From Actinomycetota bacterium (GTDB taxonomy: Bacteria > Actinomycetota > UBA4738 > HRBIN12), in NCBI GenBank assembly GCA_026003015.1, contig BPGL01000002.1, forward strand, positions 248,001 to 312,000: a stretch of 64,000 nucleotides of DNA, in the 5' to 3' direction. Positions 1 through 64,000 of this stretch are shown piece by piece (the stretch's first letter is position 1; every line of letters begins with the position of its first letter). The translations under genes and the position numbers were made by a program. The notes under the pieces are model-generated. The model was not told the origin of the DNA. It did not search any database and saw nothing but the letters and a program-made list of their open reading frames with translations.

Positions 1-762
1 CATCGGGACGTCGGGCCCGAGGTGCTCGACGACCCAGCGGGTCATCGCGTCGATCTCCTCGTCGCGATCGTTCAGCCCGGGGATCAGGAGCGTCGTCAGC
101 TCCAGCCACACGTCGGTCTCGTTCGCGACGTAGGCGATCGTGTCGAGCACCGGATCCAGGTGCCCCGCGCAGATCCGACGGTAGAAGTCGTCGGTGAAGG
201 CCTTGAGGTCGATGTTGGTCGCATCGATGTGCGCGTAGAGCTCCTCCCGCGGCCCGGGCCGGACGTATCCGGCGGTGACGGCGACCGCGAAGATCCCCCG
301 CGATCGACACGCCCGGGCCACGTCGATCGCGTACTCGAGGAAGATCACCGGATCGTTGTAGGTGAAGGCCACGCTGCGGCACCCGAGCCGTTCCGCGGTC
401 GCGGCGATCGCCTCCGGCGAGGCCTGATCGCAGAGCGTGTCGATCTCTCGGGACTTCGAGATGTCCCAGTTCTGGCAGAAGCGGCACGCGAGGTTGCACC
501 CGGCCGTGCCGAACGACAGCACGGCCGTGCCGGGCAGGAAGTGGTTCAGTGGCTTCTTCTCGATCGGGTCCACGCAGAAGCCGCTCGATCGCCCGTAGGT
601 GGTGAGCACGATGCGATCACCCTCGCGCGCCCGGACGAAACACAGGCCGCGCTGCCCTTCGTGCAGGGCGCAGCCGCGCGGGCACACGTCGCAACGGATC
701 CGCCCGTCCTCGAGGCGGGTCCACCAGCGCGTCGGGGTCGCGCCGCCCGTGGTCGCCTCCAC
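1..762 (-). CDS. amrS: AmmeMemoRadiSam system radical SAM enzyme (AmrS-like), truncated by window start
   Basis: Minus-strand translation VEATTGGATPTRWWTRLEDGRIRCDVCPRGCALHEGQRGLCFVR...FGTAGCNLACRFCQNWDISKSR with CxxxCxxC radical SAM motif; GTG start at 762. Confidence 0.8.
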   Translation of the reverse strand, partial: MEATTGGATPTRWWTRLEDGRIRCDVCPRGCALHEGQRGLCFVRAREGDRIVLTTYGRSSGFCVDPIEKKPLNHFLPGTAVLSFGTAGCNLACRFCQNWDISKSREIDTLCDQASPEAIAATAERLGCRSVAFTYNDPVIFLEYAIDVARACRSRGIFAVAVTAGYVRPGPREELYAHIDATNIDLKAFTDDFYRRICAGHLDPVLDTIAYVANETDVWLELTTLLIPGLNDRDEEIDAMTRWVVEHLGPDVPM

Positions 763-836
763 ACCGACCAGGATAGGTCGGTGCGCGACGGCCCGCGTGC
801 GGGCAACGCGCCGAGGCCGGGGCATACTGGGCCCCC

Positions 837-2444
837 GTGGATCCCGACCTCACCCAGGAGGCCGCCGAGCTCGCGGAGGCCGCGCCCGCGCCGCGCCGGG
901 GCCCCTCCGACCGGCGGCTGATCGCCGGGCAGGCCGGCCAGAACGTCCTGGGCCTCGCGATCGGGGCGGGGGCGACGTTCGCGGCCCAGGTCCTGATGGC
1001 CAACCGGCTCGGCGAGCGGGCGTTCGGGGTCGTCACGGTCGCCACTCAGTTCGCGTTCGTGGCCGCCGCGGCCACCCGGTTCGGGATGGACGTCGCCGGC
1101 GTGCGCCTCGTGGCGATCCTCGTGGGGCGCGGTGAGACCGGTCGGGTCGGGACGCTCGTGCGCCGAAGCGTCGGCATCGCCCTTGCGGTGTCGATCCCCT
1201 TCGCGCTCGTCGCGTTCGGCCTGGCGCCGTGGCTGGCGGAGGCGTTCAGCTCGCTGCCCGAGGAGGCTGAGCCGGCGTTCCGCTGGGCGGCGGTCGCCGT
1301 GCCGCTCGCCGCGGTCGCCTTCACCTACCTGGGCGCCACCCGCGGCCTGAAGGTGATGCGCACGACGCTCGTCGCCCAGTGGATCGTGCAGCCCATCGGG
1401 TGGATCGCGATCACCCTGGCGCTCTGGTTGGTCGCCGACACGACGGCCGGCTGGGCCACGGCGGGGTACGCGGCCTCGTGGGGGGCGGCCCTCCTCGTCG
1501 CGTACCGCGGCTGGCGCGTGCGCGAGCGACGCCTGCCCCCCCGCTCCGGCGGGGACCCGCTGCCCGAGGAGCGCTCGTCGGCGCTGTGGCGCTTCGGGGC
1601 GCTGCGGGCTCCCGGCACCCTGTTCTCCCAGCTGATCTTCTGGACCGACCTGTTCGTCGTGTCGGCGCTCCTCGCCCGGCTCGGCCCCGCCGGCGCGGCC
1701 CAGGTCGGCGTCTACAGCGGCGTGCTGCGAGCCGGCCAGTCGCTGTTCCTGTTCCTCACGAGCGTCTCGCTCACGTTCAGCCCCTTCGTCGCCGATCTGC
1801 ACCACCGGGGACGGCGCGAGGAGCTCGACGCTCTGTACAAGCAGGTCACGAGGTGGACGCTCGCGGCGACGATCCCGGTGCTGCTCGTCTTGGCCCTGCT
1901 GCCGGCGCAGGCCCTGCGCGTGTTCGGCGCGGAGTTCGTGGCCGGCAGCGACGCCCTGCGGATCTTGATCGTCGGGATGATCGTGCCGGTGATGGTGGGC
2001 ACGGTCGGTTTCATCCTGATCATGGCCGGGCGGACCGGATGGGATCTGCTCGTCTACGTCGGCGGGTTCGTGCTCGACGTCGTCCTGGCGCTGTCGCTCG
2101 CCCGTCCTGAGGTGCTGGGGATCCGGGGCGCGGCCGTGGCGCAGGCCGCGACGCTCACGGCAAGCGCCGTCGCGCGGCTCCTGCTCGTGCGCCGGTTCCT
2201 CGGGATCTGGCCGTTCGAGCCTTCCTACCTACGCCTGGTCGTCCCGGCGGCAATCGGGGCCGGCGGGCTCCTCGGCGCGCACGCGGTGCTCGCGGGCGAC
2301 CGGTGGCTCGTCGACCTCGTCGCAGCCGCGCTCGTCGGAACGCTCGCCTACGCCGCGGCCGTGCTCGCGGTCGGCCTGCCTCGGGCCGAGCGCGAAGCGG
2401 TGCGACGGCTGCTGGGGCGACGGCTCGGCCGCCGAGCTGGCTGA
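837..2444 (+). CDS. Polysaccharide flippase / oligosaccharide-exporter-like membrane protein (MOP superfamily)
   Basis: 535 aa polytopic protein starting GQAGQNVLGLAIGAGATFAAQVLMANRLG, typical of Wzx/MurJ-like flippases. Confidence 0.75.
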   Translation: MDPDLTQEAAELAEAAPAPRRGPSDRRLIAGQAGQNVLGLAIGAGATFAAQVLMANRLGERAFGVVTVATQFAFVAAAATRFGMDVAGVRLVAILVGRGETGRVGTLVRRSVGIALAVSIPFALVAFGLAPWLAEAFSSLPEEAEPAFRWAAVAVPLAAVAFTYLGATRGLKVMRTTLVAQWIVQPIGWIAITLALWLVADTTAGWATAGYAASWGAALLVAYRGWRVRERRLPPRSGGDPLPEERSSALWRFGALRAPGTLFSQLIFWTDLFVVSALLARLGPAGAAQVGVYSGVLRAGQSLFLFLTSVSLTFSPFVADLHHRGRREELDALYKQVTRWTLAATIPVLLVLALLPAQALRVFGAEFVAGSDALRILIVGMIVPVMVGTVGFILIMAGRTGWDLLVYVGGFVLDVVLALSLARPEVLGIRGAAVAQAATLTASAVARLLLVRRFLGIWPFEPSYLRLVVPAAIGAGGLLGAHAVLAGDRWLVDLVAAALVGTLAYAAAVLAVGLPRAEREAVRRLLGRRLGRRAG

Positions 2445-2447
2445 GCC

Positions 2448-2978
2448 CTACCCGTCGGTCGCCGTGTCGGCGGCCTGGGGTTCGGGGACCACGACGACCT
2501 CGTCCCCGGCGGCCGCGCGCTCGAGCTCGAGGCGCACGCGCGCGAGCTCCCGGTGCTGCTCGCGGATGCGCTCCTCGAGCTCGGCCGCGCGATCCGAGAG
2601 CCGCTCGACCTCCGAGAGCAGGGCGTCGCGGCGCCCGAGGAGCTCGTCGTGGGCGCGCTGCAGATCCTCGATGCGACCGGCGATGATCGTGCGGCGGGCC
2701 TCGATCGCGGCCTCGCGCTCGCGGATCGTGGCCGCGAGCTGCTTCAGCCGGCGGGTGCTGCGCCGTCGGACGAGGGCTCCGAGGGTCCAGGCGGCCAGCA
2801 GGCCGCAGGCGAACGCGGCGCCCACCAGCGCGATGGTCGCCTCGCGCGGCGTGAGGCCGGAGACGAGCTCGATCCCGGCGATCGCGATCCGGGTGCCGTC
2901 GCCGGCCGCGGTCTCGAGGGCCGCGGCGACGACCGCGCCGGTCATCCCCATCGCGAGCACGAACAGCACGAGGAGCAT
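2448..2978 (-). CDS. Hypothetical protein: two TM segments plus long coiled coil
   Basis: 176 aa; hydrophobic N-terminus then KQLAATIREREAAIEARRTIIAGRIEDLQRAHDELLGRRDALLSEVERL heptad-like region. Confidence 0.6.
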   Translation of the reverse strand: MLLVLFVLAMGMTGAVVAAALETAAGDGTRIAIAGIELVSGLTPREATIALVGAAFACGLLAAWTLGALVRRRSTRRLKQLAATIREREAAIEARRTIIAGRIEDLQRAHDELLGRRDALLSEVERLSDRAAELEERIREQHRELARVRLELERAAAGDEVVVVPEPQAADTATDG

Positions 2979-3035
2979 CGCGGCCCTTTCCGTTCGTCGA
3001 CGCCCGCCAGCATAGGCGTCGGACGCGGGGAGCGG

Positions 3036-3530
3036 TCAAGGGCCGAAGGGCCCGAGGATCGCCCGAAGGTGCTCGAGGACCTCCTCGGGCGTCTCCGCCC
3101 GAACGATCGGGTCGCGGGCGAGGTCGTCGCGACCGAGCTCCCAGGTCCCCAGGCCGATCACGGGCGTGCCCATCTTCAGGGCGAGGGCGATCTCCGACAG
3201 CGTCCCGTACTCGCCCCCGACCGCGACGACGGCGTCGGCGCTGCGGGCGACGATCGCGTTGCGCGCCTCGCCGAACCCCGTCGCGATCGCCACGGTGAGG
3301 TGGGGGCTCGCACCGGATCGATCCTCGCCGGGCAAGATCCCGACGCACACGCCGCCGCCGGCCTCCACCCCCCGCGCCGCGGCGTCCATCACCCCGCCGA
3401 GTCCTCCGCAGACCACCACGCAGCCCGCCTCGGCCAGCAACCGCCCCAGGCGCTCGGCGGTGGCGACCTCCCACTCGGTCGCCGCGCTCGCGCCGATCAC
3501 CGCGACGTAGGGCGCACCGGTCGCGCTCAC
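3036..3530 (-). CDS. TIGR00725/LOG-like Rossmann-fold protein
   Basis: YVAVIGAS...GRLLAEAGCVVVCGGLGGVMDAAARGVEAGGG...GGEYGTLSEIALALKMGTPVIGL; GTG start overlaps the stop of the downstream helicase gene. Confidence 0.75.
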   Translation of the reverse strand: MSATGAPYVAVIGASAATEWEVATAERLGRLLAEAGCVVVCGGLGGVMDAAARGVEAGGGVCVGILPGEDRSGASPHLTVAIATGFGEARNAIVARSADAVVAVGGEYGTLSEIALALKMGTPVIGLGTWELGRDDLARDPIVRAETPEEVLEHLRAILGPFGP

Positions 3531-5794
3531 GGGTGGAGTATCGCAGCGGCGAGCTGCGTCGCGCCCCGCTTGTCCAGCGGCTCGTTGCCGTTTCCGCACT
3601 TGGGGGACTGCACGCAGGAGGGGCATCCGCTCGGGCATCCGCAGGCGCGCAGGCGCCCGTGCGTCGCGGCGAGCCAACGGCGTACGGACCGGAACCCGCG
3701 CTCGGCCACGCCCACGCCCCCCGGGTAGCCGTCGTAGACGAGGATCGTCGTGGCGCCGGTGTCCGGATGCAGGGGGGTCGAGACCCCGCCGACGTCCCAG
3801 CGGTCGCAGGTCGCGATGAGCGGAAGCAGCCCGATCGCGCAGTGCTCGACCGCGTGGATCGCCCCGGGCAGGCGGGGAGCGGCGAGCTCCGCGGCGTCGG
3901 CCACCTCCTCGGGGATCGTCCACCACACGGCCCGGGTCGGCAGCGTGATCGGGGGCAGGTCGAGCGGCACCTCCTCGATCACCTCGCCGGTCGCGATCAG
4001 GCGCTTCACGTAGCTCGTCACGCGGTCGGTGACGCGTACCTCGCCGAACCACGTCCCGGTCGGACCGAGGGCCGAGGATCGGTCAAGGACCTTGACGATC
4101 TCGACGTCGGTCACGTCGCGGGCCTGCGTCGTGAAGTCCGGGTCGGCCTCCTCGACGAGCGCCACCCGGTCGACGAGGTCGAGCCGACGGACGACGAACG
4201 GGTCCCCTTGGTGGAGGTAGACCGCGCCGGGGTGGAGCGTGCCGAAGGCCCGCCGCTCGTCGGCGGTGCCGAGGAGCTCCCCGGTGTCGGCGCGCACGAT
4301 CCGGTAGACGGGGCCCGCGCCCGCCCGCAGGTCGATCGCGCGGTGGGGCGGCTCGCGGCCGGCGTCGTGCCGACGATCTCCGCGGCGCCGGACGAGCCCG
4401 GCCTCCTCGAGCCGTTCGAGCCCGCGCACGGCTTCCTCCCCGAAGAACCGGCGGGCCTCGTGCTCGTCGAGCGGTCGCTCGCGGGCCGCGCAGCGCAGGT
4501 GAGGGTCGAGCACCGCCGGGTTCTCGGGGTCGATCACGGCCGCTTCGGCCGGCTCGTCGAACAGCGCCGCGGGGTTGGACACGAGGTATTGGTCGAGGGG
4601 GTCGTCTTGGGCGACCAGCACCGTGAGGGCCCCTTCGGCCCGTCGTCCCGCGCGGCCGGCCTGCTGCCACATCGACGCGCGGGTACCCGGGTAGCCGGTG
4701 AGCACGGCGGCGTCGAGTCCGCCGATATCGATGCCGAGCTCCAGGGCGCTCGTGGCCGCGACGGCGACGAGGTCCCCGGAGCGCAGCCCCTGCTCGAGCC
4801 GACGCCGATCCTCCGGCAGGTAGCCGGCGCGATAGGCCTTGATCCGCTCCCGCGCCGACGGTTCGACCTCGCGGCGGGCGAAGGTCGCCAGCAGCTCCAC
4901 CGCGCGGCGCGATCGCGCGAACGCGATCGAGCGCACGCCTTCCCGGACGAGCCGACCGACGAGCCATGCCGACTCGGCCAGGGCCGAGCGCCGCGTGCCG
5001 GCCTCCTCGTCGGTCACCGGGGGGCTCCAGAGCACGAACCGTCGCTCACCCCGCGGCGAGGTGTCCTCGACGATCGGCTCGACCGATACACCGGTGAGGC
5101 GCTCGGCGTGTTCGGCGGGGTTGCCGATCGTCGCGCTCGCCAGGCACCAGCGAGGCTCGGCGCCGAGGTCCGCGGCCAGCCGACGGAGCCGGCGCAGGGC
5201 GAGCGCCACGTGGGAGCCGAACACCCCCCGCAGCACGTGGGCCTCGTCGACGACGACGAGCGCGAGCCGGCGCAAGAACCCCGTCCACCGGGTGTGATCG
5301 GCGAGGATCGACAGGTGGAGCATGTCGGGGTTCGTGCACACGAGGTTCGCCCGACGGCGGATCAGCGGGCGCTCCGCGGCCGGGGTGTCTCCGTCGTACA
5401 CGGCCGCCCGGATCTCGGGGATGCGAAGCGCCCGAACGCCCTGGAGCTGGTCGCGGGCGAGCGCCTTCGTCGGGAAGACGAACAGCGCCGTCGTCGCGGG
5501 GTCGCGGAGCGCGAGCTCGGCGAACGTGAGGTCGTAGACGAGGGACTTCCCGCTTGCCGTCCCGGTCGCGAGCACCACGTTGCGCCCCGCGCGAAGCATC
5601 TGCAGCCCGACCGCCTGGTGCGGGTAGAGGCCGTCGACGCCGAGCAGCCGCAGCCGGGCCGGGAGCGGGTCGGGGAGGTCGGACGGGATCGGGGCGAGGG
5701 AGGGCCGCCGCGCGGGCAGCCGACGGACGTGGGCGATGCTCGCGGCGCGGTCGGGGTCGTCCGCGAGCCCCTCGAGGAACCCCTCGACGTCCAC
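3527..5794 (-). CDS. DEAD/DEAH-box helicase with C-terminal DUF1998/MZB cysteine cluster (MrfA/YprA-like)
   Basis: LATGTASGKSLVYDL (Walker A), VVVDEAH (Walker B), LASATI, QAGRAGRR and C-terminal CGCPSGCPSCVQSPKCGNGNEPLDK. Confidence 0.9.
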   Translation of the reverse strand: MDVEGFLEGLADDPDRAASIAHVRRLPARRPSLAPIPSDLPDPLPARLRLLGVDGLYPHQAVGLQMLRAGRNVVLATGTASGKSLVYDLTFAELALRDPATTALFVFPTKALARDQLQGVRALRIPEIRAAVYDGDTPAAERPLIRRRANLVCTNPDMLHLSILADHTRWTGFLRRLALVVVDEAHVLRGVFGSHVALALRRLRRLAADLGAEPRWCLASATIGNPAEHAERLTGVSVEPIVEDTSPRGERRFVLWSPPVTDEEAGTRRSALAESAWLVGRLVREGVRSIAFARSRRAVELLATFARREVEPSARERIKAYRAGYLPEDRRRLEQGLRSGDLVAVAATSALELGIDIGGLDAAVLTGYPGTRASMWQQAGRAGRRAEGALTVLVAQDDPLDQYLVSNPAALFDEPAEAAVIDPENPAVLDPHLRCAARERPLDEHEARRFFGEEAVRGLERLEEAGLVRRRGDRRHDAGREPPHRAIDLRAGAGPVYRIVRADTGELLGTADERRAFGTLHPGAVYLHQGDPFVVRRLDLVDRVALVEEADPDFTTQARDVTDVEIVKVLDRSSALGPTGTWFGEVRVTDRVTSYVKRLIATGEVIEEVPLDLPPITLPTRAVWWTIPEEVADAAELAAPRLPGAIHAVEHCAIGLLPLIATCDRWDVGGVSTPLHPDTGATTILVYDGYPGGVGVAERGFRSVRRWLAATHGRLRACGCPSGCPSCVQSPKCGNGNEPLDKRGATQLAAAILHP

Positions 5795-5802
5795 GGGGGC
5801 GG

Positions 5803-6648
5803 CTAGCGACCGATGAGGGTCGCCGGCGCCTTGCGCACGACGCGGTCGCTCACCGAGCCGAGGACCTTGGACGCGAACCGTCCGAGCCCGCGAGCCCCGA
5901 CGACGACGAGATCGACCCCGCCCGCACGAGCCGCGTCGAGGACGGTCGTCGAGGGCCGTCCCCGCTCGACGGCCGTTTCGACCACGAACCCCGCCTCCCG
6001 CAGCTTGGCCGCCGCCTCCTCGGCGTGGCGGGTGGCCGCCTCGACGTCGCCCGGCCGCTCCGGGCCGCCCTCGGCACCGTGCGGCAGGGACACGGGCTTG
6101 GCGACCGACAGCGCCCGGACCTCGCAGCGCGAGGCGTCGGCGAACGCGGCGAACACGTCGACGGCCCGGGCGGCGCCCGGCGAGCCGTCGGTGGCGACCA
6201 ACGCCCGGACGACGCGGTCCGGTGGCGGCGCCGTGTGGACGACGAGGACCGGTCGGCGTGAGGCGTGGACGATCGATCCGCTGACGCTGCCCAGCACGAC
6301 GACGTCGACCCAGCGCTCCTTGGCGGTGCCGACGACGATCAGGCCGTGGTCCTCCTGCTCGGCGACCGCGAGGATCTCGGTCGCCTCGTCGCCCTCGACG
6401 ACGCGTCCCTCGCTCTCGAGCGAGGCCGCCCGCAGCGTCGTAAGCGCCTCCGCGACGGCCCGCTCGGCGTGGGCGCGACCGGCCTCGGCGGAGTAGTGCC
6501 CCAGCTGGGCGGCCTCGCGCAGCGCGACCTCGAAGCTGTTCACCGACAAGACGTCGATCCGACAGCGGGCAGGGTCGGCGAGCCGCGCGAGCAGCTCGGT
6601 CGCGTGCCGCGAGGGCTCGTCGCCGTCGGTCGCGAGCAGGATCCTCAC
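5803..6648 (-). CDS. Tandem universal stress protein (two UspA domains)
   Basis: MRILLATDGDEPSRHATELL...GLIVVGTAKERWVDVVVLGSVSGSIVHASRRPVLVV repeated as DLVVVGARGLGRFASKVLGSVSDRVVRKAPATLI. Confidence 0.9.
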   Translation of the reverse strand: MRILLATDGDEPSRHATELLARLADPARCRIDVLSVNSFEVALREAAQLGHYSAEAGRAHAERAVAEALTTLRAASLESEGRVVEGDEATEILAVAEQEDHGLIVVGTAKERWVDVVVLGSVSGSIVHASRRPVLVVHTAPPPDRVVRALVATDGSPGAARAVDVFAAFADASRCEVRALSVAKPVSLPHGAEGGPERPGDVEAATRHAEEAAAKLREAGFVVETAVERGRPSTTVLDAARAGGVDLVVVGARGLGRFASKVLGSVSDRVVRKAPATLIGR

Positions 6649-7592
6649 GAGGCAGCTCCATCGGTCGGCTGGGCGGGCGTCGCCGCCGCGGTCTTGCGCA
6701 GCGAGGCGAGGATCGCCACGGCGATCACGACGGCGATGAACCCGAGCGACGCCCAGACCGGGATCTTGTACACGGAGCTCAGGAGCATCTTGATGCCGAC
6801 GTAGACGAGGACGATGGCGAGCCCCGGCTTGAGGTAGACGAACCGCCCGATCATCCCGGCGAGCATGAAGTACAGCGCCCTCAGGCCGAGGATCGCGAAC
6901 GCGTTCGACGTGAAGACGATGAACGGGTCGCGCGTGACCGCGAAGATGGCCGGGATCGAGTCGACGGCGAACAAGATGTCGGTCGTCTCCACGAGCACGA
7001 GGACGGCGAGCAGCGGCGTCGCCATCCGACGCCCGGCCTCGCGGATCCAGAACCGCTGCCCGCGGTAATCGGCCGTGATCGGCACGAACCGCCGGAAGAC
7101 CTTCAGGACCGGGTTGCGCTCCGGGTGGACCTCCTCGTCGCGGTGCATCGCCATCCGGATCCCCGTGAGCACGAGGAAGCCGCCGAAGACGTAGACGGTC
7201 CAGTGGAACCGCTCCAACAGCGCGGCGCCGCCGGCGATGAACGCGGCGCGGAACACGAGCGCCCCGACGATGCCCCAGAACAGCACCCGGTGCTGGTACT
7301 TCGCCGGGACCCCGAAGTAGCTGAAGATCAGCGCGAAGACGAAGATGTTGTCGACCGACAGGCTCTTCTCGATCAGGTAGCCGGCGAGGTACTCGCCGCC
7401 GGCCTGGTGGCCCATCCAGATCCAGACCACGGCGCCGAACGTGAGGCCGAGGGCGATCCAGAAGACGCTGAACAGCGTCGCCTCGCGGAACGAGACCTCG
7501 TGGGCCTCGCGGTGGAACACGAACAGGTCGAGCGCGAGCAGGAACAAGATCAGGGCGACGAAGCCCGCCCAGGTCAGGATCCCGTGCTCCAC
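6645..7592 (-). CDS. TerC/Alx family integral membrane protein
   Basis: 315 aa; LDLFVFHREAHEVSFREA...LAGYLIEKSLSVDNIFVFALIFSYFGVP...LVLVETTDILFAVDSIPAIFAVTRDPFIVFTSN. Confidence 0.92.
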   Translation of the reverse strand: MEHGILTWAGFVALILFLLALDLFVFHREAHEVSFREATLFSVFWIALGLTFGAVVWIWMGHQAGGEYLAGYLIEKSLSVDNIFVFALIFSYFGVPAKYQHRVLFWGIVGALVFRAAFIAGGAALLERFHWTVYVFGGFLVLTGIRMAMHRDEEVHPERNPVLKVFRRFVPITADYRGQRFWIREAGRRMATPLLAVLVLVETTDILFAVDSIPAIFAVTRDPFIVFTSNAFAILGLRALYFMLAGMIGRFVYLKPGLAIVLVYVGIKMLLSSVYKIPVWASLGFIAVVIAVAILASLRKTAAATPAQPTDGAAS

Positions 7593-7651
7593 CGTCCTCG
7601 ATCCTCCCTCCGGTCCGCCGCCGGGCCCGGCCGTGCTCGCGCGGCGGCCGC

Positions 7652-7765
7652 GCCGAGCGGACCGAAGGTCTCTCCCGGCCGCGGTGGCGGCCGGCGTCGC
7701 CGGGCTGAGGGCCGGGCTGACGGCGACGCCCGCAGGGATACTCCCCCTCGGCTGGAGCGACTGTA
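7652..7765 (-). promoter_or_regulatory. yybP-ykoY (Mn2+) riboswitch candidate in the leader of the TerC gene
   Basis: Minus-strand leader GCCGAGGGGGAGTATCCCTGCGGGCGTCGCCGTCAGCCCGG..CCCGGCGACGCCGGCC..GGCCGGGAGAGACCTTCGGTCCGCTCGGC: GGGGAGUA loop, CGCCGUCA element, GAGACCUUCGG segment and closing GCCGAG/CTCGGC helix. Confidence 0.85.
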
Positions 7766-7802
7766 CCGCAGGCGGGTGCGAACGACGGGGTGGGGCGACG
7801 CC

Positions 7803-8735
7803 TCAGGCACCGAGCCGCGCGGCCGCCCCCGGGGCGATGTACCCATCGCGGGCCAGGTCTCGGTACAGGGCCTGCGCCGAGGGGGACAGGTTCACGATCG
7901 AGATCCCGCCCGCCGAGCCGATCGAGCCGGGGACGACGACGTTGGTCACGCGAGCGGGGTCCACGCGTGAGGCGGTGAACGCCAGACGCACGAGCTCCTC
8001 GATCGACAGGGTTGTGCGCACGTGGCGCAGGCCGGCGCCGAGCCAGGCGAACAGTCGCGTCGGGTCCTCCTCGAACTCAGCTCGGAACTGCGCCAGGGCG
8101 GCGATCATCAGGAGCCCCTGGTGCTCGGAACGCCCGAAGTCGCCGTTCGCGAGGGACTTGCGCGTGCGGGCCACCTGCAGCGCGTCGCGGCCTGCCAGGC
8201 GCTGGCGGCCGGCGGGATAGGTCGTGTCGTAGCCCACGATCGTCGTCGGCAGGTCGACCTCCAGCCCGCCGATCTCGTCGACCGCCCGCTTCAGGCCCGA
8301 GAACCCGGTCAGGGCCCAGTAGTCGAGCCGGATGCCGGTCAGCGCCTCGACCGTGCGCACCATCGCCTCCGGTCCGCCGACCGGCATCGCGGCGTTGATC
8401 TTGCCGGTTCCGCCCGTGGCGAGGGGCACCCACGCGTCGCGAGGGAACCCGAGGAGCGTCGCGCGTCCCTTGGCGGGATCGATCCCGAGGATGTGGATCG
8501 AGTCGGCGAGGCCCCGATCGACGGGCGTGCCGGCCCGTGCGTCGGACCCGAGCACGAGCACGAAGATCGGCTGGCTGCCGTCCAGGGCCGGTTCGAAGGC
8601 CGCGTGCGCGCGGCCGACGGCGAGCGCCGCACCGGCGGTGGCCGGCAGCCCCACGACCCAGCCGACCACGGTGCCGGCTCCCCAGGCCGCGAGCGCGAGG
8701 ACGGCGGCGAGCGCCCGTCGCGACGCGCGGCTCAC
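7803..8735 (-). CDS. LytR-CpsA-Psr (LCP) family protein
   Basis: FVLVLGSDAR...GLADSIHILGIDPAKGRATLLGFPRDAWVPL...GGTGKINAAMPVGGPEAMVRTVEALTGIRLDYWALTGFSGLKRAVDEIGGLEV...QVARTRK. Confidence 0.88.
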   Translation of the reverse strand: MSRASRRALAAVLALAAWGAGTVVGWVVGLPATAGAALAVGRAHAAFEPALDGSQPIFVLVLGSDARAGTPVDRGLADSIHILGIDPAKGRATLLGFPRDAWVPLATGGTGKINAAMPVGGPEAMVRTVEALTGIRLDYWALTGFSGLKRAVDEIGGLEVDLPTTIVGYDTTYPAGRQRLAGRDALQVARTRKSLANGDFGRSEHQGLLMIAALAQFRAEFEEDPTRLFAWLGAGLRHVRTTLSIEELVRLAFTASRVDPARVTNVVVPGSIGSAGGISIVNLSPSAQALYRDLARDGYIAPGAAARLGA

Positions 8736-9436
8736 GGCGAGGCCTCCGCCGGGCTCGTCGTCGCGCCCGGGCGGTCGTCGCGGTCGATCCGGTAGGCGAT
8801 GATCCGCCACGCGTCGTCCACGCGGTGCAGGAAGAACGAGCCCGAGCTCGCCAGGCGCACCGTCGTGCCGTCGCTCGCCTCGGCCAGGGCCCGGAACCGC
8901 ACCCCGGCGATCGCCTGGATCGCGCGGTCCTTCGCGTCGGTGAGGACCACGATGGCGAGGCGGCCCGAGCGGGGCTCGACGAACCCGGTGGTCTCGGCGG
9001 TCGCCCCGAGGGTGAGCACGTCGAGGTCGAGCTCGGCCTGCTCGCGGGCGAGCGGGTCGAACAGCTCCGCGATCGCATCGAAGCGGCCCCAGGTCTCGGG
9101 ATCCACGAACCCGCGCTGGTACAGGGCCTCCAGCGTCTGCCTGACGCGGTCGGCGGCCGCCTCGGCCTCGCCGCCGAGGCGCTGGGGGTCGGTCCGGGAG
9201 ATCGGCTGGGCCTCGACCTTGCGCACCTCGAAGGTGAGCGTCGGGGTCTCGCGACGTTCGCCCCCGACGACCGTCGGCACGATCGCGCCGCCGCCGCGCA
9301 GCCACAGCGCGCCCGCGCCCCCCACGCCGATCGCAAGGACGAGAGCGATGAGGGGGACGACGAGGCGACGGGTCCGCGATCGCCTGGCGGCGGCTCGGCT
9401 CGGCGTCACGACGGGCGACGACGGATCGGTGCCCAA
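8732..9436 (-). CDS. Hypothetical single-TM protein, ectodomain resembling SnoaL/NTF2-like or Mce-associated proteins
   Basis: TM segment RLVVPLIALVLAIGVGGAGALWL then a soluble domain ending FFLHRVDDAWRIIAYRIDRD; TTG start assumed; overlaps the LCP gene. Confidence 0.55.
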   Translation of the reverse strand: MGTDPSSPVVTPSRAAARRSRTRRLVVPLIALVLAIGVGGAGALWLRGGGAIVPTVVGGERRETPTLTFEVRKVEAQPISRTDPQRLGGEAEAAADRVRQTLEALYQRGFVDPETWGRFDAIAELFDPLAREQAELDLDVLTLGATAETTGFVEPRSGRLAIVVLTDAKDRAIQAIAGVRFRALAEASDGTTVRLASSGSFFLHRVDDAWRIIAYRIDRDDRPGATTSPAEASP

Positions 9437-9550
9437 GGCGGCACGAGGGTACCGGCCGCCGAGGGTGTCCACAACGACGCCCCGCGGGAGCCGGCTGCGG
9501 TTCGCACGGTCGGGGGGCGCCGTCGACGAGGACGTCGCGAGGGTAGGATG

Positions 9551-9602
9551 ACCAGGTTCACGACGGTGTGCCGGGAAGCCTGGTCGGCGGAGCAGGCGAC
9601 GC
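9551..9602 (+). promoter_or_regulatory. Candidate structured leader of nhaA (class not identified)
   Basis: CCAGGTTCACGACGGTGTGCCGGGAAGCCTGGTCGGCGGAGCAGGCGACGC; GTCG can pair with CGAC on either side; preceded by TAGGAT (-10-like, 9544-9549). Confidence 0.35.
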
Positions 9603-10994
9603 ATGGCCGAACACCACCACCTCGAGCTGCGGGCCCCCTGGTCGCGCTCGGATCGCTACCTGCCCCGGACCATCCTGAGGCCGCTCCAGGACTTCCTGGA
9701 GACCTCAACGGCGAGCGGCGTGGTCATGCTCGTGGCCGTCGTGGTCGCGCTCGCATGGGCGAACTCCCCTTGGGGCGACACCTACGAGCGGTTCTGGGGC
9801 GCCGAGGTGTCGTTCGCGCTCGCGCGCTGGGAGCTCGGCCTCGATCTGCGCCACTGGGTGAACGAAGGGGCGATGACGATCTTCTTCCTGCTCGTGGGGC
9901 TCGAGATCAAGCGCGAGCTCACGACGGGCGAGCTGCGGAACCTCCGCACGGCGACGCTTCCGATCGCGGCCGCCATCGGGGGGATGGTGGTGCCCGCGGG
10001 GATCTACCTCGCACTCAACGCCGGCGGGCCCGGGGAGGCGGGTTGGGGCATCCCCATGGCCACCGACATCGCCTTCGCCCTGGGCGTCCTCACGCTCGCC
10101 GCGAAGCACGCGCCCTCGAACCTCAAGCCCCTGTTGCTGACCCTAGCGATCGCCGACGACATCGGGGCGATCATCGTGATCGCGCTCTTCTACGGCGGTG
10201 CCCTGAGCTTCGCTTGGCTCGAAGCCGCCGCGGTGGTGCTGGGCGTGATCGTCGTGGCGCGCCGGATCGGGGTTCGGGCGATCGGCGTCTACGGGGTCCT
10301 GGGGGCGGTCTTCTGGCTCGAGCTCCACAACGCCGGGATCCATCCGACGATGGCCGGGGTCGTGCTGGGTCTGCTCGCGCCGGCGGTCCCGTTCCAGCGG
10401 CCCGCCGCCGTGAGCCGTGAGGCGCGGAGGATGGCCGAGCAGACGTCCGACGATGTCGAGATCGCCGATGAGGACGCCCCCTCGTGGCTGCGGCTCGCCG
10501 CGCTGTCGCGCGAGGCCATCTCACCGCTCGCGCGCACCGAGCACACGCTGCTCCCGTGGTCGAGCTTCGTGATCGTGCCGATCTTCGCGCTCGCCAACGC
10601 CGGCGTCCGGCTGTCGGGTGAGTCGGTGGCGGGCGTGTTCTCCGGTACGGTAGCGCTCGGCGTGTTCCTGGGCCTGACGGTCGGCAAGCCGTTGGGCATC
10701 TGGCTGGCGAGCACGATCGCGGTGCGGACAGGCATCGGGGCGCTCCCGTCGGGCGTGAGGATGCGCCACGTCGCGCTGATGGGCGTCACCGCGGGGATCG
10801 GCTTCACGGTGTCGCTGTTCATCGCGGAGCTCGCGTTCGCCGGCGCCGAGCTCTTGGACGAGGCGAAGCTCGCGATCCTGGCGGCGTCGCTCGTGGCCGG
10901 CGCGGCGGCGCTGCTGCTGTTCCGCGCCACGGCAGGGCGGCGGACCGCTCCCGACCCAGCGAGCGCTCCGGTCGCGCTCGGTGCCCGTGGCTGA
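9603..10994 (+). CDS. nhaA: Na+/H+ antiporter NhaA
   Basis: GIPMATDIAFALGVLTLAAK; FFLLVGLEIKRELTTGEL; 463 aa polytopic. Confidence 0.95.
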   Translation: MAEHHHLELRAPWSRSDRYLPRTILRPLQDFLETSTASGVVMLVAVVVALAWANSPWGDTYERFWGAEVSFALARWELGLDLRHWVNEGAMTIFFLLVGLEIKRELTTGELRNLRTATLPIAAAIGGMVVPAGIYLALNAGGPGEAGWGIPMATDIAFALGVLTLAAKHAPSNLKPLLLTLAIADDIGAIIVIALFYGGALSFAWLEAAAVVLGVIVVARRIGVRAIGVYGVLGAVFWLELHNAGIHPTMAGVVLGLLAPAVPFQRPAAVSREARRMAEQTSDDVEIADEDAPSWLRLAALSREAISPLARTEHTLLPWSSFVIVPIFALANAGVRLSGESVAGVFSGTVALGVFLGLTVGKPLGIWLASTIAVRTGIGALPSGVRMRHVALMGVTAGIGFTVSLFIAELAFAGAELLDEAKLAILAASLVAGAAALLLFRATAGRRTAPDPASAPVALGARG

Positions 10995-13293
10995 CGGGCG
11001 GATCGTGCCCTCGCTCCTCGTGCTCTCGCTGTTCGTCGCCGCGGCGTGCGTCCCGTTCGCGGCGCGCCGTGTGGGACGGGAGCTCGGGTACTGGCTCGCC
11101 GGCCTGTTCGTGCTGGCCGCGCTGGCGCTCGTGCCGGCCGGGGCGCGCGCCCTCGATCGAGACCCCGTGACCTCCTCGATCGACTGGGTCCCGTCGCTCG
11201 GCTTCAGCGTCGGTCTGCGACTGGATGCGCTGTCGGTGCTCTTCTCGGCGCTCGTGCTCGTGCTCGGCGCGGTGATCTTCGCGTACACCGCCCGCTATCT
11301 CTCGCCGAGCTCCCGCCACGGTCGGCTCTACGCGCAGCTGACCTTCTTCGCGGCCTCGATGCTCGGGCTCGTCGTCGCCGGCGATGCCGTTGTCCTGCTC
11401 GTGTTCTGGGAGCTCACGAGCGTCGCCTCGTTCCTGCTGATCGGCGGGTCCGGGGGACCGGAGGCGTCCCGCGCGGCCCGTCGGGCGCTGCTCGTGACCT
11501 CAGGTGGCGGGCTCGCGCTGCTCGCGGCCGTCGTGCTCCTCGTGGTGGTGGTCGGCTCAGCGGACCTGGCGACGATCGTGGCGCATGCCGATCGGGTTCG
11601 AGCCAGCCCCGCTTTCCCGGCCATCGCGATCCTCCTGCTGCTGGCCGTGGCGACGAAGTCCGCGCTCTTCCCGTTCCACTTCTGGTTGCCGGGCGCCATG
11701 GTCGCTCCGACGCCCGTCAGCGCCTACCTGCACTCCGCGACGATGGTGAAGGCGGGGATCTACCTGCTGCTACGCACCGTCCCGCTGTTCGAAGGCGTCC
11801 ACGCGTGGGACGTAGCGCTGGTCCTCGTCGGGCTCACAACCGCGGTGTTCGGTGCTTCGACCGCGATCCGCCAGTACGACCTCAAGGCGCTGCTCGCGTA
11901 CTCCACCGTCAGCCAGCTCGGGTTGCTCGCAGCGCTCGCCGGCGTGGGGACGCAGAAGGCGGTCCTTGCGACATCGGCCCACGTCGTCGCGCATGCCCTC
12001 TACAAGGCCACGCTGTTCATGGTGGTCGGGATCGTCGAGCGCGAGGCGGGCAGTCGGGACATCCGTGAGCTCTCGGGGCTGCGTCGGGTGATGCCGCTCG
12101 CGGCCGTCGCGACGGGCCTGGCCGGGCTGTCGATGGCGGGCATCCCGCCGCTCGCCGGATTCGTGAGCAAGGAGGAGGCCTTCGCGGCGTTCATCGACAT
12201 CCCGGGCGGCGGTTGGCTGCCCCTCGTTGCGGGGGTCATGGCCGTGGGGGCGTCGGCGCTGACGTTCGCCTATGGGTGGAGGATCTTCGAGGGTGCCTTC
12301 GGAGGCCCCGTGGTGCAGCGGCTGTACGAGCCCGACCGCTCGTTCCTGGCGCCGGCGCTGCTGACGAGCGCGGCGGGGCTCGTTCTGGGGCTGGCGATCG
12401 GGGTTCTCGACCCCCTCGCGCGGGCCGTGACGGTGGAGGCCGTCGGCGCGCGCGACTACCACCTCGCCCTATGGCATGGGCTCACGCCGGCCCTCGGGAT
12501 GTCGGCGACCACGATCGTGCTCGGAGCCGCGCTCGTGCTCGCGCGACACCGGCTCGAGGGTCGACTCGGACGCCGTCGACCGCGGGTCGACGGGGCGTCG
12601 ATCTTCGAGGCGGCGTACGCCCGCGCGGTCCGGGCAGGGGCGTGGATCGGCCGAAGCGCGGCGACGAACGCGCCGGGCCCGTACCTGGGCGCGGTGCTCG
12701 CTGCGACGTTGGGCGCCGCGATGCTCGCCGGGTGGTGGTGGGGCGACGACCTCGGCCTCGGGCCGAGGGTGGGCGGCCCGGCGCGGGACTGGCCGGTGGC
12801 GCTGCTGCTCGCACCCGCGGTCGCGGTCGTCGTGGCGGCGAGGGACCGGATTGCCGCGGTCGCAGCCCTGGGTCTCGTCGGGTTCGCCCTGGCCCTGCTC
12901 TACGCGTTGATCGGTGCTCCGGACCTGGCGATCACGCAGGTCCTCGTCGAGACCCTCACGGTCGCGCTGGTCGTGCTGGTGTTCCGTCGGCTCCCCCGCC
13001 GCTTCTCGGTCGTCCGTCCGGCGCGCGCCGTCGTGGCCGGGGCGATCGCCGCCGGCGTGGGGGTGCTGGCGGCCGTGGGAACCGACGCCCTGACGGGTCG
13101 CCGTGGGCCCTCGGAGGTCGCTCGCTACTACCTGCGCGCGGCGCAGCCGGAGGCCGGAGGCCGCAACGTCGTGAACACGATCCTGGTGGACTTCCGCGCC
13201 CTCGACACGATGGGCGAGATCGCGGTGCTCGCCCTCGCGGGACTCGGCGCGATCGGGCTCGTCACGGCCGTGCGCTCACGGAGGGCGCCCTGA
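10981..13293 (+). CDS. mrpA: Mrp Na+/H+ antiporter subunit A
   Basis: 770 aa; VSAYLHSATMVKAGIYLLLR, VFWELTSVASFLLIG and C-terminal ALLYALIGAPDLAITQVLVETLTVALVVLVFRRLP. Confidence 0.92.
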   Translation: MPVADGRIVPSLLVLSLFVAAACVPFAARRVGRELGYWLAGLFVLAALALVPAGARALDRDPVTSSIDWVPSLGFSVGLRLDALSVLFSALVLVLGAVIFAYTARYLSPSSRHGRLYAQLTFFAASMLGLVVAGDAVVLLVFWELTSVASFLLIGGSGGPEASRAARRALLVTSGGGLALLAAVVLLVVVVGSADLATIVAHADRVRASPAFPAIAILLLLAVATKSALFPFHFWLPGAMVAPTPVSAYLHSATMVKAGIYLLLRTVPLFEGVHAWDVALVLVGLTTAVFGASTAIRQYDLKALLAYSTVSQLGLLAALAGVGTQKAVLATSAHVVAHALYKATLFMVVGIVEREAGSRDIRELSGLRRVMPLAAVATGLAGLSMAGIPPLAGFVSKEEAFAAFIDIPGGGWLPLVAGVMAVGASALTFAYGWRIFEGAFGGPVVQRLYEPDRSFLAPALLTSAAGLVLGLAIGVLDPLARAVTVEAVGARDYHLALWHGLTPALGMSATTIVLGAALVLARHRLEGRLGRRRPRVDGASIFEAAYARAVRAGAWIGRSAATNAPGPYLGAVLAATLGAAMLAGWWWGDDLGLGPRVGGPARDWPVALLLAPAVAVVVAARDRIAAVAALGLVGFALALLYALIGAPDLAITQVLVETLTVALVVLVFRRLPRRFSVVRPARAVVAGAIAAGVGVLAAVGTDALTGRRGPSEVARYYLRAAQPEAGGRNVVNTILVDFRALDTMGEIAVLALAGLGAIGLVTAVRSRRAP

Positions 13294-13703
13294 GCTCCCT
13301 CATCCTGCGCGTGGCGGCGCGGGCGCTGACCCCGGCCGTCGTCGTCCTCGCCCTGTTCTTCCTGTGGCGGGGCCACGACGCTCCGGGCGGCGGGTTCATC
13401 GCCGGCCTCGTGTTCGGGGCCGGGATCGTGCTCCGCTGGCTCGCCTTCGGGCCCGACGGGATCGGACCGCTGCTCCCGGCGCCCCCGAGCCGCGTGTTGG
13501 CCCTCGGGCTGGTGATCGCGATCGGCGTCGGGATGGTGCCGGTCGCTGTCGGTGAGCCGTTCCTCTCGGGGGCGATCTGGGAGCTGTCCGTCCTGGGGAC
13601 GGAGCTCAAGGTGGCGTCGTCCCTCGTGTTCGACGTCGGCGTGACGTTCGTCGTCGTCGGCATGGTGGGGGCGTTCGTGCGAGGGATGGGGTCGATCCGA
13701 TGA
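13290..13703 (+). CDS. mrpB: Mrp antiporter subunit B
   Basis: LFFLWRGHDAPGGGFIAGLVFGAG and ELKVASSLVFDVGVTFVVVGMV. Confidence 0.9.
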   Translation: MSSLILRVAARALTPAVVVLALFFLWRGHDAPGGGFIAGLVFGAGIVLRWLAFGPDGIGPLLPAPPSRVLALGLVIAIGVGMVPVAVGEPFLSGAIWELSVLGTELKVASSLVFDVGVTFVVVGMVGAFVRGMGSIR

Positions 13704-14119
13704 GCGCGATCGCCGTCGTGGTCGGCGTGCTCGCCGCCGGGGGCACCTACCTCATCCTCCAGCGAGGGGTCGTGCGGATCGCCCTCGGGTTCGTGCTGCT
13801 CGGCCACGCGGTCAACGTCGTGTTGCTCGCTTCAGGTGGCCTCCAGGAACGGGGGGTGCCGATCGTCGGGGCGTCGAGTGATCCGGCGGACCCCCTACCC
13901 CAGGCGTTCGTCCTCACGGCGATCGTGATCGCGTTCGGCATGACGGCCTTCCTGCTCGCGCTCGCGTTCCGAGCCGGTGAGCTGTTCGGGCTCGACGACA
14001 CCGAGGGCGCGATCCCACCCGACGAGCGTGTTGACCGCGACCTCGACGAGGCCGAGCCGGACGGGAACGTCCGGGGAGGATCCGAGACGCAGGTCCCCGG
14101 ATCGGAGGAGGATCCGTGA
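13700..14119 (+). CDS. mrpC: Mrp antiporter subunit C
   Basis: GGTYLILQRGVVRIALGFVLLGHAVNVVLL...DPLPQAFVLTAIVIAFG (NuoK-like). Confidence 0.92.
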   Translation: MSAIAVVVGVLAAGGTYLILQRGVVRIALGFVLLGHAVNVVLLASGGLQERGVPIVGASSDPADPLPQAFVLTAIVIAFGMTAFLLALAFRAGELFGLDDTEGAIPPDERVDRDLDEAEPDGNVRGGSETQVPGSEEDP

Positions 14120-15570
14120 GCCGCTTCCTCCCGCTCGCTGCGGCGACGCCGCTGCTCCTCGCGGCCGCCGTGGCGGTGGTCCCCGCCGTTGTCGTCCGTC
14201 GGGTCGTCGCGGCTGCCGCGATCGCGACGTGCGGTGGGATCGGCGTGGCCGCCGTGGGTTCCACGGGCGACGGCGGCGTGCTCGCGACCCAGCTCGGCGG
14301 GTTCCCGCCGCCGTTCGCGATCGCGATGGCGGCCGACACCTTCGCGGGGCTGATGCTGGTGGTGTTCGCGCTCGTCACCGGGCTCTGCCTGGCCTTCGCA
14401 GGGCTTCGGGGCCACGATGGCTCGCCACGGGCGCACGCGGGCGCCCTCGCGCTCCTCGGCGCTGCTGCGGGGGCGACGCTCACCGCCGATCTGTTCAACC
14501 TGTTCGTGTGGATCGAGGTCCTCCTCCTGTCCTCCTACGTGTTGATCACGATCGGTGGCACGGCTCGCCGGGTACGGGCGGGCACGATCTACGTCGCGAC
14601 GAACCTGCTGGGCTCGTCGGTCTTCCTCGCCGGCGTGGCGCTCGTCTACGCGACGGCGGGCTCGGTGAACCTCGGGGTGCTCCGCGGCGCCGCCGCGGGT
14701 TCGGGGGGTGTGGCGATCGGCGCCACCCTCGTGGTCGTCGCGCTCGCCGTGAAATCGGCCCTCGTTCCGGTCCACGCGTGGCTCCCACGCTCTTACCCCG
14801 ACGCCCCCACGTGGGTGACGGCCCTGTTCTCCGGCACCCTCACGAAGGTGGGGATCGTCGCCCTCTTCCGCGTGGTGACCGTGGTGTTCGACGGTGCCGC
14901 CGGGGTCCGGGAAGCGATCCTCATCGTCGCGGGGGTGACGATGGTCGTCGGCGTCCTCGGCGCCGTGGGGCAAACCTCGATGCGCGCGATCCTGTCCTTC
15001 CACATGGTGAGCCAGGTGGGCTACCTCGTGATGGCGCTCGGGATCGGAACGATCGCGGGGCTCGGCGCCGGCGTCTTCTTCCTCGTCCAGTACATCGCCG
15101 TGAAGACCGCGCTGTTCCTCGTCGCCGGCGCCGTCGAGTCGCAGGAGGGCTCCGACGACCTCGAGGAGCTCGGCGGCCTCGTGCACAAGCGGCCGGCCCT
15201 CGCAGCGGTGTTCCTGATCTCGGCGTTCGCCCTGGCCGGCGTGCCTCCGCTGTCGGGGTTCGTCGCAAAGGTGGCGCTCGTGCGGGCCGCGTTCGACGGG
15301 GCCGCGTACGGGATCGGCGCGACCGCCGTCGCGGTCAGCTTCCTCACGCTGCTGTCGATGGTGAAGATCTGGAACGCCGCGTTCTGGGGCTCGATGCCTG
15401 AGGAGCCGATCCCAGGAGAGCCTCGCGCGGGGCTGTTGGTCCCGGCGGGCGTCCTCGCCGCCGTGCCGATCGTGCTCGGGCTGTTCGCCGAGTCCCTGTG
15501 GGTCGTGGCCGATCGGGCGGCGCGGAGCCTGGCCGACGTGGTCGTCTACGCGAGCGCGGTGGCGCCATGA
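14116..15570 (+). CDS. mrpD: Mrp antiporter subunit D
   Basis: 484 aa NuoM/N-like; LKSALVPVHAWLPRSYPDAPTWVTALFSGTLTKVGIVALFR-type motif. Confidence 0.92.
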   Translation: MSRFLPLAAATPLLLAAAVAVVPAVVVRRVVAAAAIATCGGIGVAAVGSTGDGGVLATQLGGFPPPFAIAMAADTFAGLMLVVFALVTGLCLAFAGLRGHDGSPRAHAGALALLGAAAGATLTADLFNLFVWIEVLLLSSYVLITIGGTARRVRAGTIYVATNLLGSSVFLAGVALVYATAGSVNLGVLRGAAAGSGGVAIGATLVVVALAVKSALVPVHAWLPRSYPDAPTWVTALFSGTLTKVGIVALFRVVTVVFDGAAGVREAILIVAGVTMVVGVLGAVGQTSMRAILSFHMVSQVGYLVMALGIGTIAGLGAGVFFLVQYIAVKTALFLVAGAVESQEGSDDLEELGGLVHKRPALAAVFLISAFALAGVPPLSGFVAKVALVRAAFDGAAYGIGATAVAVSFLTLLSMVKIWNAAFWGSMPEEPIPGEPRAGLLVPAGVLAAVPIVLGLFAESLWVVADRAARSLADVVVYASAVAP

Positions 15571-15911
15571 GCCCCTGGATCCGGGTCCTGACCCACCCCT
15601 GGCGCCTCGTCGGGTTCCTCGCGCTGTACCTGTGGGACCTGGCTCGGGCGAACGCGATCGTGGCCTGGGAGGTCGTGACCCCGACGCACTACATCCGTCC
15701 GGGGATCGTCGCGTGCCCGGTGCGGGCCGAGACCGACGCCGAGCTCACGGTCCTCGCGAACCTCGTCTCGTTCACGCCGGGGACGCTGGTGGTCGAGGTG
15801 ACGGAGGATCGGACGACGATGTACGTGCACGCGCTGCACATCCGAGAACCCGACGACGTGCGGGCGTCCGTCCGACGACTGGAGGACCGACTCCGATGGC
15901 TGCGCCGCTGA
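15567..15911 (+). CDS. mrpE: Mrp antiporter subunit E
   Basis: RPGIVACPVRAETDAELTVLANLVSFTPGTLVVEVTEDRTTMYVHALHI. Confidence 0.9.
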   Translation: MSPWIRVLTHPWRLVGFLALYLWDLARANAIVAWEVVTPTHYIRPGIVACPVRAETDAELTVLANLVSFTPGTLVVEVTEDRTTMYVHALHIREPDDVRASVRRLEDRLRWLRR

Positions 15912-16171
15912 TCGTCGTCGACGTCGCGCTCGGCATGCTCGCGCTCGCGTTCCTCATCGCGCTCGTGCGGGTGGCGCTTGGACCTACGGCCGCCGACCGC
16001 GCCGCCGGCACCGACGTCTGTCTGTTCGCGCTCGTCGCGTCCTTCGCCCTCCTCGCCGTTCGGCTCGACGCCCCTGCGCTCCTCGACGGCGTTCTGGTGA
16101 TCACCCTGCTCGGCTTCCTCGCGACCGTGGCGCTCGCACGGCTGCTGATCCGTTGGGGCGCCGAGCGATGA
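15896..16171 (+). CDS. mrpF: Mrp antiporter subunit F
   Basis: ALVRVALGPTAADRAAGTDVCLFALVASFALLAVRLD; overlaps mrpE. Confidence 0.9.
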   Translation: MAAPLIVVDVALGMLALAFLIALVRVALGPTAADRAAGTDVCLFALVASFALLAVRLDAPALLDGVLVITLLGFLATVALARLLIRWGAER

Positions 16172-16524
16172 ACGTCGTGGTCTCGGTCCTGCTGTTGATG
16201 GGCAGCGGCCTGATGCTCCTTGCGGCGGTCGGCGTCCTGCGCCTCCCGGACGTCTACGCTCGGCTGCAGGCCGGGACGAAGGCCGCGAGCCTCGGCCTCG
16301 CGCTCGTGTTCGTCGGCACGGCGATCGCCTCGGAGGGTCGTACCGGGGTGGTCAAGCTGCTGTTGGCGGTCGTGTTCCAGTTCGCCACGGCCCCCGTTGC
16401 CGCGCACGTGATCGGCCGGGCAGCCCATCGGAGCGGGGCGCCGATGTGGCGGGGGACCGTCATCGACGAGCTCGCCGAGCACGCGCCGATGCGGCGCACC
16501 GACGGCTCCGACCCTCGGTCGTGA
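16168..16524 (+). CDS. mrpG: Mrp antiporter subunit G
   Basis: GSGLMLLAAVGVLRLPDVYARLQAGTKAASLGLALVFVGTAI. Confidence 0.92.
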   Translation: MNVVVSVLLLMGSGLMLLAAVGVLRLPDVYARLQAGTKAASLGLALVFVGTAIASEGRTGVVKLLLAVVFQFATAPVAAHVIGRAAHRSGAPMWRGTVIDELAEHAPMRRTDGSDPRS

Positions 16525-16651
16525 GCCCCCGTCGGGGCCCCGCGGGCCGCGGGTTCACCGCGGTTCCGAGCGCTCCCTCGTCGCCGGATCGAGGCACGCG
16601 TGCCGGGCGCGGGGGGCGTTGCTTCCGAGGTCGCACCCGGTGGCGCTCCGG

Positions 16652-16722
16652 TATCCTGCTGCGGTCCCGGCGGCAAGCCGCCGGGTTGACCGGGCGAACC
16701 CACAGGACGGGCTGACCCGGTC
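16652..16722 (+). promoter_or_regulatory. Putative -10 (TATCCT) and structured leader of the pyrophosphatase gene
   Basis: TATCCT at 16652-16657; perfect stem CCCGGCGGC-AA-GCCGCCGGG at 16666-16685; GACCGGG/CCCGGTC at 16688-16694/16716-16722. Confidence 0.35.
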
Positions 16723-16745
16723 GCCCCCGACGAGCAGGAGGTTCG

Positions 16746-19028
16746 ATGGTCGGCTGGCTCGCCCAGGAAGGTGGTCCGATCGAGGCCGTGTTCGGGCCAG
16801 GGGAGAACCTGGCCCTGTGGCTGATCCTCGGGGTCTCGTTGACGGCGCTCGTCTTCGCGTACTACCTCGTGCGCGAGGTGCTCGGGGCGCCCGAGGGCAC
16901 CGAGCGGATGAAGGAGGTCGCCCGCGCGATCCAGGAGGGCGCCCGGGCCTACCTGAACCGGCAGTTCCGAACCCTCGGGGTCTTTCTGGGGATCCTCACG
17001 GTCGCCCTGTTCTTCGTGCTTCCCGTGCCCGAGGGCGTCGAGGCCTCGATCCTCGGGCTCTCGCCGGAGCTGTCGATCCGGATCGGGCGCTCCCTCGCCT
17101 TCATCCTCGGCGCGGGAGCCTCGATGGCCACCGGCTACACGGGGATGTGGCTCGCGGTGCGGGCGAACGTGCGCACCGCGAACGCGGCGCGGGAGGCCGG
17201 CCTGCGTCGGGCGCTGCGGATCGCGTTCCGTGCCGGCGGGGTCGCGGGCATGTTCACCGTCGGGCTGGGCCTGTTCGGAGCGACCCTGATCCTGCTGATC
17301 TACAAGGGCGACGCCACGAGCGTGCTCGTGGGGTTCGGCTTCGGGGGCGCTCTGCTCGCGATGTTCATGCGGGTGGGCGGCGGCATCTTCACGAAGGCGG
17401 CCGACGTGGGAGCCGACCTCGTCGGCAAGATCGAGCAGCAGATCCCCGAGGACGACCCCCGCAACGCCGCGACGATCGCCGACAACGTCGGCGACAACGT
17501 CGGGGACTGCGCCGGGATGGCCGCCGACCTGTTCGAGTCCTACGAGGTGACGCTCGTCGCGGCCCTGATCTTGGGCGCGGCCGCCTTCGAGGGCTCGACC
17601 GTCGGGGCGATCGCCGGCGTGATGTTCCCGCTGTGGGTCAGGGCGATCGGCGTCCTGACCTCGATCGTCGGGATCCTGATGGTCTCACCGCGCTCGGAAG
17701 ACGAGCACGGGATGAAGGCGATCAACCGCGGGTTCTTCGTCTCGGCGGTGCTGTCGGCGGGCGCCGTGTTCGTCGCCTCATCGCTCGTGACCGACGGGCT
17801 GCGTCCGGCGATCGCGGTGGTGATCGGGCTCGTGCTGGCCTCGGTGATCCAGGTGCTCACCCAGTACTTCACCGACACGAAGTACAAGCCGGTGCGCGAG
17901 ATCGCGGAGGCGACCGTCACGGGCCCGGCGACGACGATCCTGTCGGGGTTCTCCGTCGGCCTCGAGTCGACCGTGTGGTCCGCCCTCGTGATCGGCGCCT
18001 CGGTGATCGCGTCGTTCTTCCTGGGCGACGGCCTGGCCGAGCAGCTCTACTTCATCTCGCTCACCGGGATGGGGATGCTCACGACGGTCGGCGTGATCGT
18101 GTCGATGGACACCTACGGGCCCGTGTCGGACAACGCCCAGGGGATCGCCGAGATGTCGGGCGAGTTCGAGGGGCGGGCCGCCGAGATCCTGGGCGGCCTG
18201 GACGCCGTCGGGAACTCGACGAAGGCGATCACGAAGGGCATGGCGATCGCTACGGCCGTGATCGCGGCTACGTCGCTGTTCGGGTCGTTCGAGGAGGCGA
18301 TCCGGGCCGCCGGGGCGACCGTCGTCGACATCCGGGTCAACCGCCCGGACGTGCTCGTCGGCCTGCTGATCGGGGGGTGCGTCGCCTTCCTGTTCTCCTC
18401 GCTCGCGATCCGGGCGGTCGGTCGTGCGGCGATGCAGGTCGTCGTGGAGGTCCGCGACCAGTTCCGCAACGAGCCGGGCATCATGGGCGGCACCGTCAAG
18501 CCCGACTACGCGCGCGTCGTCGACATCTGCACGAAGACGTCGCTGCGGGAGCTGACCACCCCCGGCCTGCTCGCCGTGCTCGCGCCGATCCTCACCGGCT
18601 TCTTCCTCGAGGCCGAGGCGCTCGGCGCGTTCCTGGCCGGCGCGATCTTGACCGGTCAGCTGCTCGCGGTGCTGCTGTCGAACGCGGGCGGCGCGTGGGA
18701 CAACGCCAAGAAGTACATCGAGGAGGGCCACTTCGGGGGCAAGGGCAGCGACCCCCACACCGCGGCGGTGATCGGCGACACGGTGGGCGATCCCTTCAAG
18801 GACACCGCCGGTCCGGCGCTGAACCCGCTCATCAAGGTGATGAACCTCGTGGCTCTGTTGATCGCGCCCCTCGTCGTCGAGTTCGCCGACGATCGTGCGC
18901 TCCGCTACGGGATCGCGATCGTCGCCGCGGCGATCCTCGCGGTCGCGATCTGGGTCTCGAAGAGCCGCCGCTCCGAGCTCGAGGAGGAGCTGCGCCGGGC
19001 CGACACCATGGCCGGCGCCGGCGGCTGA
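16746..19028 (+). CDS. hppA: Membrane-bound ion-translocating pyrophosphatase, probable K+-independent H+-PPase
   Basis: [67 protein letters not shown]...[30 protein letters not shown]. Confidence 0.95.
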
Positions 19029-19058
19029 GCCCGGAGGCCTGCGGGTAGGCTCCGACGG

Positions 19059-19421
19059 ATGCGATCCCTGCGGCGCCTGCTCGGACGCCTCGCCGAAAGC
19101 GACGAGGAGCGGCTGGCGGCCGAGACGCGTGCGTGGGCCGACACGATCGAGGGCTCCGTGCGGATCGTCGAGGCGCCGCGTCGACAACGGGTTCGGATCG
19201 CAGGGGTGATCCGACGGCTGACCGTCCTGCCGCTCGAGGACAGCGAAGCGCTCGAGGTCGTCGTGTGGGACGGAACGGGGGACGTCCGTGTGCGCTTCAT
19301 GGGCCGTCGATCGATCCAGGGGCTCACGCTCGGAACCCGGGTCGTCGTCGAGGGGGTTCTGGGAGAGCAGCGCGGTGTGCCCACGATGCTGAACCCCGTG
19401 CTGGAGTTCTCCGCAGCCTGA
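19059..19421 (+). CDS. Small OB-fold nucleic-acid-binding protein
   Basis: VRIAGVIRRLTVLPLEDSEALEVVVWDGTGDVRVRFMGRRSIQGLTLGTRVVVEG. Confidence 0.7.
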   Translation: MRSLRRLLGRLAESDEERLAAETRAWADTIEGSVRIVEAPRRQRVRIAGVIRRLTVLPLEDSEALEVVVWDGTGDVRVRFMGRRSIQGLTLGTRVVVEGVLGEQRGVPTMLNPVLEFSAA

Positions 19422-19424
19422 GGC

Positions 19425-20102
19425 TCAGGGCTCGGGCTCGGAGCCGACGAGCGCGTCGCGCAGCTGCTGTTCGGAGTCCGGGGCGGCGAGCGCGACGACC
19501 TCGTCGCCGGCGGCGAGCACCGTCTCGGGCTGGGGGATCACCACGTGGCCGTCGCGCAGGATCGCGACGACCGCGGAGTCGGGGGGCAGCCGCAGCTCGT
19601 ACAGCGGCCTGCCGAGGGACGGCGAGCCGCCTGCGAGGGTCATCTCGACGATCGAGACCTGCCCCCCCTCCAGGCGTAGCAGCCGGACGAGGTCGCCCGT
19701 CGTGACGGCCTCCTCGACCATCGCGGTCAGGATGTGCGGCGGGGACACGGCCTGGTCGACCCCCCACTGCTCGGTGAACAACCACTCGTTCTTGGGATGG
19801 TTCACGCGGGCGAGCACCCGCGGAACGGCGAACTCCGTCTTCGCGAGCAGGGAGGTCACGAGGTTGTCCTCGTCGTCGCCGGTCGCCGCGACGACGACGT
19901 CGGCGGAGGCCAGCTCCGCCTCTTCGAGCACCCACGGCTCGCAGGCGTCGCCCTGGACGATCCGAACACCCGCGATCTCCGCTCGCAGGGCGTCGACCAC
20001 CCGGCGCTCCTGCTCGATGAGCGTGACGTCGTGCCCGCGCGCCGCAAGATCGGCGGCGAGGTGGCGCCCCACCGCGCCTCCGCCGGTGACGACGACCCGC
20101 AT
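19425..20102 (-). CDS. trkA: TrkA family potassium channel regulatory protein (RCK_N + RCK_C)
   Basis: MRVVVTGGGAVGRHLAADLAARGHDVTLIEQERRVVDAL...GDACEPWVLEEAELASADVVVAATGDDEDNLV. Confidence 0.9.
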   Translation of the reverse strand: MRVVVTGGGAVGRHLAADLAARGHDVTLIEQERRVVDALRAEIAGVRIVQGDACEPWVLEEAELASADVVVAATGDDEDNLVTSLLAKTEFAVPRVLARVNHPKNEWLFTEQWGVDQAVSPPHILTAMVEEAVTTGDLVRLLRLEGGQVSIVEMTLAGGSPSLGRPLYELRLPPDSAVVAILRDGHVVIPQPETVLAAGDEVVALAAPDSEQQLRDALVGSEPEP

Positions 20103-20761
20103 CAGACGACCTCCGGAGGGGCGAGCCGCTCGTCGAGCAACTCCATCGCGTCCTTGCTCACCATGACGATCAGGTAGTCGCCCTCCTGCATCGTGCTCGA
20201 CGCGACCGGAAGGAACCCATGCCCGCCGCGCGAGACGCCGGCGACGAGGATCTTGCCGTCGTCGTTCAGGCTCGCGACCGGCTTGCCGACGAGGTGCGGC
20301 GGAACGGGCACCCGGATCCGCAGCAGGCTCCCACCGCCGAGCGACTCACGGACCTCCTGTCGGTCGTGCAGGAGCATCAGCTGGATCTGCTTGACGCCCC
20401 AGGTGGTCGTTGCGACGGTGGGGATGTTCAGCCGCTCGTAGATCTCGGCGCGACGCGGGTCGTAGATCCGCGCGATCACCTTCGGTACGTGGTAGTGCTC
20501 GAGGGCCACCCGGGCCGACACGATGTTCGAGTTGTCGCCGGAGCTCACGGCGATGAAGGCGTCGGCCTCCCGGATCCCCGCGTCCTCGAGGACGTCGCGG
20601 TCGAACCCGAGCCCGACGATCTGGCGCGCGTGCTCCCCCGGTGGGTAGCGGAAGAACGCCTCCCGGTTCTTGTCGATCACGACGACGTCGTGTCCGCTCC
20701 CACCGAGGGCGTGGGACAGCTCGGAGCCCACCCGGCCGCAGCCCATGATCACGACCCGCAT
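20102..20761 (-). CDS. trkA: TrkA family potassium channel regulatory protein, second paralogue
   Basis: MRVVIMGCGRVGSELSHALGGSGHDVVVIDKNREAF...GLGFDRDVLEDAGIREADAFIAVSSGDNSNIV. Confidence 0.9.
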   Translation of the reverse strand: MRVVIMGCGRVGSELSHALGGSGHDVVVIDKNREAFFRYPPGEHARQIVGLGFDRDVLEDAGIREADAFIAVSSGDNSNIVSARVALEHYHVPKVIARIYDPRRAEIYERLNIPTVATTTWGVKQIQLMLLHDRQEVRESLGGGSLLRIRVPVPPHLVGKPVASLNDDGKILVAGVSRGGHGFLPVASSTMQEGDYLIVMVSKDAMELLDERLAPPEVV

Positions 20762-20818
20762 CGAGGGGTGATGCTACGGCGCCCCGGCGGTCCTGACATG
20801 CCCGCCCGCAAGGTTCAG

Positions 20819-20862
20819 GCCCCTGGAAGTCCAGGGGCCGGTGGCTCGAGGAGCCACCGGCC
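20819..20862. repeat. Two adjacent, overlapping inverted repeats in the trkA / histidine kinase intergenic region
   Basis: GCCCCTGG-AAGT-CCAGGGGC and GGCCGGTGGCTC-GAG-GAGCCACCGGCC (12 bp perfect stem). Confidence 0.8.
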
Positions 20863-20983
20863 CCGCGGACGGGCTCGGAGGAAAGCGTCGGTGCTTCGCA
20901 CGTCCGCCGACCGGCGCGGCCGGGGGTGACGGCCGACCTCGCCCCGACGGACCTTTCCAGCGACAAAGCCTGCCCGGTGGACC

Positions 20984-21032
20984 GTGAGCGAGGTGTGAAG
21001 GAAGCCGCGATCGGCGTGAAGAAGGCGTGAAG
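20984..21032 (+). promoter_or_regulatory. Candidate response-regulator binding site: phased direct repeats upstream of the kinase gene
   Basis: GTGAGC (20984), GTGAAG (20995), GTGAAG (21016), GTGAAG (21027): spacings 11, 21, 11 bp. Confidence 0.45.
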
Positions 21033-21071
21033 ACCGCGGGCTGTCGAGCCGATGCCCGAGCGGGAGGTAGC

Positions 21072-22517
21072 GTGGACGTCGTGGTCGCACGCGCCGCAGG
21101 TCGGGAGCGTCGGTGGGTCCCCACCGTGCGCTCCCTGCTGATCGGAGCCCTGGTGCCGACGGTCGCCGCCGTGCTCGCCCTGGCCGCCAACCCGCTCGGT
21201 GAGGCGAGCGCCGTCGCGATCTTCATGCTCGCCGTCACGGTGGCGGCCATCTGGGGCGGCCTGTGGTCCGGGGTGCTCGCCGCGGTGGGGGCGAGCCTCG
21301 CGCTCCCGGTCTTGGTCGAGCCCGCCGGGGGCGCGCGCTTCGAGGGTTCCCGCGACCTGATCGCCGCCGTGGTGTTCCTCGCGATCGCCGTCGTGCTCGG
21401 GCTGGTGGTCGGCAACGCGACCGACGAGCGACACCGCGCCGAACGTCGAGAGCGGGAGGCCCGCTTGCTCGCGCATCTGTCCGGGACCCTGCTCGGTGGC
21501 GATCTCCCCGAGCGGGCGCTCGACGAGTTCGCCCAGCTGCTGCTGGAGCCGTTCGGGCTGGCCGCGTGCCGGGTCGAGGTGAGCCTCGACGGCACGCCGC
21601 TGCGTGCCAGCGCGACCCGCGGCGAGGGCGGCGGTCCCTCCGAGGTCGTGCCGATCATCGTCGGCCAGGTCCCTCTCGGTACCCTCGTGGCCGAGCGTCC
21701 GGTCGGGGCGCGGCCCTTCGGCCGCGACGAGCGTCAGCTCCTCGAGGCCGCGACGCGCCAGGCGGCCGTCGCCCTCGACCGCGCCCGCCTCGACGCCCGC
21801 GCCCGCCTGGCCCAGCTCGACGCCGAGACGAGCCAGTTGCGCGCGGCGATGTTCTCGAGCGTGACCCACGACCTGCGCACACCGCTCGCGTCGATCAAGG
21901 CTGGTGTCACGAGCCTGCTCGACGAGACCGCCCACCACGACCCCGAGCAACGCCGGGAGCTGCTGACGACGATCCTCGAGGAGACCGATCGCCTGAACCG
22001 CCTCGTCGGCAACATCCTCGATCTCGCCAAGATCCGCGCCGGCGCGCTGATCCCACGGCGCACGCCGACCGCGATCGACGAGATCGCCGAGGCGGTCGTC
22101 GAACGGATCCGCTCCCGCGCGCCGGAGGTTCGGGTGGAGCTGCGCTTCGCGCCGAGGCTTCCCGACGCCGCGGTCGATCCGGTGCAGATCGACCAGGTGC
22201 TCACGAACCTCCTCGAGAACGCCGTGCGCCACTCCCCGGCCGGCGGAACCGTCCGGGTGCACCTGGCACAGGCCGGGCGCGCGGTCCGGGTTCGGGTCGC
22301 CGATGAGGGTCCCGGGATCCCCCCCGAGGAGCGCGAGAAGGTCTTCGAGGCCTTCTACCGGGGAGGCCGCGCACCGGAGACCTCCGGCAGCGGCCTCGGT
22401 CTCACGATCGCCAAGGCGATCGTGACCGCGCACGGGGGACGGATCTGGGTCGAGGAGACGACCGGGGGCGGGACGGCGGTCGTGTTCGACGTGCCGATCG
22501 AGGAGGCGCACCTGTGA
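21072..22517 (+). CDS. KdpD-like sensor histidine kinase lacking the KdpD N-terminal and Usp domains (DUF4118 + HisKA + HATPase_c)
   Basis: TM cluster, then FSSVTHDLRTPLASIKAGVTSLLDE, LTNLLENAVRHSP, VADEGPGIPPEEREKVFEAFYRG; GTG start at 21072 behind GGGAGG. Confidence 0.85.
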   Translation: MDVVVARAAGRERRWVPTVRSLLIGALVPTVAAVLALAANPLGEASAVAIFMLAVTVAAIWGGLWSGVLAAVGASLALPVLVEPAGGARFEGSRDLIAAVVFLAIAVVLGLVVGNATDERHRAERREREARLLAHLSGTLLGGDLPERALDEFAQLLLEPFGLAACRVEVSLDGTPLRASATRGEGGGPSEVVPIIVGQVPLGTLVAERPVGARPFGRDERQLLEAATRQAAVALDRARLDARARLAQLDAETSQLRAAMFSSVTHDLRTPLASIKAGVTSLLDETAHHDPEQRRELLTTILEETDRLNRLVGNILDLAKIRAGALIPRRTPTAIDEIAEAVVERIRSRAPEVRVELRFAPRLPDAAVDPVQIDQVLTNLLENAVRHSPAGGTVRVHLAQAGRAVRVRVADEGPGIPPEEREKVFEAFYRGGRAPETSGSGLGLTIAKAIVTAHGGRIWVEETTGGGTAVVFDVPIEEAHL

Positions 22518-23200
22518 AGGTCCTCGTCGTGGACGACGAGCCGCAGATCCGCCGGGCGCTTCGCACGAGCCTGGAGGCACACGACTACGAGGTCGTCACG
22601 GTCGGCACCGGCGAGGAGGGGGTCGTGGGGGTGGCCGATCTCGCTCCCGACCTGCTCCTGCTCGACCTCGGCCTGCCCGACGTCGACGGCACCGAGGTCA
22701 TCCGGCGGGTTCGGGCGTTCTCCGAGGTCCCGATCATCGTGCTGTCCGTCCGCGAGGCCCAGACCGACAAGGTCGCGGCGCTGGACGCGGGCGCCGACGA
22801 CTACGTGACGAAGCCCTTCGCGATGGAGGAACTGCTCGCCCGAGCCCGCGCGGCGCTTCGTCGGGCTCAGCCGGACGAGCCGACGCAGCCGATCCTGCGG
22901 TTCGGCTCGCTCGAGATCGATCTCGCCCGGCGCCTGGTCACGCGCGAGGGCGAGGCCGTGCACCTCACGCCGACGGAGTACGCGCTGCTCGAGGCGCTCG
23001 TGACGAACCCCGGCAAGCTCCTCACCCACCAGTGGCTCCTGCGGCGCGTCTGGGGTCAGGGGTACGGGACCGAGACGACGTACCTGCGGACCTACGTCCG
23101 GATGCTCCGCAAGAAGCTCGGCGACGACGCCTCCTCCCCGGCGCTCATCATCACCGAGCCCGGTGTCGGCTACCGCTGGGTCGCCGAGCCGGCCGGCTGA
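22514..23200 (+). CDS. KdpE-like OmpR-family response regulator
   Basis: VLVVDDEPQIRRALRTSLEAHDYEV...LDAGADDYVTKPFAMEELLARARAALRR and C-terminal winged helix. Confidence 0.9.
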   Translation: MKVLVVDDEPQIRRALRTSLEAHDYEVVTVGTGEEGVVGVADLAPDLLLLDLGLPDVDGTEVIRRVRAFSEVPIIVLSVREAQTDKVAALDAGADDYVTKPFAMEELLARARAALRRAQPDEPTQPILRFGSLEIDLARRLVTREGEAVHLTPTEYALLEALVTNPGKLLTHQWLLRRVWGQGYGTETTYLRTYVRMLRKKLGDDASSPALIITEPGVGYRWVAEPAG

Positions 23201-25614
23201 GCGTCGCGTTCCCAGGCCCGGGCGGAGCCCTCGCCCCCCGTTTCCGACACGGCGTAGGGGAGGATCGCGATGTGGATGTGGGGGTAGCGGCCGATCGCAC
23301 GGGCGATCGGCCGGCTCGACCGGTCGTGCAGGACGCGGTCGAGTAGCGACGGGAAGTCGCGCCGAGCCATCACCACCGTCACCTCACGGCGCGGATCGGT
23401 GAGCGCGACGACGTGCTGCTCGATCGCGCGGGCCACGTTGCGGTCGTAGCACTCGATCACGTCGAGCGGGACCGGCATCCGCAGGTCGAGCCATGCGGTC
23501 ACGAGGGGTTGCACGAGGGTGGGGTCGGCGGCCGCGTGCAGAGCGCGGACCTCGGAGGCGGTCAACGAACGCGCAAAGCGGACCGCGCGGGCCGTCGCGC
23601 GGTCCGCTGCGTCGACGAGCACGACGACGCTGTGCAGCGGTCGCGAGTGGATCCCGCGGGGCTCGCCGCTGCGCTCGGGGCGGCCTCGGCCATGGCCGTG
23701 GACGATCGTGACGGTCGCGTGTGGGTAGGGCTCGAGGGCCCGCGCGAGTCGACCGCCGGTCCGCTTCGCCGACAGGCGCTCCCAGCTCGGCAGCTCGAGC
23801 GGCGCGGCGAGCAGGACGACGAGGGGTCGGTCGTCGGGCAGGCCGCCGACGAACCCAGCGAGCCGATCGGCATCGTCCCCCGACCCCCGGATCACCCGCA
23901 GCTGGATCGCGCCGAGCCCCGCGTCGGACCACGCCCGGCGGAGCTCGTCGACGCCTCCTCGATCCAGGTGCACCGCCGTGACGTCGCCGGGTGCGATCGT
24001 CTTCGCGTAGCGGATCGCGTGCTCGGTGTCGTGGTCGAGCCGCTCGACGACGACGAGCGCGCGTGCGGGCCGCGCCGGGTCTCGCGTCCACGGCTCCGGT
24101 GCGAGGACCTCGTGCTCGTGCTGGTAGCGGCGGTTCATCCGGACAACCGTCACGACGAAGACGGGGACCAAGACGATGATCGCCCAGGCGCCGTGGCTGA
24201 ACTTCGTCAGACCCACCACGACCGCCACGACGAGGGTCGTGAGGGCGCCGAGGCCGTTGAGGAACAACCCCAGTCGCCAGCCGGGCTCGCGCAGCCGCAG
24301 GTGGTGTCGGGCCATGCCGGCCTGTGACAGGGTGAAGGACGTGAACACCCCCAGGGCGTACAGGGGGATGAGGCGGTGGGTGTCGGCGTCGAACGCGATG
24401 ACCAGCGCCGAGGCGATCGCGGCGAGGGCCACGATCCCGTTCGAGTAGACGAGCCGGTGGCCCCGCTTGGTGAGCCACCGGGGCATGAACTCGTCCGAGG
24501 CCTGGAAGCTCGCCAGGCGCGGGAAGTCGGCGAAGGAGGTGTTGGCGGCCATCACGAGGATCAGCGTCGTCGCCACCTGCAGTGCGAGGAACGCCGGCAC
24601 GCCGAGCGGCCCCCGGCCGAAGACCGCCCGACCGACCTCAGCGATCACCGTCGTGCCCTCGGACGGCACGGCGTGCAGACGCGTCGAGAGCCAGGACAGG
24701 CCGAGGAACATCACACCGAGCAGGGACCCCATCCACACGAGGGTCGTCCGGGCGTTGCGCCACTCCGGCGGTCGGAACGCTGGGACGCCGTTGGAGATCG
24801 CCTCGACGCCCGTGACCGCCGCGCCGCCGGAGGCGAACGCGTGCAACACGAGGAACAGCCCCACCGCTCCGGTGCCGTCGAGCGGCTCGTCGGGCAGCGG
24901 GAGCGGGTGCAGCGAGCCGGTGAGCGCGCGCAGGGCCCCCCCGCCGAGCAGGAGTGCCATCATGGCGATGAAGAAGTACGTGGGCACCGAGAAGATCCGG
25001 CCCGACTCCCGGACGCCCCGCAGGTTGCCCCACGCGACGAGCCAGATGAGCGCGATGGAGATCGGAACGCGCCAGGGGAACGCGGCCGGGAAGGCGGCGT
25101 AGATCGCGGCCGTCCCAGCGGCGATCGATACCGAGACTGTGAGCACGTAGTCGGTGAGCAGCGACACGCCGGCGACCTGCGCGACCATCAGGCCGAAGTT
25201 GTCGCGCGTCACCACGTAGGCCCCGCCCGCGCTTGGGTAGGCCTTGATCGTCTGCCGGTAGGAGAACACGAGGATCGCGAGCACGCCGAGCATCGCGACC
25301 GTGATCGGCATCAGCAGCGCGAACGCCGCGGCTCCGACCACCGGGACCGTCACCCTGAGGATCTCCTCGGTGGCGTAGGCGACGGAGGACAGGTTGTCGG
25401 AGGCGAAGACGGCGAGGGCCGTCGGCTTGCCGAGGCGCTCGTGGGCCAGGGCGGCCGTCGGCAGGGGCCTACCGAGGACGGCGCGCTTCAGGGCGTAGGC
25501 GAAGTGGGGCGGCCGCGCGCGCTCGGGGGAGCTGAGCGCTCCGTCGGCCTGCTCGACGAGGTCGGTCGTGGTGGTCACGACCCGACCTTCCGAACGATCC
25601 CATGTGGTCGCCAT
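23170..25614 (-). CDS. KimA-like APC-superfamily transporter with two C-terminal Usp-like domains
   Basis: LGKPTALAVFASDNLSSVAYATEEILRVTVP; SAGGAYVVTRDNFGLMVAQVAGVSLLTDYVLTVSVSIAAG; two Usp-like segments after the TM region. Confidence 0.8.
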   Translation of the reverse strand: MATTWDRSEGRVVTTTTDLVEQADGALSSPERARPPHFAYALKRAVLGRPLPTAALAHERLGKPTALAVFASDNLSSVAYATEEILRVTVPVVGAAAFALLMPITVAMLGVLAILVFSYRQTIKAYPSAGGAYVVTRDNFGLMVAQVAGVSLLTDYVLTVSVSIAAGTAAIYAAFPAAFPWRVPISIALIWLVAWGNLRGVRESGRIFSVPTYFFIAMMALLLGGGALRALTGSLHPLPLPDEPLDGTGAVGLFLVLHAFASGGAAVTGVEAISNGVPAFRPPEWRNARTTLVWMGSLLGVMFLGLSWLSTRLHAVPSEGTTVIAEVGRAVFGRGPLGVPAFLALQVATTLILVMAANTSFADFPRLASFQASDEFMPRWLTKRGHRLVYSNGIVALAAIASALVIAFDADTHRLIPLYALGVFTSFTLSQAGMARHHLRLREPGWRLGLFLNGLGALTTLVVAVVVGLTKFSHGAWAIIVLVPVFVVTVVRMNRRYQHEHEVLAPEPWTRDPARPARALVVVERLDHDTEHAIRYAKTIAPGDVTAVHLDRGGVDELRRAWSDAGLGAIQLRVIRGSGDDADRLAGFVGGLPDDRPLVVLLAAPLELPSWERLSAKRTGGRLARALEPYPHATVTIVHGHGRGRPERSGEPRGIHSRPLHSVVVLVDAADRATARAVRFARSLTASEVRALHAAADPTLVQPLVTAWLDLRMPVPLDVIECYDRNVARAIEQHVVALTDPRREVTVVMARRDFPSLLDRVLHDRSSRPIARAIGRYPHIHIAILPYAVSETGGEGSARAWERDAQPAGSATQR

Positions 25615-25674
25615 GAAGGCACCGCGCCTCGACGTGAAAGATCCATGGAGCCGGTCCGGGCGCCGTAGTGTGGA

Positions 25675-27081
25675 GTGGTGGTCGCACGGTCGCTGCCGCG
25701 CGCGCTCGCCGCCGTCGTGCCCCCCGGCGTCGCGACGGCCGCGGGCTCGCTGCTCCATCCCGACGGGACCGGGGTGCCGGCCTCGCTGTACCTCGTGGGG
25801 ATCGTGGTCGCTGCCGCGGCCGGCGGCTGGCTGAGCGGCCTCGGCGCCGCGGCGCTCTCCGCGGTCGGGTTCGTGTTCTTCTTCACCGACCCGCGGCTGT
25901 CGTTCCGGATCGGCCGGGAGGAGCAGGTCGTCTCCTCCCTGCTGTTCGTCGCCGCCGCGCTGATCGTCGGGGCGCTCTCCGCCCGCGCGGCGGCAAGCCG
26001 GGAGCGGGCCGTGCGCAGCGAGCGGGAGGCGCTCCTGCTCGCCCGCGTCGCTCAGCGGCTCGTCTCGGCGGAGTCGCTCCCGCGAGCGCTCGCGGGGGTC
26101 GCGGAGGTCCTCGTCGAGGACCCCTCGATCGTCCGCTGCGCGATCGCCCTGGAGGACCCCGAGGGCGAGGCGCCGATGAGGGTCGAGGCCGGTCGTCCTG
26201 CCGCGGACGGACCGGTCGTGTCGGTGCCGATCGTCGCCGACGGCCGACCGACCGGATCGCTCGAGGCCACGCTCTCCGCGGGCGCCGCGGTGCCGGCGGC
26301 CCGCCGCGCGGTGGAGGCCGTCGCGGCCCAGGTCGGTGTCCGACAGGCCGCCGAGCGCAAGGAGGCGCGTCTGCGGGAGGCCCGGGACGACGCCCGAGCG
26401 AGCGAGCTGCGGGCGGCCCTGTTCTCGAGCGTCACGCACGACCTGCGGACCCCGCTTGCCTCGATCGTCGCCGGGGTCACGAGCCTGCGTGCCGACGATG
26501 GCCAGCTCGACGCGGGCCGCCGCCTCGAGCTGCTGGAGACGGTCGCCGAGGAGGCCGAGCGGCTGGACCGGCTCGTCGGCAACATCCTCGAGCTCGCTCG
26601 GGCTCGCTCGGGCGCGCTCGCGCCCGAGCCCGCCCGCCTGTCGCCCGATGAGCTGCTCGACGGGGTCCTCACGCGGCTTCGCCCGAGGCTGGAGGGCCTT
26701 CGGGTCCACCGCGTCGTCCGCGAGGACGTTCCGGCGATCTCCGCGGACCCGGTGCTGCTCGAACGGGCGATCACGAACGTGCTCGACAACGCGATCGCGC
26801 ACTCTCCCCCCGGCGGCACGATCCACGTGTCTGCCGCGGCGTTCGGGGGCGGGGTCGAGCTACGCGTCGCCGACGAGGGCCCGGGGATCGCGCCGGAGGA
26901 CCGCGAGCGGGTCTTCGAGCCGTTCGTCCGCGGCGACGACGCCGGCTCGGGCAGCGGGCTCGGGCTGGCGATCGCGCGCGCGATCGTCGCCGCGCACGCC
27001 GGCACGATCCGGATCCAGGGATCTCCCCGCGGCGGCGCCGCGGTCGTGATCCGCCTCCCTGCCGCGGAGGGCGGGCCGTGA
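25675..27081 (+). CDS. KdpD-like sensor histidine kinase, second paralogue (DUF4118 + HisKA + HATPase_c)
   Basis: FSSVTHDLRTPLASIVAGVTSLRADD; ITNVLDNAIAHSPPGG; RVADEGPGIAPEDRERVFEPFVRGDDAGSGSGLGLAIARAIV. Confidence 0.85.
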   Translation: MVVARSLPRALAAVVPPGVATAAGSLLHPDGTGVPASLYLVGIVVAAAAGGWLSGLGAAALSAVGFVFFFTDPRLSFRIGREEQVVSSLLFVAAALIVGALSARAAASRERAVRSEREALLLARVAQRLVSAESLPRALAGVAEVLVEDPSIVRCAIALEDPEGEAPMRVEAGRPAADGPVVSVPIVADGRPTGSLEATLSAGAAVPAARRAVEAVAAQVGVRQAAERKEARLREARDDARASELRAALFSSVTHDLRTPLASIVAGVTSLRADDGQLDAGRRLELLETVAEEAERLDRLVGNILELARARSGALAPEPARLSPDELLDGVLTRLRPRLEGLRVHRVVREDVPAISADPVLLERAITNVLDNAIAHSPPGGTIHVSAAAFGGGVELRVADEGPGIAPEDRERVFEPFVRGDDAGSGSGLGLAIARAIVAAHAGTIRIQGSPRGGAAVVIRLPAAEGGP

Positions 27082-27758
27082 CGACGGTGCTCGTCGTGGA
27101 CGACGAGCCCCAGATCCGACGGGCGCTCACGACGAGCCTCGAGGGCCACGGCTTCGCCACGATCGCGGTCGCCGGCGGTCGGGAGGCGGTCGCAGCGGCG
27201 GCCCGAGTCGACCTCGTCCTGCTGGACCTCGGCCTGCCCGACCTCGACGGCACCGAGGTGATCCGACGCATCCGGGATTTCTCCTCCGTGCCGATCATCG
27301 TGCTCAGCGTGCGCGGTGCGCAGGGAGACAAGGTGCGGGCGCTCGACGCCGGCGCCGACGACTACCTCACGAAGCCCTTCGCGATGGAGGAGCTCCTCGC
27401 TCGGACCCGCGCGGCTCTCCGGCGGGCGACCGGCGGCCCCGTCGAGCCCGTGCGCTGCTTCGGCGACCTCGTCGTCGACCTCGCCGGGCGCTCGGTCACG
27501 CGGGCGGGGCACCGGCTGCGGCTGTCGCCCAGGGAGTTCGAGCTGCTCCGGCTGTTCGTGACGAACCCCGGGACCCTGCTTACCCACGGGTGGCTCCTCT
27601 CGCGGGTCTGGGGGGCCGACCGCCAGCGGGACGTCGACGCCCTTCGCCACGCGGTGCGTTCGCTGCGGGTCAAACTCGGCGACACGGCGGCCGCGCCGGA
27701 GCTCATCACGACCGAGCCGGGCCTGGGGTATCGCTGGGTCGCCGAGCCGGCCGGCTGA
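27078..27758 (+). CDS. KdpE-like OmpR-family response regulator, second paralogue
   Basis: TTVLVVDDEPQIRRALTTSLEGHGF...LDAGADDYLTKPFAMEELLARTRAALRR; C-terminus GYRWVAEPAG shared with the 22514 regulator. Confidence 0.9.
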   Translation: MTTVLVVDDEPQIRRALTTSLEGHGFATIAVAGGREAVAAAARVDLVLLDLGLPDLDGTEVIRRIRDFSSVPIIVLSVRGAQGDKVRALDAGADDYLTKPFAMEELLARTRAALRRATGGPVEPVRCFGDLVVDLAGRSVTRAGHRLRLSPREFELLRLFVTNPGTLLTHGWLLSRVWGADRQRDVDALRHAVRSLRVKLGDTAAAPELITTEPGLGYRWVAEPAG

Positions 27759-27771
27759 GGCGCCCACGGCG

Positions 27772-27792
27772 GAGGCCGTAGGATTCGGCCTC
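27772..27792 (+). promoter_or_regulatory. Inverted repeat GAGGCC-N9-GGCCTC flanking a TAGGAT -10-like box immediately before the start codon
   Basis: GAGGCCGTAGGATTCGGCCTC directly followed by GTG at 27793. Confidence 0.45.
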
Positions 27793-30117
27793 GTGGCGAC
27801 CGAGATGCGCACGCGCCCGACGCCGGGGGGCTTCGTGAAGCGCCTGCTCGTCGGGCGGGCGCTCGCCACCCACAAGCTCGAGCACCAGCTGCTGCCGAAG
27901 ACGCTCGCCCTGCCGGTGTTCGCCTCGGACCCGATGTCGTCGAACGCGTACGCGACCGAGGAGATGATGCTCGTGCTCGTCACGGCGGGCGCGGCTGCGC
28001 TCGCCCTGCGCCTCCCCCTCGCGCTCGCGATCGCTCTGCTGCTCGTGATCGTCGTGACGTCGTACCGGCAAACGGTCCGCGCGTACCCGCGCGGGGGCGG
28101 CTCCTACATCGTCGCCCGAGAGAACCTCGGCACGGTGCCGGGGCTCGTCGCCGCCGCGGCGATCCTCACGGACTACGTGCTCACGGTCGCGGTGAGCATC
28201 ACCGCGGGGACGACGGCGATCGCCTCGGTGCGCGCCGAGACCCTGGTGCCGCTGCGAGTGCCGATCGCCGTGGGGCTCGTCGCCTTCGTCACCCTCGCGA
28301 ACCTGCGCGGGGTGAAGGAGGCGAGCACCCTGTTCGCCGTGCCGACCTACGGGTTCGTCGTGATGGTCGGGATCACGCTCGCGACGGGGTTCGCGCGCTG
28401 CCTCGGCGGCTGCCCGCTCGCCGAGACCGCGGACCTGCCCCTGCCGGTCGAGCACTCCCTCAGCCTGTTCCTGATCGCCCGGGCGTTCTCCTCGGGCGCG
28501 ACCGCCCTCACGGGCGTCGAGGCGATCGCCGACGGGGTGCAGGCGTTCCGTCGACCGCAGTCGCGCAACGCCGCCACGACGCTCGCGATCATGGGCGCGA
28601 TCACCGTCACGATGTTCCTCGGGATCACGACGCTGTCCCAGCTGCTGCACGTACGCATCACCGAGGAGATCGCCCCCGAGGCCCCGGTGCTCGGCCAGAT
28701 CGGTCGGACGGTCTTCGACGGCGGGCTCGGGTACCTGCTGCTGCAGGTATTCACGGCCGGGATCTTGATCTTGGCGGCGAACACGGCGTTCCAGGACTTC
28801 CCACGCCTGTCCTCGATCCTGGCCCGTGACCGGTTCATGCCCTCGCAGTTCCGCAACCGCGGGGACCGGCTCGTGTTCTCCAACGGGGTGATCGTGCTCG
28901 CCACCCTTGCGGCCCTCTTGATCTGGGCCTTCGACGCGAACCTCACGCGCCTGATCCAGCTCTACGTGGTCGGGGTGTTCACCGCGTTCACGCTCTCGCA
29001 GTCCGGGATGGTGCGACGGTGGCTCCGACTGCGAGAAGCGCGGTGGGTGCGGGGCGCGGTGATCAACGGGATCGGAGCGCTCACGACCGGCGTCGTCCTC
29101 GTCATCGTCACGATCACGAAGTTCGCGCTCGGCGCGTGGATCGTGATCGTCGCGATGCCGATCATCGTGGGCTTCTTCCTCGCGGTGCACCACCACTACG
29201 CGCGGATCGATCGAGCGCTCGCCGTCGGCCGGCTGTCGCCGCAGGCCACCGCCCGCACCCGCTTCCTCGTGCTCATCCCGGGCTTCGACGAGGCCACGAC
29301 CGAGGCCATCGCCTACCTGCGGGCGATCCGTCCCGAGGAGCTCGAGGTCCTGTGGGTCGGGCCGCCCGAGGGCTACGAGGCCGCTCGGCAGGCGTGGCGC
29401 GAGCGCGCGCCGCGCCTGGGCGAGCTGCAGCTGCTCGAGGGTGCCGACCGTCACCTGGTCCGGGCGGTACGGCGACGGGTCCGTGAGCGCCGGCTCGCGC
29501 CGGATGAGTTCCTCACGATCGTGATCCCCGAGAAGGTGCGGGGCACGGCGCTGTGGCAGGCGCTCCGAGGGCGCGCGTCGTTCCTGCTGAAGGCGGCGAT
29601 GCTGTTCGAGCCGACGGTGGTCGTCACCGACGTCGCCTTCCTGCCGGCGGAAGCGGGCGCGACGCCGGTGGCGGGCGAGCGTCCGCTGGAGCCGGAGCGC
29701 AACGTCGTGCTGATCCCGATCTCGGCCGTGCACGACCCGACCGTGCGCGCGATCACCTACGCGAAGGCCCTGAAGCCGGCTCAGATCGAGGCGCTGTACA
29801 TCGCCACCGACCCCGAGGAGCAGACCGACATCGTGGCGCGCTGGCACGAGCGGGGGATCGACGTTCCGCTCGTCCTGCTCGAGGCACCGTTCCGCGACAT
29901 CACCGAGCCGCTGCTCGCCGAGATTCGGCGCTTCACGTCTCGCGGCGACACGATCGTCACGGTCGTCTTGCCAGAGCTGATCCCTCGCCACTGGTGGGAG
30001 AACGTCCTGCACAACCAGACGGGGCTGTTCATCAAGCGGTTGTTGCTCCTCGAGCCCCGGGTCGTCCTCACGAGCGTCCCGTACCACCTGCGCCACCCGG
30101 AGGTTCCGGAGCGCTAG
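27793..30117 (+). CDS. KimA-like APC-superfamily transporter, second paralogue, with two C-terminal Usp-like domains
   Basis: LPKTLALPVFASDPMSSNAYATEEMMLVL; PRGGGSYIVARENLGTVPGLVAAAAILTDYVLTVAVSITAG; ANTAFQDFPRLSSILARDRFMPSQF. Confidence 0.82.
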   Translation: MATEMRTRPTPGGFVKRLLVGRALATHKLEHQLLPKTLALPVFASDPMSSNAYATEEMMLVLVTAGAAALALRLPLALAIALLLVIVVTSYRQTVRAYPRGGGSYIVARENLGTVPGLVAAAAILTDYVLTVAVSITAGTTAIASVRAETLVPLRVPIAVGLVAFVTLANLRGVKEASTLFAVPTYGFVVMVGITLATGFARCLGGCPLAETADLPLPVEHSLSLFLIARAFSSGATALTGVEAIADGVQAFRRPQSRNAATTLAIMGAITVTMFLGITTLSQLLHVRITEEIAPEAPVLGQIGRTVFDGGLGYLLLQVFTAGILILAANTAFQDFPRLSSILARDRFMPSQFRNRGDRLVFSNGVIVLATLAALLIWAFDANLTRLIQLYVVGVFTAFTLSQSGMVRRWLRLREARWVRGAVINGIGALTTGVVLVIVTITKFALGAWIVIVAMPIIVGFFLAVHHHYARIDRALAVGRLSPQATARTRFLVLIPGFDEATTEAIAYLRAIRPEELEVLWVGPPEGYEAARQAWRERAPRLGELQLLEGADRHLVRAVRRRVRERRLAPDEFLTIVIPEKVRGTALWQALRGRASFLLKAAMLFEPTVVVTDVAFLPAEAGATPVAGERPLEPERNVVLIPISAVHDPTVRAITYAKALKPAQIEALYIATDPEEQTDIVARWHERGIDVPLVLLEAPFRDITEPLLAEIRRFTSRGDTIVTVVLPELIPRHWWENVLHNQTGLFIKRLLLLEPRVVLTSVPYHLRHPEVPER

Positions 30118-31004
30118 CCAGCTGCGGCCGCGGCCCCGGGCCGACGGTCCCTCAGCACCGCAGAGGTCACCGCGCCGTACAGGTAGAGGCTCGAGGCCAG
30201 GCGGATGAGCACGAGCAGTCCGAACAGGGCTCCGATCGTGCCGTACAGGGCGGTGGAGCGCACGACGACCCGATCGACGAGGAACCGGCCGGCGGTGACG
30301 AGCAGGAGCCATCCGACCGTGGTGAGGATCGTGCCGGGCAGGTGATCGCGCCAGCCGATGCCCGGCGGGGCGAGTGCGGCGAAGGAGAGCCCGACGACGA
30401 GGGCGAGGAACGCTGCGGCGACGAGCGGCGTCGCGAGCCCGACGATGGCGCGAAGCCCCGGGGGGACGTTCGCGCCCTCCACCACCGCCCGCGCGAGGAG
30501 GGCGCCGACGACCAACAGCTCGAGGACGATCGTCGCCGCAAGCGCCCGGGCGCGGCGCACGATCCCGGAGGCGTTCACGCGGAAGACCCTCGCGAGGGTC
30601 TCGGAGGTTCTCGCCCCCAGGGCCGACGCCGCCCACAGCGCGCCGCCGAGCCCGAGGAGCCCGACCGACACCCGGGTGCGCACGAGCAGCGCCACCGTCT
30701 CGCGCACGACCTGCTCGAGCCCGGGGATCGCCGCGATCAGCCTCTCCGCGGCCCCGGGGGCGTCGGCGACGAAGCCGAGGGCCGACAGTCCGATCAACAG
30801 CAACGGGAAGATCGACAGGAACGCGGTGAACGCGAGCGCTCCCACGTGGGCGCCCAGGTCGAGGTCCTCGCCCCGTCGCCGGACGGCGTCGAGGAGATCC
30901 AGGGCGCGTCGTGCTGGCGCCGGGAGCCGATCGAGGAGGGCCCCAACCGTGCGGCTCCATCGCTCACGCAGGCGGGCGAGGCGACCCTGCGGTAGCGTTG
31001 GCAT
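30114..31004 (-). CDS. YihY/BrkB family membrane protein
   Basis: ALAFTAFLSIFPLLLIGLSALGFVADAPGAAERLIAAIPGLEQ...DHLPGTILTTVGWLLLVTAGRFLV. Confidence 0.85.
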   Translation of the reverse strand: MPTLPQGRLARLRERWSRTVGALLDRLPAPARRALDLLDAVRRRGEDLDLGAHVGALAFTAFLSIFPLLLIGLSALGFVADAPGAAERLIAAIPGLEQVVRETVALLVRTRVSVGLLGLGGALWAASALGARTSETLARVFRVNASGIVRRARALAATIVLELLVVGALLARAVVEGANVPPGLRAIVGLATPLVAAAFLALVVGLSFAALAPPGIGWRDHLPGTILTTVGWLLLVTAGRFLVDRVVVRSTALYGTIGALFGLLVLIRLASSLYLYGAVTSAVLRDRRPGAAAAAG

Positions 31005-31036
31005 ACCCGAGCTTCCCACGGGAGGGACCGGCCGGT

Positions 31037-31516
31037 ATGAACATCCGTCCCGTCACGAAGGACGACGTTCCGTTCCTGAAGAAGATGCTCTACGAGGCCG
31101 CCCGGTGGAACCCCGACTGGCCGCGGGAGCCCCTCGAGGAGGTCCTCGCCGATCCGATGCTCGTCCGCTACCACGCCGGCTGGGGGCGGCCGGGCGACGG
31201 TGGGGTGATCGCGGAGCTCGAGGGCGAGCCGGTCGGCGCGTGCTGGTACCGGGTGTTCACGCAGGACGCGCCCGGCTACGGGTTCATCGACGAGAAGACC
31301 CCCGAGCTGTCCATCGCGGTGCTCCCCCTGCACCGCCGCAAGGGGATCGGCCACGCCCTGCTGCACTCCGCGATGGTGCAGGCGCGGGAGGAGGGGTTCC
31401 AGGCGCTGTCGCTGTCGGTCGCGGTGCACAACCGCTCCCGGATGATGTACCAGCGAGCGGGTTTCCAGCGGGTCGAGGAGCGGGGCGACAACTGGATCAT
31501 GGTCGCGAACCTCTGA
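31037..31516 (+). CDS. GNAT family N-acetyltransferase
   Basis: MNIRPVTKDDVPFLKKMLYEAARW...PELSIAVLPLHRRKGIGHALLHSAMVQAREEGFQALSLSVAVHNRSRMMYQRAGFQRVE. Confidence 0.9.
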   Translation: MNIRPVTKDDVPFLKKMLYEAARWNPDWPREPLEEVLADPMLVRYHAGWGRPGDGGVIAELEGEPVGACWYRVFTQDAPGYGFIDEKTPELSIAVLPLHRRKGIGHALLHSAMVQAREEGFQALSLSVAVHNRSRMMYQRAGFQRVEERGDNWIMVANL

Positions 31517-31535
31517 GGGCTCGCGAGCGCCTGCC

Positions 31536-32204
31536 TCAGGGGCCGAGGCCCTCGCGACGCGCGGCGTCGAGCAGCGCGTACTCGGTGCGCACGCGTCGCC
31601 ACCGACGGGCGACGTACAGCGCCGTCGCGATCGCGAGCGCCCCGGCAACCGCCCACGAGACCGGCTCGAGCGTGTGCTCGACGGTCCGCCAGCGCTCCCC
31701 GAACGCCCGGCCCGCCCAGGCCAACGCCAGGCACCAGGGCAGGCACCCGGCGAGCGTGTAGGCGCTGAAGCGCCCGAAGCTCATCCGCGCGACGCCGGCC
31801 GGCAGCGAGATGAAGGTCCGCACGACCGGCAGCAGCCGCGAGGCGAAGACCGCGACCTCGCCCCGACGCGCGAACCAGACCTGAGCCCGATCCAGCTCGT
31901 GCGGGCGGATCAGCAGGTAGCGACCGAACCGGTCGACGAGATCGCGGCCCCGCGCCGCTCCGGCCCAGTAGGCGAGCCAGGACCCGAGGAGGTTGCCGAG
32001 GGTCCCGGCGAGCACCACGGCCCACAGGTCGAGCTCCCGGCCGGCGCCCGCGAACGCCGTCGCCGCGAGGGCTCCGCCGACGAGCATCGTCACCTCGCTG
32101 GGGATCGGGATGCAGGCCGACTCGAGGGTCATCAGCACGGCGATCGCGAGGATCCCGTGGTCGGCGACGACGTGGACGATCCAGTCGTGGAGGGCCTCGA
32201 GCAC
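31536..32204 (-). CDS. DedA/SNARE-associated family membrane protein
   Basis: LMTLESACIPIPSEVTMLVGGALA...LVVRTFISLPAGVARMSFGRFSAYTLAGCLPWC-type motifs. Confidence 0.9.
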   Translation of the reverse strand: MLEALHDWIVHVVADHGILAIAVLMTLESACIPIPSEVTMLVGGALAATAFAGAGRELDLWAVVLAGTLGNLLGSWLAYWAGAARGRDLVDRFGRYLLIRPHELDRAQVWFARRGEVAVFASRLLPVVRTFISLPAGVARMSFGRFSAYTLAGCLPWCLALAWAGRAFGERWRTVEHTLEPVSWAVAGALAIATALYVARRWRRVRTEYALLDAARREGLGP

Positions 32205-32359
32205 CCGTCCTCCGCGGTCGATGGGGAAGGCGTGGAGGCGCAGGGTACCAGCCCGTTGCCCGACGACCGCTGGCCGGCCGGATCGGCGAGCGGTGGTACC
32301 GTCGCTGCCCGGGGGCGAACGACGGTGCCCCCGAGCGTCGCGTAGAGGAGCCAGCCCGG

Positions 32360-34795
32360 ATGGCCAAGACCCTGGTCGTCGTCGAGTCGCCCGCGAAGGC
32401 GCGGACGATCGAGCGCTACCTGGGCGGCGGGTACACCGTCCGGGCCTCCTACGGGCACATCCGCGACCTGCCCAAGTCCAAGCTCGGCGTCGATCCCGAG
32501 CGGGACTTCGAGCCCGAGTACATCGTGCCGGAGGACTCCGAGCGTCACGTCGAGGAGCTCCGGCGCGCGCTCGCCTCGGCCGACGACCTCGTCCTGGCCA
32601 CCGACTACGACCGGGAGGGCGAGGCGATCGCCTACCACGTGGCGGAGCTCCTCGGGGTCGACCCGAGCCGAGCGAAGCGGATCACCTTCACCGAGATCAC
32701 CCGCGACGCGATCCTCGAGGCCGTCCAGCATCCGCGGACGATCGACATGCGCCTGGTCGACGCGCAGCAGGCCCGCCGCGTCCTCGACCGCCTCGTTGGG
32801 TACCGGATCTCGCCGCTGCTGTGGCGCAGGGTGCGCCCCGGCCTGTCGGCCGGTCGGGTGCAATCGGTGGCCCTGCGCCTGATCGTCGAGCGCGAGCGTG
32901 AGATCGAGGCGTTCCGCCCGACCGAGTACTGGAGCGTCGACGTCCGGCTGAGCCCCGAGGAGGACGAACGCCCCTTCCTCGCGCGGCTCGTGGCGATCCC
33001 CGATGGCCGCCTGGCCGCCTCGCCCGACAAGAAGGGGATCGTGCTGTCGAGCGAGGCGGAGACCGCCGTCCACGTCGATCGGCTGCGGGGGGGCGCCTAC
33101 CGGGTCACCGGCGTCGAGCGCAAGGAGCGCAAGCGCTCTCCGGCGGCGCCGTTCACGACCTCGACCCTGCAGCAGGAGGCCGCTCGCAAGCTCGGGTTCT
33201 CCGCGCGCAAGACGATGTCGATCGCGCAGCGGCTCTACGAGGGCGTGGACCTGCCCGGGGAGGGGTCGGTCGGGCTGATCACGTACATGCGCACGGACTC
33301 CGTGAACGTGGCCGAGACGGCCCTGCGCGAGATCGCCGAGCTCGTTCGCGCGGACTTCGGGGAGGCCTACGCGTTGCGGTCGTTCCGTCGGTACAAGACG
33401 CGGTCGCGCAACGCGCAGGAGGCGCACGAGGCGATCCGACCGACCAGCGCGTTCCGCACCCCCCAACGCGTCGCCGCCGCCCTCGACCGGGACCAGCTGC
33501 GGCTGTACACCCTGATCTGGCAGCGGACGGTCGCGACGCAGATGGCCGACGCGCGTTTCGAACAGGTCGGGGTCGACATCGAGGCCCGAACCGAGGGCGG
33601 GACCTACGGGTTGCGCGCCACGGGGCAGACGCTCGTGTTCGACGGCTTCATGCGCGTCTACCGCGAGGGTCGCGACGACGAGCCCGACGAGGACGCCGAG
33701 TCGAGGCTCCCCGAGCTGTCGGCCGAGCAGGCCCTCCGTGCGATCGAGGTCCTGCCCGAGCAGCACTTCACGCAGCCGCCGCCGCGCTACACGGAAGCAT
33801 CCCTCGTCAAGCGGCTCGAGGAGCTCGGGATCGGCCGGCCGTCCACGTACGCCTCGATCATCTCAACCCTGCTGGACCGAGGCTACGTGCGGCTCGAGGA
33901 CCGTCGGTTCGTTCCCGAAGACGTCGGCGTGGTCGTGAACGACAAGCTCGTCGAGCACTTCCCCGACATCGTGGACGTCGCGTTCACGGCCCGCATGGAG
34001 GAGGAGCTCGACGAGATCGCCGAGGGCCAGATCCCCTGGACCCAGGTCCTGCACGAGTTCAACGGCCCGTTCGAGCGCGCTCTGGAGAAGGCCGAGCACG
34101 CCTTCGAGCGGTACGAGGAGGAGCTCGACGAGACCTGTCCGCTGTGTCCCGAGGAAGGTCGCGAGCCCGGCAAGCTCCAGGTGAAGCTCGGGCGCTACGG
34201 GAAGTTCATCGGGTGCACGAACTTCCCCGACTGCCGCTACATCCGCAACATGGACGGCTCGGAACGCCGCGAACCCGAGCTGCTCGACGAGACGTGTCCG
34301 GACTGCGGTCGGCAGCTCCAGCGGCGGATGGGTCGCTACGGGCCCTTCGTCGGCTGCAGCGGCTACCCCGAGTGCCGCTACGTCAAGAAGGAGCCGCCTC
34401 GCTCGACCGGGGTGACCTGTCCGCAGTGCCACCGCGGGGAGATCGTCGAGAAGCGGACGCGCTTCGGTGTGTTCTACGGCTGCGACCGTTACCCGGACTG
34501 CGACATGGCCTCGGGCAACCCGCCGGAGGCGGACCGACCCTGCCCGGAGTGCGGTTCGGTGCTGCTGCGCCGACCGAAGTCGCTCCGGTGCTGGAACTGC
34601 GGCGCGGAGCTCGACCTGGACTTCACCGTGACCAAGCCCGGCGACCCGGAGGCCGAGGCCGAGGCGCGGCGGGCCCGAGCGCAGGCGCGCGCGGCCCGGG
34701 CGGGCGGCGCCGCGAAGCGGCGGTCGACCGGCCGAGGCTCGGGCGGGTCGCGCCCGACGCGCGCCTCTGCGAGGACGAAGCGGTCCAAGGGGTAG
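32360..34795 (+). CDS. topA: DNA topoisomerase I with four C-terminal Zn-ribbon-like repeats
   Basis: KTLVVVESPAKARTIERYLGGGYTVRASYGHIRDLP; GLITYMRTDSVNVA; CPLC..GC..CRY, CPDC..GC..CRY, CPQC..GC..CDM, CPEC..C..C. Confidence 0.97.
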   Translation: MAKTLVVVESPAKARTIERYLGGGYTVRASYGHIRDLPKSKLGVDPERDFEPEYIVPEDSERHVEELRRALASADDLVLATDYDREGEAIAYHVAELLGVDPSRAKRITFTEITRDAILEAVQHPRTIDMRLVDAQQARRVLDRLVGYRISPLLWRRVRPGLSAGRVQSVALRLIVEREREIEAFRPTEYWSVDVRLSPEEDERPFLARLVAIPDGRLAASPDKKGIVLSSEAETAVHVDRLRGGAYRVTGVERKERKRSPAAPFTTSTLQQEAARKLGFSARKTMSIAQRLYEGVDLPGEGSVGLITYMRTDSVNVAETALREIAELVRADFGEAYALRSFRRYKTRSRNAQEAHEAIRPTSAFRTPQRVAAALDRDQLRLYTLIWQRTVATQMADARFEQVGVDIEARTEGGTYGLRATGQTLVFDGFMRVYREGRDDEPDEDAESRLPELSAEQALRAIEVLPEQHFTQPPPRYTEASLVKRLEELGIGRPSTYASIISTLLDRGYVRLEDRRFVPEDVGVVVNDKLVEHFPDIVDVAFTARMEEELDEIAEGQIPWTQVLHEFNGPFERALEKAEHAFERYEEELDETCPLCPEEGREPGKLQVKLGRYGKFIGCTNFPDCRYIRNMDGSERREPELLDETCPDCGRQLQRRMGRYGPFVGCSGYPECRYVKKEPPRSTGVTCPQCHRGEIVEKRTRFGVFYGCDRYPDCDMASGNPPEADRPCPECGSVLLRRPKSLRCWNCGAELDLDFTVTKPGDPEAEAEARRARAQARAARAGGAAKRRSTGRGSGGSRPTRASARTKRSKG

Positions 34796-34802
34796 GTCCG
34801 CG

Positions 34803-36851
34803 GTGACGACGTTCGCCGACGAGGTCGCCGCGCTCCGCGGTACGCGCTCGGCGACGCTCGCGGACCTGATCCGCCATCCGTCGTTCTCACGGCTCCTGGC
34901 CGCTCAGACGGTGTCGTCGATGGGCGACTGGGTCGGGTTCGTGGCCGTGACCTCGCTCGTGGCCCGACTGGGCGGCGGCTCGGCCGGCCTGGCCGTCTCC
35001 GGCGTCATGATCGCCCGGACCCTGCCGGCGCTGCTGTTCGGTCCGATCGCGGGCGCCCTGATCGACCGCCTCGACCGCAAGCGGCTGATGATCGTCGCGG
35101 ACGTCGGGCGCGGGAGCCTCTACGCGTCGATGATCTTCCTCGACCAGCTCTGGGCGATCTTCGCCATCTCGTTCGTGATCGAGTGCCTGTCGCTCGTGTG
35201 GTCGCCCGCGCGCGACGCGTCGCTGCCGAACCTCGTGCCACGCCGTCAGCTCGCCAACGCGAACTCGATCGGTCTGGTGTCGACCTACGGGACGCTGCCG
35301 TTGGGGGCCCTGATCTTCACGGTCCTCGTGGGTCTGTCGGAATGGATGGGGGGGCGCGTCCCGATCGTGGGGGCGCGTCCCGAGGCCCTGGCCCTCCTGC
35401 TGGACGCCGGCACGTTCGCGTTCTCGGCGCTCATGGTCGCCCACATCCCGATCCCGGCCCCGTCGACGGCCACGCCGATCCGCCTCGACCTCACCCGCGT
35501 CGGTCGGGACATCGCCGACGGCGTTCGCTTCCTGCGGGAGGACTCGGTGGCCTCCGCGATGACGGGCGGGATCGTCGTCGCCTTCGCGGCCGTGGGGGCG
35601 GTGCTCGCGATCGGTCCCGTGTTCGTGGCCAACACGCTGGAGGCCGGGGCGTCGGGCTGGGGGATCATCGTGACGGCGTTCGGCGTGGGGATGGCGATCG
35701 GCATGGCGAGTTCGAACCATGCCGCTCGCGTGCTCGAGCGCGACCTCGTGTTCGTGGCGTCCCTGCTCATCGCGGCCGGCGTGCTGTTCCTGCTCGCCTC
35801 GATGCCGAACCTCGCCTGGGCGGCGGTTCTCACGGTGTGGCTCGGCGCCTTCTGCGGGAGCGCCTGGGTCAGCGGCTACACGCTGCTGCAGGAGAACGTC
35901 GCCGACGAGTACCGGGGGCGAACGTTCGGCTCGCTCACCGTCTTGGCTCGGGCGGCCCTGTTCCTGTCGCTGTCGGTCTTCCCAGCGCTCGCCGACCTGT
36001 TCGACCGGCTGAGCCGCCGGTTCCTCGACGGCGGGGATGTGCACGTCGGCGGCCAGCGCTTCGACCTGTCGGGCACGAGGCTCGCGCTGTGGGTCGCCGG
36101 CGTCGGGGTCGTGGCGGCGGGGATCACCACCCGGGGCCTGCTCAGGCGGTACCGTCTGTCCCGTCCCGTCCCGCTCCAGCTCGTGCCCAAACTCAAGCGA
36201 CCGCCGGCGACCGGCTTGTTCATCGCCTTCGAGGGCGTCGAGGGCTCGGGCAAGGGCACCCAGGTTCGGCGCGCGGAGGCGTACCTGCGCGAGCACGGCC
36301 TGGACGTCGTCGTGACCCGTGAGCCGGGCGGTACCCCGGCGGGGGAACGGATCCGGGAGGTGCTCCTCGATCCCGCCACGGGGCACCTGGACGCCCGGGC
36401 CGAGGCGCTGCTGTTCGCCGCGAGCCGCGCCCAGATCGTGACGAGCGTGATCCGTCCGGCGCTGGCGGCCGGCAAGGTCGTGATCTGCGACCGCTACATC
36501 GACTCGTCGCTGGCCTACCAGGGCTCCGCCCGGGGCCTCGGCGAGTCCGACGTCCTCACCCTGAACGTGTGGGCGACGCAGGGCTTGTTCCCCGACCTGG
36601 TGTTGCTGCTGCACCTGGAGCCGGACAAGGGGCTCCTGCGCGCCGGCGACGCCCCCGATCGCATGGAGCTCGAGGGCGAGACGTTCCACGCGAAGGTGGC
36701 CGATGCCTACCTGCGGATCGCCGAGGAACATCCCGAGCGGTTCGTCGTGATCGACGCCGACCGTGACCCCGACGAGGTCTTCGTCGACGTCCGAGCGGCG
36801 CTCGACCGACGTTTGGCCGAGCGCGCCGAGGAGGGCTCCGCGGACGCGTGA
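34803..36851 (+). CDS. tmk: Fused MFS-type membrane domain and thymidylate kinase
   Basis: Polytopic N-terminus (SRLLAAQTVSSMGDWVGFVAVTSLVARLGGG) continuous with FIAFEGVEGSGKGTQVRRAEAYL...VVTREPGGTPAGERIREVLLDP...CDRYIDSSLAYQGSARGLG. Confidence 0.92.
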   Translation: MTTFADEVAALRGTRSATLADLIRHPSFSRLLAAQTVSSMGDWVGFVAVTSLVARLGGGSAGLAVSGVMIARTLPALLFGPIAGALIDRLDRKRLMIVADVGRGSLYASMIFLDQLWAIFAISFVIECLSLVWSPARDASLPNLVPRRQLANANSIGLVSTYGTLPLGALIFTVLVGLSEWMGGRVPIVGARPEALALLLDAGTFAFSALMVAHIPIPAPSTATPIRLDLTRVGRDIADGVRFLREDSVASAMTGGIVVAFAAVGAVLAIGPVFVANTLEAGASGWGIIVTAFGVGMAIGMASSNHAARVLERDLVFVASLLIAAGVLFLLASMPNLAWAAVLTVWLGAFCGSAWVSGYTLLQENVADEYRGRTFGSLTVLARAALFLSLSVFPALADLFDRLSRRFLDGGDVHVGGQRFDLSGTRLALWVAGVGVVAAGITTRGLLRRYRLSRPVPLQLVPKLKRPPATGLFIAFEGVEGSGKGTQVRRAEAYLREHGLDVVVTREPGGTPAGERIREVLLDPATGHLDARAEALLFAASRAQIVTSVIRPALAAGKVVICDRYIDSSLAYQGSARGLGESDVLTLNVWATQGLFPDLVLLLHLEPDKGLLRAGDAPDRMELEGETFHAKVADAYLRIAEEHPERFVVIDADRDPDEVFVDVRAALDRRLAERAEEGSADA

Positions 36852-36876
36852 CGGCGTGGTGTGCGAGGCTCGGGGC

Positions 36877-38013
36877 GTGACCGAGCGCTCGCAGGCCGTT
36901 CCCCCTGTGCTCGCGCGCGTGCCCGGCCAGCCGACCGCCGTGGCGTTCCTCGCGGGCGCGGTCGCTCGACCCCACCACGCGTACGTCTTCGCCGGCCCGG
37001 AGGGATCCGGCAAGGCCATCGCCGCCCGGGCCTTCGTCGCCGCGCTCCTGTGCCGCGCGGGGGGGTGCGGTGCGTGCCGCGACTGCCGCCTCGCGCTCGA
37101 CGACCGCCACCCGAACGGGTTCGTCGTGGAGCCCGAGGGGCGCGACATCCACGTCGACACGATCCGCCAGGAGGTCTGGCATCCCGCGTACCGCACCCCG
37201 GCCGAGCCCGGGCGCAAGGTGTTCGTCCTGCGGGAGGCCGACCGCCTGTCGCCCGCCGCCGCCGACACCCTGCTCAAGGTGCTCGAGGAGCCGCCGGCCG
37301 ACGCGGTGTTCCTGCTGCTGTCGGCGCGGGCCTACGAGCTGCCGGAGACCGTGTGGAGCCGGTGCCACGCGGTGACGTTCGCGCCGCTGCCGGAGGGCTT
37401 CGTCGTGGACCGGCTGATCGAGGAGGGCGTGGCGCCGGAGCGGGCGCGCCTCGCGGCCCGGCTGACCGGGGGCAACCTCGGACGCGCCCGGCGGCTGGCG
37501 AACGACCCCGACGGGTCGGCCTTCCGCGACCTGGCGGCCCGTGCGCTCGAGCTCGCCGCGACCGGGCCGGCGGGGGCCCTCGCCGCGGCCGAGGCCGTGC
37601 TCGACGCGGCGGTCGCGTACCGCCGGGGCCTGCGGGCCGAGCTCGACGCGGAGCTCGCGCCCTTCCTCGACGAACGAGGCCGGCCCGAGGAGGCCTACCG
37701 CGGCGCCGTGCGGCGGATCGAGGTGCGGTTCCACCGTCGCGAACGACGCGCGGAGCGCGAGTACGTCGATCGGGTGCTGCTCGCCGCCTCCTCGATCCTG
37801 CGCGACCGGATCGCGGCCTGCCTGGGTGTGGGGTCCGAGCTCCTGATGAACCCCGACCGAGCGCCGGAGCCCGTCGGCTCGGTCCCCGCGGCCGTTGCGG
37901 CCCTCGCGAGCCTGGAGGCCGCCCGGGCGGAGCTCGCGGAGCAGATCAACCTGAACGCCCGGCTCGTGCTCGAGCAGGCCTTCCTGCTCACGGCCCCGAC
38001 GGCGGTCGGCTGA
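36877..38013 (+). CDS. holB: DNA polymerase III subunit delta prime
   Basis: HHAYVFAGPEGSGKAIAARAFVAALLC, CGACRDCR zinc module, GRKVFVLREADRLSPAAADTLLKVLEEPPADAVFLLLS. Confidence 0.9.
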   Translation: MTERSQAVPPVLARVPGQPTAVAFLAGAVARPHHAYVFAGPEGSGKAIAARAFVAALLCRAGGCGACRDCRLALDDRHPNGFVVEPEGRDIHVDTIRQEVWHPAYRTPAEPGRKVFVLREADRLSPAAADTLLKVLEEPPADAVFLLLSARAYELPETVWSRCHAVTFAPLPEGFVVDRLIEEGVAPERARLAARLTGGNLGRARRLANDPDGSAFRDLAARALELAATGPAGALAAAEAVLDAAVAYRRGLRAELDAELAPFLDERGRPEEAYRGAVRRIEVRFHRRERRAEREYVDRVLLAASSILRDRIAACLGVGSELLMNPDRAPEPVGSVPAAVAALASLEAARAELAEQINLNARLVLEQAFLLTAPTAVG

Positions 38014-38155
38014 ACCCGCTCGAGGCGGATCGTCGCGGCCCCGGCCGCGGCCGGCTCGGTCCGACCCCCCGGCCATCGGGCCAAGGCCGTCCGCCCGATG
38101 CGGGGCGGGCCCTGGTCGTAGTACGGTCGGGGTCGCCGCGTCCGAAGGGGGCTTC

Positions 38156-39280
38156 GTGGGGCCGATCGACCGATTCACGCGCGACGAGGTGAGCGCTTGG
38201 GTCTGGTGGCCGGCCGCGCTCCTGCTGATCGTCGGGGTCGTGCTCACGGTCCCGGGCGAGCAGCGCGCCGTCGATCGACGGGAGCGTGAGGCGATCGCGG
38301 TCGCGCCGTCGGCGGTGGCCGGCGTGCTCGAGCCCATCCTCCTGGACGCGGGTCCCGACGGGGTGATCGAGGGCGCGGTGGCCGATCGGCTGCGCCTGGC
38401 CGCCGTCGAGCGGATCCTTACCACCGGCTGGGTGGAGGCGGTGCGGGTCTGGGGCGCGGACGGTCAGCTCCGTTGGTCGAGCGATCCCGGCGATCCCGTG
38501 GGGTCGGCGGAGGCGTTCAACGACGAGGAGCTCGCGCGGGCGCTGTCGTCGCCCGGGGGCGTGCACGCGGTGCGCAGCGAGCGCGACGTGCGCGGCGCCC
38601 AGGCCCCCGAGACGCTCGCCCGCTACGTGGCGACGACCGCCGGTGGCGCTCCGGCCGTCGTCGAGCTGAGCGCCCGGGTCGAGGCGATCGTCGGGGACGT
38701 CCGGTCGGACTGGATCCGCGCGCGGATCGTCCTGGGGATCGCGGCGCTGCTCGTGCTCGGCCTCGCGATCGCCGCGACCCGCGAGCCCGTCGCGCGGATC
38801 GGGGCCGGCGTGCCGTTCTACCCGACCTCCCTGCCGCCCGGGATGGAGCTCGTCGAGGCCGATCGCGACGAGGAGCGCGGACGGTTGCTCGGGCAGGTGC
38901 GGGAGCTCACGGAGGCGCTGCGCGCGAGCGAGGACGCTCGCAGGGGTCTCGAGGAGGAGCTGCGCCGGGCCAACGCGCAGCTCGCCACGCTGAGGGCGGC
39001 CCCCGGGCCTCGGCGCGCACCGTCGGTCCCCACGACCGGGTCCGCGCCCGCGCGGTCGGTCGCTCACGAGGACGTCGTGGTGATCCCCGAGGCCGACACG
39101 ATCGACGAGCGGCCCGCGGCCGAGGGCGACGACGTCTTGGAGCGGCTCGTGGAACCGGTCTCGACATCGCGCGCGCCGGTCGAGGACCCGAGCGTCCTGC
39201 GGGCGCGGCTCGCCCACACGGCGGCGGCGAAGAAGCCCTGGTACCGGGCGGAGCGGCGTCGGCGCGAGGGCGACGGTTGA
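38156..39280 (+). CDS. Membrane protein with kinase-less sensor architecture (TM – extracytoplasmic domain – TM – coiled coil)
   Basis: [83 protein letters not shown]. Confidence 0.6.
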   Translation: MGPIDRFTRDEVSAWVWWPAALLLIVGVVLTVPGEQRAVDRREREAIAVAPSAVAGVLEPILLDAGPDGVIEGAVADRLRLAAVERILTTGWVEAVRVWGADGQLRWSSDPGDPVGSAEAFNDEELARALSSPGGVHAVRSERDVRGAQAPETLARYVATTAGGAPAVVELSARVEAIVGDVRSDWIRARIVLGIAALLVLGLAIAATREPVARIGAGVPFYPTSLPPGMELVEADRDEERGRLLGQVRELTEALRASEDARRGLEEELRRANAQLATLRAAPGPRRAPSVPTTGSAPARSVAHEDVVVIPEADTIDERPAAEGDDVLERLVEPVSTSRAPVEDPSVLRARLAHTAAAKKPWYRAERRRREGDG

Positions 39281-39365
39281 CCCCGGCGGCGGCGGCCGGG
39301 GTCCGGGTGAGGAGCGCGCGAGCAGCCAGGAGCGGGGGCGGCCTCACCTATACTGAGCTCCCGCC

Positions 39366-39437
39366 GCCGGAGTAGCTCAGTGGCAGAGCAACCGCCTCGT
39401 AAGTGGTAGGTCATGGGTTCGAATCCCATCTCCGGCT
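39366..39437 (+). tRNA. tRNA-Thr (anticodon CGT)
   Basis: GCCGGAG TA GCTC AGTGGCA GAGC A ACCGC CTCGTAA GTGGT AGGTC ATGGG TTCGAAT CCCAT CTCCGGC T folds as a cloverleaf. Confidence 0.95.
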
Positions 39438-39505
39438 CTCAAGCCCACGACGGTCGGCGGGGCGCGGTTGCCGCCCAGGGGTTCGGTTGCGACAATCCCC
39501 CGGCG

Positions 39506-40225
39506 ATGGCGGCTCGGCGGCTCGTTGCGATCCTGCTCGGCGCCTCGGGCGTGCTCGCGCTCGGCGCCGTACCCGCGTGGGCGCAGGTGGTCGTCGACCC
39601 CACGGTCACGCCGGCTCCGAACCGCAGCGGCCTGGGCCCGCTCGTCGGGCCGGTGACCATCGCGGCGATCTTCGCCGTGATCGCGGCGCTCGTCGTCCTC
39701 GTGATCGCCCTCGCGTACCTGCGGTTCGCCCCGCGGTTCTCCCGCGATGAGGAAGCCGTGAAGGTCGTGCCCGCCGACCGGATCGTGCCCGGCAGGGAGC
39801 CGCCTCGTCGGGCCGTCGATCTGTCGAAGGCCGCGCCGATCGTCGTGGAGCCGCCGAAGGTCCCCGCGCTCTCGGGCACCGCCTCCGGGGGCGCGCAGGC
39901 GCCCGCCGCTGCGGCCGCGCCGTCGACCCCGCCCGCGGCCGCGCCGTCGACCCCCGCGGCCGCGCCGGCGGCCCCCGAGCCGGTTGCCGCCGCGCCGACC
40001 CCCGCTGCGCCGACCCCCGCTGCGCCGACCCCCGCCGCGCCGACCCCCGCTGCGCCGACCCCCGCCGCTCCGGCGGTCCCCGACGTCGAGGTGACGATGG
40101 ACCAGGAGGTCTACGAGCGCACGCTCGCCGAGCTCCTCGAGCAGGGGACCGATCGACGGATCGCCGAGGGCCGCGCGCGCCGCGCCGGCATGATCGCTGC
40201 GAAGAAGAAGGCGGCGGCGGAGTAG
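39506..40225 (+). CDS. Secreted/membrane protein with Ala-Pro-rich linker and conserved-looking C-terminal helix
   Basis: Signal-like MAARRLVAILLGASGVLALGAVPAWAQ, TM segment, (APTPA)n linker, then DQEVYERTLAELLEQGTDRRIAEGRARRAGMIAAKKKAAAE. Confidence 0.65.
   Translation: MAARRLVAILLGASGVLALGAVPAWAQVVVDPTVTPAPNRSGLGPLVGPVTIAAIFAVIAALVVLVIALAYLRFAPRFSRDEEAVKVVPADRIVPGREPPRRAVDLSKAAPIVVEPPKVPALSGTASGGAQAPAAAAAPSTPPAAAPSTPAAAPAAPEPVAAAPTPAAPTPAAPTPAAPTPAAPTPAAPAVPDVEVTMDQEVYERTLAELLEQGTDRRIAEGRARRAGMIAAKKKAAAE
39992..40066 (+). repeat. In-frame 15-bp tandem repeat, 5 units, encoding APTPA
   Basis: GCGCCGACCCCCGC(T/C) x5. Confidence 0.95.
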
Positions 40226-40239
40226 CCGCGGCGCGGCCG

Positions 40240-41304
40240 ATGGTCGGTGCGGGCCTCGATTGGTCGATGGGGGCGAAGGCCCCGCTGCTCGCCGACTGGG
40301 AGCTGGCGCTTCGCGTCGGCCGACGGGTCGGCGGGCCGGGTCCCCGGGTACCGCCGGCCGAGCGCGTCCGGATCAACGAGGAGCTGAACGAGCTCGTCCA
40401 CCTGGCGGAGGATCTCGTCGCCGGGTTCACCGGGCTGCAGCCCGGTCGCACGCCGGCCCGCGCGTGGGTGATGGGCCGCGGCGACTGGGTCCGTCGGAAC
40501 CTCCTCGGCCTGCAGCGGATGCTCGAGCCCCTCGCGGCCCGGATCGTCCGGCGGCGCCCCGAGCGCTCCGCCCTCGCGCGGGCCGCGCTCGGCGGGCAGG
40601 TCGGGGCGCTCCTCGGCTACCTCGCGCGGCGCGTGCTCGGACAGTTCGACGCGTTCGCGCCGCCCGACGACGAAGGGCTGCTGTACTTCGTCGGGCCGAA
40701 CCTCATCGAGGTCGAGCAGCGGTTCGGCGTCTCGCCCCGTGACTTCCGACTGTGGGTCGCGATCCACGAGGTCACCCATCGGGTCCAGTTCGCCGCAGCG
40801 CCCTGGCTGCGCACGCGTCTGGAGGAGCTGATCGACGGGTACCTCGCCGCCGTGCCGCTCGATGCCGGCGCGCTCGGGGAGCACCTGCGTCGGATCGTGG
40901 AGGAGGTGCTCGTCGAGCGGCGCGACCGATCCCCGCTCGCGCTGCTGCTCACGCCGGAGCAGCGCGCGGTCGTGGAGCGGGCCCAGGCGCTCATGTCGGT
41001 CCTCGAGGGGCACGCGAGCTACGTGATGAACGAGGTCGCCGCCGGTCGCGTGGACGACCTGCCGAGGCTGCGACGGGCGCTCGCGGCCCGTCGGCGCACC
41101 GGCGGGCCGGAACGCGCGCTCCAGCGCGCGATCGGCCTGGACCGCAAGATCCGTCAGTACGACGTCGGCGAGCGCTTCGTCAGAGAAGTCGCGCGCCGCG
41201 CCGGGATGGGCGGGGTCAACCTCGTGTGGCGCGAACAGGCCAACCTGCCGTCCGGAGACGAGGTCGCCGACCCGGCGCGCTGGTTGGCCCGGGTCGGGGG
41301 GTGA
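40240..41304 (+). CDS. Zinc-dependent metalloprotease-like protein (DUF2342)
   Basis: RLWVAIHEVTHRVQFAAAPWLRTRLEELIDGYL (HEVTH); GHASYVMNEV. Confidence 0.88.
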   Translation: MVGAGLDWSMGAKAPLLADWELALRVGRRVGGPGPRVPPAERVRINEELNELVHLAEDLVAGFTGLQPGRTPARAWVMGRGDWVRRNLLGLQRMLEPLAARIVRRRPERSALARAALGGQVGALLGYLARRVLGQFDAFAPPDDEGLLYFVGPNLIEVEQRFGVSPRDFRLWVAIHEVTHRVQFAAAPWLRTRLEELIDGYLAAVPLDAGALGEHLRRIVEEVLVERRDRSPLALLLTPEQRAVVERAQALMSVLEGHASYVMNEVAAGRVDDLPRLRRALAARRRTGGPERALQRAIGLDRKIRQYDVGERFVREVARRAGMGGVNLVWREQANLPSGDEVADPARWLARVGG

Positions 41305-41308
41305 GGCC

Positions 41309-42355
41309 GTGGCGCCGCGGCGGTCGCTCGCTCGGCCGCCCGCGGTGGCGCGGGTGCTCCAACGGATCGTCGAGACCGCTCGGACGCACGATCAGTTCCG
41401 AGCCGGCGAGACCGTGCTCGTGTCGGTCTCGGGCGGTCCCGACTCGATGTGCCTGCTCGAGTCGCTCGTGCGTCTGCGACGGCTGTTCAAGATCCGTCTG
41501 ACCGTCCTGCACGTCGACCACGGGCTGCGCCGCGGCGCCGGGAAGGAGGCCGCGTACGTACGACGCGCGTGTCGACGCCTGGGCGTCCCGTTCCACGGGT
41601 GGGTCGCCGAGGGCGGTCCCGGTCGTGGCGCGTCGGTCGAGGCGTGGGCGGCGGCCGAGCGGCGCCGCGCCGCGGCTGCGGTCGGCCGACGGGTCGGGGC
41701 GGACGTCCTCGCGGAGGGGCACACCCTCGACGACCAGGCGGAGACGGTGCTGCTGAACCTCATCCGAGGCAGCGGCCTGGAGGGGCTCGCCGGGATCGCG
41801 CCGCGGCTGGGGGAGCGCCCCGGGACCATCACGGTGCAACCGCTCCTCGCGGTGCGCCGCGACGAGGTGGAGGCGTTCTGCCGTTCGCTCGGTCTGCGTC
41901 CGCGGCGCGACCCGATGAACGAGGACCGGCGGCTGCTCCGTGCGGCGATCCGCCACGAGCTGCTGCCGGCGATCGAGCGAGCGGTCGGTCGCGACGTCCG
42001 CGCGCCGATCGCTCGCACGGCCGACCACCTGCTCGCCGACCGCGAGGCCCTCGATCGCGCGGGCGCCGAGGCCTACCGCCGCGTGGCCCGCGAGGTGGCG
42101 GGCGGCGTCGTGCTCGACGCCGGGGCGCTCGCGGCCCTCGACCCCGCGATCGCGAGCCGCGTCGTCCGCCTCGCGGCGTACCGCTCGTTGCCGCCGGACG
42201 CGCCGTCGCCGTGGGCACACGAGGCGATCGCCGCGGTGCTGGACCTCGCGCGCGGCCGCCCGGGTCGACGTCGGGACCTCCCCGGCGGGCTTCGCGCCGT
42301 GCGCGACCGCGGGGCGGTCGTCATCGGCACCGCGCCCGCGGTCGGACATCGGTAG
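41309..42355 (+). CDS. tilS: tRNA(Ile)-lysidine synthase
   Basis: VLVSVSGGPDSMCLLESLVRL...LTVLHVDHGLRRGAGKEAAYVRRACRRLGVPFH...AEGHTLDDQAETVLLNLIRGSGLEGLAGI. Confidence 0.95.
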   Translation: MAPRRSLARPPAVARVLQRIVETARTHDQFRAGETVLVSVSGGPDSMCLLESLVRLRRLFKIRLTVLHVDHGLRRGAGKEAAYVRRACRRLGVPFHGWVAEGGPGRGASVEAWAAAERRRAAAAVGRRVGADVLAEGHTLDDQAETVLLNLIRGSGLEGLAGIAPRLGERPGTITVQPLLAVRRDEVEAFCRSLGLRPRRDPMNEDRRLLRAAIRHELLPAIERAVGRDVRAPIARTADHLLADREALDRAGAEAYRRVAREVAGGVVLDAGALAALDPAIASRVVRLAAYRSLPPDAPSPWAHEAIAAVLDLARGRPGRRRDLPGGLRAVRDRGAVVIGTAPAVGHR

Positions 42356-42368
42356 ACTCGCCGCCACC

Positions 42369-42914
42369 GTGGAGGCCTACGGGTCCGAGATCGATCGGGT
42401 CCTCATCACCGCCGAGGAGATCGAGACCAGGCTCGCCGAGCTCGGCGAGGCGATCACGCGGGACCACGCCGGGCAAACGCTCCTGTTGATCGGCGTGCTG
42501 AAGGGCGCGTTCGTCGTGATGGCGGATCTGTCGCGCCACATCAACCTGCCGCTCGAGTTCGACTTCATGGCGGTCTCCTCCTACGGGGCCGCGACGAAGA
42601 CGAGCGGGGTCGTGCGGATCCTCAAGGACCTCGACCACGACATCGAGGGGCGCGACGTGTTGATCGTCGAGGACATCGTGGACTCGGGGCTCACCTTGAA
42701 CTACCTGTTGAAGAACCTCCAGGCGCGCCGTCCGGCCTCCCTGGAGGTCGCCGCCCTCCTGCGCAAGGAGGGGATCCAAGAGGTCGACATCGACATCCGA
42801 TACGTCGGGTTCGACATCCCGCCGGAGTTCGTCGTCGGCTACGGGCTCGACTACGGTGAGCGGTTCCGCAACCTTCCGTTCGTGGCGACGCTCAAGCCCT
42901 CCGCGTACGCGTGA
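42369..42914 (+). CDS. hpt: Hypoxanthine phosphoribosyltransferase
   Basis: [21 protein letters not shown]...[51 protein letters not shown]. Confidence 0.96.
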
Positions 42915-43120
42915 GCCCTCCGCGTGGGCGTGAGGATCCGGCTCACCGCACGCGTCCCTGGGGGTGCGGTCGCTGCGGCCGGCCGCCCCCGTTGCGCCGC
43001 CTGCGGACCCCGGTCCTTCGCAGGGAGCAAGAGGCGGCCGAACGGCCGTTCTTCCGCGTCGGGGGCCGGTGCTACCATCCGGCCTCGGGCCGGGAGCGTC
43101 CCCCGCCGGCCCGCCGTTGG

Positions 43121-45085
43121 GTGTATGCGGACCGCGATCCGCAACGGCCGGCGACCCCGAGGAGTGCGAACCTGGCGAGGCCCGATCCGCGGTTGCGGCA
43201 GATCCTTCGGACCCCGATGCCGTGGGTCCTCCTGGCCACGACGACCCTCGTGTTGGTGGTCTCGCTGCTGGATCGCGCGGGGCGCGATCGCGACCTGACC
43301 TTCAGCGCGTTCCAGCGCGAGGTCGAGGCCGGCGAGGTCGCCGAGGCGACGCTGCACGAGGGCGATCAGACGATCACCGGGCGCCTGCGCGACGGGACGC
43401 CGTTCCGATCCGCCTACGCGGCGGCCTCCGCCGACGACGTTCAGCGTCTCCTCGCTCGGGCCGGGGTCGAACACGACGTCGACCCCCCGCGGACGAACGC
43501 CCTCCTCGGTCTCGCCCAGGTCGTGCTGCCGACGCTGCTCGTGATCGCGGCGCTCGCCTGGCTCCTGAACCGCAGCCAGGGCGGCGGTCGCGTCATGCAG
43601 TTCGGCCGCAGCCGCCACAAGGTCGTCGCGAAGGATCAGCCGAAGACGAGCTTCGCCGACGTCGCCGGGCTGGACGAGGCGATCGAGGAGCTGGCGGAGG
43701 TCAAGGACTTCCTGCAGCACCCGGCGCGGTTCCGCGCGATGGGGGCGAAGATCCCCCGCGGCGTGCTGCTGTTCGGGCCGCCGGGCACCGGCAAGACGCT
43801 CCTGGCACGAGCGGTGGCCGGCGAAGCGGGCGTGCCGTTCTTCTCGATCAGCGGCTCCGACTTCGTCGAGATGTTCGTCGGGGTGGGCGCAGCCCGGGTG
43901 CGCGACCTGTTCGACCAGGCGAAGGCCGCCGCACCGTCGATCGTGTTCATCGACGAGATCGACGCGGTGGGGCGCCAGCGGGGCGCCGGGCTCGGGGGCG
44001 GCCACGACGAGCGGGAGCAGACGCTGAACCAGCTGCTCGTCGAGATGGACGGCTTCGATCAGCGCACGACCGTGATCTTGATGGCGGCGACGAACCGACC
44101 CGACATCCTCGATCCGGCGCTCCTGCGGCCGGGCCGGTTCGATCGCCAGATCGTGGTGGACCGGCCTGACCTGGAGGGGCGGAAGGCGATCCTGCGGGTG
44201 CACGCGCGAGGCAAGCCGTTCGAGCGCGACGTCGACCTCGACGTGCTCGCGCGACGCACGCCGGGGTTCACGGGGGCCGACCTGGCGAACGTCGTGAACG
44301 AGGCGGCCCTGCTCGCGGCCCGCCGCTCGCGCAGAGCGATCTCGATGCGCGAGCTCGAGGAGGCCGTGGATCGGGTGATGGCGGGACCGGAGCGGCGCAG
44401 CCGCATCATGGACGAGCGCGAGCGCCTCCTGATCGCCTACCACGAGGGCGGCCACGCCCTCGTGGCCCACGTGCTGCCGAACACCGACGAGGTGCACAAG
44501 ATCACGGTGATCCCGCGCGGACGGGCGCTCGGGTACACGCTGACGCTGCCCGAGCAGGACCGGTTCCTGATGACGCGCGAGCAGATGCGCGACGAGCTCG
44601 CGATGCTGATGGGCGGGCGCGTGGCCGAGGAGCTCACGGCCGGCGACGTCACCACCGGTGCGGCCGACGACATCGAGCGGGCGACGAAGTTGGCACGCCA
44701 GATGGTGACCGAGTACGGGATGAGCGACGCGATCGGCCCGCGCACCCTCGGGCACAAGGCGGGGGAGGTGTTCCTCGGCCGCGACCTCGCGTCGGCTCCC
44801 GACTACTCCGACGCCGTGGCCTTCGAGATCGACCAGGAGGTTCGCCAGCTGATCGACGAAGCCCACGACGTCGCGCTGGAGATCCTCACCCAGCACCGCG
44901 ACAAGCTCGACGAGATCGCGAGGCTGCTGCTGGAGCGCGAGACCCTCGACCGGGAGGAGGTCGAGCGGGTCTTCGCCGACGTCGAGCGGCGAGCTCCTCG
45001 GGCGCCGGAGGTTCGGGGCGCGGGCCTCGCGGTTTCCCGCCAGGCGGCCCGGCGCGAGGCGACTCCCCCGCCGACGCTGCGGTGA
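43121..45085 (+). CDS. ftsH: ATP-dependent zinc metalloprotease FtsH (start uncertain)
   Basis: [69 protein letters not shown] open back to 42911. Confidence 0.93.
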
Positions 45086-45759
45086 TGGCGGTGGCGGCGA
45101 CCGATCGCTGGGCGACGTTCGACTGCTACGGCACGCTCATCGACTGGAACCGCGGCCTGCGCACGGCCCTCGCCGCGCTGTGGCCGGAGGCCGACGCGGA
45201 CCACCTCCTCGCGCGCTACCACGAGATCGAGCCTCGGGTGCAGGCCGGTCGGGGCGTCTCCTACCGGCAGGTCCTGGCCGAGACGCTCACCCGCCTCGCC
45301 GAGGCGGAGGGACTCGTCGTTCCGGCCGGGCGGGGCGACGCGCTCGGGGCGTCCCTGCCGTCGTGGCCGCCGTTCCCCGAGACCGCGGCGACCCTCGCCG
45401 CGCTCCGCGAACGGGGGTGGCGGCTCGGGGTCCTGTCGAACACCGACCCGGCGTTCCTCGACGCCTCGCTCGCGGTGATCGGGGTTCCGGTCGACGCGCG
45501 CGTCGTTGCCTCCCAGATCGGTTCCTACAAGCCGGCCGTCGCGCACTGGGACCGGTTCTTCCGCCGAACCGGTGCCGACCGCACGCGCCACGTCCACGTC
45601 GCGGCCTCGTTGTTCCACGACGTCGAGCCCTGCGCCGCCCTCGGCCTCCGGTGCGTGTGGATCAACCGGGAGGGGGAGGTGAGCGACGTTCCCCGGTCCG
45701 GGGAGCTCCCGGACCTTCGGGGCCTTCCGGACCTGCTCGAGCGGCTCGTCCCGGCCTGA
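45082..45759 (+). CDS. HAD superfamily hydrolase (haloacid dehalogenase-like)
   Basis: [15 protein letters not shown]...[16 protein letters not shown]...[15 protein letters not shown]. Confidence 0.85.
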
Positions 45760-45793
45760 GGCGTTCGCCCCCGCCCGCCCTAGACTGCCCTCG

Positions 45794-46351
45794 GTGGAGC
45801 CGCCGGACCTGGACGCGTACGCGACGCTCGGGGTCGACGAGCGGGCGTCCGCCGAGGAGATCCGGCGGGCCTACCGTCGGCTGGCCCGCGCGCTGCATCC
45901 GGACGCGAACCCGGGCGACGCCGCCGCCGCCGAGCGATTCCGACGGGTCGCTCGTGCCTATGGCGTGCTCGGCGATCCGCTCCGGCGCCTGCGTTACGAC
46001 CGCGCGCGCGGCGGCGCCGGCCCGCGGGCGGCCCGCTACGGTCCCCCGCCGTCGGGGAACACGGTCGTGCGCGGTCCCCGAGCCCACCCCGCGCACCGCT
46101 CCCGCCCCGCCGCGCCTCCGACGCCCCGCCGCGATCGCGACGAGTGGCGGTTCCTCGCCGGGGTCGCGCGCTGGGCCGCGGTCGCGGTCGTGTCGACGCT
46201 GCTCGCCCTCGCGATCGTCGCCGCCGTCCTGTCCGCCGAGGGCCCGCGGTCGCCCGTGGACGATCCGGTCGGCTCTCCCGGCGGCACGGGCTTCTGCCGA
46301 ACCGTGGACGGCTGGGTGGCGTGCCGCCTCGTCGAGGTTCGTGGTGGCTGA
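45794..46351 (+). CDS. J-domain protein with C-terminal TM segment
   Basis: [36 protein letters not shown]...[26 protein letters not shown] present. Confidence 0.88.
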
Positions 46352-46396
46352 GGCGGGCAGCCACGTCGGGGACCGGGAGGGGTAGCATCGCGGACC

Positions 46397-46963
46397 ATGG
46401 ATCGGGAGAAGATCGAGCGCGGCGTGCGCCTGATCCTCGAGGGGATCGGCGAGGATCCCGAGCGCGGAGGTCTCCGCGGCACGCCGGCCCGGGTGGCGCG
46501 GATGTACGAGGAGGTCTTCTCCGGGATCGGCCAGGACCCTGCGGAGCTCGTCACCGTCGTCGACGGCGCCGACTTCGACGAGATGATCATGGTCCGCGAC
46601 ATCCCCCTGTACTCGTTCTGCGAGCACCACCTCGTGCCGTTCAACGGCAGGGCGCACGTGGCCTACATCCCGAACCGCTCCCAGCAGATCACGGGCCTGT
46701 CGAAGGTCGCCCGCGTCGTCGACGTCTTGGCGCGTCGCCCCCAGGTCCAGGAGCGCCTCACGACGGAGATCGCCGACACGCTCGACCGAGCGCTGTCCCC
46801 GCGCGGGGTGTTCGTCGTGATCGAGGCCGAACACCTGTGCATGACGATGCGCGGCGTGAAGAAGCCGGGGAGCGTGACGGTGACCTCGGCGGTGCGGGGC
46901 CTGTTCCGCACCGACGCGCGCACGCGCCAGGAGGCGATGGACCACATCGGGATGCGCCGATAG
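46397..46963 (+). CDS. folE: GTP cyclohydrolase I
   Basis: [19 protein letters not shown]...[29 protein letters not shown]...[26 protein letters not shown]. Confidence 0.97.
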
Positions 46964-47004
46964 GCCCTCGGCGCCGCGGAGCGGACCCGACGTACGATGC
47001 GTCC

Positions 47005-47856
47005 ATGGAAGGCCCCGTCTGGCGGTGCCGAGCCCATGAGCTCCGATGCGGCGGCCGCACCCTGCTGATGGGGGTCCTGAACGTGACGCCGGACTCCTTC
47101 AGCGACGGCGGCGCGTTCCTGGACCCGGAGGCGGCGGTGGCCCAGGGCGTGCGGATGGCCGAGGAGGGCGCCGACGTGCTCGACGTCGGCGGGGAGTCCA
47201 CCCGGCCCGGCGCCGACGAGGTGCCGGTCGACGTCGAGCTCGACAGGGTCGTCCCCGTGATCGAGCGATTGGTCAAGGAGATTGACCGTCCCATCAGCGT
47301 GGACACGCGTCGTGCCATCGTCGCACGCGCGGCGATCGAGGTCGGAGCCTCGATCGTGAACGACGTCACGGCGGCTCGCGATCCCGAGATGCTGACCCTC
47401 GTGCGCGACACGGGCGCCGGGCTCGTGCTGATGCACATGCTCGGAGAGCCCAAGACGATGCAGGTCGACCCCCGCTATGACGACGTCGTGGGGGAGGTCC
47501 GATCGTTCCTCGCGGATCGCATCGGCGCCGCGGTCGCCGCCGGCGTACCGCGCTCGAGCCTGTGCGTCGATCCGGGGATCGGGTTCGGCAAGACCCTGGA
47601 GCACAACCTGCTGCTGCTGCGCGCGATCGGGACGTTCCGCGAGCTCCGGGTGCCCGTGCTCGTCGGTCCTTCCCGCAAGCGCTTCATCGGCGAGCTGACC
47701 GGCGTCGAGAACCCCGCGGAACGTCTCGAGGGCACGGCCGGGGCGGTCGCCTGGTGCGCGGCGCAGGGCGTCGACGTCGTGCGCGTCCACGACGTCGGGG
47801 CGATGCGCCGCGTCGTCGACGTCGTGGACGCGATCGCGCGAAAGGGACGTCGGTGA
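47005..47856 (+). CDS. folP: Dihydropteroate synthase
   Basis: LLMGVLNVTPDSFSDGGAFLDPEAAVAQGVRMAEEGADVLDVGGESTRPGA...GIGFGKTLEHNLLLLR...GPSRKRFIG. Confidence 0.97.
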   Translation: MEGPVWRCRAHELRCGGRTLLMGVLNVTPDSFSDGGAFLDPEAAVAQGVRMAEEGADVLDVGGESTRPGADEVPVDVELDRVVPVIERLVKEIDRPISVDTRRAIVARAAIEVGASIVNDVTAARDPEMLTLVRDTGAGLVLMHMLGEPKTMQVDPRYDDVVGEVRSFLADRIGAAVAAGVPRSSLCVDPGIGFGKTLEHNLLLLRAIGTFRELRVPVLVGPSRKRFIGELTGVENPAERLEGTAGAVAWCAAQGVDVVRVHDVGAMRRVVDVVDAIARKGRR

Positions 47857-48803
47857 ACAGCACCGGGGTCGTCTCGACCGCGACCGGACCCGTTCGGTTC
47901 CTGGAGGCGGGACGGGGGCCGGCGGTGCTGCTCCTGCACGGGTTCCCGCTGTCGTCGGCCGCCTGGGGCGGGCTCGTGCCCGCGCTCGCTCGGGACCACC
48001 GCGTCGTCGCGCCGGACCTGCCGGGGACGCCGGCCTCCCCGCTCGAGGCCGACGGGGCCCCCGATCTCACGACGCAGGCGCGGGCGATGCGAGAGCTCCT
48101 CGACCGGCTCGCGATCGGGCGCGTCGCGATCGTCGGGCACCTCCACGGAGGTGGTCTCGCGCAGCTCCTCGCCTTCGAGGATCCGCGCGTCGCGGCGCTC
48201 GTCCTGCTGCACCCGATCGCCTTCGACGCCTGGCCGGAGCCGCCCGTCCGGGCGCTCGCAGCCGCCGACCCCGCCGCGGTGGATCCCGCGGCGGTCGTGG
48301 CGGAGCTGCTCCGCGCGGCCGCGGGTCCGACGCCCCCAACCGGCGACCTGGTCCGCGTCGTCACCGCGTCGTGGAGCGGTCCGGGGGGTGCCGAGGCCCT
48401 CGTTCGGGCAGCCCGGGCGCTCGACGGCCGCGGGCTGGAGGCCGCGACGACGGCCTTCGCCGATCGCGACCTCCCGACCCTGATCTTGTGGGGGGAGGCG
48501 GATCCGTTCGCTCCCACCGAGCTCGCCGAGCGCCTCCACGACGCGATGCCCTCGTCCTCGCTCGGCCTCCTGCCGGGCGTCGGGCGCCTCCTGATGGACG
48601 AGGCGGGGCCGACCGTGACGACGCTCGTGGTCGGCTGGCTGGGGTCGCGCTACCTCGGGCGCCGGCACGTGCACCCCGAGGCTCCGGCGCTCGTCGAGCT
48701 CGGACGCCGGCCCCCGTGGGCGGAGGACCCCGCCCTCGTCGAGGAGGACGACCCACCGGTCCGCTACGACCCGACGCAGCAGGAAGTGGGGCCGAGCGCG
48801 TGA
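47853..48803 (+). CDS. Alpha/beta-hydrolase fold protein with degenerate catalytic residues
   Basis: VLLLHGFPLSSAAWGGLVPAL...VAIVGHLHGGGLAQLLAF (nucleophile elbow GHLHG)...LILWGEADPFAP...LLPGVGRLLMDE. Confidence 0.85.
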   Translation: MNSTGVVSTATGPVRFLEAGRGPAVLLLHGFPLSSAAWGGLVPALARDHRVVAPDLPGTPASPLEADGAPDLTTQARAMRELLDRLAIGRVAIVGHLHGGGLAQLLAFEDPRVAALVLLHPIAFDAWPEPPVRALAAADPAAVDPAAVVAELLRAAAGPTPPTGDLVRVVTASWSGPGGAEALVRAARALDGRGLEAATTAFADRDLPTLILWGEADPFAPTELAERLHDAMPSSSLGLLPGVGRLLMDEAGPTVTTLVVGWLGSRYLGRRHVHPEAPALVELGRRPPWAEDPALVEEDDPPVRYDPTQQEVGPSA

Positions 48804-49150
48804 ACGCTCGCCTCGAGCTGCGCGGGATCCGTGCGAGCGGGCGGCACGGCGCCCGCCCCGGGGAGAAGGACGCGCCGCAGCCCTTCGTCGTGGATCTCGC
48901 GCTCGAGCTCGGGGTAGCCGAGGATCGGCTCGGTGCCACGGCGGACTACCGCGGGCTCGTCGAGCGCGTGCGGCGGGTCGTCGAGGAGGGCTCGTTCGAC
49001 CTCATCGAGACGCTCGCCGATCGGATCGCCGAGGCCGTCATCCAGACGCCGCCCGTGCGCCGCGTCCGCGTCGCCGTGCACAAGCCGAACGCCGCGCGGC
49101 GGCTCGGGGTCGACGACGTGGTGGCGGTCGCCGAACGCGACGAGCCGTGA
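48800..49150 (+). CDS. folB: Dihydroneopterin aldolase
   Basis: LELRGIRASGRHGARPGEKDAPQPFVVDLALEL...TADYRGLVERVRRVVEEGSFDLIETLADRIAEAV. Confidence 0.93.
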   Translation: MNARLELRGIRASGRHGARPGEKDAPQPFVVDLALELGVAEDRLGATADYRGLVERVRRVVEEGSFDLIETLADRIAEAVIQTPPVRRVRVAVHKPNAARRLGVDDVVAVAERDEP

Positions 49151-49647
49151 GGCGTCGCGCCTTCCTCGGGCTCGGGTCGAACCTCGGCGACCGGCTCGCG
49201 AACCTCCAGCGCGCGGTCGCGCTCCTCGCCTCGACCCCGGGGATCGAGGTCGTGGCCTCCTCGCGCGTGTGGGAGACGGAGCCGGTGGGGGGGCCGCCCC
49301 AGCCCGAGTACCTGAACGCCGTGGTCCTCGTCAGGACCGAGCTGGAGCCCGACGATCTGCTCGCGGCCGCCCAGGGGGTGGAGGCGGCCCTCGGCCGAAC
49401 GCGGGGGGTCCGGTGGGGCCCCCGGACGATCGACGTCGATCTCCTCCTGATCGACCGAGTGGCCCTCGACCGTCCCGACCTGACGGTCCCGCACCCGCGG
49501 CTGCTGGAGCGCGCCTTCGTCCTGCTGCCGCTGCTCGAGCTCGAGCCCGATCCGGTCCTGCCCGACGGCCGCCGCGTCCTCGACCAGCCCGTGCCGGGCG
49601 GCGGGGCCCGGCCGGTGGCTCCCGCGTTGGAGGTTCCGGGCGGATGA
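49147..49647 (+). CDS. folK: 2-amino-4-hydroxy-6-hydroxymethyldihydropteridine diphosphokinase
   Basis: AFLGLGSNLGDRLANLQRAV...VWETEPVGGPPQPEYLNAVV...RWGPRTIDVDLLLID...PHPRLLERAFVLLPL. Confidence 0.96.
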   Translation: MRRRAFLGLGSNLGDRLANLQRAVALLASTPGIEVVASSRVWETEPVGGPPQPEYLNAVVLVRTELEPDDLLAAAQGVEAALGRTRGVRWGPRTIDVDLLLIDRVALDRPDLTVPHPRLLERAFVLLPLLELEPDPVLPDGRRVLDQPVPGGGARPVAPALEVPGG

Positions 49648-50945
49648 ACGTGTGCCTGCGCTGCGACTGGACGGGTGAGGGCGGGCCGAGCTGCCCGCGC
49701 TGCGGCGTCCGGGTGTTCCGAGAGACGCCGGTCCGGCGCCGCCCTCCGGCCGTCGCAGCGCCCACGCCCGCATCGCCCACGCCGCCGGCCGCCGGGACCC
49801 CGGCCGGCCGGCGTCCAGGACCCGCCGGCGCGGCGCTCGGCCTGGCGCTCGTGCTCGTGGCGTCGGTCCTCGCGTCGGTCCTCGTGACGCGAGCGTCTCC
49901 GCGCGGCGAGCCGGCGCCGCGCGCCGTCGCGCCGATCCCTCGGCTGAGCGGGACGCTCGTGTACGCGCGGCTCGGCAGCTCCGACCGGGTCCAGCTGTGG
50001 GGGTGGGACCTGCAGACCGGCCAGGTGCGTCCCGGTCCGATCGTGCCGCGCCCTGTGGAGCTCGTCGCTGCGGCGCGGGTCGCCCCGGACGCGCTTGCGC
50101 TGACCTGGCGCGAGGGGGACGGTCTGCGCGCCGGCCTGCTACGGAGCCTGGATCCCGCTGCCACGCCGGAGCCGCTGCTGCGCGGCGACCTGGTCGGTTG
50201 GGGGGACGGCGGCGCGGGGCTCAGCGTCGTGCGGATCGAGCCGACCTCGGGGTGTCGCCGTCGGGTCGTCGTCCGCGGGCTGCGGCTCGCGCCCCGACTC
50301 CTCGAGCGACCGCTTCGGGCTCGGATCTGCGGAGGTGTTGAGGCGATCGGACGCGCCGGTGCCGTCACCTACCTCACGGTGCGGGAGCCCGATCGGGTCC
50401 GCGTGGTCTACGCCGCCGAGCACGAGCTGCGCACGGTCCTGGACGGTTACGCCCTGGCCTCGGTCTCGTGGGCGAGCGATCTCCTCGTACGCCCCGTCGG
50501 GGCAGCGCCCCCCGTCGCGCCTGCGGGTCGCGATCCCTCGCCGCCCCCTGATCCCTCGCTCGTCCCACAGGCCAGTGTCGCCTACCACGCCTCGTCGGTC
50601 GCCGACCGGGAGGCTGAGCCCCTGCCCTATCGGGAGCCGTTCGCCCTGGAGCGGGTGCTCGCCTGGTCGCCGGATGCGTTCCGCGCGCTCGTGCTCGGAC
50701 GGATCGGGGGCGAGCGGGGGCTCGTCGCTCTCGACACCGCCCCGGGCGACGGGCTCCGGCCGCCCGTGATGCTCGCCGCGGTCCGAAGCCCCGCCTCCGA
50801 GGTCTGGGGGACCTTCGCGGCCGACGGCACGGCGATCGTCGTCGGGGACGGGCGGGTCCTGCTCGTGAGCGGCCGGCGCGTCCTGTCGCTCCCGCCGCCT
50901 GCCGGCGCCCCGCTGCCCGACGGGCCGATCGCCTGGATCGGCTGA
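49644..50945 (+). CDS. Zinc-ribbon/TM-anchored protein with large extracytoplasmic, possibly beta-propeller-like, domain
   Basis: CLRCDWTGEGGPSCPRCG; Pro/Ala linker; TM GAALGLALVLVASVLASVLVT; repeated strand-turn segments (YARLGSSDRVQLWGWDL). Confidence 0.6.
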   Translation: MNVCLRCDWTGEGGPSCPRCGVRVFRETPVRRRPPAVAAPTPASPTPPAAGTPAGRRPGPAGAALGLALVLVASVLASVLVTRASPRGEPAPRAVAPIPRLSGTLVYARLGSSDRVQLWGWDLQTGQVRPGPIVPRPVELVAAARVAPDALALTWREGDGLRAGLLRSLDPAATPEPLLRGDLVGWGDGGAGLSVVRIEPTSGCRRRVVVRGLRLAPRLLERPLRARICGGVEAIGRAGAVTYLTVREPDRVRVVYAAEHELRTVLDGYALASVSWASDLLVRPVGAAPPVAPAGRDPSPPPDPSLVPQASVAYHASSVADREAEPLPYREPFALERVLAWSPDAFRALVLGRIGGERGLVALDTAPGDGLRPPVMLAAVRSPASEVWGTFAADGTAIVVGDGRVLLVSGRRVLSLPPPAGAPLPDGPIAWIG

Positions 50946-50959
50946 GGGATACTCGACCC

Positions 50960-51817
50960 ATGGACGTCGCCGTGATCGGCGCGGGCCGGGTCGGCACGGC
51001 GCTCGGGGTGCTCCTCGCTCTCGCCGGCCACCGCATCGTCGCGGCGGCCGGACGCTCGGCGACGCCGGGACGCGTCGCCGAGCACCTGCCGGGGGTCCCC
51101 GTCACCGACCCGCTGACCGCGGCCTCCCGGGCGACCCTCTCCCTCCTCGCGGTGCCCGACGACGCGATCGAGCCGGTGTGCCGAGCCCTCGCGCCGGGGC
51201 TCGCCCCCGGGACCTGGGTCGCGCACGTCTCCGGCGCCACGGGGCTGGACGCCTTGGTCGCCGCCGTCGAGGTCGGCGCCCGACGCCTCGCCGTTCACCC
51301 CCTGCAATCGGTGCCGACCGTCGCCGACGGCCTGGCGCGGATCCCTGGCTCGGCGATGGCGGTGACCGCCGAGGACGAGGAGGGCGTCGAGCTCGGGACC
51401 CGCCTCGCGCGCGACGTCGGGTGCCGGCCCTTCCGGCTCGCCGACGAGCACCGCGCGCTCTACCACGCCGCCGCGGTGTTCGCCTCGAACCACCTCGTCG
51501 TGACGAGCGCGGCGGCCGAGCGACTGTTGCGAGCTGCGGGGATCGACGATCCGCTCGCCGCGATGCTTCCGCTGCAGCGCGGAACGCTGGACAACGTCGC
51601 TCGTCTCGGTCCGGTGGCCGCGCTCACCGGACCCGCTCTGCGCGGCGACGCCGGCACGATCGCGCGCAACCTCGCCGCCCTCACCGCGGAGGCCCCCGAC
51701 GAGGTCCCCGTCTACGTGGCGATGGCGCGCCGAGCGCTCGATCTCGCGGTCGACGCCGGCCGGCTCGACCGGGACGCTCGGGCCGCCGTCGAGGACGTCT
51801 TGCGCCGGTGGAGGTGA
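50960..51817 (+). CDS. Rossmann-like/DUF2520 domain protein
   Basis: MDVAVIGAGRVGTALGVLLALAGHRIVAAAGR...VAHVSGATGLDALV...VHPLQSVPT...ALYHAAAVFASNHLV. Confidence 0.88.
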   Translation: MDVAVIGAGRVGTALGVLLALAGHRIVAAAGRSATPGRVAEHLPGVPVTDPLTAASRATLSLLAVPDDAIEPVCRALAPGLAPGTWVAHVSGATGLDALVAAVEVGARRLAVHPLQSVPTVADGLARIPGSAMAVTAEDEEGVELGTRLARDVGCRPFRLADEHRALYHAAAVFASNHLVVTSAAAERLLRAAGIDDPLAAMLPLQRGTLDNVARLGPVAALTGPALRGDAGTIARNLAALTAEAPDEVPVYVAMARRALDLAVDAGRLDRDARAAVEDVLRRWR

Positions 51818-52665
51818 TCCGAGGCGCCGAGGCGCTCCGCCGCCTGGTCGACGAGCGGCGGGCGGCGGGAGACCGGATCGGGTTCGTGCCGACGATGGGG
51901 GCGCTCCACGCCGGGCACCGCTCGCTCCTGCGTCGGGCCCGCGGCGAGCGCGAGACGGTGGTCGCATCGATCTTCGTGAACCCGCGGCAGTTCGGCCCCG
52001 ACGAGGACCTCGACCGCTACCCGCGCGACGAGCCGGCCGATCTGGCGGTGTGCCGCGCCGAGGGGGTGGACCTCGTGTTCGCGCCGCCCGTCGAGGAGGT
52101 CTACCCGCCGGGGGTCGCGCTCGTTGAGCCCGATCCCGGCCCGGTCGGCGAGCTGTTCGAGGGTGCGGCGCGGCCGGGGCACTTCCGCGGGGTCCTCACG
52201 GTGGTGTACCGCCTCCTCGAGGTCGTCGGGCCGTGCGCGGCGTACTTCGGCGAGAAGGACGCGCAGCAGCTCTTCCTCGTCCGCCGGATGGCGGCCGAGC
52301 ACGGTCTTGCGGTGGAGGTCGTCGCCTGCCCGACGGTTCGCGAGCCCGACGGGCTCGCGGCCTCGTCGCGCAACGCCTACCTCACGCCCGAGGAGCGGGA
52401 GCAGGCCGGGTGCCTGTTCCTCGCGCTCGCCGAGGCGGCCGAGCTCGCTCGCAAGGGCGAGACCGACGCCCACGTGCTCGTCGCCGCGATGGCCCGCGAG
52501 GTCGGCGCGGCGCCCCTGGCGCGGATCGACTACGCCGCCGTCGTCGACGACGCGACGTTCCTGCCGATCGCGCTCGTCGATCGGCCAGCGCGCGCGATCG
52601 TGGCGGCGCGGTTCCCCAGCGCCCGCCTGATCGACAACCTGCTCCTGCCCCCACCGGGGGGCTGA
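51808..52665 (+). CDS. panC: Pantothenate synthetase
   Basis: GFVPTMGALHAGHRSLLRRAR...VASIFVNPRQFGPDEDLDRYPR...YFGEKDAQQLFLVRRM...SSRNAYLTPEER. Confidence 0.97.
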   Translation: MEVIRGAEALRRLVDERRAAGDRIGFVPTMGALHAGHRSLLRRARGERETVVASIFVNPRQFGPDEDLDRYPRDEPADLAVCRAEGVDLVFAPPVEEVYPPGVALVEPDPGPVGELFEGAARPGHFRGVLTVVYRLLEVVGPCAAYFGEKDAQQLFLVRRMAAEHGLAVEVVACPTVREPDGLAASSRNAYLTPEEREQAGCLFLALAEAAELARKGETDAHVLVAAMAREVGAAPLARIDYAAVVDDATFLPIALVDRPARAIVAARFPSARLIDNLLLPPPGG

Positions 52666-52740
52666 GCGCTCGGGTTGTCGGCCCCGGCCGCGGTCGGGGA
52701 CGATGCGACCGCCTATCGCCCCCCGGGAGGGAAGGAAGGG

Positions 52741-53524
52741 ATGCTGCTCGCGGCCGACGTCGGCAACACCGAGACCGTGCTCGGCGTCTTCGACGGCACG
52801 ACCCTGGCGCACACCTGGCGGCTGTCCACGCGCTCCGAGCGCACCGCCGACGAGCTCGCGCTCCTGCTCGACGGCCTGCTCGCGCACGGAGGCCTCCGCC
52901 TGGGCGAGGACGTGACGGCGCTCGTCGTCGCCTCGGTTGTCCCCGACGTCACCGCTGCCCTGCGCGAGCTCGCCGAACGCCTGCTCGGGGTCCCCCCGAC
53001 GGTCGTCGGTCCCGGCACCCGCACCGGGGTGCCCATCCTCACCGACAACCCCCGCGAGGTCGGGGCGGACCGGGTCGTGAACACGCTCGCGGCGTTCACC
53101 CCGCTTCGGCGGTCCGACGATCGTCGTGGACTTCGGCACGGGCACGACCTTCGACGTGATCTCCGAGCGCGGTGAGTTCCTCGGGGGGGTGATCGCGCCG
53201 GGGATCCAGGTGAGCGCCGCCTCCCTCGTCGCCCGTACCGCTCGGCTCACGCGCGTCGACCTCGCCGCACCGCGATCCGCGATCGGCCGCAACACGGTCG
53301 AGGCGATGCAGTCCGGGCTCGTCTTCGGGACGGCCGGAGAGGTCGACGGGATCGTCGAGCGGATCCGCGAGGAGCTCGGGGCGCCCGCGGCGACCGTGGT
53401 GGCGACCGGGGGGCTCGCGCCGGTCGTGATCCCGCACTGCCGCACGGTCGATCGCCATGAGCCCTTCCTCACCCTCGAGGGCCTTCGGCTCGTACACGAG
53501 CACGCGGGAAGCGCCGATGAGTGA
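52741..53524 (+). CDS. coaX: Type III pantothenate kinase, interrupted by a +1 frameshift near 53099-53102
   Basis: MLLAADVGNTETVLGVF...PREVGADRVVNTLAAFT | RFGGPTIVVDFGTGTTFDVISERGEFLGGVIAPGIQVS; dropping one C of CCCC restores a single ORF. Confidence 0.88.
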
Positions 53525-55061
53525 GGACGAGCGGGCGCCGGGCGGGCGGGAGGCCGCGGTCCTCGCGGCCCGGCGCGCGAGCCTCGAGCGGCTGCGCGCC
53601 GCGGGCATCGAGCCCTTCGCGCTCGACCTGCGCTCGGCGCTCGGCGTGCGCGAGCCCACGCCGCTCGCCTCCGTGCGCGCCGCCTTCGCGGGCCTCGGTC
53701 CCGACGTGCTCACCCCCGAGCGCCGCACCGTCGCCGGACGCGTCGTGCTCGCGCGCGACCTCGGGCGCCTGCGGTTCCTCGTGCTCCGCGACCGTACCGG
53801 CGACCTCCAGGTCGTCGCCGGCGAGGACACCGCGCGGTTCGGTCTGCTCGCCGAGGTCGACCTCGGCGACATCATCGGGGTGACGGGCCGCGTCGGCACG
53901 ACCCGCCGGGGGGAGCTGAGCGTCTTCGCGGAGGCCTGGGCGATGCTCACGAAGGCGCTCCGGCCCCTGCCGGAGAAGTGGCATGGCCTACGCGACCCCG
54001 ACCTGCAGCAGCGCCGGCGCTACCTGCACCTGATCACCGACGAGACGCCGCGCCGCCACGTCCTCGCCCGCGCCGCGGTCCTCAAGGCGCTTCGGTCGGT
54101 GCTGGACCGCCAGGGCTACGTCGAGGTCGAGGGGCCCGTGCTCCAGCCGACGGCCGGCGGCGCGATGGCGCGCCCGTTCACGACGTTCCACCACGCCCTC
54201 GGGATCGAGCTGAAGCTCCGGATCTCCCTCGAGCTGTACCTCAAGCGCCTGCTCGTCGGCGGCCTGGAGCGCGTCTACGAGATCGGGCGGAACTTCCGCA
54301 ACGAGGGGATCGACCGGGATCACCTGCCGGAGTTCACGATGCTCGAGGCCTATCGGGCGTGGGTGGACTACGAGGCGATGATGGAGCTGTCGCAGACCCT
54401 CGTCGTCGAGGCCGCGCGCGCGGTGAACGGCATCGTCGGCCGCGCTCCCGACGACCTCGTGCTTCCCGTCCGGGGTCGCGAGGTCGACCTCACCCCGCCC
54501 TTCGAGCGGATCACCGTCCTGGGCTCGGTCTCCGAGGCCGTGGGGGAGGAGGTGCGCCTGGATCGCCCCGACCTCGCCGCCCTCGCCGAGCGCCACGGCG
54601 TCGAGGTCGCGCCCGCATGGGGGCCGGGCAAGATCGTGCAGGAGCTGTTCGAGGCCCTCGTCGAGCCGACGATCGTGCGGCCGACGTTCGTGTGCGACTT
54701 CCCCCGCGAGGTCTCGCCCCTCGCGCGTCCGCACCGGGATGATCCGTCGCTCACGGAGCACTTCGACCTCGTCGCCGGCGGCATCGAGCTCGTGACGGCG
54801 TTCTCGGAGCTCACCGACCCGATCGAGCAACGCGAACGGTTCGAGCTCCAGCAGCGGCTGAAGGAGGCGCTGGGCGGACAGGCGCATCCGCTCGACGAGG
54901 ATTTCTTGCGTGCCCTCGAGCACGGGATGCCGCCGGCCGGTGGTCTGGGGCTAGGGGTCGACCGCCTGTTGATGCTCCTCACCGACGCGCCGAGCCTGCG
55001 GGACCTCGTGATGTTCCCCGCCCAGCGCCCGGCGTCGCCCCCGGATCAGCCGGTCGGCTGA
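53517..55061 (+). CDS. lysS: Lysyl-tRNA synthetase (class II)
   Basis: RRYLHLITDETPRRHVLARAAVLKALRSVLDRQGYVEVEGPVLQPTAGGAMARPFTTFHHAL...YEIGRNFRNEGIDRDHLPEFTMLEAY...GGLGLGVDRLLMLLTD. Confidence 0.96.
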   Translation: MSEDERAPGGREAAVLAARRASLERLRAAGIEPFALDLRSALGVREPTPLASVRAAFAGLGPDVLTPERRTVAGRVVLARDLGRLRFLVLRDRTGDLQVVAGEDTARFGLLAEVDLGDIIGVTGRVGTTRRGELSVFAEAWAMLTKALRPLPEKWHGLRDPDLQQRRRYLHLITDETPRRHVLARAAVLKALRSVLDRQGYVEVEGPVLQPTAGGAMARPFTTFHHALGIELKLRISLELYLKRLLVGGLERVYEIGRNFRNEGIDRDHLPEFTMLEAYRAWVDYEAMMELSQTLVVEAARAVNGIVGRAPDDLVLPVRGREVDLTPPFERITVLGSVSEAVGEEVRLDRPDLAALAERHGVEVAPAWGPGKIVQELFEALVEPTIVRPTFVCDFPREVSPLARPHRDDPSLTEHFDLVAGGIELVTAFSELTDPIEQRERFELQQRLKEALGGQAHPLDEDFLRALEHGMPPAGGLGLGVDRLLMLLTDAPSLRDLVMFPAQRPASPPDQPVG

Positions 55062-55435
55062 GGATCGGTCCGCGCCGGCTCCGCCACCTCGTGGAGCACG
55101 ACGACGAGGTCCTCCAGGCCGCTGCCCTTGGCCACGAAGCCCCGGGCCCCCGCCTCGCGGGCCTCTCGCTCGACGCCGTCGTCGGCGTGGGCGGTGAGGA
55201 TCACGATGGGCAGCTCCGGGCGCTGCCGGTGGATCTCGCGCATCGCTTCGATCCCGGACAGGTCGGGCATCGACAGGTCCATGACGACGACGTCGGGCTC
55301 GAGGTCGAGCGCCTGGCGACAGGCGCTGCGGCCGCCATCGGCCTGTCCGGCCACCTCGATGCCCTCGACGAGCTCCAGCGCGGACGTCAACGCCCGGCGG
55401 AACGCCGGATGGTCGTCGACGATCAAGACGCGCAT
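55046..55435 (-). CDS. Stand-alone receiver-domain response regulator (NarL-type REC, no HTH)
   Basis: MRVLIVDDHPAFRRALTSALELVEGIEVAGQADGG...VVMDLSMPDLSGIEAMREIHRQRPELPIVILTAHADDGVEREAREAGARGFVAKGS; stop soon after. Confidence 0.85.
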   Translation of the reverse strand: MRVLIVDDHPAFRRALTSALELVEGIEVAGQADGGRSACRQALDLEPDVVVMDLSMPDLSGIEAMREIHRQRPELPIVILTAHADDGVEREAREAGARGFVAKGSGLEDLVVVLHEVAEPARTDPQPTG

Positions 55436-55701
55436 GAGCGGATCTCCTGCGACGTACGGCGGCTCGCGCGGTGCCGGGGGGAAGCCGGGCCAGCGACGCG
55501 CTGGCGCCATCCTCGCGTGGGGCGCCCGGCACGGCAATCCCCTGGAAGGAGGCTTCCCCTCCCCCAACCGGGGGATATCCGAAGGTCGCACCGGGGCGGT
55601 CGGCCGGTCGCTCATCCCGGCGGCCCCGCCGACCGAAGGAAACGGGTAGATGGACGGTGCGGGCGGGCTCGAGGAGCGTCGGGGTTGTTCACGGACCCCG
55701 G

Positions 55702-55707
55702 GTATAC
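55702..55707 (+). promoter_or_regulatory. Putative -10 box upstream of clpC, inside near-palindrome CCCGGGTATACTCGGG
   Basis: TATACT at 55702-55707 about 135 bp upstream of the ATG; no convincing -35 at standard spacing. Confidence 0.35.
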
Positions 55708-55842
55708 TCGGGTTCGTAGGCGCTCGGGCGGGGTCCGACCGGAGCGCCTCACGCACCTCGGGGGTAGGACGGGGTCCCCTGATCCCCGGGGGACGGACCG
55801 GCGAGAGCGAGTCGGCCCCCCGTGGGGCCGAAGGGCGGTGAC

Positions 55843-58327
<2,485 letters not shown>

Positions 58328-58364
58328 TCCGCGTCCGCCCCCTTCGCGGGGCATCAAGGCCGAG

Positions 58365-58388
58365 AGCCGGGGCCACCGCCCCGGCTTT
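58365..58388 (+). terminator. Rho-independent-like terminator between convergent genes
   Basis: AGCCGGGG-CCACCG-CCCCGGCT then TT. Confidence 0.55.
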
Positions 58389-58394
58389 CGCGCG

Positions 58395-58703
58395 TCAGGG
58401 GGAGATCGTCAGCGCGTCGATCCGCTCGACGATCGCCAGGGGGATGTGGGTGACGGCGCGGAACCCGTCGCCGTCGGGCAGGACCTCCTGCGCGAGCGAC
58501 ACGAACGTCGGTCCGTTCGCGAGCAGGAACCCCACGGTGTGCACGAGGTAGTCGCTGCGCGCCTCCTCGTCGGGTCGGCGGTCGAAGTCGAAGAAGGCGT
58601 CTCGCCACACGACGAGCACGAGCGGGAGGTCGGGCAGCGCCCCCGACGCGGGCTCCTCGACCGCCGTGAGTGGGGCGACCGTCTGCTCGATCCGCAGCGC
58701 CAT
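58395..58703 (-). CDS. Hypothetical protein, 102 aa
   Basis: ORF MALRIEQTVAPLTAVEEPASGALPDLPLVLVVWRDAFFDFDRRPDEEARSDYLVHTVGFL; sits after a terminator. Confidence 0.55.
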   Translation of the reverse strand: MALRIEQTVAPLTAVEEPASGALPDLPLVLVVWRDAFFDFDRRPDEEARSDYLVHTVGFLLANGPTFVSLAQEVLPDGDGFRAVTHIPLAIVERIDALTISP

Positions 58704-58864
58704 CGGTGGCTCCTCGTCCGACCTGCCCGGCCGGCTCCAGCGCCGGCCACCTCCAGGTATCGGCAGGTCCGAGTCGGGGGTGTGCCCGTCGGCGGGATCG
58801 TTTCGCGCTCACCCCCGGCCGGCGGGAAGACCCGCCCAACGGCCGACCCGACCCGCCCGCCAGG

Positions 58865-59462
58865 CTACGTCGAAGCGCCGACACGCCCGCCGGCCCCGCC
58901 CCCCGGCCCGACGCGGTCCGGCGCGCGCTGCCCGGCGATCCAGCTGAGCCAGCCGATCAGCGCGAACCCCGACAAGGCCATGGAGGGCAGCGACAGGTAG
59001 CCGAAGACCCGGAACCACACGACGGTGCAGGGGACCTCCGCGCTGCAGGCCAGGGTCGCCTGCTGGGGGAACCACTCCAGCTGGTAGTGGTACAGCGAGA
59101 TGGCACCTCCGACCACCGCGATCGGGAGCACGTACCGGCGGATCCCGAGATCGCCCGCGCGCCAGGCGACCGCCAGCAGGATCGGCAGGGGGTACATCGC
59201 GATGCGCTGGTACCAGCACAGCTCGCAGGGCACGAACCCGACCACCTCGGAGTAGTACAGGCTCCCGAGGGTGGCCGTGAGGGCAACCGCGGCCGCGAGC
59301 GGCAGGGCCACCTCGGCCGCGCGGTCCCAGACGGCGTCGCGGGCGCGCCGGAGCGCCCGCGCACGCCGCGCACCGATCGCGAGCACGGTGAAGCCCGCGA
59401 CGGCCGCGTCGGCCCCCGACCGCGAGGCAGGCGAACAGGGTGGTGACGAAGGCCTGGTCCAC
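58865..59462 (-). CDS. Disulfide bond formation protein (DsbB/BdbC-like), frameshifted near its N-terminus
   Basis: YYSEVVGFVPCELCWYQRIAMYPLPILLAVAWR (CxxC); CSAEVPCTVVWFRVFGYLSLPSMALSGFALIGWLSW; upstream segment VDQAFVTTLFACLAVG is in another frame, rejoined by removing one base of a C5 run at 59413-59417. Confidence 0.85.
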
Positions 59463-59641
59463 GGTCCGCTCCTGGTCGCTCGGAAGCCTACCGACCGCGC
59501 GCGGTGACGCCGCCGCCGGGTCGACGTTGGGTCGGGCGGACCGGGTCGAGGCCGGCGGTCGCGGCGTCGTGGGTCGGCGCCACGGATGGCCCGTTCGGGC
59601 TAGCCCTCGAGGCCTCCGCCCCCCGTGACCTGCGGCTTCGC

Positions 59642-59671
59642 TTGCGGGGCACCGGCCCTGCGTGCTATCCT
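59642..59671 (+). promoter_or_regulatory. Putative sigma-70-like promoter of carD
   Basis: TTGCGG (59642-59647) - 18 bp - TATCCT (59666-59671), 41 bp upstream of GTG at 59713; SD-like GGGAGGG. Confidence 0.5.
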
Positions 59672-59712
59672 GGGCCGGTCGAGCGGACGCCGTCCGCCCC
59701 GAGGGAGGGTCC

Positions 59713-60228
59713 GTGTCATTCCGCAAGGGCGATACCGTCGTGCATCCCGAGCACGGCGCGGCCATCGTCGAGGAGCTCCGCGAGAAGGAGTTCCTCGGAG
59801 AGAAGCGGACCTACCTCGTTCTGCGGGTCGTCTACGGCGACCTCACGGTGCTCGTCCCGACCGACTCCACCGACCAGGTCGGCCTGCGTCCCGTGGTCAG
59901 CAAGGCCCAGGTCCGCAAGGTCCTCAAGGTGCTCACCGAGGGCGAGACCTCCTCGGCGGCCAACTGGAGCCGGCGGTTCAAGAACAACCTCGAGAAGCTC
60001 CATTCCGGCGACCCCTTCGAGGTGGCGGAGGTCCTGCGGAACCTCTCGATCCGCGACCGCGACAAGGGTCTGTCCGCCGGGGAGAAGCGGATGGTCGTCA
60101 AGGCCCGACAGATCCTCGTCTCGGAGCTGTCCTACGCCCTGGGCAAGACCGAGGAGGAGGCTGAGGCGATGATCGACGCCACCCTCGACGGGGCCCACGG
60201 GGCGAAGGTCACCGCCGCCGAGGCCTGA
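59713..60228 (+). CDS. carD: CarD/CdnL-type RNA polymerase-binding regulator
   Basis: FRKGDTVVHPEHGAAIVEEL...LVLRVVYGDLTVLVPTDSTDQVGLRPV...NLSIRDRDKGLSAGEKRMVVKARQILVSELSYAL. Confidence 0.95.
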   Translation: MSFRKGDTVVHPEHGAAIVEELREKEFLGEKRTYLVLRVVYGDLTVLVPTDSTDQVGLRPVVSKAQVRKVLKVLTEGETSSAANWSRRFKNNLEKLHSGDPFEVAEVLRNLSIRDRDKGLSAGEKRMVVKARQILVSELSYALGKTEEEAEAMIDATLDGAHGAKVTAAEA

Positions 60229-60340
60229 GCGCCCGAGCGACCCGCCCGACCGCCGCCCGGTCGATTCAGGCCCCCCCGCGCACGGACCGATGACCCTCGG
60301 GAGGGCCCGCCGCGAGCCGCGGCTGGGCCCGGAGAGCCCG

Positions 60341-61409
60341 ATGACGCAGGACGACGGCCACACGGCGAAGCTGCGCGGGCGCCTCGTGGAGGGCGTCCGC
60401 CTGATCTTCCTGCCCGTGCTCGGGGCCGCGGGCTACCAGATCGGAGCGACCGTCGAGGGGGCGACCGGTACCACGACCCTGCTGTACGTCTTCCTCGGCG
60501 CCGCCGTCGGCTACGTCGTGGGCGGGGTCTTCGGGCGGCTGACGCTTCGCGCGGTGCGCGGGCTGGAGCACGAGCTCCGCCGCAAGCCCGCCGCCCAGCT
60601 CGCCGGGGGGGTCGTCGGGCTCGTCGTCGGGCTCGTCGTCGCCGCCCTGCTGATGGTCCCCGCTGCTGTTCCTCCCCGCGGCCACGGCCTGGCCCTCGAT
60701 CGTGTTCATCTACCTCGTGCTCGCGTCGCTCGGCCTGCGGGTCGGGCAGGCGCGCCACGAGGACCTGTTCGCCCTCGTCGGGATGAAGCCGCGCGCGGCG
60801 GCTCCCGGGCGCGGCGACCTGCACGTCGTCGACACGAGCGCGCTGATCGACGGCCGCGTCGTCGACCTCGTGTCGACCGGGTTCGTCACCGGCACGCTCC
60901 TGCTGCACGAGGGGGTCCTTCGCGAGCTCCAGGCGATCGCGGACACCTCCGATCCCCGCCGCCGCGCTCGGGGTCGCCGCGGGCTCGATACGCTCGTGGA
61001 GCTCCAGAAGCTCCCGACGATCGACTGCCAGCTCGTCGAGGAAGCGGGCGTGCTCGACGTCGACGCCGCCCTCGTGCGCCTGGCGCGCGAGCGGGGCGCC
61101 TCGCTGATCACCGTCGACCACAACCTCGCCAAGGTCGCCGAGGCGCTGCGCGTGCCGGTCGCCCAGGTCAACGCGCTCGCGAGCCGGTTCCGGATCCCCT
61201 ACGCCGCCGGCGACGAGGTCGCCGTGCAGCTCGTGAAGGAGGGCCGGGAGGCTGGGCAGGGCGTCGGGTACCTCGAGGACGGAACGATGGTGGTCGTAGA
61301 GCGGGCCGCCGACCGGATCGGCAGCGAGGTGGCCGCGCGCGTGCGCAACGTGATCCAGACAACCACCGGCCGCATGATCTTCGCAGCGCTCGACGGGTCG
61401 ACCGAGTAG
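60341..61409 (+). CDS. PIN/TRAM domain membrane protein, interrupted by a +1 frameshift near 60662
   Basis: N-terminal TM segments then [57 protein letters not shown]...VGYLEDGTMVVVERAADRIGSEVAARVRNVIQTTTGRMIFA; removing one G at 60662 rejoins the ORFs. Confidence 0.9.
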
Positions 61410-61478
61410 TGGCTCGGCGCCGTCGTCCCTGCGCCCGGTCCGACCGGCGGCGGCGGCTCCCTCTGGCATGCTTGGCGG

Positions 61479-62180
61479 GTGGAGACCGCCACTCGCGCGC
61501 GGGCGAGCGCCGTGATCGTCGCGGCCGGCTCGGGCAGCCGGCTCGGTGGTCGCGAGCCGAAGGCGTTCCGGCGACTGGGGGCCCGCTCGATCCTGGCGCG
61601 GGCGGCGGCCGGGGCGGCCTCGGCGCCGGGGGTGGTGCGGATCGTGGTCGCCGTTCCGGCCGGGCTGGAGGCCCGGGCCCGCGAGGAGCTGCGGGACCTC
61701 CCCGTGCCGACCGAGGTCGTGGCCGGCGGGCCGACCCGCCAGGACTCCGTCCGGCTCGGTCTGGAGGCCCTGCCCGAGGACCCGCCGGTCGTGGTGGTCC
61801 ACGATGCCGCCCGGTGCTTCGCGGCTCCGCAGCTGTTCGTGCGCGTGATCGACGCGGTCGCCGCGGGCGCGGTCGGGGCGGTGCCCGTGGTCGAGGTCGT
61901 CGACACGGTCAAGCGGCTCGGGGACGGGCGGGTCCTCGCCACCCTGGAGCGTGCGGAGCTCGCGCTCGCGCAGACGCCGCAGGCCTTCGACCTCGCCGCC
62001 CTGCGGGCCGCGCACGTCCGCGCCGTCGCGCAGGGGCGGCGGGCGAGCGACGACGCCGCGCTCCTCGAGGCCGACCACGAGGTGCTCGCCGTGCCCGGCG
62101 ACCCTGGGAACGTCAAGGTCACGACGCCGTGGGACCTCGTCCTCGCCGAGCGACGCGCTCGCGAGGAAGGGGGTGGGTGA
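61479..62180 (+). CDS. ispD: 2-C-methyl-D-erythritol 4-phosphate cytidylyltransferase
   Basis: AVIVAAGSGSRLGGREPKAFRRLGARSILARA...VVVVHDAARCFAAPQLFVRVIDAV...QTPQAFDLAALRAAH. Confidence 0.95.
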   Translation: METATRARASAVIVAAGSGSRLGGREPKAFRRLGARSILARAAAGAASAPGVVRIVVAVPAGLEARAREELRDLPVPTEVVAGGPTRQDSVRLGLEALPEDPPVVVVHDAARCFAAPQLFVRVIDAVAAGAVGAVPVVEVVDTVKRLGDGRVLATLERAELALAQTPQAFDLAALRAAHVRAVAQGRRASDDAALLEADHEVLAVPGDPGNVKVTTPWDLVLAERRAREEGGG

Positions 62181-62193
62181 GCGGGGTGGGTGC

Positions 62194-62685
62194 GTGAGTC
62201 GAAGCAGGGACGTGGGTGCGTCACCGCGGGTGGGGCTCGGGGTCGACCTTCACCCCTGGGGGGCAGACGGCGAGCTCCGCCTCGGGGGGGTCGTCTTCCC
62301 CGGCCTGCCGGCGCTTCGCGGACACTCCGACGGCGACGTCGTGTGCCACGCCGTGGCCGACGCGCTGCTCGGCGCCGCGGCGCTCGGCGACCTCGGCGAC
62401 CACGCGCCCGAGACCGACCCCGCGTTCGCCGGGATCGCGGGCCCGGAGCTGCTCGGCCGGATCGTGGCGGTCGTCGCGCGGGCGGGGTTCCGACCCGGCG
62501 GGTGCGACGCGACGGTGATCGCTGAGCGCCCGGCGATCGCGCCGCATCGGGAGGCGATCCGCACGAACCTAGCAGCGGTGCTCGACCTGCCGCTCGATCG
62601 CGTATCGGTCAAGGCGACGCGGCCCGAGGGACTCGGGCTCACCGGGGAGGGCGTCGGGTGCCTCGCGGTCGTGGTGCTCGCCTGA
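62194..62685 (+). CDS. ispF: 2-C-methyl-D-erythritol 2,4-cyclodiphosphate synthase
   Basis: VGLGVDLHPW...GLPALRGHSDGDVVCHAVADALLGAAALGDLGDHAPETDP...RVSVKATRPEGLGLTGEGVGCLAVVVL. Confidence 0.96.
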   Translation: MSRSRDVGASPRVGLGVDLHPWGADGELRLGGVVFPGLPALRGHSDGDVVCHAVADALLGAAALGDLGDHAPETDPAFAGIAGPELLGRIVAVVARAGFRPGGCDATVIAERPAIAPHREAIRTNLAAVLDLPLDRVSVKATRPEGLGLTGEGVGCLAVVVLA

Positions 62686-63419
62686 GCCCCGGCGAGGAGG
62701 TCGTCGCCGGGCGTCGGGCCGCGCTCGAGGCCGTGCGGGCGGGTCTCGCCCGCGCGGTGCTGCTCGACGCGCGGGCGCGGGCGACGCCGGGGCTGCGCTC
62801 GCTCGAGGAGGCCGCTCGGCGCGCCGGGGTGGAGCTCCAGCGGGCCCCGCGCAGCGAGCTCGACCGGCTCGCCGAGGACCACCGCGGGGTGGTCGCGGTG
62901 CTCGCCGGCGGCGCGCCGACCCTGGCGGAGCGCGACCTCGCGACGCTCGCGCTTGCCGACGACGCGCTCGCCGTCGTCCTGGACGGGATCGAGGACCCGC
63001 AGAACCTCGGGGCGGCGGCGCGCGTCGCCGAGGTGGCCGGCGCAGCGCTGCTCGTGACCCGTCGGCGCCGCGCCGCGCCGGTCTCCGCGGCGGCGATCCG
63101 GGCTTCCGCGGGGGCGCTCCTGCACCTTCCGCACCTTCGGGCGGCCAACGTCGCCCGCGCGATCGAACGCCTGCAGGCCGTGGGGTTCACCGTCGTCGGG
63201 CTCGCCGGCGAGGCGGATCGGACCGTCTACGACGAGCCCGCGCCGCCGGGTCGACTCGCGATCGTCGTGGGAGCGGAGGGAGCCGGGCTGTCTCGGCTCG
63301 TGCGGGAGCGTTGCGACCTGCTCGTCTCCCTGCCGATGCGCGGGAAGGTGGGCTCGCTCAACGCCGCGACCGCGCTGGCGGCGGCGCTGTACGCCTACGC
63401 GCTGCCGCGTTCCGGATGA
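62658..63419 (+). CDS. rlmB: TrmH/SpoU family 23S rRNA (guanosine-2'-O-)-methyltransferase
   Basis: EVVAGRRAALEAVRAG...VVLDGIEDPQNLGAAARVAEVAGAALLVTRRRRAAPVSAAAIRASAGALLHLP...VVGAEGAGLSRLVRERCDLLVSLPMRGKVGSLNAATALAAALY. Confidence 0.95.
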   Translation: MPRGRGARLSPGEEVVAGRRAALEAVRAGLARAVLLDARARATPGLRSLEEAARRAGVELQRAPRSELDRLAEDHRGVVAVLAGGAPTLAERDLATLALADDALAVVLDGIEDPQNLGAAARVAEVAGAALLVTRRRRAAPVSAAAIRASAGALLHLPHLRAANVARAIERLQAVGFTVVGLAGEADRTVYDEPAPPGRLAIVVGAEGAGLSRLVRERCDLLVSLPMRGKVGSLNAATALAAALYAYALPRSG

Positions 63420-63433
63420 GGGAGGATCGAGCG

Positions 63434-63946
63434 ATGGACCGGGAACCCACGAAGCGCCCGGCGGAGGGAGCCGCCGCCCGCCCCGAGGACCGGCCGATCG
63501 ACCCCGACGCGGTCGCCCGGCTCGAGCGGCTGCCCGCGCCCGGTGGCGCGTCGCCGCGGCCGCTCCTGGCTCGGCCGGCGGCGCGCAGCCCCCTGGTCAC
63601 GACCGCCGGGGCGGTGCTCGTCGTGGTCGGCCTGTTCGTCGGGGTCGTCGCGGTCGCGGCCGTGCGGCCGAGCGACGGTCTGGATCTGCTGGGCGTGCGG
63701 CTGTCGGGTCCGGCGGCCGCGGGAGCCTTCCTCGGTGTCGCGGCCGTCGAGGCGACGGTCGGCGCCCTCGTGCTCGCTCGCCGGCCCCTCGGGCGCCCCC
63801 TCGGGTTCGCCGTCGGCCTCCTCGGCCTCGTCGTCGGGCTCTCGCAGCTGCCCTCCTCGGGGGTGAACGGGATCCCGACCGTGGGGCTCGCCGTGTTCAT
63901 CCTCTACGCGCTCGGGATCGGCGGCGCGGAGTTCCGCCGGCGGTAG
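63434..63946 (+). CDS. Hypothetical membrane protein
   Basis: 170 aa ORF with four hydrophobic segments after a charged N-terminus. Confidence 0.6.
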   Translation: MDREPTKRPAEGAAARPEDRPIDPDAVARLERLPAPGGASPRPLLARPAARSPLVTTAGAVLVVVGLFVGVVAVAAVRPSDGLDLLGVRLSGPAAAGAFLGVAAVEATVGALVLARRPLGRPLGFAVGLLGLVVGLSQLPSSGVNGIPTVGLAVFILYALGIGGAEFRRR

Positions 63947-63956
63947 ACTCGCCGCG

Positions 63957-64000
63957 GCCGGCGTGGCGCAGCCCGGTAGCGCAACCGACTTGTAATCGGT
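63957..64000 (+). tRNA. tRNA-Thr (anticodon TGT), truncated by window end
   Basis: GCCGGCG TG GCGC AGCCCGGTA GCGC A ACCGA CTTGTAA TCGGT: acceptor 5' strand, D-arm and anticodon arm visible. Confidence 0.85.

Follow-up and report, generated by a model that had tools for sequence, protein, structure and literature searches.

A compact, GC-rich yybP-ykoY riboswitch that in all likelihood turns on translation of an actinobacterial TerC gene in response to Mn2+

The leader of the TerC gene located in the 64,000-nucleotide stretch of DNA analysed here (the window) is, judged by comparison of sequences, a genuine member of the yybP-ykoY class in a compact, GC-rich form. In all likelihood it acts as a Mn2+-sensing riboswitch by which TerC translation is activated, probably together with that of the overlapping universal stress protein (Usp) gene. 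Mn2+ as the ligand, an ON direction and translational rather than transcriptional control are the most likely combination. An uncultured actinobacterial lineage thus gains a specific, testable Mn2+ response. The association of yybP-ykoY with terC is not new in the phylum, since cg2157 (terC) of Corynebacterium glutamicum was reported to have a yybP-ykoY leader (49.13 bits with an older RF00080 model) that is a transcribed 5' UTR by RNA-seq (PMC3890552). That leader likewise precedes an actinobacterial terC gene but belongs to another lineage. What is added here is a switch sequestering the Shine-Dalgarno (SD) sequence that is backed by covariation, and the finding that most members of the class in the phylum escape Rfam 15.

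The regulated gene belongs to the TerC family (PF03741, E 8.9e-55) and begins with a GTG codon at position 7592 of the minus strand, preceded by the purine-rich SD GGAGGGAGG; the gap between it and the LytR-family gene is 210 bp. The TerC assignment, the 210-bp gap, the SD and the GTG start agree with the initial annotation, made from the sequence alone. The gene order in the window is LytR, riboswitch, TerC, Usp and MrfA-type helicase (span 3530-8732). The Usp gene is probably in the same operon as TerC, and translational coupling of the two genes is suggested because the TerC stop codon overlaps the Usp start codon at 6645-6648 (GTGA). The TerC and Usp genes are also adjacent in two further loci (L156 and L157). 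According to PMC10550928, TerC proteins may serve the metalation of exported enzymes besides export; the label "exporter" is therefore provisional for the TerC protein of the window. The coordinates of all features are collected in Table 1.

Table 1. Features of the TerC leader and its locus, numbered from the first letter of the window.
Feature	Coordinates	Strand	Remarks
-10-like element TACAGT	7760..7765	-	TANNNT clustering in leaders
yybP-ykoY (Mn2+) riboswitch aptamer, compact, without P2	7660..7754	-	R1 73.2 bits, R2 68.9 bits
P1.1 switch helix, 5' strand CCGAGGG	7745..7751	-	Pairs with CCUUCGG 7668-7662
L1, 5' side GGAGUA	7739..7744	-	Conserved block in A1; matches the L1 conserved in E. 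coli alx and mntP
P1.2, 5' strand UCCC	7735..7738	-	Pairs with GGGA 7676-7673
P3, 5' strand GCGUCGCCG	7721..7729	-	Pairs with CGGCGACGC 7702-7694
L3 bulge UCAGCCC	7714..7720	-	7 nt; UCA invariant in A1
P3 apical stem GGC-CCUCA-GCC and 3' strand CGGCGACGC	7694..7713	-	Minimum-energy fold
P4 hairpin GGCCGC-CACC-GCGGCC	7677..7692	-	Minimum-energy fold
P1.2, 3' strand GGGA	7673..7676	-	Covariation in relatives
L1, 3' side GAGA	7669..7672	-	GAGA/AAGA conserved ahead of the P1.1 3' strand
CCUUCGGUCCGC, P1.1 3' strand (7668-7662) with extension, also putative anti-SD strand	7657..7668	-	12-bp alternative with 7618-7607
GCGGACCGGAGG, putative partner of the anti-SD strand, overlaps SD	7607..7618	-	Predicted duplex -24.8 kcal/mol
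SD region GGAGGGAGG	7603..7611	-	10 nt ahead of GTG; first part inside GCGGACCGGAGG
TerC family membrane protein gene, regulated gene	6645..7592	-	PF03741, E 8.9e-55
Two-domain Usp gene	5803..6648	-	PF00582, E 8.5e-44

The Rfam 15 model of the class (RF00080, 177 positions) gave no match to the window at the gathering score, no match to the 301-bp leader at E<=10 and no match anywhere in the genome of the window. Across the order, at E<=10, its matches were either short fragments or did not exceed 14 bits. The initial annotation had proposed an RF00080 match as a check and had stated that its absence would speak against the assignment, so that, taken formally, the outcome goes against it on its own terms. 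Nevertheless, RF00080 is a poor test in Actinomycetota, because it scored above its cut-off in 1 of 398 genomes, while a dedicated covariance model built in this work (R1, see below) matched 88 of them (E<=0.01). At the same E-value threshold RF00080 reached 18 of the 398 genomes, and the current Rfam model thus overlooks most class members in the phylum. The miss reflects a poor fit of the model to the GC-rich compact form; RF00080 is a detection tool, not a defining feature of the class, and the comparative evidence outweighs its silence. The plus strand gave a match to P10 sRNA of 18 bits (E 0.05), which was rejected because the gathering score is 37.

TerC orthologs were collected from the same family and phylum, the closest named hits being Actinomycetota MAGs, in keeping with an actinomycete genome. 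Many of them harbour GGGGAGUA...CGUCA...GAGACC within approximately 300 nt upstream of the gene, with helix sequences that differ. Sixteen orthologous leaders, without that of the window, were aligned (alignment A1). In A1, P1.1 was paired in 92% and P3 in 92.5%, 11 of the 17 pairs of these helices had changed on both sides, and the covariation score of 0.346 exceeded both the shuffled (0.203) and the slid controls (maximum 0.218). R1, the covariance model made from A1, recognised the window with 73.2 bits (E 8.5e-17 over the 64 kb; 14 bits for the runner-up), and over the 2.2-Mb genome the aptamer was the sole strong match (19.4 bits for the next). An alignment of 49 matches (A2), which was fitted to the structure and is consequently biased towards it, reached a covariation score of 0.530 (0.198 shuffled, at most 0.147 slid); 90.6% of its cells were paired, and both sides had changed in 19 of the 24 pairs. 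The model made from A2 without the window and without E. coli sequences (R2) matched the window with 68.9 bits (E 8.2e-16). Moreover, R2 found the E. coli alx and mntP leaders (36.0 bits, E 2.1e-7 and 31.0 bits, E 4.5e-6 respectively), which are established Mn2+ riboswitches (PMC9603457), and it recovered L127, an RF00080 member above the cut-off; alx was matched by R1 as well.

Two readings that dispense with a regulatory RNA were weighed against these results. The missing RF00080 match, together with a leader folding energy that is not unusual compared to shuffles (z -0.58), could point to a chance structure in GC-rich DNA; this is refuted by the covariation, as the orthologous leaders carry compensatory changes, and the strong leave-out matches and the conserved position before transporter genes also contradict it, leaving it a negligible probability. 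The conservation might alternatively be that of a peptide, as a 90-aa ORF (7574-7846, minus strand) is open and spans the leader. Many open frames are to be expected in GC-rich DNA, though, and the loops and P4 of the relatives vary in length, not by multiples of three (91 to 111 nt), while pairing is kept; a coding feature is hardly credible.

The motifs quoted in the initial annotation (GGGGAGUA, CGCCGUCA and GAGACCUUCGG) lie on the minus strand where it had placed them, and CGCCGUCA indeed sits within a perfect 9-bp helix, GCGUCGCCG/CGGCGACGC. Its assignment to the yybP-ykoY class upstream of TerC is backed by the orthologous leaders, by covariation and by the models that tie the window to E. 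coli alx and mntP. It had also staked its helices on covariance among terC leaders. Covariation was found there, but the proposed closing helix, GCCGAG/CTCGGC, has to be replaced: the sequence exists in the window and is absent from the orthologs, in which the conserved helix is the one corresponding to CCGAGGG/CCUUCGG (P1.1). The annotation was thus right on the class and wrong on one helix.

In A2 (n=49), P1.1 was 91.7% paired, with 6 of 7 pairs changed on both sides, and P3 was 96% paired, with 7 of 10 pairs changed on both sides; the apical stem of P3 was paired in 100%. The L1 internal loop typical of the class (GGAGUA/GAGA) lies between P1.1 and P1.2 in the window. P1.2 was left out of the models; in the relatives it reads GCCC/GGGC, GUCC/GGAC, UUCC/GGAA or CCCC/GGGG, and among the 49 sequences 39 have U-A, G-C or C-G as the first pair, compared to a shuffled maximum of 29. 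P4 is present in the relatives with variable length (68% paired in a rough alignment). By alignment, A7718 of the L3 bulge would correspond to the adenosine that is invariant in the class and in contact with Mn2+ in crystal structures, A48 of the Xanthomonas oryzae and A41 of the Lactococcus lactis RNA (PMC6754395). A variant L3, UCGACA(C/U)ACUGG instead of CGUCA, was observed in the GDT1-linked loci L140, L142, L146, L147, L149 and L150, and resembles the mntP type.

The window shares with the RF00080 class P1.1, L1 (GGAGUA/GAGA), P1.2, a P3 with a 7-nt L3 starting with UCA, P4 and the position before TerC. It differs in its GC content (79%), in not being recognised by the Rfam 15 model and in the absence of P2. 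No consistent P2 of a four-way junction (P1.2, P2, P3 and P4) was found in the leaders; the linkers between P1.2 and CGUCA are mostly 7-14 nt long and partly belong to P3. A CCC-UGC-GGG hairpin of the window was considered as P2 and rejected, with the UCCC/GGGA pair being the covarying P1.2. P2 was not treated as defining the class because alx, an established member, also appears to be P2-less. The P2-less actinobacterial form could conceivably be a distinct three-way-junction sub-class with a shifted metal preference or set point, controlling membrane-stress functions (M48 and M50 proteases and Na/Ca-exchanger-type antiporters) beyond Mn2+ export; we give this proposal only a small chance.

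The transcript probably starts at the 5' edge of the aptamer, a prediction made from the -10-like TACAGT at 7765-7760. Among 31 leaders, TANNNT clustered 20-27 nt upstream of AGTA/AGUA, with 16 occurrences in the best 5-nt window (shuffled mean 2.4, maximum 6).

The aptamer helix and the SD-sequestering helix are mutually exclusive, as the 3' strand of P1.1 is common to both. The predicted CCUUCGGUCCGC/GCGGACCGGAGG duplex (-24.8 kcal/mol) is the best among the relatives and beats every foreign combination tested. In 27 relatives (window excluded, near-duplicates removed), the duplexes between each leader's own P1.1 3' strand and SD side averaged -15.43 kcal/mol, compared to -12.34 kcal/mol after permutation, and 0 of 20,000 permutations reached the observed value, which is not a strict probability as further kinship was ignored. 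The result was the same with the 7-nt P1.1 strand alone (again 0 of 20,000). In the ligand-free fold of the leader the anti-SD helix had a probability of 0.996, and the fold with P1.1 forced lay 6.2 kcal/mol above the anti-SD fold; part of the SD was still paired in the P1.1-forced model, and energies are rough in such GC-rich RNA.

Under the proposed mechanism, at low Mn2+ CCUUCGGUCCGC (7668-7657) would pair with GCGGACCGGAGG (7618-7607) and bury the ribosome binding site. At high Mn2+, the ion would bind between L1 (GGAGUA/GAGA) and L3 (UCAGCCC, A7718), the two legs would dock and P1.1 (CCGAGGG/CCUUCGG) would be held closed. Closing of P1.1 would free the SD and switch TerC translation on. 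P1.1 is the switch helix stabilised by Mn2+ in the yybP-ykoY class (PMC6754395, PMC11087558), and a translational ON switch is the best model because Mn2+ has this effect in the members studied. The mntP leader of E. coli, in which Mn2+ turns on translation initiation (PMC9603457), is a class member found by R2 with the translational ON behaviour proposed here; it differs from the window in having P2 and in its target, MntP instead of TerC.

The same aptamer class might instead control transcription, by premature or Rho-dependent termination, and not ribosome access. In L. lactis the P1.1 3' strand partitions between the aptamer and the expression platform as proposed for the window, but the platform is an intrinsic terminator, compared to the SD in the window (PMC11087558), and in a Rubrobacter-like group (e.g. 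L023 and L026) the P1.1 3' strand belongs to a hairpin with a T-run behind it. No terminator-like site was found in the window leader before the start codon, the single site found being inside the coding region; the alternative hairpin of the window has no T-run, and a terminator platform was rejected for it. Furthermore, the 3' partner of the switching strand overlaps the SD and covaries. Transcriptional control is consequently unlikely here, and translational control of TerC is preferred. One aptamer with two expression platforms within the phylum is suggested by these comparisons. The Rubrobacter-like TerC leaders showing the same aptamer with P2 and a terminator-looking hairpin overlapping P1.1 were L023, L026, L029, L032, L040 and L043. 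An RNA of the same class was also observed at L151:16-109 (+), with the terminator hairpin GACCTTCGCC-TAGA-GGCGAGGGTC-TTTTT before an M48 (HtpX-like) protease gene.

Mn2+ is taken as the ligand because of the class membership and of the regulated genes. A signal other than Mn2+, either another divalent metal or pH, would be compatible with the same fold: alx is also alkali-responsive, Mn2+ binding by mntP improves at alkaline pH (PMC9603457), and a P2-less junction could shift affinity. The core L1 and L3 blocks are kept in the window, the invariant A included, and the regulated genes belong to Mn2+ exporter and metalation families, making a different main signal quite improbable and Mn2+ the preferred ligand. 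Between alx and the window, the target gene is in both cases of the TerC family and the type of L3 is alike (UCAUUAC in alx); by our reading of its sequence alx has a P1.2 (ACUU/AAGU) and no P2 either. By contrast, alx has a long P4, another downstream hairpin and the response to alkaline pH.

The yybP-ykoY class is usually found with GDT1, TerC and P-type ATPases. Local tblastn identified 22 TerC, 11 cation P-type ATPase and 6 GDT1 genes downstream of the RNA in 47 Actinomycetota loci, to which Pfam added one GDT1, two Na_Ca_ex, one M48 and one M50 protease; the set joined the best-scoring loci with 20 picked as not known TerC, so that these counts do not represent true proportions, and the distance from the RNA to the ATPase match is more than 1 kb in some cases. 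The position upstream of Mn2+ homeostasis genes, a feature of the class, is accordingly found here with TerC and in relatives with TerC, GDT1, cation P-type ATPase and Na_Ca_ex.

Three genomes of the same family (G014, G015 and G006) have the order LytR, riboswitch, Na/Ca exchanger and helicase. Compared to the window, the sensor and the flanks are kept in the corresponding loci L153, L154 and L159, while TerC and Usp are replaced by a Na/Ca-exchanger-family protein; synteny is inexact in L153, where approximately 1.2 kb separates LytR from the riboswitch. Since the transporter was exchanged under a kept sensor, the exchanger-family protein is suggested to handle Mn2+ too. At L133:19-112 (+) the RNA lies before an M50 protease gene with a CBS domain, an unusual target for the class, and at L136:15-112 (+) it precedes a gene resembling the M50 protease gene of L133.
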